Shown one piece after another: positions 1-64,000 of a stretch of DNA of 64,000 nt. Within the stretch, counting starts at the first letter, position 1; every line of letters starts with the position of its first letter. The DNA is from Tepidisphaeraceae bacterium (lineage in GTDB: Bacteria; Planctomycetota; Phycisphaerae; Tepidisphaerales; Tepidisphaeraceae): positions 124,001 to 188,000 of the forward strand of contig DASYHQ010000033.1 in NCBI GenBank assembly GCA_035998445.1. Direction: 5' to 3'. Both the position numbers and the translations under genes were made by a program. The notes below the pieces were generated by a model. That model made no database searches and was not told the DNA's origin. It saw only the letters and a list, made by a program, of their open reading frames with translations.

Positions 1-2
1 TC

Positions 3-923
3 ACCGCGCTGAAGATGCTGCTGCTCGACACGTTCGGCGAGGGGGCGTTCACCGACTTCACCGGCTTGAACATCGGCGGGCGCATCGTGAAGAACCTCGT
101 GGCCGTCGCGCTGGCGGCGGCGCCGATCTGCATTGGCATGATGATCACGGGCATCTTCGTCAACGTGCTGCAGGTCGGCTTCCGCTTCAACACGAAGAAG
201 CTTCAGCCGAACATGAAGGCGCTCAACCCGATCAAAGGGCTGGGCAACCTGTTCGGCAAGAAGCGCGGCCTCGTGCCGGTGCTGATGAACTTCGTGAAGT
301 TCACGGTGATCGCCGTCCTCGCCTATCAGGCCGTCGCCGATCGCGTGCTGATGATCGTGTCGTCGCAGACCCTCGAGTTCCAGCAGATCTTCCACCTGGC
401 CTCGGGCATCATCTACTCCATCGCCATCCGCATCGGCATCGTGCTGCTGGTACTGGCCATTCTCGATTACGCCTACCAGTGGTGGAAGATCGAGAAGGAT
501 TTGAAGATGACCAAGCAGCAGGTGAAGGACGAGATGCGCTCGATGGACGGCGACCCGCAGATGAAGGCCCGCCGCAAGCAGATGGCAATGGACCGGCTGC
601 GCAAGCAGGTGAAGGCCAACGTGCCGACCGCCGACGTCATCGTCACCAACCCCACGCACTACGCGATCGCGCTGAAGTACGACGCCGGCACCATGCACGC
701 CCCGCGCGTCGTCGCCAAGGGCAAGGGGCCGTTGGCCTTGCACATCCGCGAGATCGCGATCGCGCACGGCATCCCGATCCTCGAGCGCAAGCCGTTGGCG
801 CGGGCGTTGTACAAGATGGTGGAGGTGGGGCAGGAGATTCCGGAACAGTTTTACTCGACCGTCGCCGAGATCCTGGCGTACGTATGGGAGTTGAGCGGAA
901 AGTTGAAGAGGCAGAGCGCCTAG
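3..923 (+). CDS. flhB: Flagellar export switch protein FlhB (5' partial)
   Basis: The frame is open to the left edge, so the N-terminus lies outside the window. Visible are hydrophobic segments of the export-gate membrane domain, then a charged cytoplasmic linker and the NPTH site, where FlhB proteins cleave themselves between Asn and Pro to switch export from rod/hook to filament substrates. The C-terminal segment with EIAIAHGIPILERKPLAR is typical of the family. FlhB works in the inner membrane with FlhA. Downstream lie a palindrome that could end transcription, then flhA on the same strand, as in many flagellar loci. Identity is secure; only the missing start limits the entry. Confidence 0.95.
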   Translation, partial: TALKMLLLDTFGEGAFTDFTGLNIGGRIVKNLVAVALAAAPICIGMMITGIFVNVLQVGFRFNTKKLQPNMKALNPIKGLGNLFGKKRGLVPVLMNFVKFTVIAVLAYQAVADRVLMIVSSQTLEFQQIFHLASGIIYSIAIRIGIVLLVLAILDYAYQWWKIEKDLKMTKQQVKDEMRSMDGDPQMKARRKQMAMDRLRKQVKANVPTADVIVTNPTHYAIALKYDAGTMHAPRVVAKGKGPLALHIREIAIAHGIPILERKPLARALYKMVEVGQEIPEQFYSTVAEILAYVWELSGKLKRQSA

Positions 924-924
924 T

Positions 925-992
925 CGTACCACGGGCGGCCCGCCCGTGTTTTGGATGAGTAAGAAGGACACGGGCGGGCCGCCCGTGGTACG
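925..992. repeat. Family A inverted repeat after flhB
   Basis: Two perfect 25-bp arms (925-949 and 968-992), each itself GC-palindromic around GGGCGGCCCGCCC, enclose an 18-bp loop. A near-identical copy stands at 58280-58352. It lies right after the flhB stop and could fold as a terminator-like hairpin, but it has no U-tract. Confidence 0.85.
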
Positions 993-1016
993 GAGGAGGC
1001 GGAAGCGCGCTCCGGC

Positions 1017-1154
1017 CGTGGCATGGGCGTCTCGCCCATGCGTGTGGACTGGAACGGAAAGCGTGATTTATGGCCGACCGCGCCGGCCATGCAGGCCGGC
1101 ACAAATGAGATCACTTGGCCCTATGACAAGCATGGGCGAGACGCCCATGCCACG
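1017..1154. repeat. Family B inverted repeat with a nested palindrome
   Basis: Arms at 1017-1044 and 1130-1154 both contain GCATGGGCG and CGCCCATGC and are inverted relative to each other; each arm is also a hairpin by itself. Between them lies a separate small palindrome, GCCGGCC-ATGCA-GGCCGGC, at 1082-1100. No coding signal is seen here. Confidence 0.75.
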
Positions 1155-1163
1155 GTCGGACGG

Positions 1164-1247
1164 GTGCCACAGGTCGCGGTACGCCGAGACTTGTGTCTTC
1201 GTCCAGTAAGTCAGACACAGGTCTACGAGTACGCCGACCTGTGGCAC
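1164..1247. repeat. Inverted repeat upstream of the 21-bp array
   Basis: GTGCCACAGGTCGCGGTAC (1164-1182) is inverted with two swapped bases at 1229-1247, with a second weaker pair of arms (ACTTGTGTC / GACACAGGT) inside. It is the third palindromic module in the flhB-flhA gap. Confidence 0.7.
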
Positions 1248-1274
1248 CGGGACCCGGCAATCAGCGAGAAGCAT

Positions 1275-1559
1275 ATGGGCAACGAAATCTATTCTTCGGG
1301 TGACGAAATCCACTCTTCGCCTCGCGAACTCCACTCTTCGCGCGACGAAATCCACTCTTTGCGGAACGAAATCCACTCTTCGCGCGACGAAATCCAGTCT
1401 TCGCGCCGCGAAATCCACTCTTTGCGCGACGAAATCTATTCTTCTCGCCGCGAAATCCATTCTTCGCGCGACGAAATCCATTCTTTGCGCCCCGAGATCC
1501 ACTCTTCTCGCCGCGAAATCCAGCGCCCAGCGAATGAAATCATGCTATTGGGCGCATAG
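1275..1559 (+). CDS. Possible small protein of heptad repeats, between flhB and flhA
   Basis: An ATG at 1275 opens 94 codons that are almost entirely the 21-bp array read as a seven-residue repeat, consensus E-I-H-S-S-R-D. Ser in the fourth place is invariant in the full units, the Ile place is hydrophobic, and the last place varies among Asp, Arg, Asn and Pro. With one hydrophobic residue per heptad it is not a normal two-stripe coiled coil. Because 21 is a multiple of three, other frames and the opposite strand are also open across the array, so an open frame is weak proof of translation. No convincing ribosome site precedes the ATG. It is in the same orientation as flhB and flhA. The family is unknown to me; it may be only a repeat. 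Confidence 0.3.
   Translation: MGNEIYSSGDEIHSSPRELHSSRDEIHSLRNEIHSSRDEIQSSRREIHSLRDEIYSSRREIHSSRDEIHSLRPEIHSSRREIQRPANEIMLLGA
1284..1532. repeat. 21-bp tandem repeat array, 11 full units and one partial
   Basis: The consensus unit is GAAATCCACTCTTCGCGCGA plus C. Eleven full copies run from 1284 to 1514, with a partial copy to 1532. The units differ from one another by substitutions, with no length change, so the period stays a strict multiple of three. GAAATC and TCT are nearly constant; the last six bases vary most. There are no spacers, so it is not a CRISPR array. Confidence 0.9.
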
Positions 1560-1604
1560 ATCGTAATAGCGGACCATCGACCACGAACCGCCGACCGATA
1601 AACC

Positions 1605-3710
1605 ATGGCAACCGCAGTCGCACCCAACCCCTTCTTCGCCAAGCTGCACGAGCATCGCGGGATGATCTTCCCGATCTCGTTCATCGCGTTGCTCGCGGTG
1701 CTGTTGGTGCCGTTGCCGCCGTTTATATTGGACCTGTTGTTGGTCCTGAACATCACGATCGCCATCATCGTGCTGGTCACGACGATCTACATCAAGAGCC
1801 CGCTGGAGTTCGCGGTCTTTCCGTCGTTGTTGTTGGCCGTCACGCTGTTTCGGCTGGTGCTGAACGTGGCGACGACGCGTCTGATCCTTAACGCCAGCGG
1901 CACGCCCGAGGAAGCGTTGCACGCCGCCGGTGAGGTCGTGATGCGGTTCAGCGAGTTCGTGACGGGCGGCAAGATGATCGTCGGCGTGATCATCTTCGTG
2001 ATCATCTTCATCATCCAGTTCGTCGTGATCACCAAGGGTGCCACGCGCATCAGCGAAGTGGCTGCGCGGTTTACGTTGGACGCCATGCCCGGCAAGCAGA
2101 TGGCGATCGACGCCGACCTGAACGCCGGCATCCTCACCGAGCCCGAGGCCCGCAGGCGCCGCAGCGAGATCTCGCAGGAAGCCGACTTCTACGGTGCGAT
2201 GGACGGTGCCAGCAAGTTCGTGCGCGGCGACGCGGTGGCGGCCATCATCATCACGTTCATCAACGTGCTCGGCGGCATCTACGTCGGCATGGTCGAAAAC
2301 GGCTGGGAGATATGGCACTGCCTGGAGCTGTACACGAAGCTGACGATCGGCGACGGCCTGGTGAGCCAGGTGCCGGCGTTCATCACGACCCTCGCCGCTG
2401 GTTTGATCGTCACGCGCACCAGCAGCAAGAACGATCTCGGCGACGAGATGCTCGGCCAGATGCTGGCCAAGCCCAAGGCGCTCATCATCGCGGCGGGCTT
2501 TTTGATGGCGATGTCGTTCACCGGGTTGCCCGCGTTTCCGCTGTTGATCCTGGGCGCCTGCTGCGGCGGGCTGGCGTTCGTGATGAACCGCAGCGAGAAC
2601 CGCACGATCGCCGCGGCCGCCGCCAAGGAGAGCGAGCAGACGCAGGCGGCCGCCAAGGAACCGGAAAAGGTCGAGAAGCTGCTGGACGTCGACACGATGG
2701 AGCTGGAAGTGGGCTACGGCCTCGTGCGGCTGGTCGACACGACCAAGGGCGGCGATCTGCTCGACCGCATCAGCCTGATTCGCCGGCAGATCGCGGTGGA
2801 CCTTGGCATCATCGTGCCGCCCATCCGCATTCGCGACAACATGCAATTGTCGGCCAACGACTACGCGATCAAGATCAAAGGCCAGACCGTGGCGCGCGGC
2901 GTGACCTACCCCGAACAGTACATGGCCATGGACAACGGCGCCGTGAGCGGCCCGATCCCCGGCGGCACGCAGACGATCGAGCCCGCCTTCGGCCTGCCGG
3001 CGTACTGGATTACGGAAAGCGAGCGCGGGCAGGCCGAACTCTTGAACTACACCGTCGTAGAAGCCACTGCGGTTCTCGCGACACACCTCACGGAGGTCGT
3101 GAAGCAGCACGGTTACGAGCTGTTGACGCGGCAGGAAGTGAAGAACCTCGTCGAGAACCTGAAGGTGCGCGTGCCGGCGTTGATCGAGGAAGTGATCCCG
3201 ACGCAGATCAAACCGGGCGAGTTGCAGAAGGTGATGCAGAACCTGCTGCGCGAGCGCGTGCCGGTGCGCGATCTGGAGACGATCATCGAAACGCTCGGCG
3301 ACTGGGCGACGCGCACGAAAGATCTGGACGTTCTGACGGAATATGTGCGCTCGGCATTGGCACGGACGATCTGCAAACAGTATGTTGATGACGCTGACAA
3401 ACTCTGGTGCGTAACGCTTGATCCGGCCATGGAAGACCTGATCAACTCGCACCTGGAGCGCAGCGAGCGCGGCACGACCAACACGATGCCGCCAGTGACG
3501 GCCCAACAGGTGGTCCAGAACATCGCCGAGAAGATGAACGAGCTGACCGCGATGGGACGGTCGGCGGTCATCCTCTGCAGCCCGACGATAAGGGGGCCGC
3601 TTCGGCGCATGATCGAGACCGGCCTGCCCCACGTGGCCGTGCTGGCGTACAACGAGGTCGTGAGCGACGTCGCCGTTGAAGCGGTGGCGCTGGTGGGAAT
3701 GAACGGGTAG
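1605..3710 (+). CDS. flhA: Flagellar export gate protein FlhA
   Basis: The 701-residue length is normal for FlhA, the nonameric gate of the flagellar type III secretion system, which takes up proton-motive force and binds chaperone-substrate complexes. The first 330 or so residues hold about eight hydrophobic segments. The conserved FHIPEP-family loop is present (RISEVAARFTLDAMPGKQMA and the following ADLNAG, about residues 147-175). The remainder is the cytoplasmic domain joined by a charged linker with EKVEKLLDVD. The ATG at 1605 is directly followed by a polar N-terminus and TM1. The gene follows flhB after the palindromes and the 21-bp array, and flhF follows after one family F hairpin. 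Confidence 0.97.
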   Translation: MATAVAPNPFFAKLHEHRGMIFPISFIALLAVLLVPLPPFILDLLLVLNITIAIIVLVTTIYIKSPLEFAVFPSLLLAVTLFRLVLNVATTRLILNASGTPEEALHAAGEVVMRFSEFVTGGKMIVGVIIFVIIFIIQFVVITKGATRISEVAARFTLDAMPGKQMAIDADLNAGILTEPEARRRRSEISQEADFYGAMDGASKFVRGDAVAAIIITFINVLGGIYVGMVENGWEIWHCLELYTKLTIGDGLVSQVPAFITTLAAGLIVTRTSSKNDLGDEMLGQMLAKPKALIIAAGFLMAMSFTGLPAFPLLILGACCGGLAFVMNRSENRTIAAAAAKESEQTQAAAKEPEKVEKLLDVDTMELEVGYGLVRLVDTTKGGDLLDRISLIRRQIAVDLGIIVPPIRIRDNMQLSANDYAIKIKGQTVARGVTYPEQYMAMDNGAVSGPIPGGTQTIEPAFGLPAYWITESERGQAELLNYTVVEATAVLATHLTEVVKQHGYELLTRQEVKNLVENLKVRVPALIEEVIPTQIKPGELQKVMQNLLRERVPVRDLETIIETLGDWATRTKDLDVLTEYVRSALARTICKQYVDDADKLWCVTLDPAMEDLINSHLERSERGTTNTMPPVTAQQVVQNIAEKMNELTAMGRSAVILCSPTIRGPLRRMIETGLPHVAVLAYNEVVSDVAVEAVALVGMNG

Positions 3711-3720
3711 GATGGTATTT

Positions 3721-3806
3721 TCGATTTGAGATTTGCGATCTGCGATTGAAGCGGCGAGATGGACGTCTGCTCTTCAATCGGCAATCGCAAATCGCAAATC
3801 GGCAAT
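3721..3806. repeat. Family F hairpin between flhA and flhF
   Basis: The left arm at 3723-3751, built from GATTTGCGATCTGCGATTG-like steps, is inverted at 3772-3806 as CTTCAATCGGCAATCGCAAA and onward. The loop carries a TCTGCTCTTC-like core shared with the copy at 5066-5151. It fills nearly the whole flhA-flhF gap and lies inside a presumed operon. Confidence 0.85.
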
Positions 3807-3833
3807 TCCTAGAAATGTCCAAGGACGGACGCT

Positions 3834-5063
3834 ATGAATCTGCAGACCTTCAAAGCACAAACGATGGCCGAGGCGCTGTCGCAGGTGAAGACGGCGATGG
3901 GGCACGACGCCGTCATCCTTCACACGCGCACCTTCGTGACGCGGCAATGGCTAGGACTTAGACGCCGCGAGATGGTGGAGATTACGGCGGGCAAGGGGCT
4001 GAACGTCGGCGAGCGCTCTGCCCGCCGTGCCGCCCAGACGCCGCGCGTGGCGACGACGGTGGGGGCCGGCACTTATTCCCGTCAAACCTTGCTGAACGGG
4101 CCGGCCGCGGTGCTGGCGACGGCCCGCGCGCCTGAGACGTCGCCGCGGCAGAACTTCCTGGACTCGCCCGCCGCGGGCAACGCGGCCATTCACGGCATTA
4201 CGCAGGACATGGGTTCGCTGAAGGCGATGGTCGCCGACCTCGTCAAGCAGACCCGCGCTGCCGGCGCGCCGCAGGTGCCCGAGGACTTGCTGGAGTACTA
4301 CACGCAGATGGTGGGCAACCAGGTGGCCGAGGAATTGGCCGCCGATGTGCTGAAGACCATCCAGCGGCAGAGCCGTCCGGAGATGCTGCAGAACGGCGAG
4401 TTCGTTCGCGAGAAGATCGCCGAGCAACTGGAGAAGCTGATCCCCACGTCCGGCGGCATTCGCAGGACGAAGACGGTGGGGCCGCACATCGTCGCGCTCA
4501 TCGGCCCCACGGGCGTCGGCAAGACGACCACGCTGGCGAAGCTGGCGGCCAACCTGAAGCTGCGCGAGCGGCACAAGGTGGGGCTCATCACGCTCGACAC
4601 CTACCGCATTGCCGCCGTCGACCAGTTGCGCAAGTACGCCGACATCATCGGCAGCCCGCTGCGCGTGGTGAGCACCGGCGACGAGCTGCGCGAGGCGATC
4701 GCGAGCATGGACGACTGCGAGTACATCCTGATCGACACCGCCGGCCGCAGCCCGCGCGACGCGATGAAGCTGAACGAGCTGAAGGGCCTGTTGGCCGTCG
4801 CCGAGCCCGACGAGGTCCACCTCGTGCTGACCGCCACCGCCAGCGCCGATTCGGTGCAGATGGCGATCACGAAGTTCAGCGAGGTGCGCGTCGACAAGAT
4901 CATCTTCACGAAGCTCGACGAGGCCGCGCATGTGGGTGTCGTGCTGAACGCCGTGCGCAAGGTGAACAAGGGCCTGTCGTACATCACCACGGGCCAGGAC
5001 GTTCCGGACGACATTGAGGTCGGCCGCGGGCGTCGGTTGGCTCAGATGATCCTGGGGAACTAG
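3834..5063 (+). CDS. flhF: Flagellar placement SRP-type GTPase FlhF
   Basis: FlhF is a GTPase of the SRP/FtsY family that sets flagellar position and number together with FlhG. The 409 residues start with the usual FlhF N-terminus (MNLQTFKAQTMAEALSQVK, with DAVILHTRTF), followed by a long low-conservation linker and the NG domain. GPTGVGKTTTLAKLAA at about residues 223-238 is the P-loop; DTYRIAAVDQLRKYA, DTAGRSPRD and TKLDEA are the other SRP-GTPase motifs. A hairpin of family F lies on each side. The order flhA-flhF-flhG-fliA matches the classical late part of a flagellar operon. Confidence 0.95.
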   Translation: MNLQTFKAQTMAEALSQVKTAMGHDAVILHTRTFVTRQWLGLRRREMVEITAGKGLNVGERSARRAAQTPRVATTVGAGTYSRQTLLNGPAAVLATARAPETSPRQNFLDSPAAGNAAIHGITQDMGSLKAMVADLVKQTRAAGAPQVPEDLLEYYTQMVGNQVAEELAADVLKTIQRQSRPEMLQNGEFVREKIAEQLEKLIPTSGGIRRTKTVGPHIVALIGPTGVGKTTTLAKLAANLKLRERHKVGLITLDTYRIAAVDQLRKYADIIGSPLRVVSTGDELREAIASMDDCEYILIDTAGRSPRDAMKLNELKGLLAVAEPDEVHLVLTATASADSVQMAITKFSEVRVDKIIFTKLDEAAHVGVVLNAVRKVNKGLSYITTGQDVPDDIEVGRGRRLAQMILGN

Positions 5064-5065
5064 GG

Positions 5066-5151
5066 AGATTTGCGATTTACGATTGCCGATTTTCGATTGA
5101 AGAAGAACGCCTGCTCTTCCAATCGCAAATCGGCAATCGCAAATCGCAAAT
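5066..5151. repeat. Family F hairpin between flhF and flhG
   Basis: The arms at 5066-5103 and 5115-5151 are built from GATTTGCGATT/AATCGCAAATC steps. The element starts two bases after the flhF stop and ends eight bases before the flhG start, so the flhG ribosome site must lie in or next to its right arm; no Shine-Dalgarno sequence is visible. Confidence 0.85.
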
Positions 5152-5159
5152 ATAAAAAC

Positions 5160-6029
5160 ATGACCATGATGATGGACCAAGCCACGCACCTGCGCTCGAT
5201 GATGGGCACGCGCAAGCGCGCCACGGTGATCGCGATCACCAGCGGCAAGGGTGGCGTAGGCAAGAGCAACATCTCGGTGAACCTGGCCGTGCAGTTCGCG
5301 GCCGCGGGCAAGAAGGTCGTCCTGCTGGACGCCGACCTTGGCCTGGCCAACGCCGACGTGCTGTGCAACGTCGATCTGCCGGCCAACCTCTCGCACGTGC
5401 TGTCGCGCCGCAGGGAGCTGCGCGACGTGCTGTTCGACGCGCCCGGCGGATTCAAGATGATCGGTGGCGCGTCCGGCCTGGCCCGCATGGCCGACCTGTC
5501 GGACGACGACCGCGAGCGCATCGTCGCCGCGATGGCGGAGATGGAGGAAAGCTCCGACATCATCCTGATCGACACCGGCGCCGGCATCAGCCCCAACGTC
5601 CTGGCCTTCACCCGGGCGGCCGACCATGTACTGGTCGTTACCACGCCCGAACCGACCGCCATCACCGACGCCTATGCGGTCATCAAGGTGCTCAGCCGCC
5701 AGTACGCGTTGCCGGAAGAAGACCAGCGGCGAGTCAGCCTGCTGGTGAACCAGGTGCAGTCGTCGGTGGAAGCAAAGATCGTCCACGACCGCATCGCGAA
5801 GGTCGCAAGGCAGTTCCTCGGCGTGCCCGTGCTGGATGCCGGCTACGTGATGGATGACGAACAGGTGCCGATGAGCGTGCGGAAGCGAATCCCCTTCACG
5901 CTTGCCGCCCCCAAGTGCTCGGCCAGCCAGTGCATCGCCCAGTTGGCGATGCGATTGGAGAAGGGCGTCTCCAACCGCAGCGAACGCGGCGGGTTCTTTA
6001 ATCGTATGGGTAAGTGGTTCAAGAGATAA
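5160..6029 (+). CDS. flhG: Flagellar number regulator ATPase FlhG (FleN/YlxH, MinD family)
   Basis: The protein has 289 residues and the P-loop of MinD-type ATPases with the deviant lysine (SGKGGVGKSN, about residues 28-37), followed by LLDADLGLANADVL and IDTGAG. FlhG partners FlhF and restrains flagellar number. The frame stays open upstream through the family F repeat, so a longer start at 5070 is possible on paper, but the ATG at 5160 is chosen because upstream codons are only repeat. Further in-frame ATGs follow at 5166, 5169 and 5172. The C-terminus ends with a basic tail (GFFNRMGKWFKR) that may act as a membrane-targeting helix. Confidence 0.92.
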   Translation: MTMMMDQATHLRSMMGTRKRATVIAITSGKGGVGKSNISVNLAVQFAAAGKKVVLLDADLGLANADVLCNVDLPANLSHVLSRRRELRDVLFDAPGGFKMIGGASGLARMADLSDDDRERIVAAMAEMEESSDIILIDTGAGISPNVLAFTRAADHVLVVTTPEPTAITDAYAVIKVLSRQYALPEEDQRRVSLLVNQVQSSVEAKIVHDRIAKVARQFLGVPVLDAGYVMDDEQVPMSVRKRIPFTLAAPKCSASQCIAQLAMRLEKGVSNRSERGGFFNRMGKWFKR

Positions 6030-6031
6030 GG

Positions 6032-6113
6032 AGATTGCCGATGGGCGATCTGCGATCTGCGATTGACGAGCGGCGGCCTTTCAATCGCAAATTGCAAATC
6101 CCAAATCGGCAAT
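6032..6113. repeat. Family F hairpin after flhG
   Basis: This third copy starts two bases after the flhG stop. Its arms are 6032-6066 (GATTGCCGATGGGCGATCTG and onward) and 6081-6113 (TCAATCGCAAATTGCAAATC and onward). The copy is more diverged than the two upstream. Confidence 0.8.
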
Positions 6114-6119
6114 GAGCAA

Positions 6120-6368
6120 TTGCCCCTTCGCTTCGCCGCCAGTCTCGCGATTCTCGCTTTTGTGGTCTGCCTGGTCGTGGGCGGGTTGCAGGTGGGCAAT
6201 ACGTTCAGCACCACCATTACGCGTGCCCTGCAGGCGATGGGCGGCACATTAGTGGTGGGGTGGGTGGTGGGGTGGGCGGGGCAGAAGATGATCGACGAGC
6301 GGATGGAGCAGGTGAAGGCCGCGTCCGACAAAATTGCGGAGGTGAAAACCTCCGCCGATGACCGATAA
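6120..6368 (+). CDS. Small two-helix membrane protein between flhG and fliA
   Basis: The open frame encodes two hydrophobic segments (FAASLAILAFVVCLVVGG, and a second containing GGTLVVGWVVGWAG), then a charged tail DERMEQVKAASDKIAEVK. No ATG starts this frame; TTG at 6120 is the most economical start after the repeat, while an earlier TTG at 6063 lies inside the repeat. Its place between flhG and fliA on the same strand suggests co-transcription with flagellar genes. I do not recognise the family. It could be an accessory basal-body or placement factor, but only position supports that. Confidence 0.55.
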   Translation: MPLRFAASLAILAFVVCLVVGGLQVGNTFSTTITRALQAMGGTLVVGWVVGWAGQKMIDERMEQVKAASDKIAEVKTSADDR

Positions 6369-6461
6369 TCAGAAGTGGTGTGTTCGAACGACGGATGACA
6401 CGCCCGCCCGCAAGGATGCAGGCGTCATGCGATCCGCGAAACCAAGGACCGGGAGTAGCCA

Positions 6462-7274
6462 ATGGCCAAAGCAGTAATAGCCCTGAAATCGACGCCCTCG
6501 AAGCGCGACATCAAGGAAGTGTGGGGCGACTACAAGCAGAACAAGACCGAGCCGTTGCGCAACATCCTGATGGAGCATTACCTCCACCTGGTGCGTTACA
6601 ACGCCGAGCGGATCCACGTCAAACTCCCCGATGAGGTCGAGCTGGACGATTTGATGTCGGCCGGCATCTTCGGCCTGATGGACGCGATCAACGCCTACGA
6701 TCTCGATCGCGGCGTGAAGTTCGAGACCTACTGCGCCCCGCGCATAAGGGGCGCGATCCTGGATGAACTTCGCAGCATGGACTGGGTGCCGCGCCTCGTG
6801 CGTAGCCGCGCCCACAAGCTCGACGGCGCCAGCAAGCAACTCGAGACGGAGCTGGGCCGTGCGCCGACCAGCGAAGAGGTCGCCAAGCGTCTGCAGGTGC
6901 CAATGGCCGAGTACGATAAGATGGCCAAGGACGCCTCGGCCGTCGGCCTGGTCAGCCTGAGCCGCAAGTGGTTCGAGACCGACAGCAACAAGGACGTGCG
7001 CGAGATCGACGTGCTGGAAGACAAGCGCGGCGCCGACCCGGTCCGCGAGATCCAGCGGAAGGACCTGAAGGAACTGATCACGAAGGGTCTGTCGCGGGCC
7101 GAGCGGCTGATCATCATCCTGTACTACTTCGAAGAGATGACGATGAAGGAGATCGGCGCCACGCTCGATCTGAGCGAGAGCCGCGTGAGCCAGATGCACA
7201 GCAGCATCCTGGCCCGGTTAAAGGCCCAGATGGCCGACCGCCGCAAGGAATTCCAACAGGCGACGGCGGTGTAG
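6462..7274 (+). CDS. fliA: RNA polymerase sigma factor for flagellar genes (FliA/WhiG, sigma-28)
   Basis: The 270 residues contain sigma-70 regions 2, 3 and 4 without region 1.1, the usual size of FliA/WhiG. Region 2 reads DLMSAGIFGLMDAINAYD and GVKFETYCAPRIRGAILDEL; region 4 ends in an HTH (MKEIGATLDLSESRVSQMHS). FliA directs transcription of late flagellar and chemotaxis genes. The ATG at 6462 has a GGGAG site nine bases upstream. The position after flhG and the strong terminator downstream mark it as the last gene of the flagellar unit. No anti-sigma gene flgM is seen nearby. Confidence 0.93.
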   Translation: MAKAVIALKSTPSKRDIKEVWGDYKQNKTEPLRNILMEHYLHLVRYNAERIHVKLPDEVELDDLMSAGIFGLMDAINAYDLDRGVKFETYCAPRIRGAILDELRSMDWVPRLVRSRAHKLDGASKQLETELGRAPTSEEVAKRLQVPMAEYDKMAKDASAVGLVSLSRKWFETDSNKDVREIDVLEDKRGADPVREIQRKDLKELITKGLSRAERLIIILYYFEEMTMKEIGATLDLSESRVSQMHSSILARLKAQMADRRKEFQQATAV

Positions 7275-7310
7275 GACCGTCCGACCTCCGACCATACTGA
7301 TGAAGTACGC

Positions 7311-7345
7311 AAAGGCCGGCCATTTCAGTGGCCGGCCTTTTCTCT
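7311..7345 (+). terminator. Rho-independent terminator after fliA
   Basis: A perfect 11-bp stem, AAAGGCCGGCC (7311-7321) with GGCCGGCCTTT (7330-7340), an 8-base loop, then a T-rich tail TCTCTTCT. The A-run on the left would also serve the opposite strand. Confidence 0.9.
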
Positions 7346-7980
7346 TCTGTAGGACAGGCATTCCTGCCTGTCTCTCCCCCCGTATTCTCTTAGTCTCTCT
7401 TCTGTGGCACAGGCATTCTTGCCTGTGTCTCTTCCTGTCTTTTCCTGCTCTCGGTGGGACGGACATTCTTGTCTGTCTCTCTTTGCGCTCTCCACTTGCG
7501 CACCAGAAGACGGCGCGAAGGTCACGAAGGGCAGACGCGAAGGCCGCCGAGAAGACAAACGCCAATCGCGGCGGCGGTTTGGGTAAGGTAACGCGCGAAA
7601 CCGTGCACCATTTTGCACCATTTTGCACCATCGGGTGATCGAGCCAGTCGCCGATAGGGCCAACGCGTTGCGTATTCAGTTGTCAAAGAGCAGGCTATCC
7701 ATCTCTACGCCCGCGCTGCGCAGTTGAGGTGGATTCAGCGCAACGCGCTCAGCTTTTCTTCGCGTCCGCCTTCGCGTCCTTCGCGCCTTCGCGTCTCTGC
7801 CTCTTCGTCATCGCGACTCCGCCGCGTGGCAGGCAAGAATGTCTGTCCCACCAAGGAAGAGACACAGGCAAGAATGCCTGTGCCACAGAAGAGAGGCAGA
7901 ATACGGGGGGAGATGAAGACGGGGGGAGAGACAGGCAGGAATGCCTGTCCTACAGAAGAGGGAGACGCATGCCGGGAAAC
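7345..7980. repeat. Composite inverted-repeat region (family D) without genes
   Basis: The left block 7345-7490 holds ACAGGCATTCCTGCCTGTC, ACAGGCATTCTTGCCTGTG and GGACATTCTTGTCTGTC modules. The right block 7830-7972 repeats them inverted and in reverse order. Inner arms with GCGAAGGTCACGAAGG (about 7510-7555) pair with CCTTCGCGTCCTTCGCGCC near 7767-7790. Between them are short TTTTGCACCA direct repeats at 7610-7630. No plausible gene is seen. A related block is at 31719-31862. Confidence 0.8.
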
Positions 7981-7984
7981 GATG

Positions 7985-8014
7985 CTGGCCTGGTTGCTTG
8001 AGCAACCAGGCCAG
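7985..8014 (-). terminator. Hairpin downstream of the sigma factor gene
   Basis: A perfect 14-bp stem, CTGGCCTGGTTGCT / AGCAACCAGGCCAG, with a two-base loop lies 36 bp past the stop of the minus-strand sigma gene. There is no clear U-tract, so it is a possible rather than certain terminator. The core TGGTTGCT-nn-AGCAACCA recurs inside nrdJ at 39917-39938. Confidence 0.6.
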
Positions 8015-8050
8015 TTCGGTTTCCTTCAAGATGGTCCTGACGAGCCGAAC

Positions 8051-8878
8051 CTAGTTCACACCGGCCATCATCGCGTCGCGGAGCTTGCGGAGGGCTTCGT
8101 GTTCGATCTGGCGGACACGTTCGCGGGTCAGACCGATGCGTTCGCCAATCTCCTTCAGGGTCAGCGGGTCCTCACCGGTGAGGCCGTAGCGGAGCTTGAG
8201 GATGTTGCTGGCGCGGTCGTCGATGGCGGCCAGCAGGTCGCCCAGCTGGCGCAGCTCGTCGCTATCGCAGACCTCCTGATCGGGGGTCGGGTTGTGCGTA
8301 TCGGCGACCAGATCGTTGATCGTCAGCTCACCGTCGTCGCTCGCGACCTGGGTGGGCGAGTGATACGCCTTCACGGCCTTGCGGATGATCTTCAGCTTCT
8401 TCGGCGACATCTTCAGATGAGCCGACAGCTCATCGATGCTCGGCAGGCGACCGAGGCGGTCTTCCAGCTGGCGCATCGCCTGCTTGAACTGGGTCATCAG
8501 CTCGACCATGTACGCCGGGATGTGGATCGGCTGCACACTGTTGATCAGGGCACGCTTGATCGCCTGCTTGATCCACCAGCTGGCGTAGGTGCTGAACCGG
8601 CTACCGTTCTCAGGGTCGAAGCCTTCGACCGCCTTCAGCAGGCCAATGTTTCCTTCTTCGATCAGATCGGGCAGCGACAGGCCACGCCCGACGTAGTGTT
8701 TAGCGATGTTGACGACCAGGCGCAGGTTCGACCGCACCATGCGTTCACGGGCGGCGGGGTCGTTGTCGTTAACGATGCGACGACCGAGCGTCTTCTCCTC
8801 ATCGGCCGTCAAGAGTGGGGACTCGTTGATCGAGCGGAGGTAAAGCTGGAGACCAGATTGGACCGCGGCTGTCGCCAT
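8051..8878 (-). CDS. RNA polymerase sigma factor, RpoD/RpoS-like, short form
   Basis: This 275-residue sigma-70 protein has regions 1.2 to 4.2. Region 1.2/2 is shown by LYLRSINESPLLTADEE and NLRLVVNIAKHYVGRGL, region 2.3-2.4 by NGSRFSTYASWWIKQAI, and region 4.2 by LKEIGERIGLTRERVRQIE. The long region 1.1 of a full-size RpoD is absent, so it may be the primary sigma of a lineage with short forms or a group 2 sigma; sequence alone does not settle this. It is convergent with fliA across the family D repeats, and rpsA lies upstream on the same strand behind its own terminator. Confidence 0.9.
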   Translation of the reverse strand: MATAAVQSGLQLYLRSINESPLLTADEEKTLGRRIVNDNDPAARERMVRSNLRLVVNIAKHYVGRGLSLPDLIEEGNIGLLKAVEGFDPENGSRFSTYASWWIKQAIKRALINSVQPIHIPAYMVELMTQFKQAMRQLEDRLGRLPSIDELSAHLKMSPKKLKIIRKAVKAYHSPTQVASDDGELTINDLVADTHNPTPDQEVCDSDELRQLGDLLAAIDDRASNILKLRYGLTGEDPLTLKEIGERIGLTRERVRQIEHEALRKLRDAMMAGVN

Positions 8879-9155
8879 AAGTTGTCCAGAAAGGTAGATA
8901 CGGTCATGCTTCCGCCTGAAGCACTTCGCATCTTCATACTACTTAAACGAGGCTCATCAGTTCGTACAAAAATAGTACGGAATGAGACCTCAACCAGATT
9001 ACATCGGCGGCGAAACGATCTGACTTTTACAAATCTAACGTGAACTTCGATTTGAACCGGCACTTTATCGCTTGAGATGCTCGTTCCGGTGCTGTCCTTC
9101 AGATTGTTACGAAGGCAACCCCAATCGTCAAGCACATTCTGCCGCTGGACGCGCG
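8879..9155 (-). promoter_or_regulatory. Upstream region of the sigma factor gene
   Basis: A gene-free and comparatively AT-rich stretch (for example around 8935-9030) lies between the rpsA terminator and the sigma gene. It presumably holds the sigma gene promoter. I could not fix -35/-10 boxes with confidence. Confidence 0.4.
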
Positions 9156-9192
9156 CAAAAAACCGGGCCATCCCTGTGAAGGAATGGCCCGG
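9156..9192 (-). terminator. Rho-independent terminator of rpsA
   Basis: On the minus strand the stem CCGGGCCATTCC / GGGATGGCCCGG (9163-9192) is followed by six T residues (9157-9162). It lies about 55 bp after the rpsA stop and separates rpsA from the sigma factor gene. Confidence 0.92.
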
Positions 9193-9247
9193 TGTGACTG
9201 CTGTAAACATGGGTAGGGCATACCCTTACCCACGGCGTTGAAATCCC

Positions 9248-11005
9248 TTAGAACTTCAGGTTGCCCAAGCCGGTGGTGCCACCGACGTCCTCAAGGCCAC
9301 CACGCAGACCCTTGCGGTCGGCACGCTGCGAACGCACCTCCTCGCGCTTCTCCTCTTCCTGGGCCCATTGTGCACGCTTGAGCGACAGGCCGATCTTGCG
9401 CTCGTCGCTGTCGACGCGCAGGATCTTCACGTCGACCTCCTGATTGACCTTCAGGTTGTCCTCGGGCTTCTCGACCTTCTGGTCGGAGATTTCCGAGATG
9501 TGCAGCAGACCTTCCAGGCCCGGTTCCAACTCCACGAACACGCCGAAGTTGGCGATCTTCGTGACGTGGCCCTTGACGACCATGCCCGGACGGTAGTTGG
9601 CGGGGATGACCGTGGTCCACGGATCTTCCTGCATCTGCTTGAGGCCCAAGGCGATGCGCTGCTTCTCCTGGTCGACCGACAGCACGACCGCCTGTACCGA
9701 TTCGCCCTTCTTGAGCACTTCGGACGGGTGACCGACCTTCTTGGTCCACGACAAATCGCTGACGTGCAGCAGGCCGTCGATGCCTTCCTCGATCTCGACG
9801 AACGCGCCGTAGTTGGCGATGTTGCGGATCTTGCCCTCGACGACCGAGCCGGGCGGGTACTTCTCGGCAACCCGTTCCCACGGGTTCTCCTCGACCTGCT
9901 TCATGCCGAGGCTGATCTCCTGCTTGTCCTTGTTGATCTCGAGCACCTTCACCTTGACCATCTGGTCCTGAGCGACGACCTCGCTCGGGTGGTTGATGCG
10001 CTTGGTCCAGGACATCTCGGAGATGTGCACGAGGCCCTCGACGCCTTCCTCAAGCTTGCAGAACGCGCCGTAGGACATGATGTTGACGACCTGCGCCTCG
10101 TGGCTGCTGCCGATCGCGTACTTGCTCTCGATGTTCTCCCACGGGCTGGCGTCCTTCTGCTTCAGGCCCAGCGCGATCTTCTCCTTGTCCTTGTCGACCG
10201 AGAGGACCTTGATCTCGATCTCCTGGTCGATCTTGAGCATCTCGCTGGGGTGGTTGATGCGGCCCCAGGACATGTCGGTGATGTGCAGCAGGCCGTCGAT
10301 GCCGCCCAGGTCGATGAACGCGCCGAAGTCGGCGATGTTCTTGACCACGCCCTTGCGGACGTCGCCGACGTTGATGCCCTCGAGCGTCTTGCGCTTCATG
10401 TCCTCGCGCTGCTGCTCGATCATCTTGCGGCGGCTGATGACGATGTTGCGACGCTCCTCGTCGATCTTGAGGATGACCGCGTCGATCGTGCGACCGATCC
10501 AGTCGGAAATCTCGCCCGGACGGCGGATGTCGACCTGGCTGGCTGGCAGGAAGACCGGCACGCCGATGTCGACCAGCAGGCCACCCTTGATCTTCTTGGT
10601 CACCTTGCCGCTGACCGGGTCGCCTTCCTTCTTGCTCTTCATGATGGCTTCCCAGTTGATGATGCGATCAGCCTTGCGCTTGCTGATCTTCACCAGACCG
10701 GTGTCGCCTTCCACGTCCTCCAGCAGCACGCGAACCTCGGTGCCGACGGTGACGTTCTCGGGTTCGTCGAACTCGCTGCGTTCGAGGACGCCTTCGCTCT
10801 TAAGGCCCAGTTCGACGACGAAGTCGTCGCCGCTCATGCCCGAGACCTTGCCCTTGATGATCGCGCCGGGCGTGAAGTCTTGGACCTCGTCGCCTTGAAT
10901 GAGCTTGTTCAGATCGTTGGCGGCATCGCCGAGGGCCAAGCCCACGGCCGAGTCGACGTCAGCGTCCATGTCGCCAAGCGAATTGATGAGATTAAAATCG
11001 ACCAT
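9248..11005 (-). CDS. rpsA: 30S ribosomal protein S1
   Basis: S1 binds mRNA on the 30S subunit and helps initiation, which may matter where Shine-Dalgarno sites are weak. Starting at MVDFNLINSLGDMD (11005) gives 585 residues with six S1 (OB-fold) domains. The first two are the divergent ribosome-binding type (GAIIKGKVSGMSGDDF; GDPVSGKVTKKIKGG). The last four have the regular core G-x-V-x(5)-GAF, as in VVKNIADFGAF, VVNIMSYGAF, KIRNIANYGAF and VTKIANFGVF, each followed by GLLHI-like motifs. The frame remains open upstream to 11095, but those residues are basic and unlike S1. A terminator follows. Confidence 0.95.
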   Translation of the reverse strand: MVDFNLINSLGDMDADVDSAVGLALGDAANDLNKLIQGDEVQDFTPGAIIKGKVSGMSGDDFVVELGLKSEGVLERSEFDEPENVTVGTEVRVLLEDVEGDTGLVKISKRKADRIINWEAIMKSKKEGDPVSGKVTKKIKGGLLVDIGVPVFLPASQVDIRRPGEISDWIGRTIDAVILKIDEERRNIVISRRKMIEQQREDMKRKTLEGINVGDVRKGVVKNIADFGAFIDLGGIDGLLHITDMSWGRINHPSEMLKIDQEIEIKVLSVDKDKEKIALGLKQKDASPWENIESKYAIGSSHEAQVVNIMSYGAFCKLEEGVEGLVHISEMSWTKRINHPSEVVAQDQMVKVKVLEINKDKQEISLGMKQVEENPWERVAEKYPPGSVVEGKIRNIANYGAFVEIEEGIDGLLHVSDLSWTKKVGHPSEVLKKGESVQAVVLSVDQEKQRIALGLKQMQEDPWTTVIPANYRPGMVVKGHVTKIANFGVFVELEPGLEGLLHISEISDQKVEKPEDNLKVNQEVDVKILRVDSDERKIGLSLKRAQWAQEEEKREEVRSQRADRKGLRGGLEDVGGTTGLGNLKF

Positions 11006-11405
11006 ATGAAAATGCGGCGGCCGATGAGGCTGCCTATCCTGTAAGTGCTGCGCGGCCCAATTTTCGGATAGAAACCACCAGCGCCCGCGCGGCACCGGCG
11101 GTCCATTACCCAGGATTTCTCAGTCGGACCACCCGACAAAGAGGGGGAAGGGACCATTGTAGAGGCCAAATCGCCAATCGACAAGGCATTAGGTGCACCG
11201 ACGCGGGCGAATTTCCTCATCTTGCGATGGACGCCATTCTACCTTAGAAAATTTCCGCAATTGGTGCGCCGTCGCCGACGTAGGCGCGTGACCCACATTA
11301 CAGGGACGGCCGAACATTTTGGGGCACCTTAACGTAGTGTTGACCGGCTCGGTTCCAGTGTTCACAATCGAGTTCTTGGGCGATCGGGCAAAAAGGGAAG
11401 AGAGA
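11006..11405. other. Divergent promoter region between rpsA and the histidine kinase
   Basis: This stretch of about 400 bp separates two divergent genes and must carry both promoters. The kinase frame is open back to 11319 but the chosen start is 11406. I see no repeat family or RNA gene here. Confidence 0.4.
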
Positions 11406-12569
11406 ATGCAGGTGAATCAGCGTTCGATGGATCTTTTGAAGTACCGCAGTTTTCCGGGCATCGGGGCGGCGGTGCGGGCGTGTGCCGATCAGGTGGTTGA
11501 GGCGTGGCTGCAGATTGCCAAGGAGAACGTCCCCGCCGCCGGTGGCCTGACTGCCGACGAACTGCGCGATCACCTCGCCATGACGCTGCGCGGTATGGCC
11601 GAGACGCTGGAATCCGACCAGCCGATGACGCTCGCCGAGCTCATGGACAAGGCCACCATCCATGGTGACGTGCGCTTCGACCAGCGCTACAACCTGTCCG
11701 AATTGCTGACCGAATACAGCCTGATCCGCCCGATCCTGATCGACCACGTCAACGAATTCATGGACCGCCCGATGGACGCGACGGAGATCGTCGCGCTGAA
11801 CCTCTCGGTCGACGTGGCGGTGAAGCAGGGCGTGCTGGCGTTCGCCAGTCATCAGAAGGCTCAGTTGGAGGCGGGCGCCAACTCGCGTGCGAAATACCTG
11901 TCGTTCCTGTCGCACGATTTGCGTGGCGGGCTCAACGGTACGCTGTTGATGATCGAGGTGCTGCGCCGCGAGCTGAAGAACCACGAGCAGTTCGCTGAGT
12001 CTGTTCAAGACCTGGAAGCCATGCGGCGGTCGATCCTGGACACGGTCGGCACGATGGACCGCTTCCTGCACGCCGAGAAACTGCGCAACGGCAAGATTCA
12101 GCCGCGTCTCGGGCAGGTCAACCTGCACCACCTCGTCCGCGACATCGTCAGCCAGCTTTCCTGGACCGCCAAGGAAAAAGGCGTGACGGTCGAGCCGAAG
12201 CTTGATGGCGATGGCATGGTCACCAGTGATCGCGAACTGCTCGTGCTGATCGTGCAGAACCTGATGTCGAACGCGATCAAATACTGCAAGGGGCAGGTGA
12301 GCCTGACCGTCACGAAACACGACAGCGGCAACACGATTATCGCGGTCTGCGACAACGGCCCGGGCATCGCGGCCGAGTTTCTGTCGAAGATGTTCGCGCC
12401 GTACGCCCGCGGTGACACGCACGGCGAGGCCGGCAACGGTCTGGGCCTCTTCATCGCCCGCCAGTCCGCAGACCTTCTCGGAGCCAAGCTGTGGGGCGAG
12501 TCGACCGTGGGCCAGGGCAGCCGGTTTTATGTGGAGATTCCGGAACCGAAGGCTGTCGCCATGGCGTAG
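11406..12569 (+). CDS. Sensor histidine kinase, soluble
   Basis: This 387-residue protein has no membrane segment. Residues 1-160 are an all-helical N-terminal domain resembling the RsbRD-type sensor region (FPGIGAAVRACADQVVEAW). A HisKA box with the phospho-acceptor His (SHDLRGGLNGTLLMIEVL, about residue 180) and an HATPase_c domain with N box (QNLMSNAIKY), G1 (CDNGPGIAAEF) and G2 (GEAGNGLGLF) follow. The start at 11406 is preceded by AGGGAAGAGAG, a good ribosome site, and is preferred over the open frame from 11319. No response regulator is adjacent, so it is an orphan kinase. It is convergent with prfC across a family C repeat. Confidence 0.85.
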   Translation: MQVNQRSMDLLKYRSFPGIGAAVRACADQVVEAWLQIAKENVPAAGGLTADELRDHLAMTLRGMAETLESDQPMTLAELMDKATIHGDVRFDQRYNLSELLTEYSLIRPILIDHVNEFMDRPMDATEIVALNLSVDVAVKQGVLAFASHQKAQLEAGANSRAKYLSFLSHDLRGGLNGTLLMIEVLRRELKNHEQFAESVQDLEAMRRSILDTVGTMDRFLHAEKLRNGKIQPRLGQVNLHHLVRDIVSQLSWTAKEKGVTVEPKLDGDGMVTSDRELLVLIVQNLMSNAIKYCKGQVSLTVTKHDSGNTIIAVCDNGPGIAAEFLSKMFAPYARGDTHGEAGNGLGLFIARQSADLLGAKLWGESTVGQGSRFYVEIPEPKAVAMA

Positions 12570-12601
12570 GGGATGCCGTCATGCGGAGAGGGTGTTACAT
12601 C

Positions 12602-12722
12602 CGGTCCCTCTCCCATGTACTCATGGGAGAGGCTAGGTGAGGGTGATTTCGATCTGCTGACGGTTTTCGAAAGAACGAAATCACCCTCACCTAGCCTCTC
12701 CCGGAGTACCGGGAGAGGGACC
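12602..12722. repeat. Family C nested inverted repeat, copy 1
   Basis: The outer parts are hairpins of their own (CTCTCCCATGTACTCATGGG and CTCTCCCGGAGTACCGGGAG). The inner arms GAGGCTAGGTGAGGGTGATT and GAAATCACCCTCACCTAGCC are inverted around a 25-bp centre. It lies between the convergent kinase and prfC ends and could end both transcripts. Confidence 0.88.
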
Positions 12723-12725
12723 AAA

Positions 12726-14333
12726 TCAAACCCCCGCGGCCGCGGGGATGTTGGCGAGGATGTCGGACAGCTTCACGTCCGGGAAGTTCTTCTCGAAGTA
12801 CCGCATTCCCCAGGTCGACTCGAACACCAGGGCCGGCCGGCGATTCGCATCCACCACCAGGCTTGTTCCGGACGGTAACGTGGCGTCGGCCAGCTTTCCT
12901 GCGTCTTCGGGTGCAGTGAGCCAACGCAGGGTTTCCCACGGCGCCGACTCCACGCGCGTCTCCACGCCGTATTCGGCCTGCAGGCGGAAGCGCACCACGT
13001 CGAACTGCAGCACACCCACCGCGGCCATCAGCGGCACGCGCGAGGTGCTGTCGTAGCGGTACATCAGCTGCACCACGCCTTCCTGCGCCAACTGTTCGAC
13101 GCCCTCGCGGAACTGCTTGGCGCGATCGGCCTTCTCGCAGTGCAGGTAGGCGAAGCACTCGGGCGCGAAGCTGGGGATCTGGTTGAAGCCCTCCTTCAAA
13201 CCGGTGGAGAGCGTGTCACCGATGCGCAGGTCGGCGTGCCCGACGACGCCGATCACGTCACCGGCGAACGCTCGGTCGATGATCTCGCGCTCGCGGCCGA
13301 ACAATTTGTGTGTGCTGGACAGGCGAATGTTCTTGCCCGTGCGCACGATCTTCACGGACATGTCGCGCTCGAACTCGCCGGACACGATGCGCACGAACGC
13401 GATGCGGTCGCGGTGCCGCGGGTCCATGTTGGCCTGGATCTTGAAGACGAACCCACTGAAGTGCGGCGCGTTGGGCTCGATCGTGCCCATGGCCGTCGGT
13501 CGACCGGCCGGTGGGGGGGATTCATCCACGAACGCGTCGAGGAACGCCTGCACGCCGAAGTTGTTGAACGCGCTGCCGAAGCAGACCAGCGTCTGGCGGC
13601 CACCCAGGAACGCCTCACGGTCGAAAACGGTTCCGGCCCCGTCCAGCATAGCCAATTCGTCGCGCGCGGCCGCATAGGCGTCAGGGCTGAGGGCGTCACG
13701 CACGACGGCGTCATCGATGCCCGCCACCTTCACCGGCGCGCGGTACGCGCCGCTGGGCGTGCGCTCGAACAGGTGAACCTGCTGCCGTGCGCGGTCCAGA
13801 ATGCCCTTGAAATCCGGCCCGGTGCCCAGCGGCCAATTGACGGCCACCGCGGCTATGCCCAGCACGCTCTCCAGTTCATCCATCAGCCCGAGCAGATCGC
13901 GGGTGGGGCGGTCCAACTTGTTGATAAATGTGAAGATGGGGATGCCGCTGCGCCGGCAGACCTCGAACAGCTTGCGCGTCTGGTCCTCAATGCCCTTGGC
14001 GGCGTCGATCACCATGACGGCGGCATCGACCGCGGTCAGGACGCGATAGGTGTCTTCCGAAAAGTCGCGGTGGCCTGGCGTGTCGAGCAGGTTGATGACC
14101 TTATCGCGATACTCGAACTGCAGCACGGTCGAGCTGACCGAGATGCCGCGCTGCCGTTCCAGTTCCATCCAGTCGCTGGTCGCGGCGCGCTGCTGCTTGC
14201 GGGCCGTTACCGAGCCCGCCAACTGGATCGCGCCACCGTACAGCAACAGCTTCTCGGTGAGCGTGGTCTTGCCGGCGTCGGGGTGCGAAATGATCGCAAA
14301 CGTCCGGCGGCGGGCAATCGCCTCTTCGTACAT
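12726..14333 (-). CDS. prfC: Peptide chain release factor 3 (RF3)
   Basis: RF3 is a translational GTPase that removes RF1/RF2 from the ribosome after termination. The protein of 535 residues has the G-domain motifs SHPDAGKTTLTEKLLLYGG (G1), a G2 region QRGISVSSTVLQFEY, DTPGHRDFSEDTYR (G3) and INKLDRP (G4). The RF3-specific stretch SDWMELERQRGISV is present. Domains 2 and 3 follow, ending in GMRYFEKNFPDVKLSDI. ATG at 14333 is chosen over TTG at 14336 because GAGGAG lies five bases upstream. It ends four bases from a family C repeat. Confidence 0.95.
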   Translation of the reverse strand: MYEEAIARRRTFAIISHPDAGKTTLTEKLLLYGGAIQLAGSVTARKQQRAATSDWMELERQRGISVSSTVLQFEYRDKVINLLDTPGHRDFSEDTYRVLTAVDAAVMVIDAAKGIEDQTRKLFEVCRRSGIPIFTFINKLDRPTRDLLGLMDELESVLGIAAVAVNWPLGTGPDFKGILDRARQQVHLFERTPSGAYRAPVKVAGIDDAVVRDALSPDAYAAARDELAMLDGAGTVFDREAFLGGRQTLVCFGSAFNNFGVQAFLDAFVDESPPPAGRPTAMGTIEPNAPHFSGFVFKIQANMDPRHRDRIAFVRIVSGEFERDMSVKIVRTGKNIRLSSTHKLFGREREIIDRAFAGDVIGVVGHADLRIGDTLSTGLKEGFNQIPSFAPECFAYLHCEKADRAKQFREGVEQLAQEGVVQLMYRYDSTSRVPLMAAVGVLQFDVVRFRLQAEYGVETRVESAPWETLRWLTAPEDAGKLADATLPSGTSLVVDANRRPALVFESTWGMRYFEKNFPDVKLSDILANIPAAAGV

Positions 14334-14525
14334 CAATGCTCCTCAAACAAAACCGAACCGAACGCGGCCGTATGCGTCGGAAATCAACTCCGATCCTATC
14401 TTATGCGCCCACATGGAATTGGCCTAATCGATTCCCGTTCAACACCGTGCGCGTCGGTCTGTACAGTTAGTACGTGCTGCGGGGGCGGTCTTCGCATGCG
14501 CGGCGGTTTGCTGGAAGGGTAGAAC

Positions 14526-15386
14526 TTGTTCAACGATAACCTGATGTCATTCGCGGTCCCACGGGGTTCGATTCCGCTGGCCGAGGCCACGTCGTTCTGG
14601 CAGCTCGTGGTGACGTCGATCAAGGCGTCGAGCGCGATCGAGAACGCCATCCTGCTGTTGCTGTTGATCTGCTCGATCGCGTCGTGGGGCATCGTTTTAT
14701 GGAAGCTGAAGGTGCTGCGTGAGGCGTGGGCCGGCAATCAACAGATGGCCGAGGCGTTCGTTGCCGCGACCGACCCGGCGGCGCTTAACGGTAAGGCCGG
14801 CGCGATGGCGGCGTCACCCAACGTCATCATCTACCAGGCCGCCCAAGACGCCGTTCGCGATGCCGGCGGCACCCGTGGCGCGTCCAACGGTCGGCTGACG
14901 GCCGGTGGCAATCCGCTGATGGCCAAGCGGGGGATCGAGGAACGCGTGCAGATGGCGATGGAGCACACGAGCCGCAGCGCGTTCACGCGCATGCACCGCG
15001 GGATGGACATCCTGGCCTCGATCGCCAGCTCGACGCCGTTCATCGGCCTGTTCGGCACGGTGCTGGGCATTATGCACACGTTCCAGGTGCTGGGCACCGC
15101 CAAGAGCGCGAGCCTGAACGTCGTGGCCCCCGGCATCGCCGCCGCTTTGATCGCCACCGCCGCCGGCCTCGCCGTCGCGATCCCGGCCGTGTTTGCCTAC
15201 AACTGGCTGACTGCCCGCATGGATGAACTGCAGGAGCAGGCCGACATGTTCATTGAGTCGCTCGGTCAATGGTTCGTAGGCACCGGGCTGTTCAAGCACG
15301 CGCCTGAAGTGAACCACCAGTCGCACGAAGCGACTGATCCGGTCATCGTCGGCGAAGGCGCGCACGTGCCGGGATCGCGCGAGTAG
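14526..15386 (+). CDS. exbB: ExbB/TolQ-type proton channel protein
   Basis: The ExbB/TolQ subunit forms with ExbD a proton-driven motor in the inner membrane. The 286 residues show TM1 at about 38-60 (AILLLLLICSIASWGIVLW), a cytoplasmic loop, then the signature TM2-TM3 region with TPFIGLFGTVLGIMHTFQ and GIAAALIATAAGLAVAIPA. The start is taken as TTG 14526, which has GGAAGGG seven to eight bases upstream; ATG 14544 is the alternative. ExbD and the giant protein follow at 69 and 66 bp on the same strand, forming a three-gene unit ended by a strong terminator. Confidence 0.93.
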   Translation: MFNDNLMSFAVPRGSIPLAEATSFWQLVVTSIKASSAIENAILLLLLICSIASWGIVLWKLKVLREAWAGNQQMAEAFVAATDPAALNGKAGAMAASPNVIIYQAAQDAVRDAGGTRGASNGRLTAGGNPLMAKRGIEERVQMAMEHTSRSAFTRMHRGMDILASIASSTPFIGLFGTVLGIMHTFQVLGTAKSASLNVVAPGIAAALIATAAGLAVAIPAVFAYNWLTARMDELQEQADMFIESLGQWFVGTGLFKHAPEVNHQSHEATDPVIVGEGAHVPGSRE

Positions 15387-15455
15387 TCGACATCCGGATG
15401 GCGGCGCGGACGGTTTCGAACGATTCACGATCGTTGTTTTGCTGGGACGAATCCG

Positions 15456-15956
15456 ATGGGCATGTCACTTGGCGGTGGTGGTGGCGGTGGGAAGGGCAAG
15501 CGCCGGCGGCGCAGCGTGGCGGAGATCAACGTCACGCCCCTGGTAGACGTGATGCTCGTGCTGCTGGTGATCTTCATGATCACCGCGCCTACGCTTAAGG
15601 AAGGGTTCAGCGTCGAGATTCCGCAGGCGGAAGCGACGCAATCGGTGGCGATCGAGGACGCGCGCCTGGTAACGGTGACCGCCGACGGCCACGTGCTAAA
15701 GCCCGACGCCGACTCGGACGACAATCGCTACGATAAGCTGAGCGACCTCGTCGCCGACCTGCAGCGATACCGCACCGACACCGTCGCCGAGCAGAAGCAG
15801 CCCGTGGTGGTGATCGTGGGTGACCGCAACGCGACCTACGAGCGCATCATCCAGGTCTGGAACGCCGCCCGGTCGGCCGGCATCGGTCAGGTTAGTTTTC
15901 AGTTGGAACCGGGCGACGCGCCAGCCGAGGCGCAGGCGTCGGCTGGCAAGCTCTGA
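15456..15956 (+). CDS. exbD: ExbD/TolR-type proton channel protein
   Basis: ExbD pairs with ExbB and carries the essential membrane Asp. The 166-residue protein has a basic, glycine-rich cytoplasmic N-terminus, the TM segment EINVTPLVDVMLVLLVIFMI with the Asp in PLVD, and a periplasmic domain of the ExbD/TolR fold (VVIVGDRNATYERIIQVWNA; GIGQVSFQLEP). It sits between exbB and the giant anchored protein, so the three products probably form one energised complex. Confidence 0.95.
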   Translation: MGMSLGGGGGGGKGKRRRRSVAEINVTPLVDVMLVLLVIFMITAPTLKEGFSVEIPQAEATQSVAIEDARLVTVTADGHVLKPDADSDDNRYDKLSDLVADLQRYRTDTVAEQKQPVVVIVGDRNATYERIIQVWNAARSAGIGQVSFQLEPGDAPAEAQASAGKL

Positions 15957-16022
15957 TCCTGCTCGCGCGGTTTGGCTCGTCCGCTTGCGACGTTTCGCGC
16001 ATCTCATTCGATAGGACCGCTT

Positions 16023-19000
16023 ATGCAATCCGCCCCATCCACATCAAAACGTCCGACCGGTTGGAAGCGGCACTTCACCGGCCAGCGGCTGCGGATCTTC
16101 ATCGCGCTGTCGATCGCGGCGCACTTGTTTCTCGGGCTGTCGTGGGGTGTGCCGGCGTACGTGCAGGAACGCCGGGCCGAGGCGCAGCGGCAACAGGCAG
16201 CGATGCTGGAAGCCCAGCAGCGCGCCGCCGCCGAGGAAGCGGAAACCGCCGCCAAGACCAAGGCCGCGGCCGAGACGCTGGCCGACGTGAAGCGGCAGAC
16301 GCGCCGGGCGTTTGAATCGATGGTCGCGGCGCTGCCCCAACCGAAGAAGGACGACGTCTGGAACGAGATCGCGCCGAAACTCGACCCCGTTCAATCTCAA
16401 ATGGCCGACGCGCTGGCGGACCGCGCGACCACCGAGACCGACTTGCGCAACCTGCAGCGAGAGCTGAGCGGGCAGATGATCGACGCGGTCAACGGCGCCC
16501 TGAACGGCAACGCCAGCGAGACCGAAGCGGCGGCGTTCATGACGCTGGCGCGCGAGCGGCTGCTGCCTGAACTCGTGCGGCACTACAGCAACGGCATGCA
16601 GGACAAGGTCGCCCGCCCACTGCAAGGCGACGCGAAAAATTTCATCGAAACCGAGGCCAACGCTACCAAGACCACCATCGACGGCCTGAAGGCGGCACGC
16701 GACGACGCGGGCAAACGGTTGACGGCCATCCGCGAGAACCTCGATGCCGCCCAGAAGGCCACCGATATCGCTCACGATGCGATCGCACGCAACGCCGACG
16801 GCAAACGCAACGATGAGATTGCGAAGCTGCTGGCGAACGCAACAGAAAAGCTCGCCAGCGCCACAGCCGCGGGTGACGAGTTCAACAAGTTGATCGATTC
16901 GATCATCAAGACGGCATCCAGCACCACCGGCGCTGAATCGTTTGCCGATCGGCTTACGGAAGCCAAAACGCGGACGAACAGCGTGCTGGCGAGCGCGAAG
17001 CCGACGGCCGACGCACTGGCCAGGCAGGACACGACGGCCGCCGTGAAGGAACTCACCGCCGCCGCGCTGGCGGCGCGAACGCTAGGCACCGCCTGGGGCG
17101 CCGCCAACGACGAGGCGGGCCGCGCCCGCGATCGGGCGTTGGCCGCGAGCGGTTCGGCGGTCGGCGTCGCCGGTCGATCGACGGTGCGCGAGAACGTGCA
17201 ATCCACCTTCGGCGGCGCGTACAAGGAAAAGGCATCCGACCGAATCGCCGCAGTGCTGTCGGCCGCGTTCGCCAAGCGGTTGGAAGGGCGCGGCATCACC
17301 GATGCCGCGCTCGTGACCAAGGTCACCGCCGACGTGAAGGCGCTGTTGGAAGAGCGACTCGGCAGCGAGCCGCAGATCGTCACGTCCGCTATCAAGCCGT
17401 TGCTGACCTACGGCGAGGCCGACGCCGCTAAACCGTCCACCGGCGCCGGCATGACCGACGCGTTCGGTGATCGGTCGCAGCCGATCGTTACCGAGGGCAT
17501 CAACGCGGTCGTCATCGACGATGTGATCGACCAGCGCCTCGCCACGATCGCCGACGAGCAATCCAGCGATACGGCCCTCGACGCCGCCGCCGACCGAATC
17601 GCCACCGTCGCCAGCAACCAGAACGCCGGCCGATCGACTGGCGGCGGGTTTGCGGGCATCGGCAGTTCCGTGTTGACCAGCCTGCGGTCCGACGCAATCC
17701 AGCGGGCGGATGACACTCAGAACGGCATGGCCGCGGCCAACGGCACGGCCAGCACGCAGCCGTTCGTCGACCCACTGCTGACCGATGTGAAGCGTGACCT
17801 CACCGAGGCGCTGGCGCGCGACCTGAAGGGGCTGTTGGAGGGGAAGCTGAACGAAGACCAGGCCGAGAAGTTCGTGGAGACCGTCACCACCGCTGGCGAT
17901 GCGGACGTGTCGCGGCTGGCGGCCAACGTGCTGGACGGACGCGTGTCGGACAGCGACCTGGAGGCCAGCCGAACCGAGTTCAGCATGGCGATGATGGGCC
18001 ACGTGAACGATGCGCTCGACGCCACCGCGACCGCCGACGTGGAGGCCGAGCTATTCAAGCAGTTGACCGGCGACGCCGGCACGGCGCTGGCGGACAACAT
18101 CCGTAAGGCCGTGGCGAAAGAGGTGGGCAACGAGCTGGCCAGCGGGTTCGCCAATGCGGCCCGCGACGAACGGCAGGAGAGTGCCGCCAGCGTGCAGGCC
18201 CTGCGCGGCGCGATCGACACAATGCGCGACACAACGGCCAAGGCCAGCGAGATCGTCGAGGGCTCGCGCGTGCGCGCCCAGCGCGCCGCCAACGAGGCCG
18301 AAAAGGCCAAGCCCGATGCCCCGGCCGCCGACAGTGTCGCCGTCATCAAGGCCGAGCGCGAGCGGCTCACCGTCGTGCGGGAAACGCTGAGCGACGCCCG
18401 CACGACGCTCAAGGAAGCAACCGCGAATGCCAAGGTCGGCTCCGAGCGGCTTCGCGCTGCGCTGGGCGACCTCGAGACGTCGCTCGCGAACGTCACGCAG
18501 CGACTGGCCGACGCCGATGCCGCAGCTGCCAAGGGGGACGTCAAAGCTTTCGCCGGCGCCGTCGACGAGGTGAAGAAGGCGCTCGATCCGTACCGCAAGG
18601 CCGTCACCACGGCCACGACCAGCTTGCAGAGCGAGCCGGCCCAGGCGGGCGCGCAGTTACTGAAGGCAGCGGAATCGACGGTCGCGAAGGATGGCGAGGA
18701 GAGCAAGGTGGCGTCGAAGGTGAACGCCGCGTTCGAAGAAGAATTTCGCCAGGCGACGCTGCCACGGCTGACCGATCAGATCGTCAACGCCTACAAGGAG
18801 AAGATGGCCAAGGCGGGCGTGGACACCGAGGCGGGTGAGGCGGCGCTGCGCGAGAAGGTCGCCGCTGAACTGCAGAAGCAGGTGTCGACCGGCACATCGG
18901 TCGCCGACGGCGCGCTAGCCGAGGTGGACCGTCGCGGCACGTTTAAGGAAGCCGCCAAGGCGACGGGCGAACCCGATGCCGCGATGATTGAAAAAGCCAA

Positions 19001-20684
19001 CGCTGCCGCCGACAACGCGGTGAAGGCGGGCGTCACCACGGCGCTCGGTGGCAACCGTGGTGGGGCGGAGGTCGGCAAGGCACTGAGCGCCGTGAAGGGG
19101 CCCAGCCAATCGATCCTGGAGTTGAAGGACAAGTTCGCACGAATGGAAGGCCAATTGCGTGGTGGCCGTGGTGGCCTGTTGGATGAACCGGCCGCCGACG
19201 CCGAACTTGTCGAAGGCGAACAGCCCGGCAGCGTAGCGGGCGTGCGAAAGAAGTGGCAGTCGATCCTCGCCAGCGCCGCCGGCGCCGGTGAAGGCAACGG
19301 CACCGGCAGCGCCGGGGAGGCGGGTGCGAGTGGCGCGCAGGGCAGCGGCTGGCGATGGGGTCGCGGCGTCAACCCGTTTGGCCATTGGGTAGATGAGGAG
19401 CAGTATCAGGCGCTCATCGCCAAGCTGAAGGATCGCGACAAGCAACTGACCGGCGGCCAGGCGTTCGCGCGCGTCGGCGCGACGGGCGATGCGTCCAACG
19501 CCGATGCCGATGCCGACATCGTTCGCCCGGCGACCATCGTCGCGCCGACCACTCAGCCTGCCAGCAAGGCCGAGGGGGATCAACCGTACGTGCCCACCTT
19601 CAAGTCGCTCGCCTTCGCGACCGCGCCGTACCTCACCGATTCGATCAAGATCGACGGCAGCTTCGACGACTGGAAGGACATCCCCGCGCTGCAGATGAAG
19701 CCGGAACGTTTCGACGGCACGGGCCAGGAAGGTCTGACCGTCGCCGACACCGTGACGGCCAAGGTGGCGTGGGACAAACATGGACTTTACTTCATGCTCG
19801 ACATGGCCGACCCCGACCGCAGCATGAAGACCACGGCCGCGGGCACGTTTTGGGTGGGCGACACGTTCGAGATCTTCCTCGACACGATGAACTCGAAGGA
19901 GAACGCCCGGGCTCGTGGCGCCGGCCAGCAGTTCTGGGTGTGGCCGTTGGGCAGCGTGGATGACCCGACGCTGCCGGGCGGCGAATCGTTCGTGGACGGG
20001 TATTCGTCGTTCAAATTTGTACCCTTCAAGTCGCACCAGATGCAGCGCGCGATGCGCAAGACCGACGCCGGCTACCAGCTCGAGTGCCGCGTCGACACCA
20101 TTCACATTCGCGATGCCGATTTGGCGCCCGGCAAGATCCTCGGCCTGAACATGACGGCCGAAACGGGCACGCGCGTCCACTACTACTGGACCGCTTCCAA
20201 GGCCACCGCCACCTTCGCGCGGCCCGATACTTGGGGCGACCTGCTGCTGGGCGGCGCCGATGGCCGGCTGGAGATTCCCGAGCGCCTCAGCGATGAAGAC
20301 GGCGCGGGCGATGCCACCCAGGCCACCTCGTCGTTTCTCGTCGGCCAGCCGCTGCGCTTGCGCGTGAGCGACGGCGATATGAACCTCAACAGTCGCATCG
20401 CCGACAAGGTGATGGTGACGGTCGCCAACCCGTCGAACGGCGACTCGCAGGTCGCCATCCTGAAGGAGACCGGTGCCGACACCGGCATCTTCGAAGGCGC
20501 GATCCGCACCGTGCTCGACATCGGCGAAAAGCAACCGGGCGCTGTGTCCGTCTTCGACGGCCAAAAGCTGCGTGTTACCTACGTCGATCAGGCCCGCGCC
20601 AACGGCGCGCGCGACGCGAAGGTCGTCTTCGAGGCCAAGGCCGGCTCGCCGGTGATCGGTGTCGTCGCGGCGGGGGCGAACTGA
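16023..20684 (+). CDS. Giant TonB/TolA-like anchored protein with CBM9-like C-terminus
   Basis: I see 1553 residues from ATG 16023; the frame is open upstream to 15972. Residues 1-24 are basic and cytoplasmic; residues 25-45 form one membrane helix containing S30-x3-H34, the Ser/His spacing of TonB and TolA helices that contact ExbB/ExbD. Residues 46 to about 1080 are Ala-, Lys-, Glu- and Asp-rich, predicted helical and partly coiled coil. A Gly-rich hinge follows near 1085-1120. About residues 1190-1420 resemble a family 9 carbohydrate-binding (DOMON-like) domain: IKIDGSFDDWKDIPAL, VAWDKHGLYFMLDMAD and GDTFEIFLDT. The last 120 residues are an Ig-like module (DGDMNLNSRIADKV, LKETGADTGIFEGAI). 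By position and topology it is the likely mechanical partner of the ExbB/ExbD motor; ligand and role are unknown. No TonB, TolB or Pal gene is nearby. Confidence 0.85.
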   Translation: MQSAPSTSKRPTGWKRHFTGQRLRIFIALSIAAHLFLGLSWGVPAYVQERRAEAQRQQAAMLEAQQRAAAEEAETAAKTKAAAETLADVKRQTRRAFESMVAALPQPKKDDVWNEIAPKLDPVQSQMADALADRATTETDLRNLQRELSGQMIDAVNGALNGNASETEAAAFMTLARERLLPELVRHYSNGMQDKVARPLQGDAKNFIETEANATKTTIDGLKAARDDAGKRLTAIRENLDAAQKATDIAHDAIARNADGKRNDEIAKLLANATEKLASATAAGDEFNKLIDSIIKTASSTTGAESFADRLTEAKTRTNSVLASAKPTADALARQDTTAAVKELTAAALAARTLGTAWGAANDEAGRARDRALAASGSAVGVAGRSTVRENVQSTFGGAYKEKASDRIAAVLSAAFAKRLEGRGITDAALVTKVTADVKALLEERLGSEPQIVTSAIKPLLTYGEADAAKPSTGAGMTDAFGDRSQPIVTEGINAVVIDDVIDQRLATIADEQSSDTALDAAADRIATVASNQNAGRSTGGGFAGIGSSVLTSLRSDAIQRADDTQNGMAAANGTASTQPFVDPLLTDVKRDLTEALARDLKGLLEGKLNEDQAEKFVETVTTAGDADVSRLAANVLDGRVSDSDLEASRTEFSMAMMGHVNDALDATATADVEAELFKQLTGDAGTALADNIRKAVAKEVGNELASGFANAARDERQESAASVQALRGAIDTMRDTTAKASEIVEGSRVRAQRAANEAEKAKPDAPAADSVAVIKAERERLTVVRETLSDARTTLKEATANAKVGSERLRAALGDLETSLANVTQRLADADAAAAKGDVKAFAGAVDEVKKALDPYRKAVTTATTSLQSEPAQAGAQLLKAAESTVAKDGEESKVASKVNAAFEEEFRQATLPRLTDQIVNAYKEKMAKAGVDTEAGEAALREKVAAELQKQVSTGTSVADGALAEVDRRGTFKEAAKATGEPDAAMIEKANAAADNAVKAGVTTALGGNRGGAEVGKALSAVKGPSQSILELKDKFARMEGQLRGGRGGLLDEPAADAELVEGEQPGSVAGVRKKWQSILASAAGAGEGNGTGSAGEAGASGAQGSGWRWGRGVNPFGHWVDEEQYQALIAKLKDRDKQLTGGQAFARVGATGDASNADADADIVRPATIVAPTTQPASKAEGDQPYVPTFKSLAFATAPYLTDSIKIDGSFDDWKDIPALQMKPERFDGTGQEGLTVADTVTAKVAWDKHGLYFMLDMADPDRSMKTTAAGTFWVGDTFEIFLDTMNSKENARARGAGQQFWVWPLGSVDDPTLPGGESFVDGYSSFKFVPFKSHQMQRAMRKTDAGYQLECRVDTIHIRDADLAPGKILGLNMTAETGTRVHYYWTASKATATFARPDTWGDLLLGGADGRLEIPERLSDEDGAGDATQATSSFLVGQPLRLRVSDGDMNLNSRIADKVMVTVANPSNGDSQVAILKETGADTGIFEGAIRTVLDIGEKQPGAVSVFDGQKLRVTYVDQARANGARDAKVVFEAKAGSPVIGVVAAGAN

Positions 20685-20722
20685 TACCGAGTGGGCGAGT
20701 GAGCAAGTCTTCAGCCAAAACG

Positions 20723-20760
20723 AAAGGCCGCACCGATGAAAATCGGCGCGGCCTTTTGTT
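20723..20760 (+). terminator. Terminator after the ExbB-ExbD-giant gene unit
   Basis: The stem AAAGGCCGC (20723-20731) pairs with GCGGCCTTT (20748-20756), with an inner CGAT/ATCG pairing, and is followed by TGTTT. It closes the three-gene unit; the minus-strand chemoreceptor ends 55 bp away, so it may work in both directions. Confidence 0.88.
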
Positions 20761-20814
20761 TAAATGGGGCCTTTCGTGACGAGGCTAGTTGGCTTGATCG
20801 ATTCGGCGAATCGC

Positions 20815-22413
20815 TCAGGCAGCCCGGTTGAACTCTCCGAAGTCGCTGTCTTCATCGAAGGGAATGGCGTTCGCGGCCGAGCATTTCGAGCTGCGGCGTG
20901 CGGGCGTTCGCTTGGTTCGCGAGGTGGTGAAGGACGAACGCGTTTGCCGCTGCGGGATGGCGGAGGTCATCGAGGCACGTTCGTTTGCTTTGCCGCCAAC
21001 GAGCGCCACCAGTTCACCGACGACGCCCGACAGCTGCTCGGCCTGGCTGCTGAGTTCTTCGGCGGCCGCGGCGCACTCCTCGGCGCTGGCGGCGTTGCCC
21101 TGCGTCACTTGGTCCATCTGAGTCACCGCCGTGTTCACCTGCCCAATGCCGTTGGCCTGCTCGGAACTGGCCGCTGCGATCTCACCGATCAGCGCGTGAA
21201 CGCGTTCGCTGGCATTGACGATCTCACCGAGCGTCCCGCCCACTTCTGCTGCGATGGACACGCCGTTGCGAGCGTTGCTGACGCTGCCCTCGATCAGCGC
21301 GTTGGTCGTCTTCGCGGCCTCGGCCGAACGCATCGCCAGGTTCCGCACTTCTTCCGCGACGACGGCAAAGCCCTTGCCCGCCTCGCCGGCCCTCGCGGCC
21401 TCGACCGCGGCGTTCAGCGCCAGCAGGTTCGTCTGGAACGCGATCTCGTCGATCGTCTTGATGATTTTGGCCGTCTCGCCGGCGCTGCGTTGGATGTCGT
21501 CGATCGCGGCGATCATGCGCGTCATGGCCGCTTGCCCCCGGTCGGCCGACGCTTTGGCATCGGCCGAGAGGGAACTGGCCTGCTGCGCGGTGTCGGCGTT
21601 CTTCCTCGTCATGCTGCTCATCTCCTCGAGGCTGCTGCTGGTCTCCTCCAGCGCCGCGGCCTGTTCGGAAGCGCCTTGGGCGAGCGACTGGCTGGAACTG
21701 CTGACCTGCCCGGCCGCCGACGACGTCTGCTCGGCGCCGGCCGACAGCGTTCCAGCCATACGGTTCAGGGCGGCATTGATCGAGCGGACGATCAGCACGC
21801 TCAGCGCGATGCTGGCTGCCAGCGCGATGCCGATGCCGATCATCATCGCCCGCTTGGCGGACGTGATGGTGGCCGCGATGTTGGCACTGGTGGCGTCGCC
21901 CGCCTCGTGGTTTGAATCCTTCAGCTGGCGCAGCTTGCCGATCATATAGTCGAACGCCGGTTCGGCGGTCGCGTGCCACTGGGACAGCGCCTCGGCGGCC
22001 TTGCCGTCGCGATGCAGCTTCAGGATCGGGACGCGCAACTCGCGAAACCGGGCGAGCGCGGCGCCTGCCTCGTCGCAGATCCGCCGGTCGGCATCGTTCG
22101 CGATGGTCCTCCCGAACGCCTGGACCGTCGTGTCGATCTCCGTCTTCAGCGAAGCGAGCTTGGCTTCCAGCCCGTCCATCTCCGGCTGCGATTGAGCCAG
22201 CAGAAAGTTGAGCGTGAAGCCGCGGCAATCTTTCGCCTTCGATTCGAGGTCGGCGCTCAGGAACACGCCGGGCATCGATTGATGTTCAATGGTATCGGCC
22301 AGTGCGTCCGTGCGCGACAGTTCGTAGTAGGCCAGAGCACCCAGCAGCGTGGTGATCAGTGCGGTCATCGCGAACCCAACGCTAATGCGTTTGCCAATCG
22401 TAAGCTTCGTCAT
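20815..22413 (-). CDS. Methyl-accepting chemotaxis protein
   Basis: The 532 residues have TM1 at about 9-30, a periplasmic four-helix-bundle sensor (4HB_MCP type, residues about 30-190), TM2 near 190-210 ([20 protein letters not shown]), a HAMP-like stretch and the cytoplasmic signalling hairpin. The highly conserved tip is intact: [20 protein letters not shown] and [13 protein letters not shown]. It relays ligand binding to CheA through CheW. The C-terminus has a long basic, Ser/Arg-rich linker and the acidic end DEDSDFGEF, possibly a docking tail. cheW lies 150 bp upstream on the same strand; no cheA is in the window. Confidence 0.95.
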
Positions 22414-22563
22414 TCTCAGTTTCCGTTACAGGTCTATGTTGCATGCGCAGTGCGCGCGCAGATCGAGCGAACTGCCGATACGCGACCGTGCTTTTGTTGT
22501 GAGTTTGGAATGAGCGGCAAGCTGGCGTAGGCGCGGCCTGTAGCTCAAACGGGGGCCAGACTT

Positions 22564-23076
22564 TTATGCGGCAGCGCCTACCGGCGGGACAGGCGTTGCC
22601 AGGGGCTCGTCGGCCGACAGGACGCGGTCGATGTCCAGCAAAATCTTCACGGCCTGACCGACCTTGCCCAGGCCCAGGATGTAATCCGTGGGGACGGCGG
22701 CGCCGAACGACGGTGTCGGCTCGATCTGGGCCGCGCCAATGTTCAGCACCTCAGCGACGCGGTCGACGATGATGCCCGTGCTCAACTTGCGATCCTGCTG
22801 GTTGATCTCGACGACGATGATGCAGGTCTCGTCCGTCCGAGGCACCGTGGGCATCGCAAACTTGGTCCGCAGGTCGACGACGCTGATCACCTGCCCGCGC
22901 AGGTTGATCACGCCCCGAACGTAGCTCGGCGTGCGCGGCACGGCGGTGATATCCATGTACCCGATGATCTCGCGCACCTTGAGGATCTCCAGCCCGTATC
23001 CCTCGTTGCCGAGGCCAAAAGTCAGGTATTTCCCGGCAATTGAAGGATGACCGGTGCTATCGTTTGATTCGGACAT
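22564..23076 (-). CDS. cheW: Chemotaxis coupling protein CheW
   Basis: CheW couples chemoreceptors to the kinase CheA. The 170 residues cover one CheW domain: YLTFGLGNEGYGLEILKVRE at about 18-37, then VPRTPSYVRGVINLRGQVIS with the hallmark GVINLRG, then VVDLRTKF and GIIVDRVAEVL. The extra C-terminal tail after ILLDIDRVLS is Ala/Pro-rich. The gene is upstream of the chemoreceptor on the same strand, so the two may be co-transcribed and belong functionally with the flagellar genes at the start of the window. Confidence 0.95.
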   Translation of the reverse strand: MSESNDSTGHPSIAGKYLTFGLGNEGYGLEILKVREIIGYMDITAVPRTPSYVRGVINLRGQVISVVDLRTKFAMPTVPRTDETCIIVVEINQQDRKLSTGIIVDRVAEVLNIGAAQIEPTPSFGAAVPTDYILGLGKVGQAVKILLDIDRVLSADEPLATPVPPVGAAA

Positions 23077-23232
23077 ACAGACATTTCCTCAGCGAGCGGT
23101 TCGGTTAGCGGCCTTACAGAACTAACTTCGGCGCGATTTATGCCGAGCTTGAGGCGTGGTCGTAAGATGAGGAGTAACCCCTGTCTGCAACACAAGCTAT
23201 GCGCGTTTTCATGGAGCGGCCCGAAATTCTGC

Positions 23233-24156
23233 CTACGCGATGACCGCAAGCAGTGCCTTGCGTTCTGCGGCGTCCGGTAACCGCCCGAAGCCGGCGCGCA
23301 CGTTGTCGGCCATGTGCTTCGGGTTGCTGGTGGCGGGGATGACGCAGGTGACGGCGTCGTTGGCGAGGATGAACTTCAGGAACGCCTCGCCCCAACTGCT
23401 GGCGAACGTTTTCACCGCGGGCGGCAGTTCCTTGCCGCGCACGGCGCGGAAGAGCGAGCCTTCCTCGAACGGGCGATTGATCAGCGTGGCCACACCCTTG
23501 TCGCGGGCGGCGGGCAGCAGGCGCTGCTCGGCGTCGCGCGTGCCGAGCGAGTAGGGGAGTTGCAGGAAGTCGATCGATGCCTCTTTCACGATGCGTTCCA
23601 GTTCATCGAACGCCGACGGCACGTAGTGCGTGACGCCGATGTACTTGATCCGGCCGTCCTCCTTCCACTGGCGCAGCGTCTTCAGGTGCGTGCGCCAGTC
23701 GACTAGGTTGTGCACCTGCATCAGTTCGATCTTCTCTCGCTTCAGCTCGTCCAGCGATTGGCGCATCTGGCGTGCGCCTTGCTGCTCGCCGCGCGTCCAG
23801 ACCTTGGTCGCGATGAACAGGTCGGCGTTGACGTTGAGCTTTGTCGACAGTTCGCCCGCGACCGCTTCGGATCGGCCGTACATCGGGGATGAATCGATCA
23901 CGCGTCCGCCGGCCGCATGGAAGGTCCGCAGCACCTCGGTCAACGTCGCGATCGTGGCGGCGTCCTGCTGTGGCGGGTCGAACGTCTGCCATGTGCCCAT
24001 GCCAATAATCGGGATCGTTTCACCAGTAGATGGAATGGCTCGCGCGTTCATGGCGGGTTCCTCGGCGGCCCTTGCCAGCGATGGCCAGCCGACGCAGGCG
24101 CCGGCCGCGACGGTGGCGGCTAAGAACGATCGGCGGGTGGGGCGGTGCGGGATCAT
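23233..24156 (-). CDS. Tat-exported aldo/keto reductase
   Basis: The start at 24156 gives a 307-residue protein with a twin-arginine signal (RPTRRSFLAATVAAGA), so it probably acts in the periplasm. The mature part is an aldo/keto reductase TIM barrel: GMGTWQTF near the start, then DSSPMYGRSEAVAGE with the catalytic Tyr, the catalytic-Lys strand FIATKVWT, the motif YIGVTHYVPSAFDEL and the cofactor-binding C-terminus VIPATSNPKHMADN. The substrate is unknown. The start codon overlaps the acpS stop as ATGA, so the gene is translationally coupled to acpS. An ORF extends upstream but covers acpS in another frame. Confidence 0.9.
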   Translation of the reverse strand: MIPHRPTRRSFLAATVAAGACVGWPSLARAAEEPAMNARAIPSTGETIPIIGMGTWQTFDPPQQDAATIATLTEVLRTFHAAGGRVIDSSPMYGRSEAVAGELSTKLNVNADLFIATKVWTRGEQQGARQMRQSLDELKREKIELMQVHNLVDWRTHLKTLRQWKEDGRIKYIGVTHYVPSAFDELERIVKEASIDFLQLPYSLGTRDAEQRLLPAARDKGVATLINRPFEEGSLFRAVRGKELPPAVKTFASSWGEAFLKFILANDAVTCVIPATSNPKHMADNVRAGFGRLPDAAERKALLAVIA

Positions 24157-24557
24157 CGTCCCGAATCGTAGCCCGGCTGCAGTCCGATGGCGCTGGCGGT
24201 CGCGTGGGTTTCGATGTGGCTGATGCTGATGTGCCACCGCGTAATGTTCAGCTCGGCCGCCACGCGGGCGCACTCGCCGGTCAGGCGAATTTTTGGCTGC
24301 CCGCTGATCTCCTTCACCACCTCCACGTCGGTCCACGCGATGCCACCGCTCCAACCGGTGCCGAGTACCTTCAGTACCGCCTCCTTCGCGGCGAATCGAC
24401 CGGCCAAGTGCTCGTACGTGCGCTTGGGGTTACGCGACGCGTACGCCTGTTCCGCTACGGTGAAGACGCGGTCGAGAAACCGCTGGCCGTGCTCTTCAAC
24501 CATGCGTTTGACGCGGGACGTTTCGACGATATCAATGCCGTGACCGACGATGGGCAT
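24153..24557 (-). CDS. acpS: Holo-[acyl-carrier-protein] synthase
   Basis: AcpS transfers 4'-phosphopantetheine from CoA to acyl carrier protein. The protein of 134 residues begins MPIVGHGIDIVETSRV, with the Mg-binding Asp in GIDIVE, continues with RVFTVAEQAYA, and has the second signature AGRFAAKEAVLKVLGTG. The C-terminus HISISHIETHATASAI matches the family. The start at 24557 is preferred to the open frame from 24626, which runs into repeat DNA. Its stop overlaps the start of the aldo/keto reductase. It is divergent from glnA. Confidence 0.95.
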   Translation of the reverse strand: MPIVGHGIDIVETSRVKRMVEEHGQRFLDRVFTVAEQAYASRNPKRTYEHLAGRFAAKEAVLKVLGTGWSGGIAWTDVEVVKEISGQPKIRLTGECARVAAELNITRWHISISHIETHATASAIGLQPGYDSGR

Positions 24558-24578
24558 GGTGGGGAGGGTACACGGGGA

Positions 24579-24866
24579 GTCGGAAAAATCCCAAGCCCCA
24601 ATGACCAACAAATGACCAAATCCCAATGCCCAAAGCAGACGAACCCGAACTGCGACCGGCCGCCAGTTGTCATCCCGAGCGAGCGACAGCGAGGGAGGGA
24701 TCTCCCCCCGTGGTGAGCGACGCGGGCGTAAGGAGATCCCTCAGGTCGGCAAGCCTCCCATCGGGATGACAACTCGTGTGAAACGGCGTTCTCCCTCTTT
24801 GGGATTTGGTGCTTGGTCATTTGTTGGTCATTGGGGCTTGGGATTTGCTTCGTCGGCGCTTGGGAT
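24579..24866. repeat. Nested inverted repeat (families G and K) between acpS and glnA
   Basis: The outer arms are 24585-24637 (ATCCCAAGCCCCAATGACCA and onward) and 24790-24850 (TTTGGTGCTTGGTCATTTGT and onward). The inner arms CAGTTGTCATCCCGAGCG (24664-24681) and CATCGGGATGACAACTCG (24758-24775) enclose a third palindrome, GAGGGATCTCC / GGAGATCCCTC (24692-24746). A single outer-arm copy recurs at about 45755-45808. Confidence 0.85.
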
Positions 24867-24923
24867 TTTGCCCAAAGCCTCCCTTCCGATAGCATCCATC
24901 GACCACCAGAAGAGGGCCGCCCT

Positions 24924-26336
24924 ATGACGCCGCGCGAAGTGATCAAGCTCTGTGAGACCCGCCATATCCAGTTCATCGATTTGCGCTTCATGGACTTCCC
25001 CGGCCTGTGGCAGCACACCACCTGCCCGGTGTCGGAACTCACGCTCGACAGCTTCGACCACGGCTTCGGCTTCGACGGCAGCAGCATTCGCGGGTGGCAG
25101 GCGATCAACGAGAGCGACATGCTGCTCGTGCCGGTCTCCGAGACGGCTAAGATCGATCCGTTCCTGCAGCATCCCACCGTCAGCATGATCTGCGACATTC
25201 GCGACCCGATCACGAAGCGCGAGTACAGCCGCGACCCGCGGAGCATTGCCCGCAAGGCGCAGACGTACCTTGAGAAGTCCAAGATCGCCGACACCGCCAT
25301 GTTCGGGCCGGAACTGGAGTTCTTCGTCTTCGATAGCGCGTTCTACGACCAGGGAATCAACTACGGCAAGTACCACCTCGGCAGCGCCGAAGGCATCTGG
25401 AACCGCGGCGACGAGTCGGCCGACAATCGCGGCTACCAGGTGCGCCAGCGCGAGGGGCACTTCCCCACGCCCCCGATGGACCGCCTGCAGAACCTGCGCA
25501 GCGAGATGGTGCAGACCCTGATCGAGCTGGGGATTCCCGTCGAGGCCCACCACCACGAGGTGGCCACTGGCGGGCAGTGCGAGATCGACATGCGCTACAC
25601 CGACCTGCTCACCATGGCCGACAACGTGATGTACTACAAGTACGTGACGAAGAACGTCGCCGCGCGGCACGGCAAGGTCGTTACCTTCATGCCCAAGCCG
25701 CTCTTCGGCGACAACGGCAGCGGCATGCATGTGCACTTCAGCTTGTGGAAGGGCGACAAGCCCCTCTTCGCCGGCAACAAGTACGCGGGCCTGAGCGATA
25801 TGGGCCTCTACGCGATCGGCGGCATCCTGAAGCACGCCCGCGCGCTCTGCGCCCTGTGCAACCCCACGACCAACAGCTACAAGCGCCTCGTCCCCGGCTA
25901 CGAGGCGCCGGTGAACCTCGTCTACAGCAGCCGCAATCGTTCGGCCGCCATCCGCATTCCCATGTACAGCGACAAGGCCCGCACGAAGCGCATCGAGTTC
26001 CGCTCGCCTGACAGCTCCTGCAATCCGTACCTCGCCTTCAGCGCCATCACCATGGCCGCCATCGACGGCATCCAGAACAAGATCCACCCCGGTGAACCGC
26101 TGGATAAAGACATCTACAAACTGTCGGCCGACGAGTACGAGAAGATCGGCGCCGCCCCCGCATCGCTCGACGAAGCGCTGGATGCGTTGGCAGAAGACCA
26201 CGAGTTCCTCTTGAAGGGCGACGTCTTCACCGCCGACGTCATTCACTACTGGATCAAGTACAAGCGCGAGAACGAGATCGACGCCATCCGCCTGCGGCCG
26301 CACCCGTTCGAGTTCTGCATGTATTTCGATATTTGA
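24924..26336 (+). CDS. glnA: Glutamine synthetase, type I
   Basis: It makes glutamine from glutamate, ammonia and ATP in the cytoplasm. The 470 residues match the GSI subunit length. Motifs include [17 protein letters not shown], the metal and ATP site [59 protein letters not shown] and [17 protein letters not shown]. Near the C-terminus, DIYKLSADE holds the Tyr at the position of the adenylylation loop, so GlnE-type control is possible. ATG 24924 has AGAGGG upstream; the frame open from 24813 runs through the repeat and is rejected. Confidence 0.95.
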
Positions 26337-26676
26337 CGCGCCTCAGTCACATTACGGCACGCCGATGCGCGTTCCGGCGAGGTACTATCGACAGCTTGCG
26401 TCAGATGCATGGCCGGCCCCTCGCTCCGCGATTACCATGGGAGCCTCATGATCTGCCCCGCGCGCTCGTTGCCCTTGGAAGCCGTCCGCATGTGCCTCAG
26501 CTTTTGCCTTGTCCGCTTCGCGGTTGCGCGGTTTAAGACCGATTTGCTGAAGGATTGATCGGCCAGGTTCCCATCGTCCGTGCTGCCGCAGGAGCCCTGT
26601 CGTCGCAGCCGGCAACGGGTCCGAAGCCCGCTCGACACGACACCCGCAGCGCCTCCCGTAACACTGCGACGCCAGC
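26337..26676. other. Gene-free stretch after glnA
   Basis: There is no convincing ORF, repeat family or RNA gene in this stretch of about 340 bp between the convergent ends of glnA and the following gene. Short ORFs on both strands have shifting, arginine-rich composition typical of unused frames. It could hold remnants of a lost gene. Confidence 0.4.
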
Positions 26677-27114
26677 TCATCGGTGTGGCGCGGTGACGTT
26701 GGTCAGTCGGCGCTTGAACGCCGGATACCCTGCCGGGTTCAGGTACTGCTTTACGTGGCCAAAAGCTCGCATTCCGGGCCACGCCCGGCGCATTGCGGTC
26801 AGGTCCACGGGTGCAAACGTGCGGATCGAATCAACGTCCAGGTGCAGCACGCCGCCGTACCCGTCGATGGGCTGTTCGAAGCGCTCGTTGCGCAGGAACA
26901 CGCCGCTGGCGATCACGCGGGCCTTGTACTGAAACAGCAACACCGACCCCGGCGGGGCATTCAGGCCGGTGGATTGATAGTGATATAGCCCGCCGTTGGC
27001 TTGCAGCTCGCGCAGGAAGACCTCCTGCTGTACCCACGGAATGTCCCGCCCGACAAACCCGTCCGCCTTGTCGCTCATCGGCACGATCCGGACGGTGGGA
27101 ACCTCGCGTCGCAT
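26677..27114 (-). CDS. Conserved-looking hypothetical protein, possible PUA-like fold
   Basis: The protein has 145 residues, or 133 if the ATG at 27078 (MSDKADGFVGRDIP) is used. It reads as a compact globular protein without signal or membrane segments: LFQYKARVIASGVFLRNERF and GYGGVLHLDVDSIRTFAPVD suggest a beta-rich domain like the PUA/EVE-type folds, then a basic C-terminal end (LNPAGYPAFKRRLTNV). I do not recognise the family firmly. It is transcribed toward glnA and has repeats upstream. Confidence 0.6.
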   Translation of the reverse strand: MRREVPTVRIVPMSDKADGFVGRDIPWVQQEVFLRELQANGGLYHYQSTGLNAPPGSVLLFQYKARVIASGVFLRNERFEQPIDGYGGVLHLDVDSIRTFAPVDLTAMRRAWPGMRAFGHVKQYLNPAGYPAFKRRLTNVTAPHR

Positions 27115-27215
27115 GGGTGCGGATGATAGCAGATCTGATCAACGATCTAGCTCACGCAATTGTCAGTGCGCGACCGTCATTACGGAGGGGTACTTACGAT
27201 GCGGGATGAACGCGC

Positions 27216-27412
27216 TCCGGTCCCTCTCCCGGTACTCCGGGAGAGGCTAGGTGAGGGTGCATTTCAAGCCGCAGACGGCCCACGAATGGGCACGAATCAA
27301 CACGATAAAAAGGCGCCACACCGCGCCGCTCATATTCGTGTTGATTCGTGCCCATTCGTGGGCAACGCTGTGATCGAACCTCTCCCATTTGTACCTGGGA
27401 GAGGGATCGGAC
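27216..27412. repeat. Repeats of families C and I
   Basis: A half copy of family C lies at 27216-27263 (CTCTCCCGGTACTCCGGGAG and GGCTAGGTGAGGGTG) and a degenerate outer hairpin at 27376-27412. Between them is family I: GCCCACGAATGGGCACGAAT (27279-27308 arm) inverted at 27333-27363. The whole looks like one composite in which family I sits inside a family C element. Confidence 0.75.
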
Positions 27413-27438
27413 CGAACAGACGCCCGCTTCGGCGTCCG

Positions 27439-28014
27439 TTAAACCCTCAGCGATCCCCGAAACGCCCGCGAGCCGTAGTACGACTGCGCCCCGTTGTGGT
27501 ACGTGAACACCTGCCCATACCGGCGATCACAAAAGAGGGCGCCGCCGAGCTTGCGGATGGCGGCCGGCGTTGCCACCCAGCTGGACGTCTTCACGTCAAA
27601 TTCGCCCAGCGTTTGCAGGTAGCGATACTGCTCCTCGGTCAGCATCTCGATGCCCATCTCATTGGCCAAGTCGAGTGCGCTGTTGGCCGGGCGGTGCTCC
27701 TTGCGCGACTCCAGCCCCTCGCGGTCGTAACAGATGCTGCGCCGGCCCGCGGGGCTCTCTGCGGAACAGTCGAAGAAGACGTACTCGCCCGTCTTCTTGT
27801 CGAACATCACCACGTCCGGCTCACCGCCGGTGCGTTCCATTTCCGCCAGCGACCGCAACGCGGTCGCGTTCCCCTCCAGCTTCGCCTGCAGGTCCGCCCA
27901 CTTCATCCCCTTGTGGCGGTTGGCGTGCTGCTCGAACCGGGCCTGAAGTGATTCGATCAGCGTCGCCCGCTCGTCGGCCGACGACGCCTTCGTAGTGCCT
28001 TTGCTTTTGCTCAT
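27439..28014 (-). CDS. DUF4256 family protein
   Basis: The 191-residue soluble protein matches the DUF4256 family throughout: LQARFEQHANRHKGMKWAD, MERTGGEPDVV, KKTGEYVFFDCSAESPAGRR, MGIEMLTEEQYRYLQTLGEFD, TSSWVATPAAIRKLGGALFC and a C-terminus with YHNGAQSYYGSRAFRGSLRV. The function of this family is not known to me. The start at 28014 (MSKSKGTTK) is taken because upstream codons are not family-like. No operon partner is apparent. Confidence 0.88.
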   Translation of the reverse strand: MSKSKGTTKASSADERATLIESLQARFEQHANRHKGMKWADLQAKLEGNATALRSLAEMERTGGEPDVVMFDKKTGEYVFFDCSAESPAGRRSICYDREGLESRKEHRPANSALDLANEMGIEMLTEEQYRYLQTLGEFDVKTSSWVATPAAIRKLGGALFCDRRYGQVFTYHNGAQSYYGSRAFRGSLRV

Positions 28015-28317
28015 GCCGTGATTTTCACCCATCGCGATCACCATCGCCAGCCGCGGCGTCGTCATTTCCCGTACCACGGGTGGCCCGACCGTGTTCGGCC
28101 TCGAAGCCAACAAGGGGCCGCGTCCGCGCGATCGGCTCGTCGCGCTGCACGAGGCGATCATCGCCAACCGCCGCGCCGTCGGAAACCGAAGCTGTCGATC
28201 TCCGCGAGCCCCGCCTCATCTTCGCCGTGTTCATCCGCAGCGGCGAATGGCCTAGTTGGGCACCGCGACATCCTTCGTCTCACGTTCACGCGCCGCCTCA
28301 GGCGGCGGGTTGCTCGT
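28015..28317. other. Gene-free stretch upstream of the DUF4256 gene
   Basis: About 300 bp without a plausible gene. A half palindrome TACCACGGGTGGCCCGACCG (28073-28092) resembles one arm of family A. The rest shows no clear structure; the DUF4256 promoter should lie here. Confidence 0.4.
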
Positions 28318-28515
28318 TCAGTAGTCGGCAAGCACCGCGCTATAGACGGTGGCGGACGCTCCAGCATTCGCGTCCGGTACCCGTTGCGCTTGCGGCATCG
28401 CACCGAAGCCGCCGCCGTCATCGGTAGGGCGCAGCGCAGTGGCACCGACGCCGATGCCTGCAACGAACAACCCCACGCCCGATCCGATCAAGACGAAGGC
28501 CCTTGTCTTGCTCAT
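28318..28515 (-). CDS. Small single-pass membrane or secreted protein
   Basis: The protein has 65 residues, starting MSKTRAFVLIGSGVGLFVAG: a basic N-terminus and one hydrophobic segment (residues about 6-26), then a short polar tail. It could be an N-anchored small protein or carry an uncleaved signal. The frame is open far upstream to 28800, but those residues are unlike a protein and the ATG at 28515 is the natural start. Family unknown. Confidence 0.45.
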   Translation of the reverse strand: MSKTRAFVLIGSGVGLFVAGIGVGATALRPTDDGGGFGAMPQAQRVPDANAGASATVYSAVLADY

Positions 28516-28828
28516 ACTGAACCCCAGTTCGCGTGACCGTTCGTTTCGAAAATTGTGTGACAGGAGGGTGCGCTCCCTTGCACTATTGAGGCTATCCGAT
28601 TCCGGGGAACCCAACAATTGATTTCCGCTCTCGCGCAGCCGGCCCGGGTGGCATGGGTTGGTGGCACTCGAACCTGTGTCTGACCCCGGGGCCCGCATCC
28701 TCACAGGTTGGATTGCCAACTTGTGGCATCCGGCCTTCTTGTACTCACCGTCCGCGGCAACGGGGCATAGCAAACGCGCCGATGTCATCCCGACAATCAA
28801 GCGATTGCAAGCCGACGCACCCGGTCAG
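28516..28828. other. Gene-free stretch between small membrane genes
   Basis: About 310 bp. It contains scraps of word-like repeats (ACAGGTTGG near 28702, CTTGTGGCATCCGGCC near 28720) but no complete inverted repeat and no plausible gene. Confidence 0.4.
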
Positions 28829-29107
28829 CTATGCCGCGGCCGCTTGGTCCCGGGGAGAAAAGCGGCGGACGACCACCGCGACGGCCACCAGCGCGAACAG
28901 CCCGATCCCGAGCAGCGCGAGACTGAACCAACTTGATGTCGCCGGTTCCATCAGTTGGTCCGACCCGATCCATACGCAGACGCCGGCACTTACCGCAACG
29001 GCCGTCAGGAGCAACTGCGACGTCCAGCCTCGCTTTATGCAATAGCGGGCAACAAACGCCAGCAGTGCGAACAGGATTGCGAACGCCACGATCGTGATCG
29101 GATTCAT
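28829..29107 (-). CDS. Small integral membrane protein, two to three helices
   Basis: The 92 residues are mostly hydrophobic: helices at about 4-21 (ITIVAFAILFALLAFVAR), 31-49 (LLLTAVAVSAGVCVWIG) and 60-82 (WFSLALLGIGLFALVAVAVV), ending in VRRFSPRDQAAAA. ATG 29107 is preceded by TGGAGG about six bases upstream, a strong ribosome site, which supports a real gene. I do not recognise a family. It lies between other envelope-type genes on the same strand. Confidence 0.65.
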   Translation of the reverse strand: MNPITIVAFAILFALLAFVARYCIKRGWTSQLLLTAVAVSAGVCVWIGSDQLMEPATSSWFSLALLGIGLFALVAVAVVVRRFSPRDQAAAA

Positions 29108-29179
29108 ACGACCTCCAGTTGGTTCGGAGCGGCATAAGCGCCGGCTACCGCGTTCAGTGCTTCGCCGACCGGCCGCTCG

Positions 29180-30121
29180 TTAGCGTGCCGGCTGTGTGGT
29201 GGTTGGTTGTGGCAACGTCCGCAGTTCTACGCCTTGTTCCGCCAGCGCCTTGCGATAGATCGCGCCGAACGTCGCGTCGCGCTTCCTCAGCGCGTCCCAC
29301 TCCGCGCCCGGCAACGCCGCCGGGCCGGCCGCCACTCCCATCTTCGCCGTCAAGGCGGTGCCGTTTTGGAGGAGGCCAAGAAATAGGGGAAGCGCCTGCT
29401 CATCCAATTCCACCAGGTGGATGCCCTTGGGCAGTCGCGCCGTATCGGGAAAAGCAAATGCGTTCTGCGGCAACGGCTGATCGATCATCGTTGCCTCCAG
29501 TTCCAGCCAGTCGAACGATTCCCGGCCTTTCCTCGACGTGAAGCGGAACGTGTCGGCCTTGGCCGGATCGACCGCCAGCGATTCGACGCTTCCGCCACCC
29601 CGCTCGGCCGCGAACAGGTCGGCGTTCCCACGGCGCCCCACGTGCGCCAGCGTCGCAGCGGCCTCCACGAAGCGATCGATGCGAAAGCCGGCGTTCTCGT
29701 CGTTCAGCTTCTCCCGCTTCGATTTGTGGTACACGCCGATATCGAAGCTCAGCGGCTTTTCCTTCTGCGCATCCCAATCGACGCGGACCGTGCCGCGCGA
29801 GTTCGGCACGCGCACCACGCGCGAGTTCTCCAGGTCGTAGACGAGCGTCTGCTGCCCGTCCGACAGGATCAGCGGCGTCCCGTCGGCCGGATCGTAGACC
29901 GCACAGAACTGCCGCTCACCCTCCGCTGCGACGCGAAACGCCAGTCCGCCGTTGGCCGAGAACCGGAGCCGCCCATCCACGATAAACGACCTCGGCGACG
30001 CCTGTCCCACGATCAACGCCGGAACAGCCGGTCTGGTCGCCGGCGGATCTGCAGCCTCTGCCACCGCAACTGCATTCAGCGTGATCAACAAGGCCAGGAC
30101 GGCTAAGTTCCGCCGACGCAT
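29180..30121 (-). CDS. Secreted hypothetical protein, DUF2092-like
   Basis: The 313 residues begin with a clear signal peptide (MRRRNLAVLALLITLNAVAV, cut near AEA-ADP). The mature part has beta-strand patterns such as SPRSFIVDGRLRFSANGG, YDPADGTPLILSDGQQTLVY and DWLELEATMIDQP, resembling lipoprotein-localisation-like or DUF2092-type periplasmic proteins; this is a weak impression. The last 60 residues are helical and polar. The ATG at 30121 lies six bases after GAAAGG and is preferred over 30127 and the longer frame to 30286. Confidence 0.65.
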   Translation of the reverse strand: MRRRNLAVLALLITLNAVAVAEAADPPATRPAVPALIVGQASPRSFIVDGRLRFSANGGLAFRVAAEGERQFCAVYDPADGTPLILSDGQQTLVYDLENSRVVRVPNSRGTVRVDWDAQKEKPLSFDIGVYHKSKREKLNDENAGFRIDRFVEAAATLAHVGRRGNADLFAAERGGGSVESLAVDPAKADTFRFTSRKGRESFDWLELEATMIDQPLPQNAFAFPDTARLPKGIHLVELDEQALPLFLGLLQNGTALTAKMGVAAGPAALPGAEWDALRKRDATFGAIYRKALAEQGVELRTLPQPTTTQPAR

Positions 30122-30471
30122 GAGCATCCTTTCCCCGAAAGACGTGACATGTCCCACCGACCGCGGCGGCGCGCGCATCACGTCCGACTGCAAGGCCGAT
30201 GTTCCACCTTTATACCCCGCGCGACGTCTCGCGTCTGCTTCGCTCAACCCCGATAGCAGTCCCACGGATGCCGCCACCCTCCGCATTCCTGGCGCGATTT
30301 CAACCCCTTCTTATAGCCGGGTCAACTCTTGAGCGTTTCGGCTGTCTCGGCTCTCGCGGCCAGCACCCGCGCGCCGTTCAAATGGATGGCGCCGATATTG
30401 TGTTGGTAATGCGGGGTAATGCGGGGTAAGGCGGGGGGAGGATGGGGAAGGGGCCGTGATAGGGGGAGACA
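30122..30471. other. Gene-free stretch between the secreted-protein gene and the IS element
   Basis: It contains the promoter region of the minus-strand secreted-protein gene. Near 30405-30430 there is a short direct repeat (TAATGCGGGG twice, then TAAGGCGGGG). From about 30430 it is G-rich and resembles family D flanks interrupted by the IS. Confidence 0.4.
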
Positions 30472-30508
30472 GTGGACTTCCCCACGAACGGTGGGCGCGC
30501 CGAACGTG

Positions 30509-31370
30509 TTAGTTTAGGCCTGCCTCGAACGCGTCGGGGCTGACGTAGCCTAGCGAACTGTGCAGCCGTTGGCGATTGTAGAACACCTCGATGTACTCGA
30601 AGATCGACGCCCGCGCCTGCTCGCGCGTCGCGTAACGCTCGTGGTGCACCAGCTCGGCCTTGAGCGTCGCCCAGACGCTCTCGGCCGCCGCGTTGTCCCA
30701 GCAGTCGCCACGGCCGCTCATGCTGACCGTCATGCCGTGCCGCTGCAGCAGGGCCGCGTAGCCGTCGCTGGCGTACTGGCTGCCGCGGTCGCTGTGGTGC
30801 AGCAGGCCGGGGGCGGGGCGTCGCCGCGTGACCGCCATCGTCAGCGCGTCGGTCACCAGGTGCGTCTCCATGTGGTCGGCCATGCTCCACCCGACGATCT
30901 TGCGGCTGCACAGGTCGACGACGCCCGCCAGGTAGAGCCAGCCCTGGTCCGTCGGGACGTACGTGATGTCCGCCGCCCACTTGCGGTTCGGCAGCTCGGC
31001 GTGGAACCGGCGGCCGGAGCACGTTCTCGGCCACGGGTTGACGGTGGGCGCCGTCGGTCGTCCGCGGCACGAACGCGCGCCGGCCTTTGGCCCGGATCCG
31101 CCGTTCCTTCATGATGTCGGCCACCGTGTTCTCGCAGACGCGCACGCCCTGGGCGAGCAGCGCCGCGTGCACGCGTGGACTGCCGTAGACGCGTCGGTTC
31201 TGCGCGTGGACGAGCGCGATCTGCTGCGCCAGCGCCTCGCGGCGCCGCTTCTGCGCAGATGGCGGACGGCCCCGCCAGGCGTAGTACCCCGAGCGGCTGA
31301 CCGCCAGCACGTCGCAGGCCACGTCGACCGCGAAGGCGGAGAGGTGTCGCTTGATGAAGGCGAACCTCAC
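30509..31370 (-). pseudogene. IS3-family transposase OrfB (DDE integrase), frameshifted
   Basis: It starts with GTG 31370 overlapping the orfA stop (GTGA). The N-terminal part reads FAFIKRHLSAFAVDVACDVL and SRSGYYAW, typical of IS3 OrfB. Near 31015 an extra base (GCTCCGG where GCTCGG restores the frame) shifts translation; after correction the frame gives KWAADITYV (first Asp), HHSDRGSQY (second Asp) and NAAAESVWATLK (Glu), ending SLGYVSPDAFE. All DDE residues are therefore present but split between frames. It is either a natural inactivation or an assembly error; 862 nt is one base over a whole number of codons. Confidence 0.88.
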
Positions 31371-31648
31371 GGCTGCTCCTTCGCGAAGAACTGCGCCGCT
31401 TTTTTTAGGATCTCGCGTTCCGTCAGCAGCCGCGCGTTCTCCTTGCGCAACCGCCGCAGCTCCGCCGCCATCGCCCCGTCGCCGCTGGGCGCCAGCCCCG
31501 GCTCGGCCGAGTGCTTGTCGACCCACCCGCGGACGCAACTGGGGTCGACCCCCAAGCTGCGTGCCGCCTCGGGGATCGAGTACCCCTGTTCGTTGACCAG
31601 CTTGACCGCCGAGAGCTTGAACTCGCGGGTGTACGTCCGTCGTGCCAT
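31367..31648 (-). CDS. IS3-family OrfA, helix-turn-helix protein
   Basis: The 93 residues begin MARRTYTREFKLSAVKLVNE. The HTH_Tnp_1-type motif follows (YSIPEAARSLGVDPSCVRGW), then a leucine-zipper helix (AELRRLRKENARLLTEREIL). ATG 31648 has AAGGAG eight bases upstream. On the coding strand the run of seven A followed by G near 31396-31403 is the classical IS3 slippery site; a -1 slip joins ...REILKK to the OrfB frame and makes the full transposase. Confidence 0.9.
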   Translation of the reverse strand: MARRTYTREFKLSAVKLVNEQGYSIPEAARSLGVDPSCVRGWVDKHSAEPGLAPSGDGAMAAELRRLRKENARLLTEREILKKAAQFFAKEQP

Positions 31649-31718
31649 GGTCGCGCTCCTTCCGGCAGCCATCATCGCTGCCCTGCGGCGCGCCCACCGT
31701 TCGTGGGGAAGTCCACGC

Positions 31719-31862
31719 AGACGGGGGGAGAGGCGGGCAAGAAGGCCCGTGCCGCCGGGAAAGACGAAGATGAAAGAGACACAGGTATGAGTGCCTGTGT
31801 CACGAAAGACGAAGGCGGGGGGAGAGACAGGCAGGAATGCCTGTCCTACAGAAGAAATACAG
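31719..31862. repeat. Family D repeat block next to the IS
   Basis: Modules GACGGGGGGAGAG, ACACAGGTATGAGTGCCTGT and GACAGGCAGGAATGCCTGTC followed by CTACAGAAG match the right-hand block at 7830-7972 in order and orientation. It lies between the IS end and the sdhB stop and may contain the sdhB terminator. Confidence 0.75.
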
Positions 31863-31883
31863 GCAGGCCGTGCGGCTTGGCAA

Positions 31884-32672
31884 TCATTTCGAGAAGAACC
31901 GCTTCACCGAATGCACGGTCGCCTGGCGTTGGACGGCGGCGATGCTTTCGAGGAGGGGGATTTCCTTCGGGCAGACCTCGACGCAGTTGCCGGCCTTGCC
32001 GCAGTCGGAGATGCCGCCTTCTTCCATCAGGATGTCCAGGCGCTCGCCCTTCAGGGCCTTGCCGATCGGGTGGTCGTTGAACAGGCGGGCCTGGCTGATG
32101 ACGGCGGCGCCGACGAACTTGTTCGTGGGCGTGTACTGCGGGCAGGCTTCGAGACAGCAGCCGCAGGAAATGCAGCGGCTGAGCGGGTAGCGTTCTTCGT
32201 TCAGCTCTTGGCTGATCGGCGGGCCCGAGCCCAAATCGTAGGTGCCGTCGATGGGGACCCACGCTTTGACGCGCTTGAGGTCTTCGAACAGGCGCTGCCG
32301 GTCGGCCCAAAGGTCGCGGACGAGGGGGAACTTGCTGAGCGGTTCAAGCGTGATCGGCTGTTCGAGCTTGTCGACCAAGGCCGAGCAGCTTTGGCGCGTC
32401 TTGCCGTTGATGAGCATGGTGCAGGCGCCGCAGACCTCTTCGAGACAGCCTGAATCCCACACGGGGGGCGTGGTGGCGGTGCCGTCGGTGGTGGTCGGGT
32501 GGGCGGCGATCCACTGCAAGCAGGAGATAATGTTCATGTTCGCCCGGTACGGCACGGCGAACTCTTCCCATCGGTGCGGTTTGCCCGGACCGTCCTGCCG
32601 GCGAATGCGGATGAGGATGTCCTTCTTGGTCGTGGGCTGATTGGCGGTGGCGTCCGTAACGGTCGGATTCAT
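31884..32672 (-). CDS. sdhB: Succinate dehydrogenase/fumarate reductase iron-sulfur subunit
   Basis: The SdhB subunit carries electrons from the flavoprotein to quinone. The 262 residues include the [2Fe-2S] ferredoxin-type domain with Cys in SGCLEEVCGACTMLINGK and RQSC, and the C-terminal cluster domain with CISCGCCLEACP ([4Fe-4S]) and CGKAGNCVEVCPKEIP ([3Fe-4S] type). The N-terminus has an extra polar stretch (TVTDATANQPTTKK). No sdhA or sdhC gene is in the flanks; upstream is a long gene-free region and downstream is repeat plus IS, so the gene stands alone here. Confidence 0.93.
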   Translation of the reverse strand: MNPTVTDATANQPTTKKDILIRIRRQDGPGKPHRWEEFAVPYRANMNIISCLQWIAAHPTTTDGTATTPPVWDSGCLEEVCGACTMLINGKTRQSCSALVDKLEQPITLEPLSKFPLVRDLWADRQRLFEDLKRVKAWVPIDGTYDLGSGPPISQELNEERYPLSRCISCGCCLEACPQYTPTNKFVGAAVISQARLFNDHPIGKALKGERLDILMEEGGISDCGKAGNCVEVCPKEIPLLESIAAVQRQATVHSVKRFFSK

Positions 32673-33123
32673 GATGCGGAATGGTATGACGAGCCTTATC
32701 GTCAGACAAGGATCATCGCCGCGCCGCCAACTTTTGAAACGGCTGACAAACGGCGGGTTGACTCAGGTTTAGCGGCGGGAGGCGGTGGGGAAGAAGGCGG
32801 TCTTCGTCGCTGAACTGGGGCTTGGAAAGGGATCGAAAAGTGGACGCGCCAAGCGGCCAGCAACGCCCAGGCCGCGAAGCAAAGAGAGAGCCCCGTCCGA
32901 GAACGCCCTCTGTGTGCCACCGGTGGCTTGCCCGCCCGTGTCCTGATTCGTCGATTGAAAAACACGGATGGGCAAGCCGCCGGTGGCAGATTGTTTTCAG
33001 ACAGAACCGAGTTGATTGCGCGAAAACAGGACCGAGCGGGCTGCGGAATGGCTTGCGATTTGCGTTCTCTGGATCTCGGCAGCAAGGGTGCTGCGAGCGA
33101 GAGCACGAAAAGGAGTCGACCTT
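32673..33123. other. Gene-free region between sdhB and a divergent small gene
   Basis: A stretch of 450 bp with no plausible gene. It contains the family E inverted repeat (32915-32988) and must carry promoters for sdhB (minus) and the Gly-rich protein gene (plus). Confidence 0.45.
32915..32988. repeat. Family E inverted repeat, copy 1
   Basis: The arm TGCCACCGGTGGCTTGCCCG (32915-32941 in full) is inverted at 32962-32988 (ACGGATGGGCAAGCCGCCGG and onward). A second copy follows the cold-shock gene at 55604-55678. Confidence 0.82.
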
Positions 33124-33432
33124 ATGGGACAGCACGCAAACAACAGTGGCCGGAACGCATCGCTGGACAACAAGAAGGGCCGGGCGGCGGGGCGCGGGGA
33201 TGATCGCGACCCGTTGACCGAGGCCATCAAGGACGCCGTCTTCGAAAACCCCGCCAAGGGTGAAACGGGGGGCGCGTTCGGCAAAGAGGGCATGGCCAAC
33301 ATGCCGCTGGGCGGCAATACCCAAGGCGCCGGTGGGGGAGGCGGCGGCGGAACGGAGACGGGTGCCAATCACCTCACCGAAGGCCCCAACCCCGCAAGCG
33401 ACCCCGACGTCGCGTCGAAGCGGCCGCATTAG
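33124..33432 (+). CDS. Small disordered Gly/Asn-rich protein
   Basis: The 102 residues begin MGQHANNSGRNASLDNKKGR and are low in hydrophobic residues. One short helical stretch (DPLTEAIKDAVFENP) precedes a poly-Gly run (GAGGGGGGG) and a polar tail (HLTEGPNPASDPDVASKRPH). ATG 33124 has AAGGAG ten bases upstream, which supports translation. The composition resembles stress- or desiccation-type disordered proteins, but I cannot assign a family. Confidence 0.6.
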   Translation: MGQHANNSGRNASLDNKKGRAAGRGDDRDPLTEAIKDAVFENPAKGETGGAFGKEGMANMPLGGNTQGAGGGGGGGTETGANHLTEGPNPASDPDVASKRPH

Positions 33433-33459
33433 GCGGACCGGTGCCGTTCGAAACGATTT

Positions 33460-33619
33460 CGATCATCCCCTCCCCCAAAACGATGGGGGAGGGTTAGGAA
33501 ATCATTGAAGCGAAGAGCGGGTGAACGCCAAGACGCCGAGTACGCCATGGTAAGAGAAGAGGGAGGAGCCGATCATCTTGGCGCTTCCCTTCTCGGCGTC
33601 CTTGGCGTCCTGGCGTTCA
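33460..33619. repeat. Repeat cluster: degenerate family C hairpin and family L inverted repeat
   Basis: CCCCTCCCCCAAAACGATGG with GGGAGGG (33468-33493) is a hairpin like the outer part of family C. GAACGCCAAGACGCCGAG (33523-33540) is inverted at 33593-33619 (CTCGGCGTCCTTGGCG and onward). No gene is in this stretch. Confidence 0.65.
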
Positions 33620-33653
33620 GTTCTATTCGATTTAAAGAAAAAACGCTGACAGA

Positions 33654-34385
33654 CTACCGGTGCGACTGCCACTTCGCCGCGTCTTTCCTTCCAGCGATCT
33701 GGTCCAACGTCTCGAACGTCTTCACGCTAAGCGGGGCCCGCGCGGTAATGTCGACGGCGCCTGCCCATTCGTCCTTGTGCTTCATCAACAGCCAACTGGG
33801 CTTGTCGCTGCCCCGGCTGAACTTGCCAGCGGTGCGGATGAGCACCCATGAACCCTTCAGCTTGGTGCCGTCCAGCGAGAACTTCAACTCGCCGGCCTCT
33901 AACGCGGCGTCGATGTCGTCATCATCCGGCGTCCACGTGCCGCGGTCCCACAGCAGCACGGTGCCGGCCCCGTAGCCAGACGGAATGACGCCCTCGAAGT
34001 CGCCGTAGTCCAAGGGATGGTCCTCCACCTGCATCGCCAGCCGTTTCTCTTTAGGATTTAGCGATGGCCCCTTCGGCACCGCCCACGACAGCAGCACGCC
34101 GCGATGTTCCAGGCGGAAGTCGTAGTGCAGCCGCGACGCATCGTGCTTCTGCACGCAGAAGAAACGCTCGCCGGGTTGCGCAGGGTAGGCCGGTTTCTTC
34201 GTTGGCTTGGCGGTCGATTCGTTCTTCGCCTTGCCGCTGGGCTCAGGCGATTGATTGAAGTCGCGCATCGACTGATACGTCGCCAGCGACCGCTTTACGG
34301 GGCGCTGGGTCGGACGTTTCACGGCCCGCTTGGCTGCAGGCTTCGCCGACGAACGAGCCGTCTTCTTCGTCGCCTTCTTGGCCAT
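33654..34385 (-). CDS. Stand-alone DNA ligase D 3'-phosphoesterase-domain protein
   Basis: The LigD phosphoesterase module resects 3' ends in bacterial end joining. Starting at MAKKATKKTARSSAKPAAKR (34385) gives 243 residues. The first 70 or so are Lys/Ala/Pro-rich, like a histone H1 tail, and should bind DNA. The catalytic domain follows: RFFCVQKHDASRLHYDFRLE with the catalytic His and Asp, HRGVLLSWAVPKGPS, DHPLDYGDFEGVIPSGYGAG, VLLWDRGTW and the tail LKGSWVLIRT with WLLMKHKDE. No polymerase or ligase domain and no ku gene are present in the window. Confidence 0.9.
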   Translation of the reverse strand: MAKKATKKTARSSAKPAAKRAVKRPTQRPVKRSLATYQSMRDFNQSPEPSGKAKNESTAKPTKKPAYPAQPGERFFCVQKHDASRLHYDFRLEHRGVLLSWAVPKGPSLNPKEKRLAMQVEDHPLDYGDFEGVIPSGYGAGTVLLWDRGTWTPDDDDIDAALEAGELKFSLDGTKLKGSWVLIRTAGKFSRGSDKPSWLLMKHKDEWAGAVDITARAPLSVKTFETLDQIAGRKDAAKWQSHR

Positions 34386-34511
34386 GCGAATCAGTTTACG
34401 CCAGGTGGCCACAACAGGCAGCGGACGAAGCGTTCACGCCCGACCGCATCGTTCAACGACGAATAGCCAGCCGTCACCGATCGTGAAAGGCGACGAACGC
34501 TCATCGGACGG

Positions 34512-34733
34512 TTAATCCGTGCGGATGGTGTTGCCGCCGGGCATGGTGCGTTGGGTGTTGTCGGTGGCGCCGGTCGATTCGCTGCCACTGATGGAGGGCG
34601 CGCCGTCGCCATCGGTTCGACCGGCCGCATTGTCGCGGGGGGCGTCGGTGTTGTCCTCCTGCACATCACAGCCGAGGCCGGCGATGCCGAGCGTGAGGGC
34701 GCTGACGAAGAATAACGGGATGCCGCGTCGCAT
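34512..34733 (-). CDS. Small secreted protein or lipoprotein
   Basis: The 73 residues begin with a signal peptide (MRRGIPLFFVSALTLGIAGL) followed by Gly-Cys, a possible but non-canonical lipobox because the -3 residue is Gly. The mature part is short, polar and disordered (Asp-, Ser- and Thr-rich, ending GGNTIRTD). ATG 34733 has AAGGAG seven bases upstream. Family unknown. Confidence 0.6.
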   Translation of the reverse strand: MRRGIPLFFVSALTLGIAGLGCDVQEDNTDAPRDNAAGRTDGDGAPSISGSESTGATDNTQRTMPGGNTIRTD

Positions 34734-34931
34734 GATGAACTCCTTGTTGAACGCGTTCGGCCCACCCACTTCGCCGACGAATCCGGGTCGTGTCAGGGCC
34801 GCGATACGCGTTGCAAACAGGGTTCCGCCGCGGCTCAGGGAATGGCGTATCAATGGCCGCGAACTGACGTGTTCTGCCCGCTTCGCTCAACCAAACGGTG
34901 AACGAGAACCGCGCGGGGCCTATGTCACAGC

Positions 34932-35459
34932 CTATGGCTCCAGCCGTTCCTGCAGGATTTTCAGATGATGCTCGGCATGGCCGGCGATCACGTAGGCCAA
35001 CGCCCGCACGCTCATCGGTGTGCCGTTCATGTTCCCGCGATGCATGGCGACCGATGCGGGCAGGTTGCGCAGCAGTGTGATGCTGGCATCGCGTACCGCC
35101 AGCAACTCCGCCAGCACCGCGGTCATCGGTAACTCGTTCGCGTTCGACGCCGCGGCGTAGGCGTTTTCGTCGAACTCCGGCAGCATCTGCCGCTCGCCGC
35201 GGGCGACCGACAGCAGTCGGTACGCCATCACGCGCTCCGTATCGGTCATGTGCGACACCACCTGCTTGGCCGTCCACGTGTAAGGCGGATGCAGCATCAT
35301 GGCCGCCGAATCGCTCAGGCCGCCGATGAGCTGTTCAATCTGATCACGCTGCCGTTACAGCGTCTTGCGAAAGGGCAGCGAACGCACCTTGCCGATATAC
35401 GTCTCGAAGTACGGCGAATGCTCATCGGCCGCCGGCGGGGTGACATCGTCGATCAACAT
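34932..35459 (-). pseudogene. DinB-like protein gene with an in-frame stop
   Basis: Read from ATG 35459, the frame gives a DinB-family start (MLIDDVTPPAADEHSPYFET, then YIGKVRSLPFRKTL), a TAA at 35355-35357, and then in the same frame RQRDQIEQLIGGLSDSAA, YTWTAKQVVSHMTDTERVMA and a C-terminal end with GHAEHHLKILQERL, where conserved metal-ligand His residues of DinB lie. A single CAA-to-TAA change would explain the stop. The part from 35300 could still be made from an internal ATG (122 residues). DinB-like proteins are metal-binding four-helix bundles, often thiol transferases. Confidence 0.75.
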
Positions 35460-35611
35460 GCCGAGCGAGCTTAGCACACACGGCACGATCCAATTCAAAA
35501 CTTCCCCCAGATTTCTAAACCGCGCCCCGGCAAAGCCGCCCTACGATTGCTCAGCTCGTCGCCCAGCGAAGGACGACGCATTCGACGTAAACCTAGCCGG
35601 AGGACCGCCCG

Positions 35612-35908
35612 ATGCTCTGCCCCAACTGCCCCGAGACGCGCTTGACGATGACCGAACGCCAGGGCGTCGAGATCGACTACTGCCCCAACTGCCGCGGCAT
35701 CTGGCTCGACCGCGGCGAACTGGACAAACTGCTCGACCGCGCCGCCAGCCAATCCCCCGGCGCAGGGGCGGCCGCCCCCCAACCTGTCGCGCCACCGCCA
35801 CCCCAACAGCAACCCTACAACTACCGCCGCGACAACGACGACAGCAAGTACGGCTACCAGTACGGCGGCAAACGCAAGAAGAGCTGGTTGTCGGAGATCT
35901 TCGACTGA
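35612..35908 (+). CDS. zf-TFIIB-type zinc-ribbon protein
   Basis: The 98 residues start with a compact zinc ribbon: CPNC at residues 3-6 and CPNC at about 24-27, within GVEIDYCPNCRGIWLDRGEL, the signature of zf-TFIIB domains. A Pro/Gln-rich linker (PQPVAPPPPQQQP) and a Tyr/Lys-rich end (KYGYQYGGKRKKSWLSEIFD) follow. The role of these short proteins is unknown; metal binding is the only safe inference. No operon partner is clear. Confidence 0.85.
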   Translation: MLCPNCPETRLTMTERQGVEIDYCPNCRGIWLDRGELDKLLDRAASQSPGAGAAAPQPVAPPPPQQQPYNYRRDNDDSKYGYQYGGKRKKSWLSEIFD

Positions 35909-35948
35909 GGTCACACGACGCGTCGCCGTGATGCCTCGCTTGCCGGGT

Positions 35949-36110
35949 TCACGGAAAGAATCCATTCCGTTTTGCGTAAATCAAGCCAGCAATAAGAGCG
36001 GCCGCGCCCAGAAGCCCTCCGACGATCCCCAGCATCAGGCTGCGCCATTGGAACGGCGCGGCCCGGTTCGCGCGGGGCTCGTATCCAAGCGGCTCAGCAT
36101 CGTTCTTCAT
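35949..36110 (-). CDS. Small single-pass membrane protein
   Basis: The 53 residues start MKNDAEPLGYEPRANRAAPF, then show one hydrophobic helix (SLMLGIVGGLLGAAALIAGL) and a short basic end (YAKRNGFFP). ATG 36110 is preceded by GTGGAGGAT about eight bases upstream, which supports translation. Its start lies 42 bp after the stop of the DUF2007-like gene, so the two may be co-transcribed. Family unknown. Confidence 0.55.
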   Translation of the reverse strand: MKNDAEPLGYEPRANRAAPFQWRSLMLGIVGGLLGAAALIAGLIYAKRNGFFP

Positions 36111-36151
36111 GCCGATATCCTCCACTACCGTGCGGCGGCACGTGGAACCGC

Positions 36152-36403
36152 TCAACACGCCCGCGGTTCCACCAGCCACACCCTAGCGGGCGTTTGTTGC
36201 AGCAAGACGACGGCGGCCGTCACCTGCGATGCCGGCACGGCCAGCTTGGCGGCGCGGGGGCCGAGGCCGTGCCGCGTGGAGAGGAGGTCAAGGTGAACGT
36301 CGAGTTCCTCCATCTCCAACCGCGCGGCGGCCAGCCGCGCTTCGCCCTCGTCGCCGAAGTGTGCGATGACCGTCAGCGGATCGGCCGGTTTCGAAGTGCT
36401 CAT
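36152..36403 (-). CDS. DUF2007-like small protein
   Basis: The 83 residues read LTVIAHFGDEGEARLAAARL and EMEELDVHLDLLSTRHGL, then a hydrophobic VPASQVTAAVVLLQQTPA, the beta-alpha pattern of DUF2007 proteins in which a short domain compares two elements of an operon product; their biochemical role is unknown. The start MSTSKPADP at 36403 has GAGG upstream. A tiny membrane protein follows on the same strand. Confidence 0.65.
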   Translation of the reverse strand: MSTSKPADPLTVIAHFGDEGEARLAAARLEMEELDVHLDLLSTRHGLGPRAAKLAVPASQVTAAVVLLQQTPARVWLVEPRAC

Positions 36404-36609
36404 TTGCGGTTCCTCGCCACGCACTAATGCCCGAGTGGATAACGCACACCCTACAGAACTGGTTGTCGGAGATATTCGATAAACGCGGGCCGCCGGCCGA
36501 TAATAAACGCCATTGAACCCATTACGGGGCTGGCGCACACCCGCATCCAAAGGCCGTGGGCCCGAAAGACCTTCGCGGTGTGAGCGACATCATCTCCGCT
36601 CCAACGCGT

Positions 36610-36930
36610 CATTTCGGTCTGGAAAAGATCTCTTGAAGGTCTCTCGAAATCTTTTGAGGGTTTGAAAAGAATCATCCGGTCCGCAAAAGATCTTCTGCGA
36701 CTCTCCGGAAATTCTAGAAGGTTGCCAGAGATCTTTTGTGACTCTCCAGAAATTCTCAAAGGTTGCCAGAAATCTTTTGTGACTCTCTAGAAATTCGAGA
36801 AAGTCGCCAGAGATCTTTTGCGGCTCTGAAGAAATTCGAGAAGGCCGCCAGATCTTTTGCGGGTCTAAATTGTTCCTGGAAGGTCGCAAAAGATCTTTTG
36901 CGAGTCGGTGAAGATCTTTTCACGGTGACA
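36610..36930. repeat. 41-bp degenerate tandem repeat array
   Basis: Units with the core AGATCTTTTGTGACTCTCCA then GAAATTC and AGGTTGCC start at 36683, 36724, 36765, 36806 and 36847, exactly 41 bp apart, with decayed units before and after (a 39-bp step to 36886). Forty-one is not a multiple of three, so the array is not a coding repeat. It abuts the RAYT remnant. Confidence 0.88.
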
Positions 36931-37147
36931 GAAACCGTCGGGACGCCGCGGCCAAGGATGGACGGGCGGAGCCGGGCAGCAGCACAATCGCATCGACCTC
37001 GAACGGCCTGGCCCCCGGACACCGCCCGATCGCCCACCGCAATCGCGCCCGGGCCGCCTCGCCGCCAAACAGCGGTTCCCGCCTCCCGGTCACGATCGTG
37101 ACGAAGAACGTCGCCCCGGCCACCACCGCCCGCCGATAATATGGCAT
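36920..37147 (-). pseudogene. REP-associated tyrosine transposase (RAYT) N-terminal remnant
   Basis: Read from ATG 37147: MPYYRRAVVAGATFFVTIVT, then GRREPLFGGEAARARLRWAI and RPFEVDAIVLLP, matching the N-terminal third of RAYT/IS200-like Y1 transposases. In intact members the next residues are the HUH motif (DHLH) followed much later by the catalytic Tyr. Here the match ends exactly at LLP and gives way to unrelated residues and a stop at the edge of the 41-bp array, so the catalytic part is lost. Upstream is an inverted repeat (37211-37328), the type of element RAYTs act on. Confidence 0.75.
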
Positions 37148-37210
37148 CGCCCGGCCCATCCGCGTCAACAATCGTCGTGTTCATGCGAGGGTCGCCCCCG
37201 CCCCCAACCC

Positions 37211-37328
37211 GTAGGGCGGGATGAAGTCCCGCGCCGCCCGCCGACCCGTTGCCAGACCCGCCACCGCGGGACGCAATCCCGCCGCGACCCGGGTGGTACG
37301 CCCCCGGCGGGATTCCATCCCGCCCTAC
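37211..37328. repeat. Family H inverted repeat upstream of the RAYT remnant
   Basis: GTAGGGCGGGATGAAGTCCC (37211 on) is inverted as GGGATTCCATCCCGCCCTAC (37309-37328). Between them CCACCGCGGGACGCAATCCC gives an extra partial palindrome. A scrap resembling GGTAGGGCGAGCACCGCCCA is at 38317-38336. Confidence 0.8.
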
Positions 37329-37331
37329 AAG

Positions 37332-38247
37332 CTAAAACGGGACCGATTGAGCCGTATCTAGTTGTGACGACGATGCAATTGCCGCGATTTCGAGGTAGCG
37401 AGTCTTTCCTGACTTGGAAAGTCGTTCTCGAGCATACACGTTCGTCGGTTCCCCTGTGTGCAGCGCAAGGGTATAGGGATTTCGAACAGCCTTGACAAGT
37501 TTGTCCGAGACTTTGCAAACATGTTCGTTTCCCGAAGCGTAAGTCGGGGGGCCGACGATGATCAGACGTCCCCAGCCGTTCTTGCGACTAAGTCCGAGGA
37601 AGCGGATTGACATGGGCACAAGCTTATCATCCTCCTTAGGAAGGTAATGCGCAGCTGGGACTGTCAGTACTACAGCGTCGGGTCGGCGAATCAAAGTAGG
37701 TTCGGTCGAATCGGAACGAAGTTCAATCAGACTAATGTCTTCTACCGCAATTTGAGTCGCATCTCGGGCCGACTCATCTAGCATCTCCGCGAACAATTGA
37801 AGATCTTCGTCGGAGGCTTTCGTTAGGCCAGTCTCACTCTCCAACTGTCGCAGTTGTTGCTTGATGTTGTCGAAGGTGTTTCGCTGAGCTTTAGCTGTCA
37901 AAAGCCGTTTTATCAGTAGACCCGTTAGCCCAACGAGAGTGAGCTTAACACCGTCCCAAATCGCATTCGTTGCAAGGGCCTTCGTATAGCCAGTTCAGAT
38001 CGGCAACGATGGAACCAGTACGTAAACGGCTAACCTGAACACGAATAACTGGTCCGGCTGACGGTTGTTGTGTAGTGAACTTATCAAACGCCACCGCATT
38101 CGCTACCAAGTTCAAATATGCTGACCATCCGGTCAGTGAGCTAGCGAACAATTCTAGGTCGGTTGTGCCGTTTTCCGCTGTCCCACCACGGAACTCGATG
38201 GTTAGAGCGCTTCGGAAATCGGCATCATCTGCGTCTCCTTCCGCCAT
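37332..38247 (-). pseudogene. Unknown protein gene broken by a frameshift
   Basis: The first part from ATG 38247 reads FRSALTIEFRGGTAENGTTD, LELFASSLTGWSAYLNLVAN and VSRLRTGSIVADLNWLYE. Near 37985 that frame runs into a short end (CNECDLGRC), while the next frame continues smoothly with KALATNAIWDGVKLTLVGLT and GLLIKRLLTAKAQRNTFDNI, then a 190-residue part rich in charged residues (RPDAVVLTVPAAHYLPKEDD). One extra base would explain it; a programmed shift is possible. The join holds a membrane helix. The region is visibly richer in A+T than its neighbours, which suggests transfer. I do not recognise the family. Confidence 0.7.
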
Positions 38248-38344
38248 GTTCTGAGCCCACCTAGTTGTCAATTGCCACTGTCAGTCTGTCAATGCCAGCT
38301 TCACTTCTAAAGTCTGGTAGGGCGAGCACCGCCCACCTGTTGCG

Positions 38345-38557
38345 TCATGCTGCTTCCACGACATCGGTTACCGATGTCGGGGTGGGAACGGGTTCGCCGT
38401 TCTCTCGCAGCGCCTCGACGTACAGCGCGACGGCGTCGCCGATGTTGGACTTCACTTCGCCGATGGTTTCGCCAGAGGTGGTGCAGCCGGGAAGGTCGGG
38501 GACGTAGGCGGAATAGGTGCCGTCTTTGGCGCGTTCGATGACGTAGACGTATCGCAT
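38345..38557 (-). CDS. HicB-like antitoxin (second copy)
   Basis: The 70 residues show the short HicB/UPF0150 partial-RNase-H-fold domain: MRYVYVIERAKDGTYSAYVP, then DLPGCTTSGETIGEVKSNI and ALYVEALRENGEPVPTPTS. It has no C-terminal DNA-binding domain. It lies 31 bp after the hicB of the hicA-hicB pair, and no hicA follows. It could be a second antidote to the same toxin or the remains of another pair. A YPDLPGC-like core is shared with the upstream HicB. Confidence 0.85.
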   Translation of the reverse strand: MRYVYVIERAKDGTYSAYVPDLPGCTTSGETIGEVKSNIGDAVALYVEALRENGEPVPTPTSVTDVVEAA

Positions 38558-38588
38558 GGGGGGGCCTCTCGCAAGGCACTTGGTTCGG

Positions 38589-38795
38589 CTACGCGAACAT
38601 CAACCGCCCCTTCGGTTCCGGCACCGGGCGGCCCAACGAGCGGGCGGTCTCGATCCACTCTTTCGCCACGCGCTCGACGGCGGTGAGGGCCTTGGCCTTG
38701 GTGGGGCCGTCGGCGGCGCAGCCGGGGAGTTCGGGGACTTCGGCGATGAAGGCCTGATCGGCGTCGCTCCAATAGATGATGACTTCGTACTTCAT
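38589..38795 (-). CDS. hicB: HicB-like antitoxin
   Basis: The 68 residues read MKYEVIIYWSDADQAFIAEV, then PELPGCAADGPTKAKALTAV and EWIETARSLGRPVPEPKGRL, the HicB antitoxin fold in its short form without an HTH. ATG 38795 overlaps the stop of hicA (ATGA), so translation is coupled. HicB binds and blocks HicA. A second HicB gene follows at 38345-38557. Confidence 0.9.
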   Translation of the reverse strand: MKYEVIIYWSDADQAFIAEVPELPGCAADGPTKAKALTAVERVAKEWIETARSLGRPVPEPKGRLMFA

Positions 38796-39055
38796 GGGCG
38801 TCTCCGGAGTTGCAGGCCGTACTTTACCACAACTTGACGGACCTGTTTCACCTGATACGGCTTGGCCTTGCGGCCGGGCAGGGGCTGGAGGTTGAGGATT
38901 TCGATCACGTCGGATCGGCTGTAGATGAAGTGATCGCCTTTCACACGCTCGTCGAAGCCAAAGTTGCCGAGCAGTCGGCGCAGATCGGAAAACCGCGTGT
39001 TGGCGTCGGACCGACCTGACAGGACGGCGGTGAGGATCTTCGGGACGGTAGGCAT
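38792..39055 (-). CDS. hicA: HicA-type mRNA interferase toxin
   Basis: HicA toxins cleave mRNA and carry a small dsRBD-like fold with one catalytic His. The 87 residues include VLSGRSDANTRFSDLRRLLG, the motif FDERVKGDHFIYSR with the candidate catalytic His, and the C-terminal LPGRKAKPYQVKQVRQVVVK. The toxin is first in the operon, as is usual in hicAB, and overlaps hicB by four bases. The upstream gene end (nrdJ stop) is 55 bp away on the same strand. Confidence 0.87.
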   Translation of the reverse strand: MPTVPKILTAVLSGRSDANTRFSDLRRLLGNFGFDERVKGDHFIYSRSDVIEILNLQPLPGRKAKPYQVKQVRQVVVKYGLQLRRRP

Positions 39056-39109
39056 ATGGAAAGCGGGGCGGACAAATGTCCGCCCCGTGAAGAATCACTC
39101 GGTCACGAA

Positions 39110-42100
39110 CTACGAGCACCCCATCGAATTCCCGCAGTTCAGGCACTTGTAGCAGGTGCCGGATCGGACGGTGATCGATCCGCAGACGTCGCAGCCGGGG
39201 GCGTCGGCTTGCATTTCGCTGCCCTGTTGGCTCAGCGGGTCGAGGATGGCGGCGCCGCTGAGGCGGCCGGCGGGGGCGGCGCCGCCAGAGTGACTGTCGG
39301 GCAAGGGGGCGGTTCGGGCAGAGTCGACTTGTTCCTCCAGGCCGGAACCGTAGTCGAACGGCTTGGCGTCGGGGGCGACGCGGAGCGTGGGGGATTCGAT
39401 CACCCGGCCGATCGGCGTGCCGCCGGGCGTGCTGATCGGGCCGGTGAAGCTTTGGGCCGGGTTCTTGTTGGCACGCTTGGGGGCGTTGGCCTCGCGGTAG
39501 CCGGGGACGAACTCCATGGCGAGCCAGCGGAAGATGTAATCCACCAGGCTCTTGGCCATGGGGATTTCCGGGTTGCGCGTCATGCCGCTCGGTTCGAAGC
39601 GGACATGTTCGAACTTGCGGACGAGGGACTCGACCGGCACGCCGTATTGCAGGCTGACCGAGACGAGCGTGGCGACGGCGTCCATCAGGCCGCCGATCGT
39701 GCTGCCTTCCTTGGCCATCGTGATGAACACTTCACCTGGCGTGCCGTCCTCGTACAGGCCAACGTTGATGTAACCCTCGTGGCCACCCATCTCGAACTTG
39801 TGGTTGATCGCGTGACGCGTGTCGGGGAGACGACGACGCAACGGGCGCTCGACGATGCGCTCGACGATTTTCTCGATGATGGTGGTGGGGACGGGTTCGA
39901 CGTTGGAGGCGGAGGCACTGGTTGCTGAAGCAACCAGTCCGGCGACTGCGTGGTGCGCGATTTCTTCTTGGGCAGCGCTGACGTTCTCCTCGTCGTCGTC
40001 TTCGGACTTGTCCAACTCTTCGTCAGACTTAATGTTCAACGGTTGACTGAGCTTCGAACCATCACGGTAGAGGGCGTTGGCCTTCAGTCCCAGTTCCCAG
40101 GAGAGTTGGTAGGCGTGCTTGATCTCGTCCATCGTGGCCTCGTTGGGGAGGTTGATGGTCTTGGAGATCGCGCCGCTGATGAACGGCTGGGCGGCGGCCA
40201 TCATGCGGATGTGGCCTTCGTAGTGGATGAAGCGGTGGCCGTGCTTGCCGCACTTGTTGGCGCAGTCGAAGACGGAGAGATGCTCGTCCTTCAAGTGCGG
40301 GGCACCCTCGATCGTGCCGCGGCCACAGATGACGTCGTTGGCCTCGGCGATCTGCTTCTTGGTGAAGCCCAGGTGCTGCAGCATGTTGAAGCCCGGCGCC
40401 TGCCAGAGCGTCTCGCTGATGCCCATGCGCTGGAACAGCTCCGGGGGCAGCGTCCAGGCGCTGAAGGCAAAGCCCAATTCGAACTGCGCGGGCAGGCTGG
40501 CCTCGATCTTCTTCAGCTCGTGATCGTTGAAGCCCTTGGCTTTCAGGCTTTCGATGTTGACGTGCGGCGAGTCCTTCAGCGAAAGGCTGCCGGTGACGTA
40601 GCGCATCATCTCGTTGATCTGGCTTGCGCTGTAGCCCAGGTTCACGAGCGCGGGACGCAGCGACTGGTTGGCGATCTTGAAGTATCCACCGCCGGACAGC
40701 TTCTTGAACTTCACCAGGGCGAAGTCGGGTTCCACGCCGGTGGTGTCGCAGTCCATCAGCAAACCGATGGTGCCGGTGGGGGCGATGACGGTCGTCTGCG
40801 CGTTGCGGTAGCCGAACTTCTCGCCGAGGTTCAGGGCGCGGTCCCAGCATTCCTGGGCGCTGGCCAGCAGCACCTTCGACGCGAGCGGGTCGGCGTTGTC
40901 GAACTGGTGGGCATCGACGCCGACGGGCTTGATGTCCAGCTCTTCATAGTCGCCAATCGCGCGGCGGCTCGAATCCTGCCCGGTCACATCATACACCGCC
41001 CGGCGGTGGTTGCGGATGACGCGGAGCATTTCGGCGCGGTTCTCATCGAACCCGGGGAAGGCGCCCATCTGCTTGGCCATCTCGGCGCTGGTGGCGTAGC
41101 TCTCGCCGGTCAAAATCGCGGTGAGGGCGGCGCAGATGCCGCGGCCCTTGTCGCTGTCGTAGGCGATGCCGGCCTGCATGAGCATGGCGCCCAGGTTGGC
41201 ATAACCCAGACCAAGCGTGCGGAACTTGTAAGACAGCTGTGCGATGTCTTCCGACGGGAAGCTGGCCATGAGCACGGAGATCTCAAGCACGATCGTCCAA
41301 AGGCGGGTGCCGTGCTTGTAGGCCTCGATGTCGAACTTCTTCGTGTTCTCGTCGAAGAAGGTGAGCACGTTCAGCGACGCCAGGTTGCAGGCGGTGTCGT
41401 CGAGGAACATGTACTCGGAGCAGTTGTGCACCGTGATGCCGTTGGCGATGAACGAGTGCGTGACGGGCTCGGTGAGGTCGAAGACCTGCTGCTTGCCGAG
41501 GTGGGTGAACGACGCGACGGCGTCGTAGTGGGCGCCCACGGTCGCGGGGCGGGCGTTGTGCGCCGAGCGGAGGGTGAGGCAGTCAATCAGTTGCTCGTGC
41601 TTGCGCCCGTGGAGTAGACCGACGTGTTGTGCAAAAAAGCGGAGGCTGTCCGGATCGATACGCAGGCCGTGGCGCGGAAGTGCGTCGCTCGGCGCTGTCG
41701 CCAAGCCTGACCCATTGGGGTTCGGTCGATCCGAAGGCGCTCCGCCCGCGACGGCTCCGCCGTCGTGCGTTAGCGGTTGAATGGAGCTTTGCACGCCGAA
41801 GCCCAGCAGGATCATCTGGATGTCCTGCAGCAGGCCGAGCGTGCCGGGGAGCTCGATCGTGTTGTCGGTGATGATGCCGTCGGCGCTGAACAGGGCGCGC
41901 AACAGGTGCCGCTGGGCAGCCAGGCCGGCGGTGAAGGCCTCGTCGCTCAGGCGGCGGGTGCCCTTGTCGCTGCGGACGAACGCCTTCAGGCGCGCCAGCA
42001 GCCGGCGGTTGGTCAGCGTGGCGGTCATCGTGTCCGAATCGTCGGCGCTAGCCGACTTCGTGGCGGTGATGCCGGCGTCGCTGGCCGTGGTGTAGTCGTC

Positions 42101-43789
42101 GGCGTAGGCGCGGTCGCCCCAGGTGGTGGCGACGTACTCGACGAACTGCTCGATCTGCGTCGCGTCGTTGATGCAGTCGAGGCGCAGCTCGGTGCTGCCG
42201 GCGTTGCATTCGCTGAAGAAGATGCCCAGCAGCTGGAAGAAGCGGTGGTCCTGCGGCTCGCCGATCTCTTTGACGGCTGCGGGCTTGCTGGGCAGGCGGA
42301 CTTCATCGGTGCTGGTGAGGTTCTGGGCCTCCACCCAGCCACGGCCCTTGGTGAAGACCTTGTGGTCGGCCGTCAGCTTCACGCTGTAGCCACCGGCGGT
42401 GGTCAGTTCGTAGACGTCCTTGGTGCCGGTGGGGAAGGCGCCGTCGGTAACGTGGATTTCCTGACCGTCCAGGTTGGTGATGACGCGGGTCGGCAGGTGG
42501 ATCATCTGGTCGATGCGCCGCCAGATGCCGCCGGGCGTCAGGACGCGCGTGTCACCGGTCACGCAGGGGTTGCTGGCGTTGATGCGGCCACTGCGCGGGC
42601 AGGTATGCCACTGGTTGATCGTGTCGTCGTACTGCACGCCAGGGTCGGCGCAGCGCCAGGCCGCGAAGGAGATCTGTTCCCAGAGGTCGCGCGCCTTCAG
42701 CGTCTTGGCGACCTTGCCGTTGGTGCGGTTGGTGAGCTGCCAGTCGCCGTCTTCCTCGATCGCCTTGAAGAAGCGGTTGGGGATACGGACCGAGTTGTTG
42801 CTGTTCTGACCGCTAACGGTGTAGTAAGCCTCGCCATTAAAATCGTAGTCGAGCTTCAGGCCGAGCTTCTTGGCCAGTTCCTGCTGATCCTTCGCCAGCA
42901 CCTTGATGCCCTCGGCGAGCGCGGCGACCTTCAGCTCTTCGCGCACCTTCCAGTTGGTGAAGGCTTCGATATCCGGGTGATCGAGGTCGAGACAGACCAT
43001 CTTGGCGGCCCGGCGGGTGGTGCCACCGCTCTTGATCGCGCCGGCGGCGCGGTCGCCGATCTTCAGGAACGACATCAGCCCGCTGCTCTTGCCACCGCCG
43101 CTCAGCGGTTCGTTCTCACCGCGCAGGCGGCTGAAGTTGGAACCGGTGCCGCTGCCGTACTTGAACAGGCGCGCCTCGCGCGTCCACAGGTCCATAATGC
43201 CGCCTTGGTTCACCAGATCGTCGGAGACGGATTGGATGAAGCAGGCGTGCGGCTGCGGGTGGGTGTAGGCGTCGGTGCCCTTGGTCAGCTCGCCGGTGAC
43301 CGGGTCGCAGTAGAAGTGACCCTGGGCCGGCCCGGTGATGCCGTAGGCGAAGTTCAGGCCCGTGTTGAACCACTGCGGGCTGTTGGGGGCGCACATCTGG
43401 TGCAGCATCATGTAGGACAGCTCGTCGTAGAACGCCTGCGCGTCCTCGGCGGTGTCGAAGTAGCCGTGCGTCTCGCCCCAGTAGCGCCAGCAACCGACCA
43501 GGCGATGAATAACCTGCTTGGCCGACTTCTCCGGCCCCAGCACCTGCTTGCCCTGCCCATCGCGGATCGGGTTGCCGTCGCTGTCCACCTGCGGCACGCC
43601 CGCCTTCCGGAAGTATTTGGAGACCATGATGTCGGTCGCGACCTGGCTCCAGGGCTTGGGAATCTCCGCGTCGGTCATCTCGAAGACGATCGAGCCATCC
43701 GGCTTGCTGATGCGGCTGGTGCGGCGCTCGTAGTCGACGGTGGCGTATGCGTCTTGTCCCTGCTTGGTGAATCGACGGTTGATCTTCAT
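39110..43789 (-). CDS. nrdJ: Adenosylcobalamin-dependent ribonucleotide reductase (class II) with intein
   Basis: It reduces ribonucleotides using a B12-derived radical. The 1559-residue precursor would splice to about 1178 residues. The N-terminal extein has QMCAPNSPQWFNTGLN and LFKYGSGTGSNFSRLRG; the catalytic N-P-C-S-E motif is formed only after splicing, because the intein (41423-42565) sits just before its Cys. Later motifs are DDTACNLASLN, APTGTIGLLMDCDTTG and SLKDSPHVNIES. A low-complexity linker (SEDDDEENVSAAQEE) leads to a TSCPD-type domain and a C-terminal zinc-ribbon-like Cys cluster (CDVCGS, CYKCLNCG) that may regenerate the enzyme. dcd lies upstream on the same strand. Confidence 0.95.
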   Translation of the reverse strand: MKINRRFTKQGQDAYATVDYERRTSRISKPDGSIVFEMTDAEIPKPWSQVATDIMVSKYFRKAGVPQVDSDGNPIRDGQGKQVLGPEKSAKQVIHRLVGCWRYWGETHGYFDTAEDAQAFYDELSYMMLHQMCAPNSPQWFNTGLNFAYGITGPAQGHFYCDPVTGELTKGTDAYTHPQPHACFIQSVSDDLVNQGGIMDLWTREARLFKYGSGTGSNFSRLRGENEPLSGGGKSSGLMSFLKIGDRAAGAIKSGGTTRRAAKMVCLDLDHPDIEAFTNWKVREELKVAALAEGIKVLAKDQQELAKKLGLKLDYDFNGEAYYTVSGQNSNNSVRIPNRFFKAIEEDGDWQLTNRTNGKVAKTLKARDLWEQISFAAWRCADPGVQYDDTINQWHTCPRSGRINASNPCVTGDTRVLTPGGIWRRIDQMIHLPTRVITNLDGQEIHVTDGAFPTGTKDVYELTTAGGYSVKLTADHKVFTKGRGWVEAQNLTSTDEVRLPSKPAAVKEIGEPQDHRFFQLLGIFFSECNAGSTELRLDCINDATQIEQFVEYVATTWGDRAYADDYTTASDAGITATKSASADDSDTMTATLTNRRLLARLKAFVRSDKGTRRLSDEAFTAGLAAQRHLLRALFSADGIITDNTIELPGTLGLLQDIQMILLGFGVQSSIQPLTHDGGAVAGGAPSDRPNPNGSGLATAPSDALPRHGLRIDPDSLRFFAQHVGLLHGRKHEQLIDCLTLRSAHNARPATVGAHYDAVASFTHLGKQQVFDLTEPVTHSFIANGITVHNCSEYMFLDDTACNLASLNVLTFFDENTKKFDIEAYKHGTRLWTIVLEISVLMASFPSEDIAQLSYKFRTLGLGYANLGAMLMQAGIAYDSDKGRGICAALTAILTGESYATSAEMAKQMGAFPGFDENRAEMLRVIRNHRRAVYDVTGQDSSRRAIGDYEELDIKPVGVDAHQFDNADPLASKVLLASAQECWDRALNLGEKFGYRNAQTTVIAPTGTIGLLMDCDTTGVEPDFALVKFKKLSGGGYFKIANQSLRPALVNLGYSASQINEMMRYVTGSLSLKDSPHVNIESLKAKGFNDHELKKIEASLPAQFELGFAFSAWTLPPELFQRMGISETLWQAPGFNMLQHLGFTKKQIAEANDVICGRGTIEGAPHLKDEHLSVFDCANKCGKHGHRFIHYEGHIRMMAAAQPFISGAISKTINLPNEATMDEIKHAYQLSWELGLKANALYRDGSKLSQPLNIKSDEELDKSEDDDEENVSAAQEEIAHHAVAGLVASATSASASNVEPVPTTIIEKIVERIVERPLRRRLPDTRHAINHKFEMGGHEGYINVGLYEDGTPGEVFITMAKEGSTIGGLMDAVATLVSVSLQYGVPVESLVRKFEHVRFEPSGMTRNPEIPMAKSLVDYIFRWLAMEFVPGYREANAPKRANKNPAQSFTGPISTPGGTPIGRVIESPTLRVAPDAKPFDYGSGLEEQVDSARTAPLPDSHSGGAAPAGRLSGAAILDPLSQQGSEMQADAPGCDVCGSITVRSGTCYKCLNCGNSMGCS
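41423..42565 (-). other. Intein within nrdJ, LAGLIDADG-type
   Basis: The 381 residues run from residue 409 (Cys of CVTGDTRVLTPGG, block A) to residue 789 (Asn of SFIANGITVHN, block G), with Cys +1 in the extein. Block B is KLTADHKVFTKGRG. Two endonuclease motifs are visible: LLGIFFSECNAG, where an acidic Glu replaces the usual Asp, and LLRALFSADGII. Block F is VFDLTEPVTHSFIANG. Splice residues look intact; endonuclease activity is doubtful. An Ala/Gly/Pro-rich insert (near 41690-41770) precedes block F. Confidence 0.92.
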
Positions 43790-43922
43790 GGCCGAGAGTC
43801 CTTCCGGGTACAGAATCCTGTATGGATGTGGAACAGATAAATGGTTTCCGCAGCGATCGCGGGACGCGAGGCCCTAGGAGCAAGGGCCCCGCAGCTCGGG
43901 GTCGCAAGTGTTGCTTCTCTTC

Positions 43923-43948
43923 GTAGGGTCCGCTCTAACGGACCCTAC
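43923..43948. repeat. Small perfect hairpin between nrdJ and the lipoprotein gene
   Basis: GTAGGGTCCG-CTCTAA-CGGACCCTAC is a ten-base perfect stem with a six-base loop. It is eight bases past the end of the minus-strand lipoprotein gene and could be its terminator, though no T-run follows. Confidence 0.7.
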
Positions 43949-43955
43949 ATGGCTG

Positions 43956-44429
43956 TCATTCATCCGACCGCAACGTCGGTCGAACATGCGTTGAGCGAAC
44001 TTCGCCGCCGGAGTCGGAATCGAGATACACCGCGTACTGATGGTCGGCCTCCAGCTGGCGGTCGGTTAGCTTCTGCGAGCCGATCGTGATGCCGGACGTA
44101 GCGACGGACAGAATATTTCCACCAATGACGTTGGCGGTGGTTAATGTCTTCTTGGTCGTTTCATCCACGACTCGAACTACGGCCGTCGACTCAACGATGT
44201 AGACCAACGGCAACGTGCCCTTTGTTACCGGCAATGCGTTGACCGGCGTGGACAACGCACGCCGCGACTGCGTCACCACGGTTTCCAACTCGGTCGACAC
44301 CGGCTGCGTCGCAGCCCAACCTGGAGCGTCCGGGTCGGGCGTGGCAACCGCCTTGTTCTTGTCGCAACCGGCGAGCAGGAGCAAAGCGAGCGTCAGTCCA
44401 AGGCGACAACATTGGCTAGATCGCATCAT
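43956..44429 (-). CDS. Lipoprotein of unknown function
   Basis: The 157 residues begin MMRSSQCCRLGLTLALLLLA followed by Gly-Cys, a canonical lipobox, so the protein should be lipid-anchored. After a polar Pro/Asp stretch (TPDPDAPGWAATQP) comes a small beta-rich part (GTLPLVYIVESTAVVRVVDE, then NILSVATSGITIGSQKL and HQYAVYLDSD), which reads like a periplasmic sandwich. An alternative start is 44447 (MPCGRR). It lies 42 bp after dcd on the same strand. Family not recognised. Confidence 0.7.
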   Translation of the reverse strand: MMRSSQCCRLGLTLALLLLAGCDKNKAVATPDPDAPGWAATQPVSTELETVVTQSRRALSTPVNALPVTKGTLPLVYIVESTAVVRVVDETTKKTLTTANVIGGNILSVATSGITIGSQKLTDRQLEADHQYAVYLDSDSGGEVRSTHVRPTLRSDE

Positions 44430-44470
44430 CCGTCGTCCGCAAGGCATGCCGCCTCACTCGAGCGTCCTCG

Positions 44471-45031
44471 CTAATCCACCCGCGGCAGCGTCAGGCCGGG
44501 TTGGTCCTGATACTTGCCCTTCTTGTCCGCGTAGCTGACGGCACACGTGCGATCGCCTTTCAGGAAGATCAGCTGCGCGATGCCTTCGTTGGCGTAGATC
44601 TTGGCGGGCAGGGGGGTGGTGTTGCTGATTTCCAGCGTGATCTTGCCGCGCCATTCGGGTTCGATCGGTGTCACGTTCACGATGATGCCGCAGCGGGCAT
44701 ACGTGCTCTTGCCGACGCAGATCGCCAGCACGTCGCGCGGGATGTCGACGTATTCCACCGTCTCGCACAGCGCGAAGCTGTTCGGCGGGATCAGGACGTG
44801 ATCTTTACCCGTCTCATCGGTGTCGACGGTGACGAAGGAGCGTTCCGAGAAGTTCTTCGGATCGATCACCTCGGAGTTGACGTTGGTGAATATCTTGAAG
44901 ACCGACCCGACCCTTATGTCGTAGCCGTAGCTGCTGACACCGAAGCTGACGCGGCCGGGGCGCTTTTCGTTGTCTTGGAAGGGCTCGATGCCGACGAGCT
45001 CACGGATTTGGGTATCGCACAAGATGCCCAT
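44471..45031 (-). CDS. dcd: dCTP deaminase
   Basis: Dcd converts dCTP to dUTP, the precursor of dTMP. The 186-residue protein has the trimeric dUTPase-like fold: [19 protein letters not shown], the active-site stretch [20 protein letters not shown] with the conserved Arg and Glu, and the following [20 protein letters not shown] and [16 protein letters not shown] 45031 opens [13 protein letters not shown], the normal family start. Located upstream of nrdJ with a lipoprotein gene between; thyX, which uses the dUMP so made, is 4 kb away. Confidence 0.96.
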
Positions 45032-45852
45032 GATGGTACGTCCTCAGTAAAAGTCGATGCGCGACCGGACTCGCGATAGCTTCGGGACTCCGCCCGTGAC
45101 GAACCGCGATGGGTCGTGCGAAAATCAGTTTTGAGGTCGTCTTCCTGACGACGGAATTGAATCTGCCCCACGGCCTGCGTCCATCGGCCGCTTCTTGTGC
45201 CCTGACGCATCTGCTGAACAACCGGCGTGCCACCAATCGGTCGACCCGATCTCCCACTTGGCCCGCCAGCACACATACGCCCGCCAACTTGCCCAAGTTC
45301 GCGAACGAACCGGAATATTACACTACATCTTGTGTTCTTCAACTTTATCTTCACTAAATGTAGCGCAGTGGTCGGTGAGAGGTGTGTAAGGCGAAGACTT
45401 CACAATGGTTAGGTTATCGTGAATTTTCGTCCGGCCGAATCTTGGTGATGTGCGGCCCATGTTATCCACCGAAGTTTTGCACATAGTGGACAACTGACGG
45501 TTCTCGGACGGTGGAAAAGTGCACCAGATCTTGTGGTGCCAGCGGCGGTGGGGGCGACATCGACAGGATGACGCTTTCGGGTGCGACGCCACGCCGAATC
45601 GGCGGGTGGGGAGGTGGAGTTGAAGTACCGCCAAGGAAGAGTCTGTGTCTCTCCCCCTGTCCTCCTCTCCCCCGTATTTGGTCAAGAGGAAGAGGTTGAA
45701 CCACAGAGGAAACAAAGAGCACAGAGGCGGACACCGAGCGGAATCCCTTCTGATTCGGATCTGGCCTTTGGTCATTTGTTTGGCATTGGAGCTTGGGATT
45801 TCGCCTTTGCCCTCCATTCGACGGCCCCATCTGCACCGACTAAAGTCTTCCC
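45032..45852. other. Gene-free region between dcd and the deacetylase gene
   Basis: This is the longest non-coding stretch of the window. 45290-45500 is visibly AT-richer and holds two DnaA-box-like nonamers in inverted orientation (TTATCCACC at 45462, GTGGACAAC at 45486), too few for an origin call. 45755-45808 is a family G arm (GGTCATTTGTTTGGCATTGG). ORFs here change frame and composition and I accept none of them. Confidence 0.5.
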
Positions 45853-46530
45853 ATGGCATCTTTCCTCGTTATCGCCCCGCATCCGGATGACGCTGAGCTT
45901 GGCATGGGGGGCACGATTCTGAAACTGAAGGCGGCGGGGCATCGGGTGCATATCGTCGACATGACCAACGGCGAGCCGACGCCGTTCGGCAGTCCAGAGA
46001 TCCGGGAGAGGGAATGGACGGCCGCAGGGAAGGTGCTGGGAGTGTCGCGGTCGAACCTGGGGCTGCACAATCGTATGGTTCAGCACACGATCGAGGCCCG
46101 GCACAAGCTGGCGAGCGTGGTGCGCGAGCACAAGCCGGACGTGATGTTCGTGCCGTACCCGATCGATGCGCATCCGGATCACGTTGCCGTCACGAAGATC
46201 GCGGAGGACGCGCGGTTCGATGCGAAGCTGACCAAGTGCGACACGATCCACGGCTCGCCGTGGCATCCGAAGCGCATCATCTATTACTTCTGCACGCACC
46301 TGAAGATGAATTTCGACCCGACGTTCTGCATCGATATCAGCGACACCTACGCGACGAAGATCGAAAGTGTGAAGTGTTACGCCAGCCAGTTCGTCGGCAA
46401 CAGCGGCCACGTGCCGGAGATGGTGGGGCAGATCACCGCGTACTTCGGGAACCGGATTGGAGTGGCGCACGCCGAGCCGTTCTTCACGCGGGAAGTGCTG
46501 GGGTTGGGAGGATTGGATCAGCTCGTCTAA
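45853..46530 (+). CDS. PIG-L family deacetylase, BshB1-like
   Basis: The 225 residues begin MASFLVIAPHPDDAELGMGG, the zinc-binding and catalytic HPDD motif of PIG-L/LmbE deacetylases. Then follow GHRVHIVDMTNGEPTPFGSP, LGVSRSNLGLHNR, the second zinc ligand in PYPIDAHPDHVAV, and RIIYYFCTHLKMNFDPTFCI with DISDTYATKIES. This pattern fits BshB1, which removes acetyl from GlcNAc-malate in bacillithiol synthesis; other GlcNAc substrates are possible. No bshA or bshC is in the window. Confidence 0.82.
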   Translation: MASFLVIAPHPDDAELGMGGTILKLKAAGHRVHIVDMTNGEPTPFGSPEIREREWTAAGKVLGVSRSNLGLHNRMVQHTIEARHKLASVVREHKPDVMFVPYPIDAHPDHVAVTKIAEDARFDAKLTKCDTIHGSPWHPKRIIYYFCTHLKMNFDPTFCIDISDTYATKIESVKCYASQFVGNSGHVPEMVGQITAYFGNRIGVAHAEPFFTREVLGLGGLDQLV

Positions 46531-46611
46531 GGGACGTTTCCGGCCCATCGGCCCTTGGCCATTCCGGCCGTTGCACATAGGCTATAGCTTTACTGATTAC
46601 CGGAGCACGCC

Positions 46612-47064
46612 ATGGCCGACGATTCGTTTTCGCTGCATATCGATACTGATTGGAAGAAGCAGGCGCAGGAGGAGAAGAAGCGCTTAGCAGAGGAACAGGC
46701 CAAGCGGTCCGCGCCGCCCGCCAACCCGGCCGCGGCCGCCCCGACCACGGGTGCGAGTGCCGCGGCGCCAACTGCGGGCCGTGGGTCGGCCGCCAGTGCA
46801 CGCGGCCCGCGCGAGATGCCGCCGGCGTCGTTCGCGACGCTCGTGCAGACGGCGTTGACGCAGGCACTCTTTTACATGGGCGAACTCGGATCGCAGGGGC
46901 CTGAGGGCATTAACCTGGACATGGCCAAGCACCAGATTGACACGCTGGCGGTGCTGGAGGACAAGACCAAGGGCAACCTGACCGCCGACGAACAACGCGT
47001 GCTGGACGCGGCGCTGTACGAGACGCGCATGCGGTACGTGTCAGTGGCGTCGCAGTACCTGTAG
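46612..47064 (+). CDS. DUF1844 domain protein
   Basis: The 150 residues have a charged helical N-terminus (WKKQAQEEKKRLAEEQAKRS), an Ala/Pro/Thr-rich linker (about 38-65) and the DUF1844 core: PPASFATLVQTALTQALFYM, then GELGSQGPEGINLDMAKHQI and DTLAVLEDKTKGNLTADEQR. The function of this family is unknown to me. Its start is 82 bp after the deacetylase on the same strand; a tiny membrane protein follows. Confidence 0.88.
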   Translation: MADDSFSLHIDTDWKKQAQEEKKRLAEEQAKRSAPPANPAAAAPTTGASAAAPTAGRGSAASARGPREMPPASFATLVQTALTQALFYMGELGSQGPEGINLDMAKHQIDTLAVLEDKTKGNLTADEQRVLDAALYETRMRYVSVASQYL

Positions 47065-47101
47065 GTGCCTGAGGAATTCGTGCCCTCATTCTGCGCGCGT
47101 T

Positions 47102-47284
47102 ATGCAGACCTACATGATCCTCCTTGCTAGCGAATTCTGGAATTTCGGCTATCTGGTACCCGCGTTCTTTTTACTCTACGCGGTTATCGTCGCAGGTGCG
47201 GTTTGGTTCGCGCTATGGCTAACGCGCGATCAACCCACTGGGCGCCAGAGCCCACGCTCTGCTCGTGCAAAGCCGCCGGAGTGA
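47102..47284 (+). CDS. Tiny single-pass membrane protein
   Basis: The 60 residues read MQTYMILLASEFWNFGYLVP, then the hydrophobic AFFLLYAVIVAGAVWFALWL and a polar end (TRDQPTGRQSPRSARAKPPE). It lies 37 bp after the DUF1844 gene in the same direction and just before a terminator, which favours a real operon member, though no strong ribosome site precedes the ATG. Family unknown. Confidence 0.5.
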   Translation: MQTYMILLASEFWNFGYLVPAFFLLYAVIVAGAVWFALWLTRDQPTGRQSPRSARAKPPE

Positions 47285-47311
47285 GAGAGGAAAGCCACTG
47301 ATCAAACGCCC

Positions 47312-47341
47312 GCGGGCCGGTGCATCGCTGCACCGGCCCGC
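47312..47341. terminator. Bidirectional hairpin between convergent genes
   Basis: GCGGGCCGGTGCA (47312-47324) and TGCACCGGCCCGC (47329-47341) form a perfect 13-bp stem with a TCGC loop between the convergent small membrane gene and the TolC-family gene. It has only weak T-tracts on either side. Confidence 0.8.
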
Positions 47342-47375
47342 TTCGTTCCTACAGATTCTAACAACGACCCGTCGC

Positions 47376-49178
47376 TTACCGCGGCCGTGAACCGAATGGC
47401 CGGGGCTCCTGTTCCATCTCAACGTTGTTGTAGCGCAACAGCGTTCCCTTGGCCTTTTCCAGTCGGGCGATGGCGGTGTTGTAGTTGCTGATGCTGGCGG
47501 CCTCGGCGCGGGCGGTTTCGGCCAGGCGAGCCTGGGCGTCAAGCTTCAGGTTGACGAACTCGGGGGTCAGCGGTTCCTGGTTGTCCTCGCGCTGCTGTAA
47601 CGCGGCGAGGTTGTCGGCGGCGGCGAAGCGGGCCCGGCGGGTGGCGGCGATCTCGTTGTAGCTCACCTCCACGTCGCGCAACTGCTGCTTCACGTCCAGC
47701 GCGACCTGCTCGATCAGGCTGCGGTAGCTCTCGATCGCCTGCTGCCGCTGCAGCAAAGCCCGCTGATGAATCGCGCGGGCGGCGCGGTTGCCGATCGGGA
47801 TCTCGAAGACGAACCCGAGCGACCACGTGTTGTATTCCTGGTCGCCCAGCGTGCTGTAGGCGCCGTCGATGTCCTCGCCGATGCCCTGCAGGCCGTACGT
47901 GCCCTGCAGGTTCAGCGACGGCAGCAGGTTGTTCTTGGCCACGCTGGCCGCGATCGACGCCGAGTCGATGCGCAGCTGCTGCTGGCCCAGTTCCAGGCGG
48001 AAATCGAGGGCGGTCTTGATCTGGTCTTCCAGCACGAATGAGACGGGCAGTTCCACCGGGTCCGACGCCGGCAGCAGGGTGGTGCCGGACGACACGGGCA
48101 TGTCCGGGTCGTTCATCACGCGCTTGAGCTGGTCCGACAGGTTCTGCACCTGCTGCCGAGCCCGAAGCAGCGCCGCGGAGCGGCTCTCGGCGCTGGCGAA
48201 CGCCTGCGACACCTGCACGCGGCTGACGTCCTGCCCGATACGCTTGCGCAGCAGGTCGACCGTGCTCAGCGTCTCGTTGTACAGCCGCTCGGCGATCAGA
48301 AGCTCGCGCTCGGCCTGCACGAGCTGCCAATAGGTGCGCTCGGCCAGCTCGAGGTTGTCCTCGATCGCCTTGCGGAACTCGAGCAGCGACACCCGCTGGG
48401 CGTTGCGGGCGATCACGATGCGCGCCTGGTTTACGGTAAAGCCCGCATCGCGCAACAGCGGTTGCGTGACCTGAAACGTGATGTCGTTCAGGTAGTACGG
48501 GTTGACGCCGAACTGCACGTTGCGCGAGATGCGCTGAATGCCCGTACGCAGCTCGACCTGCCCGCCGCTGGTGAGGATCTGGCGGATGCCGGTCTGCCCC
48601 TGAGTGACGCGCGAGATGGTCGGGTCAAATGGATTGCCTGTCTGCAGGCCCTGCGCGGGCGTGAGGATCTTCGAGTCCTGGTATTGCAGGTTCGCGAAGA
48701 GCGCGGGATCGAACCGCGCGTCGGCCTCGATCACGCGTGTCGCTTCGACTGCGGGGTCGAAGCTGGCGATCTTTACGTCCAGGCTGTACGCGATCGTTCG
48801 CTGGATGACTTCTTTGAGCCCGATGCGTTCGGTTTCCGCGAACAACTCAGGGGTCGTCAGTTCGACGACCGGCGCGGTGGACGGCCCGGCGATGCCACCG
48901 CTGTCACGCGTGGTGGGGCCGGTGGTCGGGCGGGTCGCAGCGCGGGTGGTGCGGTTGCCGGTGGCGGGCTGAGCCTGCTGTTCGGGGGGCGCGTCGAGCG
49001 GGCTGACGAACGTCGTCGGCAGGGGCGGCATGGCCGCCGGTGAGAACTCGCTGGAACGGGCGCGCTCGTCCGACTGCAGCGCCCGCGGGCGAAATGGTGG
49101 TGGCTCGGCCGCGTTGCAACCGGCAATCGCCAAGCCCAGAACCAGTACGCTCGTCTTCCGCTTCCGCATCATGCCCAT
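47376..49178 (-). CDS. TolC-family outer membrane efflux protein (lipoprotein)
   Basis: The 600 residues begin with a lipoprotein signal (MRKRKTSVLVLGLAIAG then Cys). A 110-residue Pro/Thr/Arg-rich disordered stretch follows, then the outer-membrane-factor barrel and helical-tunnel repeats: two parts with IEDNLELAERTYWQLVQAER and LIEQVALDVKQQLRDVEVSY, separated by SFVLEDQIKTALDFRLELGQ. Such proteins form trimeric exit ducts for efflux or type I secretion. No pump or adaptor gene is adjacent, so the partner is unknown. The start is MGMMRKRK; ATG 49172 or 49169 are equally possible. Confidence 0.9.
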   Translation of the reverse strand: MGMMRKRKTSVLVLGLAIAGCNAAEPPPFRPRALQSDERARSSEFSPAAMPPLPTTFVSPLDAPPEQQAQPATGNRTTRAATRPTTGPTTRDSGGIAGPSTAPVVELTTPELFAETERIGLKEVIQRTIAYSLDVKIASFDPAVEATRVIEADARFDPALFANLQYQDSKILTPAQGLQTGNPFDPTISRVTQGQTGIRQILTSGGQVELRTGIQRISRNVQFGVNPYYLNDITFQVTQPLLRDAGFTVNQARIVIARNAQRVSLLEFRKAIEDNLELAERTYWQLVQAERELLIAERLYNETLSTVDLLRKRIGQDVSRVQVSQAFASAESRSAALLRARQQVQNLSDQLKRVMNDPDMPVSSGTTLLPASDPVELPVSFVLEDQIKTALDFRLELGQQQLRIDSASIAASVAKNNLLPSLNLQGTYGLQGIGEDIDGAYSTLGDQEYNTWSLGFVFEIPIGNRAARAIHQRALLQRQQAIESYRSLIEQVALDVKQQLRDVEVSYNEIAATRRARFAAADNLAALQQREDNQEPLTPEFVNLKLDAQARLAETARAEAASISNYNTAIARLEKAKGTLLRYNNVEMEQEPRPFGSRPR

Positions 49179-49351
49179 TCAGTATGCTCCATCCGTGTTT
49201 GGGCGGGCATTGTAGGAACGGCGCGGCCGCTTTCCAACAAGGTTGAGGCTGTCAACTGGAAAAATGTCGACCGCGGGTGACCTCTGGACTTCATGTCGCG
49301 GCGGGTCCACATCGTTTCGCGCCGGCAACGCGCGACAGTATGATCCCGGGC

Positions 49352-50245
49352 ATGAGTGAATCGGCCACCGTCAGCACGCCCGCGATCGAACGAAAGTCCT
49401 TCGAAGCCCCCGTCCGCGACATCATGGATGGCGCGGCCCGCTGGGAGATGAAGATTCACGACCACGGCCTCGTTGCCCTGGTCGACGTGATGCCGCGCCT
49501 CGTCCCCGAGGGCAAGACCGCCGACTTTGCCATCGTGCAGGCGGCGCGCGTGTCGTACGGCGAGGGGACCAAGCTGGTGAACGAGGACACCGGCCTCATT
49601 CGCTACCTCGCGCGGCACCGGCATTCGACGCCGTTCGAGATGGTCGAGTTCAAGTTCCACCACGTGATGCCGATCTTCATCGCACGGCAATGGATCCGCC
49701 ATCGCACTGCCAACGTGAACGAGTACAGCGCGCGGTACAGCATCGTGAAGGACCGCTTCTACCGCCCCAGCCTCGATAACGTGCGCAAGCAGAGCACCAG
49801 CAATCGTCAGGGCGGCGAAGGCCCGACCGACGTCGCGACGGGCCAGGAGTTTCTGGACTACCTGGATGAGATCGAACGCAGCTACGAGAAGTACCAGCAC
49901 TTCATCGACAAGGGCGTCGCCCGCGAGATTGCCCGCATCGCGCTGCCGGCTAGCGTGTACACCGAGTGGTACTGGAAGGTGGATCTGCACAACCTGCTGC
50001 GCTTCCTCAGCCTGCGCATGGACCCCCACGCCCAGCAGGAAATTCGCGACTACGCGTGGGCCATGTTCGAGCTGATCCGCCCCGTGGTGCCGGTGGCCGC
50101 CCAGGCGTTCTTGGATTACGACTTCGAGGCCATGCACCTCACGCGGCTCGAGATCGAGGCCATCAAGTCCGGCCAACCCCTGAACACAACCAACAAGCGC
50201 GAGACGGCGGAGTGGGAAGCTAAGAAGGGGAAGCTGGGGTTGTAG
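49352..50245 (+). CDS. thyX: FAD-dependent thymidylate synthase ThyX
   Basis: It makes dTMP from dUMP using FAD and methylene-tetrahydrofolate. The 297 residues from ATG 49352 contain the ThyX motif RHRTANVNEYSARYS with Asn where the textbook motif has Ser, a variant I believe occurs in other ThyX. Other conserved parts are VQAARVSYGEGTK, RHRHSTPFEMVEFKFHHVMP, VYTEWYWKVDLHNLLRFLSL and RMDPHAQQEIRDYA. No thyA is seen. With dcd and nrdJ it completes the dTTP route. The frame open from 49277 would add an unlikely N-terminus. Confidence 0.95.
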   Translation: MSESATVSTPAIERKSFEAPVRDIMDGAARWEMKIHDHGLVALVDVMPRLVPEGKTADFAIVQAARVSYGEGTKLVNEDTGLIRYLARHRHSTPFEMVEFKFHHVMPIFIARQWIRHRTANVNEYSARYSIVKDRFYRPSLDNVRKQSTSNRQGGEGPTDVATGQEFLDYLDEIERSYEKYQHFIDKGVAREIARIALPASVYTEWYWKVDLHNLLRFLSLRMDPHAQQEIRDYAWAMFELIRPVVPVAAQAFLDYDFEAMHLTRLEIEAIKSGQPLNTTNKRETAEWEAKKGKLGL

Positions 50246-50268
50246 TGAGCCTGTATTGGGAGACTGCG

Positions 50269-50496
50269 ATGCCGGTGCCAACGATCACTCTGCTGGGTGA
50301 AAAGTTCGTCGTAATACCCGAAGCGGAATACCTGCGACTGAAGCGGTCCGCCAAATCCGGGCAAGCCAAGCGCAAAAGGCGCATCCCTTCGGCAGAAGAC
50401 TTGGCGGACATTGCGGAGATCAAACGCATAAAAGCCGATCTTACGCAGAAGTTCATTCCGTGGAGTGAGGCCAAGAAGCGGCTGCGTAGGCTCTAG
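50269..50496 (+). CDS. Small basic protein, possible antitoxin-like
   Basis: The 75 residues from ATG 50269 read MPVPTITLLGEKFVVIPEAE, then YLRLKRSAKSGQAKRKRRIP and a helical basic end (KADLTQKFIPWSEAKKRLRR). The start of GEKFVVIPEAEYLRL resembles antitoxin-type N-termini, but no toxin gene is adjacent. GGGAG precedes the ATG by six bases; the GTG at 50245 overlaps the thyX stop and is an alternative. It may be co-transcribed with thyX and the SMI1/KNR4-like gene. Assignment is weak. Confidence 0.55.
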   Translation: MPVPTITLLGEKFVVIPEAEYLRLKRSAKSGQAKRKRRIPSAEDLADIAEIKRIKADLTQKFIPWSEAKKRLRRL

Positions 50497-50508
50497 TGAG
50501 ATCAGTCG

Positions 50509-50982
50509 ATGAAACAGGACATTGAAACGTTCGTTCACGAAAGAGTCGCGTATCTTGCAAATGCGGGGCTTGCCCGTCGCGGCCCAGTGCCGGAAGAGGT
50601 GGTCCGCGAAACCGCCAGGCGCTTTCAGGAACAGTTCGGGTTCGACCTTCCAGCAATCTACTTAGACATCTGCCGGATCGAAGACGGTATCGAATGTGGT
50701 GGTGCGGCGCTGTTCGGTCTAATCACGCGCACAGAATCTGGCGCGGACTTCCCGTGGACTGAAGGATTGCTGGATGCCTACGAAACGCAGGTGGTTGACA
50801 TAGGCGAAGAGGAGTTCATCCCGTTCGGACTAGCGACGGACGGAGGTGACCAATACGGGTACGATTTGACCGATCAGCAGTTTGTTCGAATCGTCAGACA
50901 TCGAAGCGATAGACAACAGACCTACGCCGACTTCGAAGACATGTTTCGCGACTTCGTCGCGCGGGGCCGCCAGTTTGAATAG
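50509..50982 (+). CDS. SMI1/KNR4-like (SUKH) protein
   Basis: The 157 residues show the SUKH pattern: VVRETARRFQEQFGFDLPAI, YLDICRIEDGIECGGAALFG, PFGLATDGGDQYGYDLTDQQ and DFEDMFRDFVARG. SUKH proteins are often immunity proteins against polymorphic toxins, but many are stand-alone and of unknown role. It follows the small basic gene by 12 bp. No toxin gene with nuclease domain is visible nearby, so an immunity function is not supported by context. Confidence 0.7.
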   Translation: MKQDIETFVHERVAYLANAGLARRGPVPEEVVRETARRFQEQFGFDLPAIYLDICRIEDGIECGGAALFGLITRTESGADFPWTEGLLDAYETQVVDIGEEEFIPFGLATDGGDQYGYDLTDQQFVRIVRHRSDRQQTYADFEDMFRDFVARGRQFE

Positions 50983-51012
50983 CGACAACGTTCAGTTGCC
51001 GCAAGGAGCTTA

Positions 51013-51864
51013 ATGCCCGACCTTCCCCCCATCCAAACGCGCCAACTGTTGCCCGACGCCAACGAGTCGTGGCGGATCTTCCGGATCATGTCCGAGTTCG
51101 TGGAAGGGTTCGAGGTGATGGGCCGCGTGGGGCAGGCGGTGACGATCTTCGGTAGCGCGCGCACGAAGCCGGACGACCCGTACTTCAAGGCGGCCGAGGA
51201 GACCGCCCGGCTGCTGGTGAAGAAGAAGTACGCCATCATCACCGGGGGTGGGCCAGGCATTATGGAGGCGGGGAATAAGGGGGCGTTCGAGGCCAAGGGG
51301 ACCAGTGTTGGGCTGAACATCACGCTGCCGCAGGAGCAGGAGGGGAACCGCTATCAGACAGTCCCGCTCGACTTCCACTACTTCTATGTGCGCAAGGTGA
51401 TGTTCGTGAAGTACAGCGGCGCGTTCATCGTCTTTCCCGGTGGGTTCGGCACGCTGGATGAATTGTTCGAGGTGCTGACGCTCGTGCAGACGCTGAAGAT
51501 CGAGCCGATGCCGATCGTGCTGTACGGCAGCGCGTACTGGTCGGGCCTGGTCGGGTGGATCAAGTCGCAGATGGGGACGTACTACATCGACGTCGAGGAC
51601 ACCGACATCTTCCGCATCGTCGACACGCCCACCGACGCAGTGCGAGAGGTGGTGGCGGGGATGAAGAAGCCGTGGTGGCGTCCCTTGGATGAACAGCCGG
51701 TCCCCGCGCCCGCGCCAGGCGCCACCGCCGAGGCGGCGGCCGCCGCGTCGTCGATCGCATCGCAAGGCGAGGCCGCTACGACAGGTGAAGGTACGCGATA
51801 CGGTCGCCGGGCGAAGCCAACGACGAAGAAGCACGCCAAGCCGTCGCGCAAGCCCGTGCAGTAA
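51013..51864 (+). CDS. LOG family protein (cytokinin riboside monophosphate phosphoribohydrolase-like)
   Basis: LOG enzymes cleave nucleoside monophosphates to base and ribose phosphate. The 283 residues include VTIFGSARTKPDDPYFKAAE, AIITGGGPGIMEAGNKGAFE and the signature FPGGFGTLDELFEVLTLVQT with the PGGxGTxxE motif. After about residue 210 there is an unusual 70-residue Ala/Pro-rich, basic tail (TKKHAKPSRKPVQ), which is not part of the fold. The bacterial role is uncertain: purine salvage or a stress nucleotide. ATG 51013 follows AAGGAG. Confidence 0.87.
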   Translation: MPDLPPIQTRQLLPDANESWRIFRIMSEFVEGFEVMGRVGQAVTIFGSARTKPDDPYFKAAEETARLLVKKKYAIITGGGPGIMEAGNKGAFEAKGTSVGLNITLPQEQEGNRYQTVPLDFHYFYVRKVMFVKYSGAFIVFPGGFGTLDELFEVLTLVQTLKIEPMPIVLYGSAYWSGLVGWIKSQMGTYYIDVEDTDIFRIVDTPTDAVREVVAGMKKPWWRPLDEQPVPAPAPGATAEAAAAASSIASQGEAATTGEGTRYGRRAKPTTKKHAKPSRKPVQ

Positions 51865-52156
51865 AGGAAAACACCCAGCCCCATCCAGGCAACACGACGG
51901 CCGGTTCAGCTTTGCTGAGCCGTCACCACCGCCCCGTAGCGTCTCGGTGACCGGTGGCACGTCCGATACTTCGTCGTTCCGCACCGCGCGCCGGGTCAAC
52001 CTGATGCAACAATTTCTGCATTTGGAACTGGTGCGGCCCAAATCTGCTTTAGTCTGCCAACTTGCACGACGATGACGACAGCAGTGCCGCCGGTTTCGGT
52101 GGCGCCACGTGTCCCGAGTACCGCGATTTTGCGGATCGAACGGGGCAGCGTCCGGT

Positions 52157-55156
<3,000 letters not shown>

Positions 55157-55359
55157 TGCGACTCGTCCGCAAAACTGGTTGCCCCCGGCATCCCAATTCA
55201 CGCGATGTACGCCATATCAGATGACGGAAGCGTCCACTTCTAGGCGTCGTCCGCAAAATCGTTGAAAATTGTTGAGAATTGAAAACCGTCCGGTTAACCT
55301 CCGCGGAACGGGCAGCCACATATTTCGAACAGGTCGCCTTCGCTTCTAGGAGTTGGGCA

Positions 55360-55584
55360 ATGGCAACGGGCAACGTTAAATGGTTTGATTCGAAGAAGGG
55401 CTTCGGTTTCATCGTTGGGCCTGAGGGCAGGGACGTCTTCGTCCACTTCAGCAGCATCGACGGAGACGGCTTCCGATCGCTGAAGGACGGCGAACCGGTC
55501 GAGTACGAGTTGATCACCGGCGCAAAGGGCCTGTCGGCCCTGAAGGTGAAGCGCGTCACGGTGCCTGAGCGCGCGGGCGTTTAA
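55360..55584 (+). CDS. Cold-shock domain RNA-binding protein
   Basis: The 74 residues cover one cold-shock domain: [20 protein letters not shown] with RNP1 KGFGFI, and [20 protein letters not shown] with RNP2 VFVHF. It melts RNA structure and chaperones RNA. ATG 55360 has TAGGAG eight bases upstream; the frame opening at 55279 is non-conserved. Its 5' leader of more than 100 bases might be a cold-responsive UTR, which I cannot test. A family E hairpin follows. Confidence 0.93.
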
Positions 55585-55603
55585 GTCCTGTCCATTCCTC
55601 GTG

Positions 55604-55678
55604 TGCGACCGGCGGCTTGTCCGTCCGTGTCTTTGCATTCATGCGACAACGGCACGGGCGGGCAAGCCGCCGGTGGCA
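55604..55678. repeat. Family E inverted repeat, copy 2
   Basis: TGCGACCGGCGGCTTGTCCG (55604 on) is inverted at 55653-55678 (CACGGGCGGGCAAGCCGCCG and onward), 20 bp after the cold-shock gene. It matches the copy at 32915-32988 and could end the transcript. Confidence 0.82.
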
Positions 55679-55781
55679 ACTGCGCTGGACATGCTGGCGT
55701 GATTTGAACTGCGTGGTGCACCCTGTTTCTGCTTGATCGCTCACCTTTCGCTTCGGCGCGACCTCCCGTAATCTCCCGCCC

Positions 55782-56573
55782 ATGACTCCGTTTGCCTGGG
55801 GCATGCTCGCCGGCTGGGTGAGCGGCCTGATCGTCCTAGCCGTCGTCGGTTACGTCGCGTACCGGCGCATCCTCACGCTGCGTGCCCGCGCACTCGAGGC
55901 TCAGCGGTTGGCCGAGTTGGGCACGCTCACCAGTGGCCTGGCGCACGAGATTAAGAACCCACTCTCGACGATCGGCCTGAACCTTCAGCTGTTGAAGGAA
56001 GACCTGCCGCAGGACGACCCGAACCACCCACGGCTGGTGGCGCGGTTAAACTCCGTCGTTCGCGAGGCCAATCGGCTGAAGGACATCCTCGACGACTTCA
56101 TGCGCTACGCCGGCCGGATCGAACTGGAACTGGTGCCGACCGACGTCGGCGAACTGCTGGAAGACCTGGTCGACTTTTTTACCCCGCAGGCGCAGCTGGC
56201 CAAGGTGCAGTTGCGCCTGAAAAAGCCACCCACCCCGTTGATGGCGCGCATCGATGAACGGCACCTGAAGCAGACGATCCTCAACCTGATGCTGAACGCC
56301 ACGCAGGCGATGACCGAGGGCGGGGAACTGATCCTCGGCGCCCGGCCCGAAGGCACCTTTGTCGTCATCGACGTGATCGACACCGGCCCCGGCATCGCGG
56401 CCGACCGGGTCGACCGCCTGTTCGACGCCTACTACTCCACCAAGCCCGGCGGCACCGGCCTTGGCCTGGCCATCGCCAAACGCATCATCGAAGCCCACCA
56501 CGGCACGATCACCCTGCAAAGCCAACTCGGCAAAGGCACGGACTTCACGATTCGGCTGCCGTTGGAGAAGTAG
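55782..56573 (+). CDS. NtrB-like sensor histidine kinase
   Basis: The 263 residues have one N-terminal helix (LAGWVSGLIVLAVVGYVAY, about 9-27), a short linker, HisKA with GLAHEIKNPLSTIGLNLQLL (His near 55) and HATPase_c with NLMLNATQAMTEGGE, DTGPGIAADRVDRLFDAYYS and GGTGLGLAIAKRII. The fold is the HisKA/HATPase type of NtrB-like kinases. It has no recognised extracytoplasmic sensor domain. The sigma-54 activator at 56884 is 310 bp downstream across a family C repeat and is its probable partner. Confidence 0.9.
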   Translation: MTPFAWGMLAGWVSGLIVLAVVGYVAYRRILTLRARALEAQRLAELGTLTSGLAHEIKNPLSTIGLNLQLLKEDLPQDDPNHPRLVARLNSVVREANRLKDILDDFMRYAGRIELELVPTDVGELLEDLVDFFTPQAQLAKVQLRLKKPPTPLMARIDERHLKQTILNLMLNATQAMTEGGELILGARPEGTFVVIDVIDTGPGIAADRVDRLFDAYYSTKPGGTGLGLAIAKRIIEAHHGTITLQSQLGKGTDFTIRLPLEK

Positions 56574-56642
56574 GGCGGAAGGCGACCTCGGCGCTTTCTG
56601 TCTCTTGCCGGACCCTGGGAAGAGACGGTGTTTATGAAGTCT

Positions 56643-56760
56643 CGTCCCCTCTCCCGGTACTCCGGGAGAGGGTTAGGGTGAGGGTGATTTCGCGCTGCTG
56701 GCGACTTCAGAAAGAACAGAATGCATCCTCACCTATCCTCTCCCGGAGTACCGGGAGAGC
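56643..56760. repeat. Family C nested inverted repeat, copy 3
   Basis: Left hairpin CCCCTCTCCCGGTACTCCGG (56646 on), inner arm GGTTAGGGTGAGGGTGATTT, and the inverted right side TCCTCACCTATCCTCTCCCG with the GGAGTACCGGGAGA hairpin to 56760. The centre, CTGGCGACTTCAGAAAGAAC, differs from other copies. It separates the kinase and sigma-54 activator genes. Confidence 0.85.
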
Positions 56761-56883
56761 CGGGGGGAGATCCTTCGGAGCACCTCAGGATGACGAGTGG
56801 CGCGACTCGCATCAGAGCCCGAACCGTCAGACTTCTCCTCTTCCCGTGTCATCCCCGCTTTCCCCCGCTACACTTACATCGCT

Positions 56884-58263
<1,380 letters not shown>

Positions 58264-58279
58264 TCGCCAGTCTCCCTGC

Positions 58280-58352
58280 CGTACCACGGGCGGCCCGCCC
58301 GTGTCTTCTATCCTCGCTTCATCAAGAGCACGGGCGGGCCCCCCGTGGTACG
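58280..58352. repeat. Family A inverted repeat, second copy
   Basis: The arm at 58280-58303 (CGTACCACGGGCGGCCCGCC and onward) is inverted with one mismatch at 58329-58352. It directly follows the sigma-54 activator gene and ends eight bases before the ispF start. It corresponds to 925-992. Confidence 0.85.
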
Positions 58353-58359
58353 GAACCCA

Positions 58360-58842
58360 ATGTCATCTGATCTCCGCATCGGCCACGGTTACGACCTTCA
58401 CCGCCTTCAATCGGGTGGCCAACTCATCCTAGGTGGCGTCGTCGTCGCCGAAGGTATCTCGCCCGTAGCGCACAGCGATGGGGACGTCGTCCTGCATGCG
58501 CTGGCCGATGCGCTGCTGGGGGCGCTGGGCAAGGGGGACATCGGCGAGCATTTTCCGAACGACAACTCCGCCTACCGCAACGCAGCCAGCATGTACTTCA
58601 TCAACAACATCAAGTCGCTGATGGCGCTCGACGGGTGGCGGCCCGTGAACATCGACATCACCATTCTGGCGGAACGGCCGAAGTTGAAGGCGTTCAAGCC
58701 GCGGATGGTGACGTTCATCAGGGAATTGCTGGATTGCCCCGTGAACGTGAAAGCCGGTACCAACGAAGGCGTCGACGCCATCGGCCGCGGCGAGGCGATC
58801 GCGGCCCACGCGGTGGTGCTGCTGGGTAAGGATGAAGGTTGA
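58360..58842 (+). CDS. ispF: 2-C-methyl-D-erythritol 2,4-cyclodiphosphate synthase
   Basis: IspF acts in the MEP isoprenoid pathway, closing a cyclic diphosphate with loss of CMP. The 160 residues contain RIGHGYDLHRL (metal-binding Asp and His), LGGVVVAEGISPVAHSDGDV, the following LHALADALLGALGKGDIGEH, and the C-terminal NEGVDAIGRGEAIAAHAVVL. ATG 58360 begins MSSDLRIG; the frame from 58345 overlaps the repeat. It is 88 bp before cysS on the same strand. Confidence 0.95.
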   Translation: MSSDLRIGHGYDLHRLQSGGQLILGGVVVAEGISPVAHSDGDVVLHALADALLGALGKGDIGEHFPNDNSAYRNAASMYFINNIKSLMALDGWRPVNIDITILAERPKLKAFKPRMVTFIRELLDCPVNVKAGTNEGVDAIGRGEAIAAHAVVLLGKDEG

Positions 58843-58929
58843 ATAGAAGCAGGGCGGCCGTCCGCGTTTTTCCATGCTTTACCCTTCAAACTTCATCCTT
58901 TCCTCCACTTCCCCTACAATCCCGCCACG

Positions 58930-60462
58930 ATGAGCCTACGCGTCTACAACACTCTGACGAAGCAGAAGGACCTGTTCGAACCGGTACGGCCGGGGAAGGT
59001 CGGCATGTACCTGTGCGGGCCGACGGTCTACAAGCCGCCGCACATTGGGCACATGGTGGGGCCGGTGATCTTCGACGCGGTCAAGCGCTACTTGAAGTAC
59101 AAGGGGTACGATGTCACTTGGGTCGTGAACATCACGGACGTCGACGACAAGCTCATCGAGGCCGCCGCCAAGCACAACACGACCATTGCTGATTTAGCGA
59201 CGCGCTACACGAAGGAATACCTGGACTGCCTCGCCGGCTTTGGCATCGATTCGATCGACGCGTTTCCCAAGGCGTCGGAGCACATGAACGAGATCCTTCA
59301 GCTGTGCGAACGGCTGATCGCCAAGGGCGTGGCGTATCCCGCTGAAGGCAACGTCTACTTCGACGTGACGAAGGACGCCGACTACGGCAAGCTCTCCAAC
59401 CGCCGCGTGGAGGAACAGGAGAGCGGCCTGCGCACGCTGGAAGGGGGCGGCAAGCGCAACCCCGCTGACTTCGCGCTCTGGAAGGCCGCCAAGGCCGGCG
59501 AGCCCCACTGGCCCAGCCCCTGGGGCAACGGCCGACCGGGCTGGCACATCGAGTGTTCGGCCATGTCTATGAAGTACCTCGGCGAGACGTTTGACATCCA
59601 CGGCGGGGGCATGGACCTCATGTTCCCGCACCACGAGAACGAACTGGCCCAATCCGAAAGCGCCACCGGCAAGACGTTCGCCAAATACTGGATGCACAAC
59701 GGCCTGACGCGCATCAAGACCAAGCTCGCCAGCGGTGAAGTCAAAGACGAGAAGATGAGCGGCAGCCTCGGCAACGTGGTGTCGGCGGTCGAACTGCTGC
59801 AGCAGTACGGCGCCGAGCTCGTGCGCTACATGCTGCTCAGCACCCAGTACCGCCGGCCGATCGAGTTCACCGACGAGGTGATGACCGCCAGCCGCAAGGG
59901 GCTCAACGTCTTCGTTCGCCTGTTCGAGCGCATCGAACGCCTCGCCGGCGCCGGCCCGCACCCGGACATGGACGAGGCGGCGCCGATCCTGCTGGAAGGG
60001 GAGAACGGCGACTTCATCCGCGACGTGCTGGGCTACAAGATGAAGTTCATGGAGTCGATGGACGACGACTTCAACACCGCCGGCGCGATCGCGGCGCTGC
60101 ACGAGCTGGCCGGGGCGATCAACAGCTTTATCGAGCGCACCGAGGCCGAGAAGACGCGCGCCACCGACCTCATTCAATCCGTCGCCGCCGCCGGGCAGTC
60201 GGTGCGCCGGATGGGCGGGCTGCTGGGGCTGCTCAGTGGTTCCACCGCTGGCGGCGTAGCGGGTGGCGCTCACGGTGGACCGGCGGCGAAGGATGTTCAC
60301 GCGGCCACGGTCGAAGGGCTGATGCAACTGCTGATCCGCCTGCGCACCGAGGCCCGCGCGTCGAAGAACTTCGCGCTGGCCGACGACGTGCGCAAGGGAC
60401 TGACAGAACTTGGCATCACGCTGGAAGACCGTGCCGACGGCACCGTGTGGCGGAAGGAATAA
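58930..60462 (+). CDS. cysS: Cysteinyl-tRNA synthetase
   Basis: It charges tRNA-Cys. The 510 residues include the zinc-binding and HIGH-containing start MYLCGPTVYKPPHIGHMVGP, the DVDDKLIE and RPGWHIECSAMSMKYLGE motifs, and HGGGMDLMFPHHENELAQSE. The KMSKS loop reads KMSGSLGN (near residue 276), with Gly where the third conserved residue of KMSKS is Lys. Apart from that the catalytic domain looks complete, followed by a DALR-like anticodon-binding domain and a Gly/Ala-rich insert (GGVAGGAHGGPA). The C-terminal end is LGITLEDRADGTVWRKE. Confidence 0.94.
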   Translation: MSLRVYNTLTKQKDLFEPVRPGKVGMYLCGPTVYKPPHIGHMVGPVIFDAVKRYLKYKGYDVTWVVNITDVDDKLIEAAAKHNTTIADLATRYTKEYLDCLAGFGIDSIDAFPKASEHMNEILQLCERLIAKGVAYPAEGNVYFDVTKDADYGKLSNRRVEEQESGLRTLEGGGKRNPADFALWKAAKAGEPHWPSPWGNGRPGWHIECSAMSMKYLGETFDIHGGGMDLMFPHHENELAQSESATGKTFAKYWMHNGLTRIKTKLASGEVKDEKMSGSLGNVVSAVELLQQYGAELVRYMLLSTQYRRPIEFTDEVMTASRKGLNVFVRLFERIERLAGAGPHPDMDEAAPILLEGENGDFIRDVLGYKMKFMESMDDDFNTAGAIAALHELAGAINSFIERTEAEKTRATDLIQSVAAAGQSVRRMGGLLGLLSGSTAGGVAGGAHGGPAAKDVHAATVEGLMQLLIRLRTEARASKNFALADDVRKGLTELGITLEDRADGTVWRKE

Positions 60463-60469
60463 GCCTCTC

Positions 60470-60596
60470 CGGTCCCTCTCCCATGTACCCATGGGAGAGG
60501 TTAGGTGAGGGTGATTTGTTCTGCCTTGATCGTCAGCAGTTCGAAATCACCCTCACCCAGCCTCTCCCGGCGTACCGGGAGAGGGGCCGGAGGTGC
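60470..60596. repeat. Family C nested inverted repeat, copy 4
   Basis: Left hairpin CTCTCCCATGTACCCATGGG, arm GGTTAGGTGAGGGTGATTTG, centre with CTTGATCGTCAGCAGTTCGA, then AATCACCCTCACCCAGCCTC and a right hairpin CCCGGCGTACCGGGAGAGGG. It lies directly after cysS and before the MnmE-like gene. Confidence 0.85.
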
Positions 60597-60627
60597 GTCT
60601 CTCCACGTGGCACTGCACTCCCGAAAC

Positions 60628-61671
60628 ATGACCCCGCCCAACACCGTCACCTTGCTCACCCCGCCCGGTGTTGGGGCGCTGGCGGTAATCCGCATCGCGG
60701 GGCCGGCGGTGCGGACGTTTCTCAGCGAGCATTTCACGAAGCCGCCGCGGGGGGGCAGTTGCGTGTACGGACAACTGCGGGATGGGGCGACTGGGATCGA
60801 CGATCCCATTGTCGTTCTTGGTCCTGATCAAACCTTCGCTGACATCAGCCTCCATGGCGGGCCGTGGGTGGTTCAGCGAACGATCGACCTGGCAGTGCGG
60901 CATGGGTTCGTCGAGCACACGGACACCGCGACGATCGACGCCGCCAACGAGTTGGAACGTGAAGTGATGTCTGCCGTGCCCACGGCTCGAACGGAACTGG
61001 CGCTTCAAGCTTTGCTCGCCCAACCCGCCAACTGGGTGAAGCTGCGGCACGAGCCAAACCCCGCGGCCCTTCAGCGGGCGCTTGACGACGTTGCCCTAAG
61101 TCACCTGTTGCGCGTCCCGCGCGTCGCGATCGTCGGCCCGGCCAACGCGGGGAAGTCGACGCTCGCCAATCAGTTGTTCGGCGTCGAGCGCTCCATCACC
61201 GCCGATTTGGCCGGCACCACGCGCGACTGGGTCGGTGAGATCGCCGACATCAACGGCCTGGCCGTCATGCTGATCGACACGCCCGGCCTGCGACGTACCG
61301 CCGACCGCATCGAACAGCGGGCGATCGAACTGGCCACGCCGCAGATGGAGACCGCCGACCTCGTCATCGTCGTGCTCGACGCATCGCGGCCGCTGGAACC
61401 GGAACAGTCGGACATCCTGAATCGCTACCCAGCGGCGATTGTCGTGCTGAACAAATCCGATTTGCAACATGACTGGTACGACCGCGTCCCTATCACCGTC
61501 GCCACGCGAGCCACCACCGGCGACGGCATTGCCGAGTTGCGGCTGACGATCGTCCGCCGATTTGCTTGCGATGCGATCGATCTCACGCTTCCACGTTGCT
61601 GGACCGCGCGACAGCGAGCGGTTGTGACGCGATCGCTTGGCGACCCATTGCACCTAGGGCAACTGTGGTAG
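60628..61671 (+). CDS. MnmE/TrmE-like GTPase lacking the C-terminal CxGK motif
   Basis: The 347 residues begin with an MnmE-type N-terminal domain (TVTLLTPPGVGALAVIRIAG), then helices and a G domain: GPANAGKSTLANQLFG (G1), LAGTTRDWVGE (G2), DTPGLRRTADRIEQRAIELA (G3) and LNKSD (G4). The MnmE family ends in a catalytic CxGK; here the C-terminus is CWTARQRAVVTRSLGDPL with no such motif, and the protein is about 100 residues shorter than usual. It may be a lineage-specific GTPase derived from MnmE, or an MnmE that no longer modifies tRNA. The frame open from 60505 runs through the repeat, so ATG 60628 is chosen. Confidence 0.82.
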   Translation: MTPPNTVTLLTPPGVGALAVIRIAGPAVRTFLSEHFTKPPRGGSCVYGQLRDGATGIDDPIVVLGPDQTFADISLHGGPWVVQRTIDLAVRHGFVEHTDTATIDAANELEREVMSAVPTARTELALQALLAQPANWVKLRHEPNPAALQRALDDVALSHLLRVPRVAIVGPANAGKSTLANQLFGVERSITADLAGTTRDWVGEIADINGLAVMLIDTPGLRRTADRIEQRAIELATPQMETADLVIVVLDASRPLEPEQSDILNRYPAAIVVLNKSDLQHDWYDRVPITVATRATTGDGIAELRLTIVRRFACDAIDLTLPRCWTARQRAVVTRSLGDPLHLGQLW

Positions 61672-61691
61672 GGCGGGCTATACTCCCGGCC

Positions 61692-62498
61692 ATGGTAAGC
61701 ACATCGTATATCGCCACGCCGGGCAAAAAGATCGACCTCGCAAACTCGCCAACGAAGAACAGGACCGACTTCCCCAACAAGGACGCCGCCGCCGCCGATA
61801 CGGAGGCGCATCTGAAGAAGCTGCGCGACCTGCAGGAACACCTGTACGCCGAGTCAAAGCAGGCGCTGCTGGTCATCTTCCAAGCCATGGATGCCGGCGG
61901 TAAGGACGGCGCCATTCGCACCGTCTTCACCGGCGTCAACCCACAAGGCTGCGGCGTGACGTCGTTCAAGGTCCCCAGCACGCTCGAGCGGTCCCACGAC
62001 TTCCTCTGGCGCCACCACCTCGCCTGCCCGGCCGCCGGGATGATCGGCATCCATAACCGCTCGCACTACGAAACCGTGCTGGTCGAGCGCGTGCACTCCA
62101 TCGTGCCGGAGAAGGTCTGGTCGGCGCGGTACGACCAGATCAACGCCTTCGAGCAGATGCTGACGGCGTCAGGCACCACCATTTTGAAATTCTTCCTGCA
62201 CATCTCCAAGGACGAGCAGAAGGAACACCTGCAGAGCCGGCTGGACAAACCGGACAAACACTGGAAGTTCAACATCGGCGACCTGGCCGAACGGAAGCTG
62301 TGGGACGAATATCAACTGGCCTACCAGGACGCGATCGAACGCTGTTCGACGAGCCACGCGCCGTGGTACATCGTGCCGTCCGACCAGAAGTGGTACCGCA
62401 ACAACGTGGTGTCGCGCGTGATCGCCGAGACGCTGGAAAAGATGGCCCCGAAGTTCCCGGTAGTGGAGGAGGATTTGTCGAAGGTGGTAATTGAGTAA
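61692..62498 (+). CDS. Polyphosphate kinase 2 family protein
   Basis: PPK2 enzymes use polyphosphate to phosphorylate nucleotides. The 268 residues have the P-loop-like FQAMDAGGKDGAIRTVFTGV (Walker A), SHDFLWRHHLACPAAGMIGI, then HNRSHYETVLVERVHSIVPE and the C-terminal APWYIVPSDQKWYRNNVVSR. Sequence and length fit class I single-domain PPK2. Whether it makes ADP or ATP cannot be told here. The start at ATG 61692 follows the MnmE-like gene by 20 bp, so the two may be co-transcribed. Confidence 0.92.
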   Translation: MVSTSYIATPGKKIDLANSPTKNRTDFPNKDAAAADTEAHLKKLRDLQEHLYAESKQALLVIFQAMDAGGKDGAIRTVFTGVNPQGCGVTSFKVPSTLERSHDFLWRHHLACPAAGMIGIHNRSHYETVLVERVHSIVPEKVWSARYDQINAFEQMLTASGTTILKFFLHISKDEQKEHLQSRLDKPDKHWKFNIGDLAERKLWDEYQLAYQDAIERCSTSHAPWYIVPSDQKWYRNNVVSRVIAETLEKMAPKFPVVEEDLSKVVIE

Positions 62499-62518
62499 CG
62501 GAACTTCTGAACACGCGC

Positions 62519-62642
62519 TCCGGTCCCTCTCCCGGTACTCCGGGAGAGGCTAGGTGAGGGTGATTTGTTCCTGCCGAGCCGTCTGCAGTTGGAAATCACC
62601 CTCACCTGGCCTCTCCAAAGAGTGCATGGGAGAGGGACCGGA
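62519..62642. repeat. Family C nested inverted repeat, copy 5
   Basis: Left hairpin CTCTCCCGGTACTCCGGGAG, arm GGCTAGGTGAGGGTGATTTG, centre, then GGAAATCACCCTCACCTGGC and a degenerate right hairpin with CTCTCCAAAGAGTGCATGGG. It follows the ppk2 gene by about 20 bp. Confidence 0.82.
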
Positions 62643-63025
62643 CTCATGCACGGGCATCTCTTCTCCTGTTGGACGTTGGTAATTACCGAATCTCTTCATC
62701 GATTGTCATTCTCAGTCGTAGTCCTTCAACCGCTCTGGACGCACCGGGAAAGGGGCGGTGCGAAGGTTTGCCTTCGTCCCGCAATTCCATCCGCACATGA
62801 AACGTCTCATAACCCCGCTTGTCGCTTCATCTTCCCGTTCTTGACACCCCCGTATCCCGGTTTTACCCTTATTCGATAGAGGGCTGCGCATGATGTGCGG
62901 CCCGTGCGGAGAGACGGTTCGCCACCGATAGCGCCCCCGGCGGATCGACAACTCGACATCCAGACAAGTGGACGCTCGCGCGATGCCTCGCGTGAACCGT
63001 CCCGGCACCTTTGGAGGCAGCCCCA
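62643..63025. other. Gene-free region upstream of the secreted repeat protein
   Basis: About 380 bp without a convincing gene; minus-strand frames here are arginine-rich and unlike proteins. It should carry the promoter of the secreted protein gene. I saw no repeat family. Confidence 0.4.
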
Positions 63026-64000
63026 TGATGCGTTCGCATCGGTCCGTCGCGCGTCTCGCCCTCGTTGCTTCACTATCCCTTCCGTTGATCGGCCTGCCAC
63101 CCGTTATGGCGCAGGACACCGGCGCGCCCGCGGCCGCGGTCGAGGTGCCGGCGGAACTGCAGACGGCCGTCGAGAACTACTGGCACTACGGCAAGATCGC
63201 CCGCTACGACCTGCAGAGCGCCGAAGCGCAGAAGATCACCGGCGCTGGCGCCGAGCCCGCTGTCGTGCTGGCCGCCTTCGAGAAGACCGCCGCCGGTCGA
63301 AACGATGATTTGAACAACTGGGTGCTGCGCTGGCAGGGCATCGCCGAGTCGGCCGACAGTGCCAAGCAGATCTACCAGCTGCTGCAACAGGGCCGCGCCA
63401 CGCGTCGCGCCGACCAGAACTACGTCGAAACGCAGATCCAGCGCCTCGGCACCAACGAGCGCGCCTACATCCTGGCCGTCGGCCAACTGCGCGAGAGCGG
63501 TGAGCTGGCCGTGCCACTGATGATCTCGTACCTGCAGAACCCCCAGCGGGCCGAGCTGCACGCGCCGATCCGCCGGGCGCTGCGCGACATGGGTCGCGTC
63601 GCGTTGAACCCGCTGGTGGCGGCGACGGAGATGAAGCGTGACACGAACACGCTGCTGACGGTCATCAGCGTGCTGGCCGACATCGGCTACGACGCGCCGG
63701 TGCCGTACCTGGCCCGGCTGACCGAGTCGCGGGAGGTTACGCCGTCCGTATCGCAGGCCGCCCGTCAGGCCTTGGGCCGGCTGGGCGCGTCGCAGGGCGT
63801 GAAGGCGACCGACGCGTACTTCGATCTGGCCGAGCGCTTGTACTACGGCCGCAGCGCACTGTCGGTCGACCAGCAGGTGCCGACCGCGTACGTGTGGTTC
63901 TGGGATGAAGAGAAGGGCCTGACCAAGCGTGACGTGCCGCCGGCGATCTTCGGGCCGGTGATGGCGATGCGGGCGGCCGAGTATGCGATGAAGCTGGGCC
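63026..64000 (+). CDS. Secreted HEAT-like repeat protein (3' partial)
   Basis: The gene runs off the window after 325 codons. ATG 63026 has GGAGG eight bases upstream and starts a signal peptide (ARLALVASLSLPLIGLPPVM then AQD). The mature part is all-helical with repeated pairs of helices, for example ELAVPLMISYLQNPQRAELH, PIRRALRDMGRVALNPLVAA and LLTVISVLADIGYDAPVPYL, the pattern of HEAT/armadillo-type repeats used as binding scaffolds. Partner and role are unknown. Confidence 0.8.

Follow-up and report, generated by a model that had tools for sequence, protein, structure and literature searches.

Gene Content and Organization of the Locus

Three genes lay in the same direction within the window, the 64,000-nucleotide stretch of DNA analyzed here, in the order ExbB, ExbD and a very long third gene; these genes and all the features described within them are on the + strand. 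The first gene (14526..15386) encoded an ExbB/TolQ-type proton-channel subunit of 286 aa (PF01618, 115 bits, E 2.4e-33), for which tolQ was the top NCBIfam match, at a score under the cut-off of that model. The second (15456..15956) encoded an ExbD/TolR-type subunit of 166 aa (PF02472, 88 bits, E 6.6e-25) that kept the proton-binding Asp, as read by motif (TPLVDVMLVLL), and this residue was visible in the ExbD subunits read. The third encoded an anchored protein of 1553 aa (16023..20684), referred to as the arm. Its reading frame extended over 15972–20684, and the ATG at 16023 was taken as the best start because the N-terminus then lines up with that of its G008 ortholog, G008 being another genome of the same taxonomic family; a short AGGA upstream of this ATG further supported the choice. 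Among named sequences, the locus was closest to contig CAIQIQ010000164.1 (uncultured Phycisphaerales), in line with a planctomycete genome of Phycisphaerales type.

The arm was organized as an N-terminal membrane helix, an Ala-rich shaft, a Gly-rich hinge, a CBM9 domain and an Ig-like tail. The single membrane helix (IFIALSIAAHLFLGLSWGV, 16095..16151) contained an S30-xxx-H34 motif and was followed by the long shaft (16152..19274), which was 20% Ala and Pro-poor and is probably mostly helical, judging from this composition rather than from a prediction tool. Shaft length varied among relatives from about 540 to 1150 aa, and a single-sequence search of the shaft against the PDB returned no match at E up to 0.1. 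The hinge (AGAGEGNGTGSAGEAGASGAQGSG, approximately residues 1085–1113, 19275..19361) was read from the sequence. It had been named in the original prediction together with the segments IKIDGSFDDWKD and GDTFEIFLDT, both of which were present as quoted.

The CBM9 Module and Its Putative Sugar Site

The original prediction of a CBM9-like domain beyond the hinge was borne out. Residues 1210–1410 (19650..20252) belonged to family CBM9_1 (PF06452), with 49.8 bits against a cut-off of 23.4 (E 4.9e-13), and the same match reached 54 bits in a whole-genome search. A profile of 24 tips, each combining CBM9 and Ig-like modules, retrieved the solved CBM9 structures 1i82 (E 1.5e-14) and 7nwn (E 2.2e-12), i.e., CBM9-2 of Thermotoga maritima Xyn10A and CBM9.3 of Caldicellulosiruptor. 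Structure prediction, for which the input was three sequences only, pointed the same way: a CBM9-only AlphaFold model of low to modest confidence (pLDDT 57, pTM 0.63), taken as support only, matched sugar-binding CBM9 modules best (Foldseek, 7nwn 3.8e-6 and 1i82 1.1e-5; VIA Z 10.9), while a model of the whole tip from the three sequences was unusable (pLDDT 41).

In Thermotoga CBM9-2 the sugar is contacted by Trp71, Trp175, and Gln96, with Tyr tolerated at the first position (PMC8280721). The window protein kept two of these three residues, W1277 (19851..19853) being the equivalent of the clamp residue Trp71 and Q1303 (19929..19931) that of the sugar-bonding Gln96, and had Phe for Trp at the position of the second clamp residue, Trp175 (F1398, 20214..20216), so that an aromatic clamp and a Gln96 equivalent were both present. 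Apart from this Phe, the arm module differed from the 1i82 and 7nwn modules in that the latter are parts of secreted xylanases. Across the 24 tips, the Trp71 position was always Trp or Tyr (24/24) and the Gln96 position was Gln in 20, whereas the Trp175 position was aromatic in 10 and non-aromatic in 14. The window protein thus conserves the putative sugar site well and many relatives only half of it, so that the ligand may differ among relatives. These residues suggest that the arm tip would bind a glycan. Against this, a CBM9 without the clamp bound none of the natural polysaccharides tested (PMC8280721), and CBM9-type folds serve other ligands as well.

The nearest CBM9 domains in the sampled relatives were C-terminal in long secreted glycosidase-like proteins, a resemblance judged by eye, Pfam giving only CBM9 in the one tested. 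They included a protein of this genome (L082:2440-4800, contig C55), secreted and with a C-terminal CBM9, whose gene adjoins an elongation-factor-G-like gene; similar proteins carrying these nearest CBM9 relatives of the tip were widespread among genomes of that family. A C-terminal CBM9 domain was also seen in a Kiritimatiellota protein (L045:724-2265) that appeared FecR-like by eye.

The Ig-Like End Module

The next ∼115 residues (∼20304..20648) formed the Ig-like end module that had been predicted, an S-layer-type module with DxDMNL and ETGxxTGxFEGxI signatures. A Pfam search of this module gave no match; against NCBIfam NF052345, an anammox S-layer family, it gave a local match (E 8e-7) that covered one module only, scoring 26 bits where the cut-off for full-length membership is 1400. 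The profile of 24 tips matched the Ig-like repeats of PDB 8c8k with E 7.7e-17, several repeats being matched (best repeat E 4.5e-11). This entry, itself titled ‘Cell surface protein’, we take to be the Nitrosopumilus S-layer protein. The end module of the window alone matched 8c8k at only E 0.09, and the link to this structure therefore rests on the family profile. The arm carried one Ig-like module that shares its signatures with the repeats of 8c8k and of the Kustd1514 family (NF052345); however, S-layer proteins form a self-assembling lattice, whereas in the arm a single module ends an inner-membrane protein. Furthermore, secreted subtilisin-like proteins and a giant protein with TPR repeats contained the same module, and its presence is thus no proof of S-layer binding. 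In genome G003, a giant of 1658 aa that combines TPR repeats with four Ig modules of the S-layer type was encoded beside ExbB- and ExbD-like genes and a TPR protein (L042:2894-10854), and is another motor-adjacent carrier of the module.

Distribution of the Arm Among Planctomycetota

Within the same taxonomic family, G008 was the one other genome with a full ExbB–ExbD–arm set, and the full tip occurred in 2 of 26 genomes. In a two-way comparison of the window with G008, the tip was better conserved (41% identity) than the shaft (24%). A strong full-length match was found in only 2 of the 397 genomes of the class sample, again the window genome and G008. In the phylum sample (392 genomes), the CBM9+Ig tip was found at 22 further loci in 15 genomes from other families. 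The finding is therefore wider than originally predicted, the tip recurring at 22 + 2 loci beyond the window and giving 25 in all (22 from the phylum search, G008, L044, and the window), in a search made within Planctomycetota and mostly on metagenome assemblies.

Three of the 25 loci were truncated by contig edges before the region where motor genes would show. Of the 22 informative loci, 20 had ExbB and ExbD adjoining the arm, upstream or downstream of it, counting two (L124 and L126) with one extra gene between the motor pair and the arm; at the remaining two (L044 and L119) ExbBD was not nearby. Gene orders differed among loci, and the association of arm and motor has therefore been kept through rearrangement. 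One genome (G471) encoded five arms, every one of them accompanied by a separate ExbB/ExbD pair. Even in the two groups where the set was common it was not universal (5/7 and 9/23 genomes with any match). Distances among tips were correlated with those of ExbD (r 0.81) and ExbB (r 0.63; Mantel p 0.0005, 17 loci), as expected for co-inherited parts, although this could reflect plain vertical inheritance of all three. Two arms (L111:4880-8532 and L108:7018-9642) seemed split over two frames or shortened, possibly because of frameshifts or assembly errors.

Proposed Motor Docking and Comparison With Known Systems

TonB and TolA are the classic proton-driven arms of the cell envelope. They dock on their motors through a helix of the SHLS type, in which the His is essential (Williams-Jones et al., 2025; PMC12204202). 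The helix of the window arm conformed to the SxxxH pattern of TolA and TonB (S30-IAA-H34). SxxxH lay within the helix in 16 of 19 readable arm N-termini, aligned at one column in 15 of them, compared with a background of about 4/149 (∼3%) among unrelated N-terminal hydrophobic segments from the same loci (13/158 before subtraction of the segments from seven arms and from two further likely transducers). The motif suggests that the arm would dock on the ExbB/ExbD motor through this helix. It was missing at three loci. The L044 protein (L044:7436-9007), with no motor nearby, was short and consisted of a zinc-ribbon-like N-terminus, a membrane helix, a K/E/P-rich stalk and the CBM9 and Ig tip. 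The other two arms (L124:741-8846 and L126:1112-8762) followed an ExbB-ExbD-ExbD set and a ∼865-aa protein, and the L124 arm had a zinc-ribbon-like N-terminus. These variants indicate that the CBM9+Ig tip pair can sit on different anchors.

The arm had been described as TolA-like, and this held for the anchor and the predicted coupling to a motor but not for the tip. The SxxxH helix, the adjoining ExbB/ExbD-type motor and the succession of anchor, shaft, and tip were common to all, whereas TolA and TonB end in a TolA C-terminal or TonB_C domain and the arm in CBM9 and Ig-like modules. At E up to 1, Pfam detected neither TolA domain III nor TonB_C in this protein, and the arm is not a TolA/TonB member because this C-terminal domain is absent; by analogy, it probably works like them. 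No TonB_C protein above the cut-off was found in this genome. The sole match, below the cut-off, was an orphan TonB-like protein with an SxxxH helix on contig C41 (L081:4431-5468), which has no ExbB nearby and so might use a motor in common with another system.

Motors of this kind are already known to bear tips other than TonB, in the von Willebrand-type (vWA) force transducers described from Planctomycetes and other phyla (Williams-Jones et al., 2025; PMC12204202). As presented there, these resemble the arm in having ExbB/TolQ and ExbD/TolR neighbors, a single helix with an SHLS-type motif, a periplasmic arm and a non-TonB globular tip, but their tip is a vWA domain and their linker is ∼100 residues long, against 540–1150 in the CBM9 arms. 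The arm has no C-terminal vWA domain, its tip being CBM9 and Ig-like, and section 8 of that paper describes neither a CBM9 nor an Ig tip. No paper treating CBM9 together with ExbD and TonB was found in the open-access PMC literature. A second ExbB cluster of this genome (L080:1898-8906, contig C45) resembles the published vWA transducer clusters. Besides ExbB, it encoded two ExbD subunits, a 961-aa protein that matched TPR weakly, and the vWA protein of this genome, whose vWA domain was likewise weak.

Proposed Function and Alternative Explanations

The domain architecture of the arm, the homologies of its modules, its linkage to motor genes and its conservation across the phylum are consistent with a motor-driven force transducer encoded by the three genes, whose tip grips a glycan or glycan-bearing partner on which the motor pulls; we assign this reading a probability of roughly 0.6. 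ExbB and ExbD would make up an inner-membrane motor driven by protons, on which the arm would dock by its single SxxxH helix in the manner of TonB and TolA. The long, probably helical shaft would span the periplasm, and the hinge would bear the two-domain tip, a predicted CBM9 fold with most of the Thermotoga CBM9-2 sugar clamp followed by the S-layer-type Ig-like module. Most likely, the target gripped by the tip and pulled by the motor would be either a partner of the outer envelope that bears glycans or a polysaccharide, whether captured or part of the envelope itself. A motor combined with an arm bearing sugar-binding-type and S-layer-type modules implies that these bacteria probably pull on an envelope glycan, for a purpose that is most plausibly accessory. 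The original proposal of a motor-driven arm is thereby favored by the ExbB/ExbD neighbors and the SxxxH helix, and its glycan or S-layer partner would fit both tip modules by homology; its haem-bearing partner found no such backing.

Such a partner would require a haem-binding or electron-transfer tip of the DOMON or EBDH-gamma type, which we regard as highly improbable. The fold is indeed shared with haem-binding EBDH gamma (ethylbenzene dehydrogenase 2ivf_C, Foldseek E 2.9e-4, VIA Z 10.4), and Kuenenia nitrite oxidoreductase 7b04_C reached Z 9.4 against the CBM9 model. Nevertheless, the arm CBM9 was nearer in sequence to sugar-binding CBM9, and Pfam at E up to 1 gave only CBM9_1, MUN, and UL6 on the arm, with no EB_dh or DOMON. 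Nor was any axial ligand conserved (Met, His, or Lys): within the CBM9 columns, His, Met, and Cys each occurred in under half of the 24 tips at any position, and only K1292 (13/24) and K1194 (12/24) reached half or more. The DOMON/haem identity was consequently rejected, in the absence of a family match and of conserved ligands.

The arm could instead be the planctomycete equivalent of TolA, steadying the outer membrane or cell wall through its hold on a protein, for instance a Pal-like lipoprotein, with CBM9 as a mere protein-binding scaffold. TolQ and TolR were the best NCBIfam matches of the motor subunits, a Pal-like OmpA-domain lipoprotein is encoded on the contig of the window (C33:234715; L105:6365-7033), and the lack of a TonB_C protein above the cut-off also agrees with such a role. 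Yet the conserved aromatic of the sugar clamp speaks against a mere scaffold, and the patchy distribution and the five copies in G471, each with its own ExbB/ExbD, favor an accessory, target-specific role in handling polysaccharides or surface glycans, which leaves this housekeeping role unlikely. Quite unlikely, too, is a role in the surface layer or in adhesion, in which the Ig module would become part of a planctomycete surface layer or matrix whose glycans are held by CBM9, while the motor would tension the lattice or drive movement or attachment. In its favor, the Nitrosopumilus S-layer is built from modules of the same type as the tail, and this type recurs in the anammox S-layer family, whose protein is heavily O-glycosylated according to the title of PMC5088730. 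However, the occurrence of the module in subtilisin-like proteins and the TPR giant marks it as a general surface module, an S-layer gene was not identified in this genome, and the crossing of the outer membrane by the arm is left without explanation.

Biological Significance

By analogy with the vWA transducers (PMC12204202), the arm, which would pull on a glycan, represents a motor-driven force transducer with a new class of tip. If true, several planctomycete lineages possess a further class, homologous to glycan-binding and S-layer modules, beside TonB/TolA and the vWA arms described in 2025. Planctomycetes have an enlarged periplasm, and their uptake of dextran is energy-dependent and CCCP-sensitive, by a mechanism that is unclear (PMC5394234). 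It is conceivable, if doubtful, that they haul polysaccharides through this periplasm by proton motive force, using dedicated ExbBD motors and CBM9-tipped arms, which would help explain the energy-dependent uptake of large polysaccharides (PMC5394234). While a link of the CBM9-arm family to dextran uptake is speculation, the family is a tangible candidate, amenable to gene deletion, for a motor that acts on glycans.

Follow-up and report, generated by a model that had tools for sequence, protein, structure and literature searches.

A probable dead 5′ remnant of a REP-associated tyrosine transposase gene in Tepidisphaeraceae, and RAYT coding regions in frame inside host genes across the same class

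RAYTs, REPtrons, the GTAG-headed REPs of Planctomycetes and REPs that lie inside genes are already known (PMC2817692; PMC3733652; PMC6006769; these papers, and PMC8266576 below, are cited for the part of the text that was available). The TnpA-REP enzyme reads a GTAG head and its hairpin in single-stranded DNA and cuts at an adjacent dinucleotide; its tyrosine holds the cut 5′ end and can join it elsewhere (PMC8266576). Planctomycetes are among the named hosts of GTAG REPs in PMC3733652, and the GTAG REPs inside genes described there are in-frame, stop-free palindromes, often in DNA repair genes. In-frame REPs also occur inside tnpA-REP genes of subclass 2.4 (PMC6006769). The same paper sets unusually long RAYT proteins aside as gene fusions or annotation errors, and it raises the question of how genomes come to retain RAYT genes, and why.

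The locus described here lies in a 64,000-nucleotide stretch of a Tepidisphaeraceae genome (the window, part of contig C33) and follows this pattern in several respects. The protein family is that of RAYT/TnpA-REP (PMC2817692; PMC6006769; NCBIfam NF047646; structure 4er8), with the HUH motif and the tyrosine present in the relatives. As in the RAYT/REPtron systems of the cited text, GTAG hairpins stand on both flanks of relatives, and one genome holds several REP families, each with its gene. The locus and its genome differ from the known RAYTs in that the window copy is truncated before the HUH motif, that the REPs of its family have very few exact copies, and that some other RAYTs of this genome and of its class lie in frame inside host genes.

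The remnant is contained in an 83-aa ORF on the minus strand, running from 37171 to 36920, with an ATG at 37147 and RAYT homology down to 36971. From this ATG it reads MPYYRRAVVAGATFFVTIVTGRREPLF...RPFEVDAIVLLP and then departs from the RAYT family; the N-terminal core of the family (YRR..GGTFFxTxVT...FxxxAxVLLP) is present. Pfam Y1_Tnp was tried and rejected as the sole RAYT detector: it misses both the window fragment and the gene on contig C41, and a full-length relative falls under its cut-off. Since Pfam alone fails to detect the fragment, a profile built from 14 relatives was used instead, which matches the solved E. coli TnpA-REP (4er8) with E 1.6e-56. This profile covers the remnant over its first 58 of 187 positions, with a domain E of 7e-17 in a six-frame search of an 838-kb sample, and with 72.9 bits and E 8e-20 when the whole genome was searched. 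The NCBIfam model NF047646 (‘REP-associated tyrosine transposase’) also matches, at profile positions 2–56 of 146 with E 2.5e-8; the score of 33.9 bits against a cut-off of 80 is a shortfall expected for a partial gene. The original prediction of a broken RAYT N-terminal part is thereby borne out by both profiles.

The break also falls where it had been placed, right at the expected position of the HUH motif. In the alignment of relatives the full-length RAYTs read LLPDHLH, whereas the window reads LLP followed by GS; by both the alignment and the profile, homology stops at LLP and the HUH motif is absent from the fragment. Matches to the remnant ORF were found in 15 of the 61 genomes searched (its own and 60 relatives), and all non-self matches stop by query residue 68. 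A profile search gave no convincing 3′ RAYT half with the catalytic tyrosine domain elsewhere in the window, and tblastn rows for the lost half in the window (E 0.025 to 0.83) were disregarded. Because the HUH motif is missing, the fragment is the remnant of a RAYT rather than a RAYT; because no 3′ part survives in the window, the gene is taken to be dead; and, having lost its HUH motif, its catalytic tyrosine and its downstream REP, the remnant cannot cut DNA. With a probability of roughly 0.88, we read the feature as what is left of a REPtron: the defunct 5′ end of a RAYT gene together with the REP cluster upstream of it. Taken alone, the remnant belongs to a known family and is a pseudogene of an ordinary kind.

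Table 1. Features of the window, with positions counted from its first letter, and palindrome families of the genome with the Y1/HUH genes beside them.
Feature	Position	Strand	Remark
F4 REPIN	1019..1152	.	family adjoins RAYT nested in dinG, contig C58
F3 REP	7349..7372	+	family adjoins RAYT fused behind thiE, contig C64
F3 REP	7930..7953	-	
F3 REP	31826..31849	-	
41-nt tandem array by broken end	36623..36926	.	unique in genome
5′ RAYT gene remnant, no HUH, no Tyr	36971..37147	-	profile positions 1-58/187
F1-type REP, GTAG head + hairpin	37211..37233	+	
REP cluster middle hairpin	37265..37283	.	
F1-type REP, GTAG head + hairpin	37306..37328	-	1 of 6 exact genome copies
F1			C28 and window remnant, within 600 bases
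F2			C41, also beside C9, within 600 bases
F3			C64, within 600 bases
F4			C58, within 600 bases
F5			C56, within 600 bases
F6			C9, within 600 bases
F7			C18, within 600 bases
F8			C53, also at cut end of C41 gene, within 600 bases

A palindrome had been noted upstream of the broken gene, and it is indeed there, as part of a cluster of three hairpins (37211-37328; Table 1) that starts 64 bases upstream of the remnant start codon. The outer two carry a GTAG head directly before the hairpin and are inverted to each other, and the 125-nt strand of the cluster folds better than 200 of 200 shuffles (z -5.2). At the other end of the remnant, the downstream REP usual for RAYT genes is missing along with the 3′ half; the 41-nt tandem array stands there instead, its units partly palindromic and AGATCTTTTGCGA-like. 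Approximately 45 bases separate the broken end from the array, and both this stretch and the array are found nowhere else in the genome. The array was considered as a second REP family and rejected, the genome search having placed it at the window site only. Beyond the REP cluster, at 37332-38271, there are two adjoining minus-strand frames with matches to DUF7947 (below cut-off) and DUF7946, which together resemble a single gene split by a frameshift, next to the dead RAYT.

The F1 pattern (GTAGGG[CT]GGGAT-N0-8-ATCCC[AG]CC) occurs at 6 exact places in the 5.84-Mb genome, compared with no match of the backwards control pattern. Two of the six copies flank the C28 RAYT on either side, one adjoins the window remnant, and three lie away from any RAYT seen; when up to 2 mismatches are allowed, the 838-kb sample holds 9 matches, of which the C28 gene and the remnant account for 6. 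For a comparison of flanks, 80 relatives were fetched from public genomes, of which 74 have at least 100 nt on both sides, and 124 control windows were taken from 62 of the same loci. With a distance limit of 350 nt, a GTAG hairpin lies near 64 of the 74 related RAYTs and in 4 of the 124 control windows; split by side, 55 loci have the hairpin upstream and 46 have it downstream, 37 having it on either flank. A string of at least 14 nt is common to both RAYT flanks in 55/74 loci, as against 0/62 controls. The REP stems at the related RAYTs differ between genomes while the GTAG head is constant, and this combination of constant head and variable stems is also that of the published REPtrons, in the available text of PMC2817692. 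The link of the remnant to a particular palindrome type confirms the RAYT–REP rule in a little-studied class.

Other readings of the locus have to be set against these observations. The short ORF could be a working small protein, a RAYT N-terminus lacking HUH that does not cut but binds REPs or regulates RAYTs; its frame is open from the ATG through 58 family residues and the upstream REP cluster has been kept. However, the tail after LLP has no relatives and runs into unique sequence and the array, the neighbouring frame also looks broken, and there is no short-form relative among 23 matches to the remnant ORF, all of which makes such a protein highly improbable. The truncation could instead be an assembly artefact at the 41-nt array, with the living gene whole. 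Repeats do trouble assembly, and two RAYTs of the same type (C28 and C41) lie near contig ends; but a contig of 240 kb encloses the remnant, unique sequence separates it from the array, and the genome holds no unpaired 3′ half of the same type, the C41 and C28 genes having 5′ parts of their own, so that we consider an artefact very unlikely. As for the upstream palindrome, an unrelated terminator or chance repeat, rather than a REP of the window RAYT, would fit the small size of F1 and its three copies away from any RAYT. It is nevertheless an extremely unlikely explanation, given that the related C28 RAYT is flanked on either side by palindromes of the GTAGGG[CT]GGGAT type and that GTAG hairpins accompany related RAYTs in far greater proportion than controls. 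The reading that we retain is a RAYT gene reduced to a dead 5′ end; the intact ancestor that it implies at the same site is a predicted one, none of the available relatives being close enough for a synteny comparison.

Family, protein and profile searches of the genome gave ten Y1/HUH genes or fragments, on contigs C9, C18, C28, C32, C33 (the window), C41, C53, C56, C58 and C64. Weak protein hits on C61 and C17 (E 0.018 and 0.325, with internal stops) were not refound by the profile and were dropped as chance. RAYTs of the window type number three: C28, C41 and the remnant itself. No fully intact F1-type RAYT was found in the genome. In C28, which alone among the F1-type genes has both HUH and Tyr, the opening dozen codons are in a different frame from the remainder, and the C41 gene is spread over two frames and lacks its 3′ end. 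On its 3′ side this broken window-type gene (L011:1495-1900) ends at a REP that belongs to a different family, AAAGGGGTCGGGAGTC.

The original prediction called for a genome-wide look at intact RAYTs, each to be matched to the palindromes that flank it. RAYTs with an HUH motif exist, and families adjoin particular ones: eight families were counted within 600 bases of genes, and the resulting table is nearly diagonal (Table 1), although the families were chosen after inspecting the flanks, so that the pairing is descriptive and not an independent test. The pairing of gene and family is not strictly one to one, with cross-overs of F2 and F8 and with the C32 gene, to which none of the eight families counted is assigned, as an exception. 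No Y1 gene adjoins families F9–F12 in the 838-kb sample, where these families have 73, 61, 38 and 26 hits. The C9 and C53 genes, which are of the HWH type, are flanked by the repeats AAAAGGGGACATCC and AAAGGGGTCGGGAGTC, which resemble the GGGGWSAS-type terminal repeats of the TIRYT/TIRtron (PMC3733652, available part); the consensus is not fully matched here, as the last base of the C9 repeat deviates.

The genome had been described as full of REP-like repeats, and the counts agree with this. GTAG directly before hairpins is enriched 32-fold in the 838-kb sample (72/1064), F4 has 261 exact copies genome-wide, and F3 has 187 copies with up to two mismatches allowed; the backwards control patterns of F3 and F4 gave 0 matches each in the whole genome. 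Among the places listed for F4, most are pairs about 111 nt apart, and the copies are nearly uniform in sequence and spacing.

The suggestion that RAYTs seeded the repeats of the window is partly supported. Palindromes whose families have a neighbouring RAYT are F1 (two REPs), F3 (six, three of them exact) and F4 (two, one of them a REPIN); those with no such neighbour, as far as seen, are the F9 type (ten), F10 (one), F11 (one) and a CACGGGC..GCCCGTG type (four). The window palindromes are of mixed origin. Only 6 exact F1 copies are present genome-wide, so the remnant gene did not seed most of the window repeats. The commonest window palindrome (CCTCTCCC..GGGAGAGG, 10 hairpins) belongs to a family that no Y1 gene adjoins within the 838-kb sample. 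This family is found in the window at 12607-12718, 27223-27404, 56648-56760, 60475-60584 and 62526-62635. A separate tandem array, with a 21-nt period, lies at 1241-1565.

The RAYT beside F4, on contig C58, is inside the frame of a dinG/yoaA-type helicase; the whole forms one 927-aa ORF without stops (L005/L172, C58:609-3197). A family scan of this ORF gives helicase matches on both sides with Y1_Tnp between them, the latter over the Pfam cut-off, while NF047646 scores 72.1 bits against its cut-off of 80. One REP type, abundant in the genome, occupies both flanks and is read as linkers, MGVSPM upstream and HGRDAHAT downstream. The RAYT beside F3, on contig C64, extends the thiE frame (553 aa, L073:7715-9373, minus strand), with the REP read as the linker SVGQAFLPVSP between thiE and RAYT; a thiE–RAYT fusion is also present in a second genus (L250).

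Nesting in dinG, at the same place and in one frame, is found in 6 of 26 genomes of the family, namely this one and five from other genera, whose proteins are 60-66% identical to it over the full length. In most of the others the two helicase halves adjoin without a RAYT; one genome (G003) has the RAYT–helicase on a contig piece that lacks the second helicase half, and 3 of the 26 have no match. The REPs that flank the nested RAYT vary by genome, but a GT-headed hairpin stays, in frame.

Across the class, 397 genomes were searched, and RAYT matches turned up in frames that greatly exceed the length of a RAYT; five candidates were scored per genome, which makes every tally of nested RAYTs a minimum. 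With open-frame length as a proxy for nesting, 124 rows were tallied, 6 of which are matches to the helicase flank only; by frame length, the remaining 118 comprise at least 50 of 1000 aa or more, 17 of 700-999 aa, 17 of 450-699 aa and 34 shorter. At least 60 genomes of the class have a RAYT in a frame of 700 aa or more. The hosts identified by family scans are valS, leuS, ileS, gcvP, etfB, a DUF1156 methylase and thiE, and further type ISP restriction enzymes, a CcrM-like methylase and a DISARM-like helicase protein. Host homology is based on family scans for 19 ORFs (those on C58 and C64, another nine and eight more), on alignment for six ORFs and on the order of the pieces for 19 genomes; L236, L238-L241, L243, L245, L246 and L248 (leuS, ileS, valS) were named by eye from the flanking residues. 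Nested loci across the class include L209, L211, L212, L215-L228 and L233-L250, among others.

In valS the RAYT has more than one insertion site in the gene body, and one before the C-terminal arm. Among the 19 genomes chosen for a RAYT in a valS-like frame, all 19 have the RAYT bordered on either side by valS pieces that share one frame, and none of the 19 has a second locus over the ValS cut-off. Most of the genomes compared are draft assemblies; at least two nested cases are in single-contig genomes, G013 (dinG) and G263 (valS). A draw of 392 genomes across the phylum, which included this genome and some others of the class, gave a RAYT match in 57; most of these RAYT genes are free-standing, but frames of 1000 aa or more that contain a RAYT occur in no fewer than eight genomes from beyond the class.

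We give an even chance to the wider proposal that in RAYTs of this class a whole REPtron sits in frame in conserved host genes (dinG/yoaA, valS, leuS, ileS and others), is translated as an inserted domain, is locked in place and expressed by the host, and feeds hundreds of REPINs. The nested RAYTs, in this genome and in the class, could also be inert passengers, harmless in-frame insertions that are no longer active. Among the six dinG cases the RAYT part is 43-57% identical and thus less conserved than the helicase parts (65-79%), which speaks for passengers, and RAYTs are known to evolve fast (PMC2817692, available part). On the other hand, the columns of HUH (MPNHVH), W and tyrosine (Y171/N175) are invariant across the six genera, and an approximate dN/dS of the RAYT segment is 0.08-0.47 in 16 of the 24 listed pairs where computable, with synonymous sites near saturation in most pairs. 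The REPs that adjoin the nested RAYTs are, moreover, high-copy families, F4 with its nearly uniform copies among them. Inert passengers are accordingly an unlikely, though still serious, explanation.

By analogy with the published biochemistry of RAYTs, the intact enzyme of the window would once have bound a GTAG-headed hairpin as a single strand and cut beside it through a 5′-phosphotyrosine, helping REPs to copy or move. For the nested RAYTs, a REPtron may have inserted into a loop of the host protein that tolerates it, or at the protein's end; the frame would have been kept because the REPs are stop-free in the frame used and could serve as linkers. The nested RAYT would now be carried and expressed by the host gene and translated within the host protein, and its loss would damage that gene. 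If true, this would explain in concrete terms why RAYTs are maintained in single copy; RAYTs locked in essential genes such as valS would be a simple, testable answer to the question of RAYT maintenance. Nested RAYTs would also account for some of the palindromes that these genomes carry, and many proteins that one would annotate as ValS, LeuS, IleS or DinG in these organisms would carry a hidden nuclease-like domain.

These arrangements differ from the described cases of REPs in genes. In the available text of PMC3733652 and PMC6006769 short palindromes alone are found in genes, whereas here a whole RAYT coding region with two REPs is in the host frame. The literature searched, from which subscription journals were largely missing, yielded no description of a whole RAYT nested in host genes or of an HUH–helicase fusion of this kind; what came up was either the REP papers already known or work on unrelated subjects. 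Inteins and homing elements, for example those related to yeast HO (PMC7282813, available part), likewise place an enzyme-coding element inside an essential gene, where loss is costly. They differ from the nested RAYTs, in which no splicing domain is seen (Pfam and NCBIfam scans of the nested ORFs gave no Hint domain) and in which an HUH/Y1 nuclease flanked by REPs takes the place of a homing endonuclease. Relaxases and Helitrons join an HUH nuclease and a 5′-3′ helicase in one protein. The dinG-nested form does the same with an XPD-type helicase, but the helicase family is a different one and the nuclease is nested in the middle of the protein rather than at its end. The HUH nuclease and the helicase of this predicted polypeptide might even act together. 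At two of the valS loci, L227 and L228, the RAYT segments are much closer at synonymous sites (pS 0.21) than the surrounding valS parts (0.71), which, in this one pair, left out of the argument above, hints at movement of the RAYT between valS genes of different genera.
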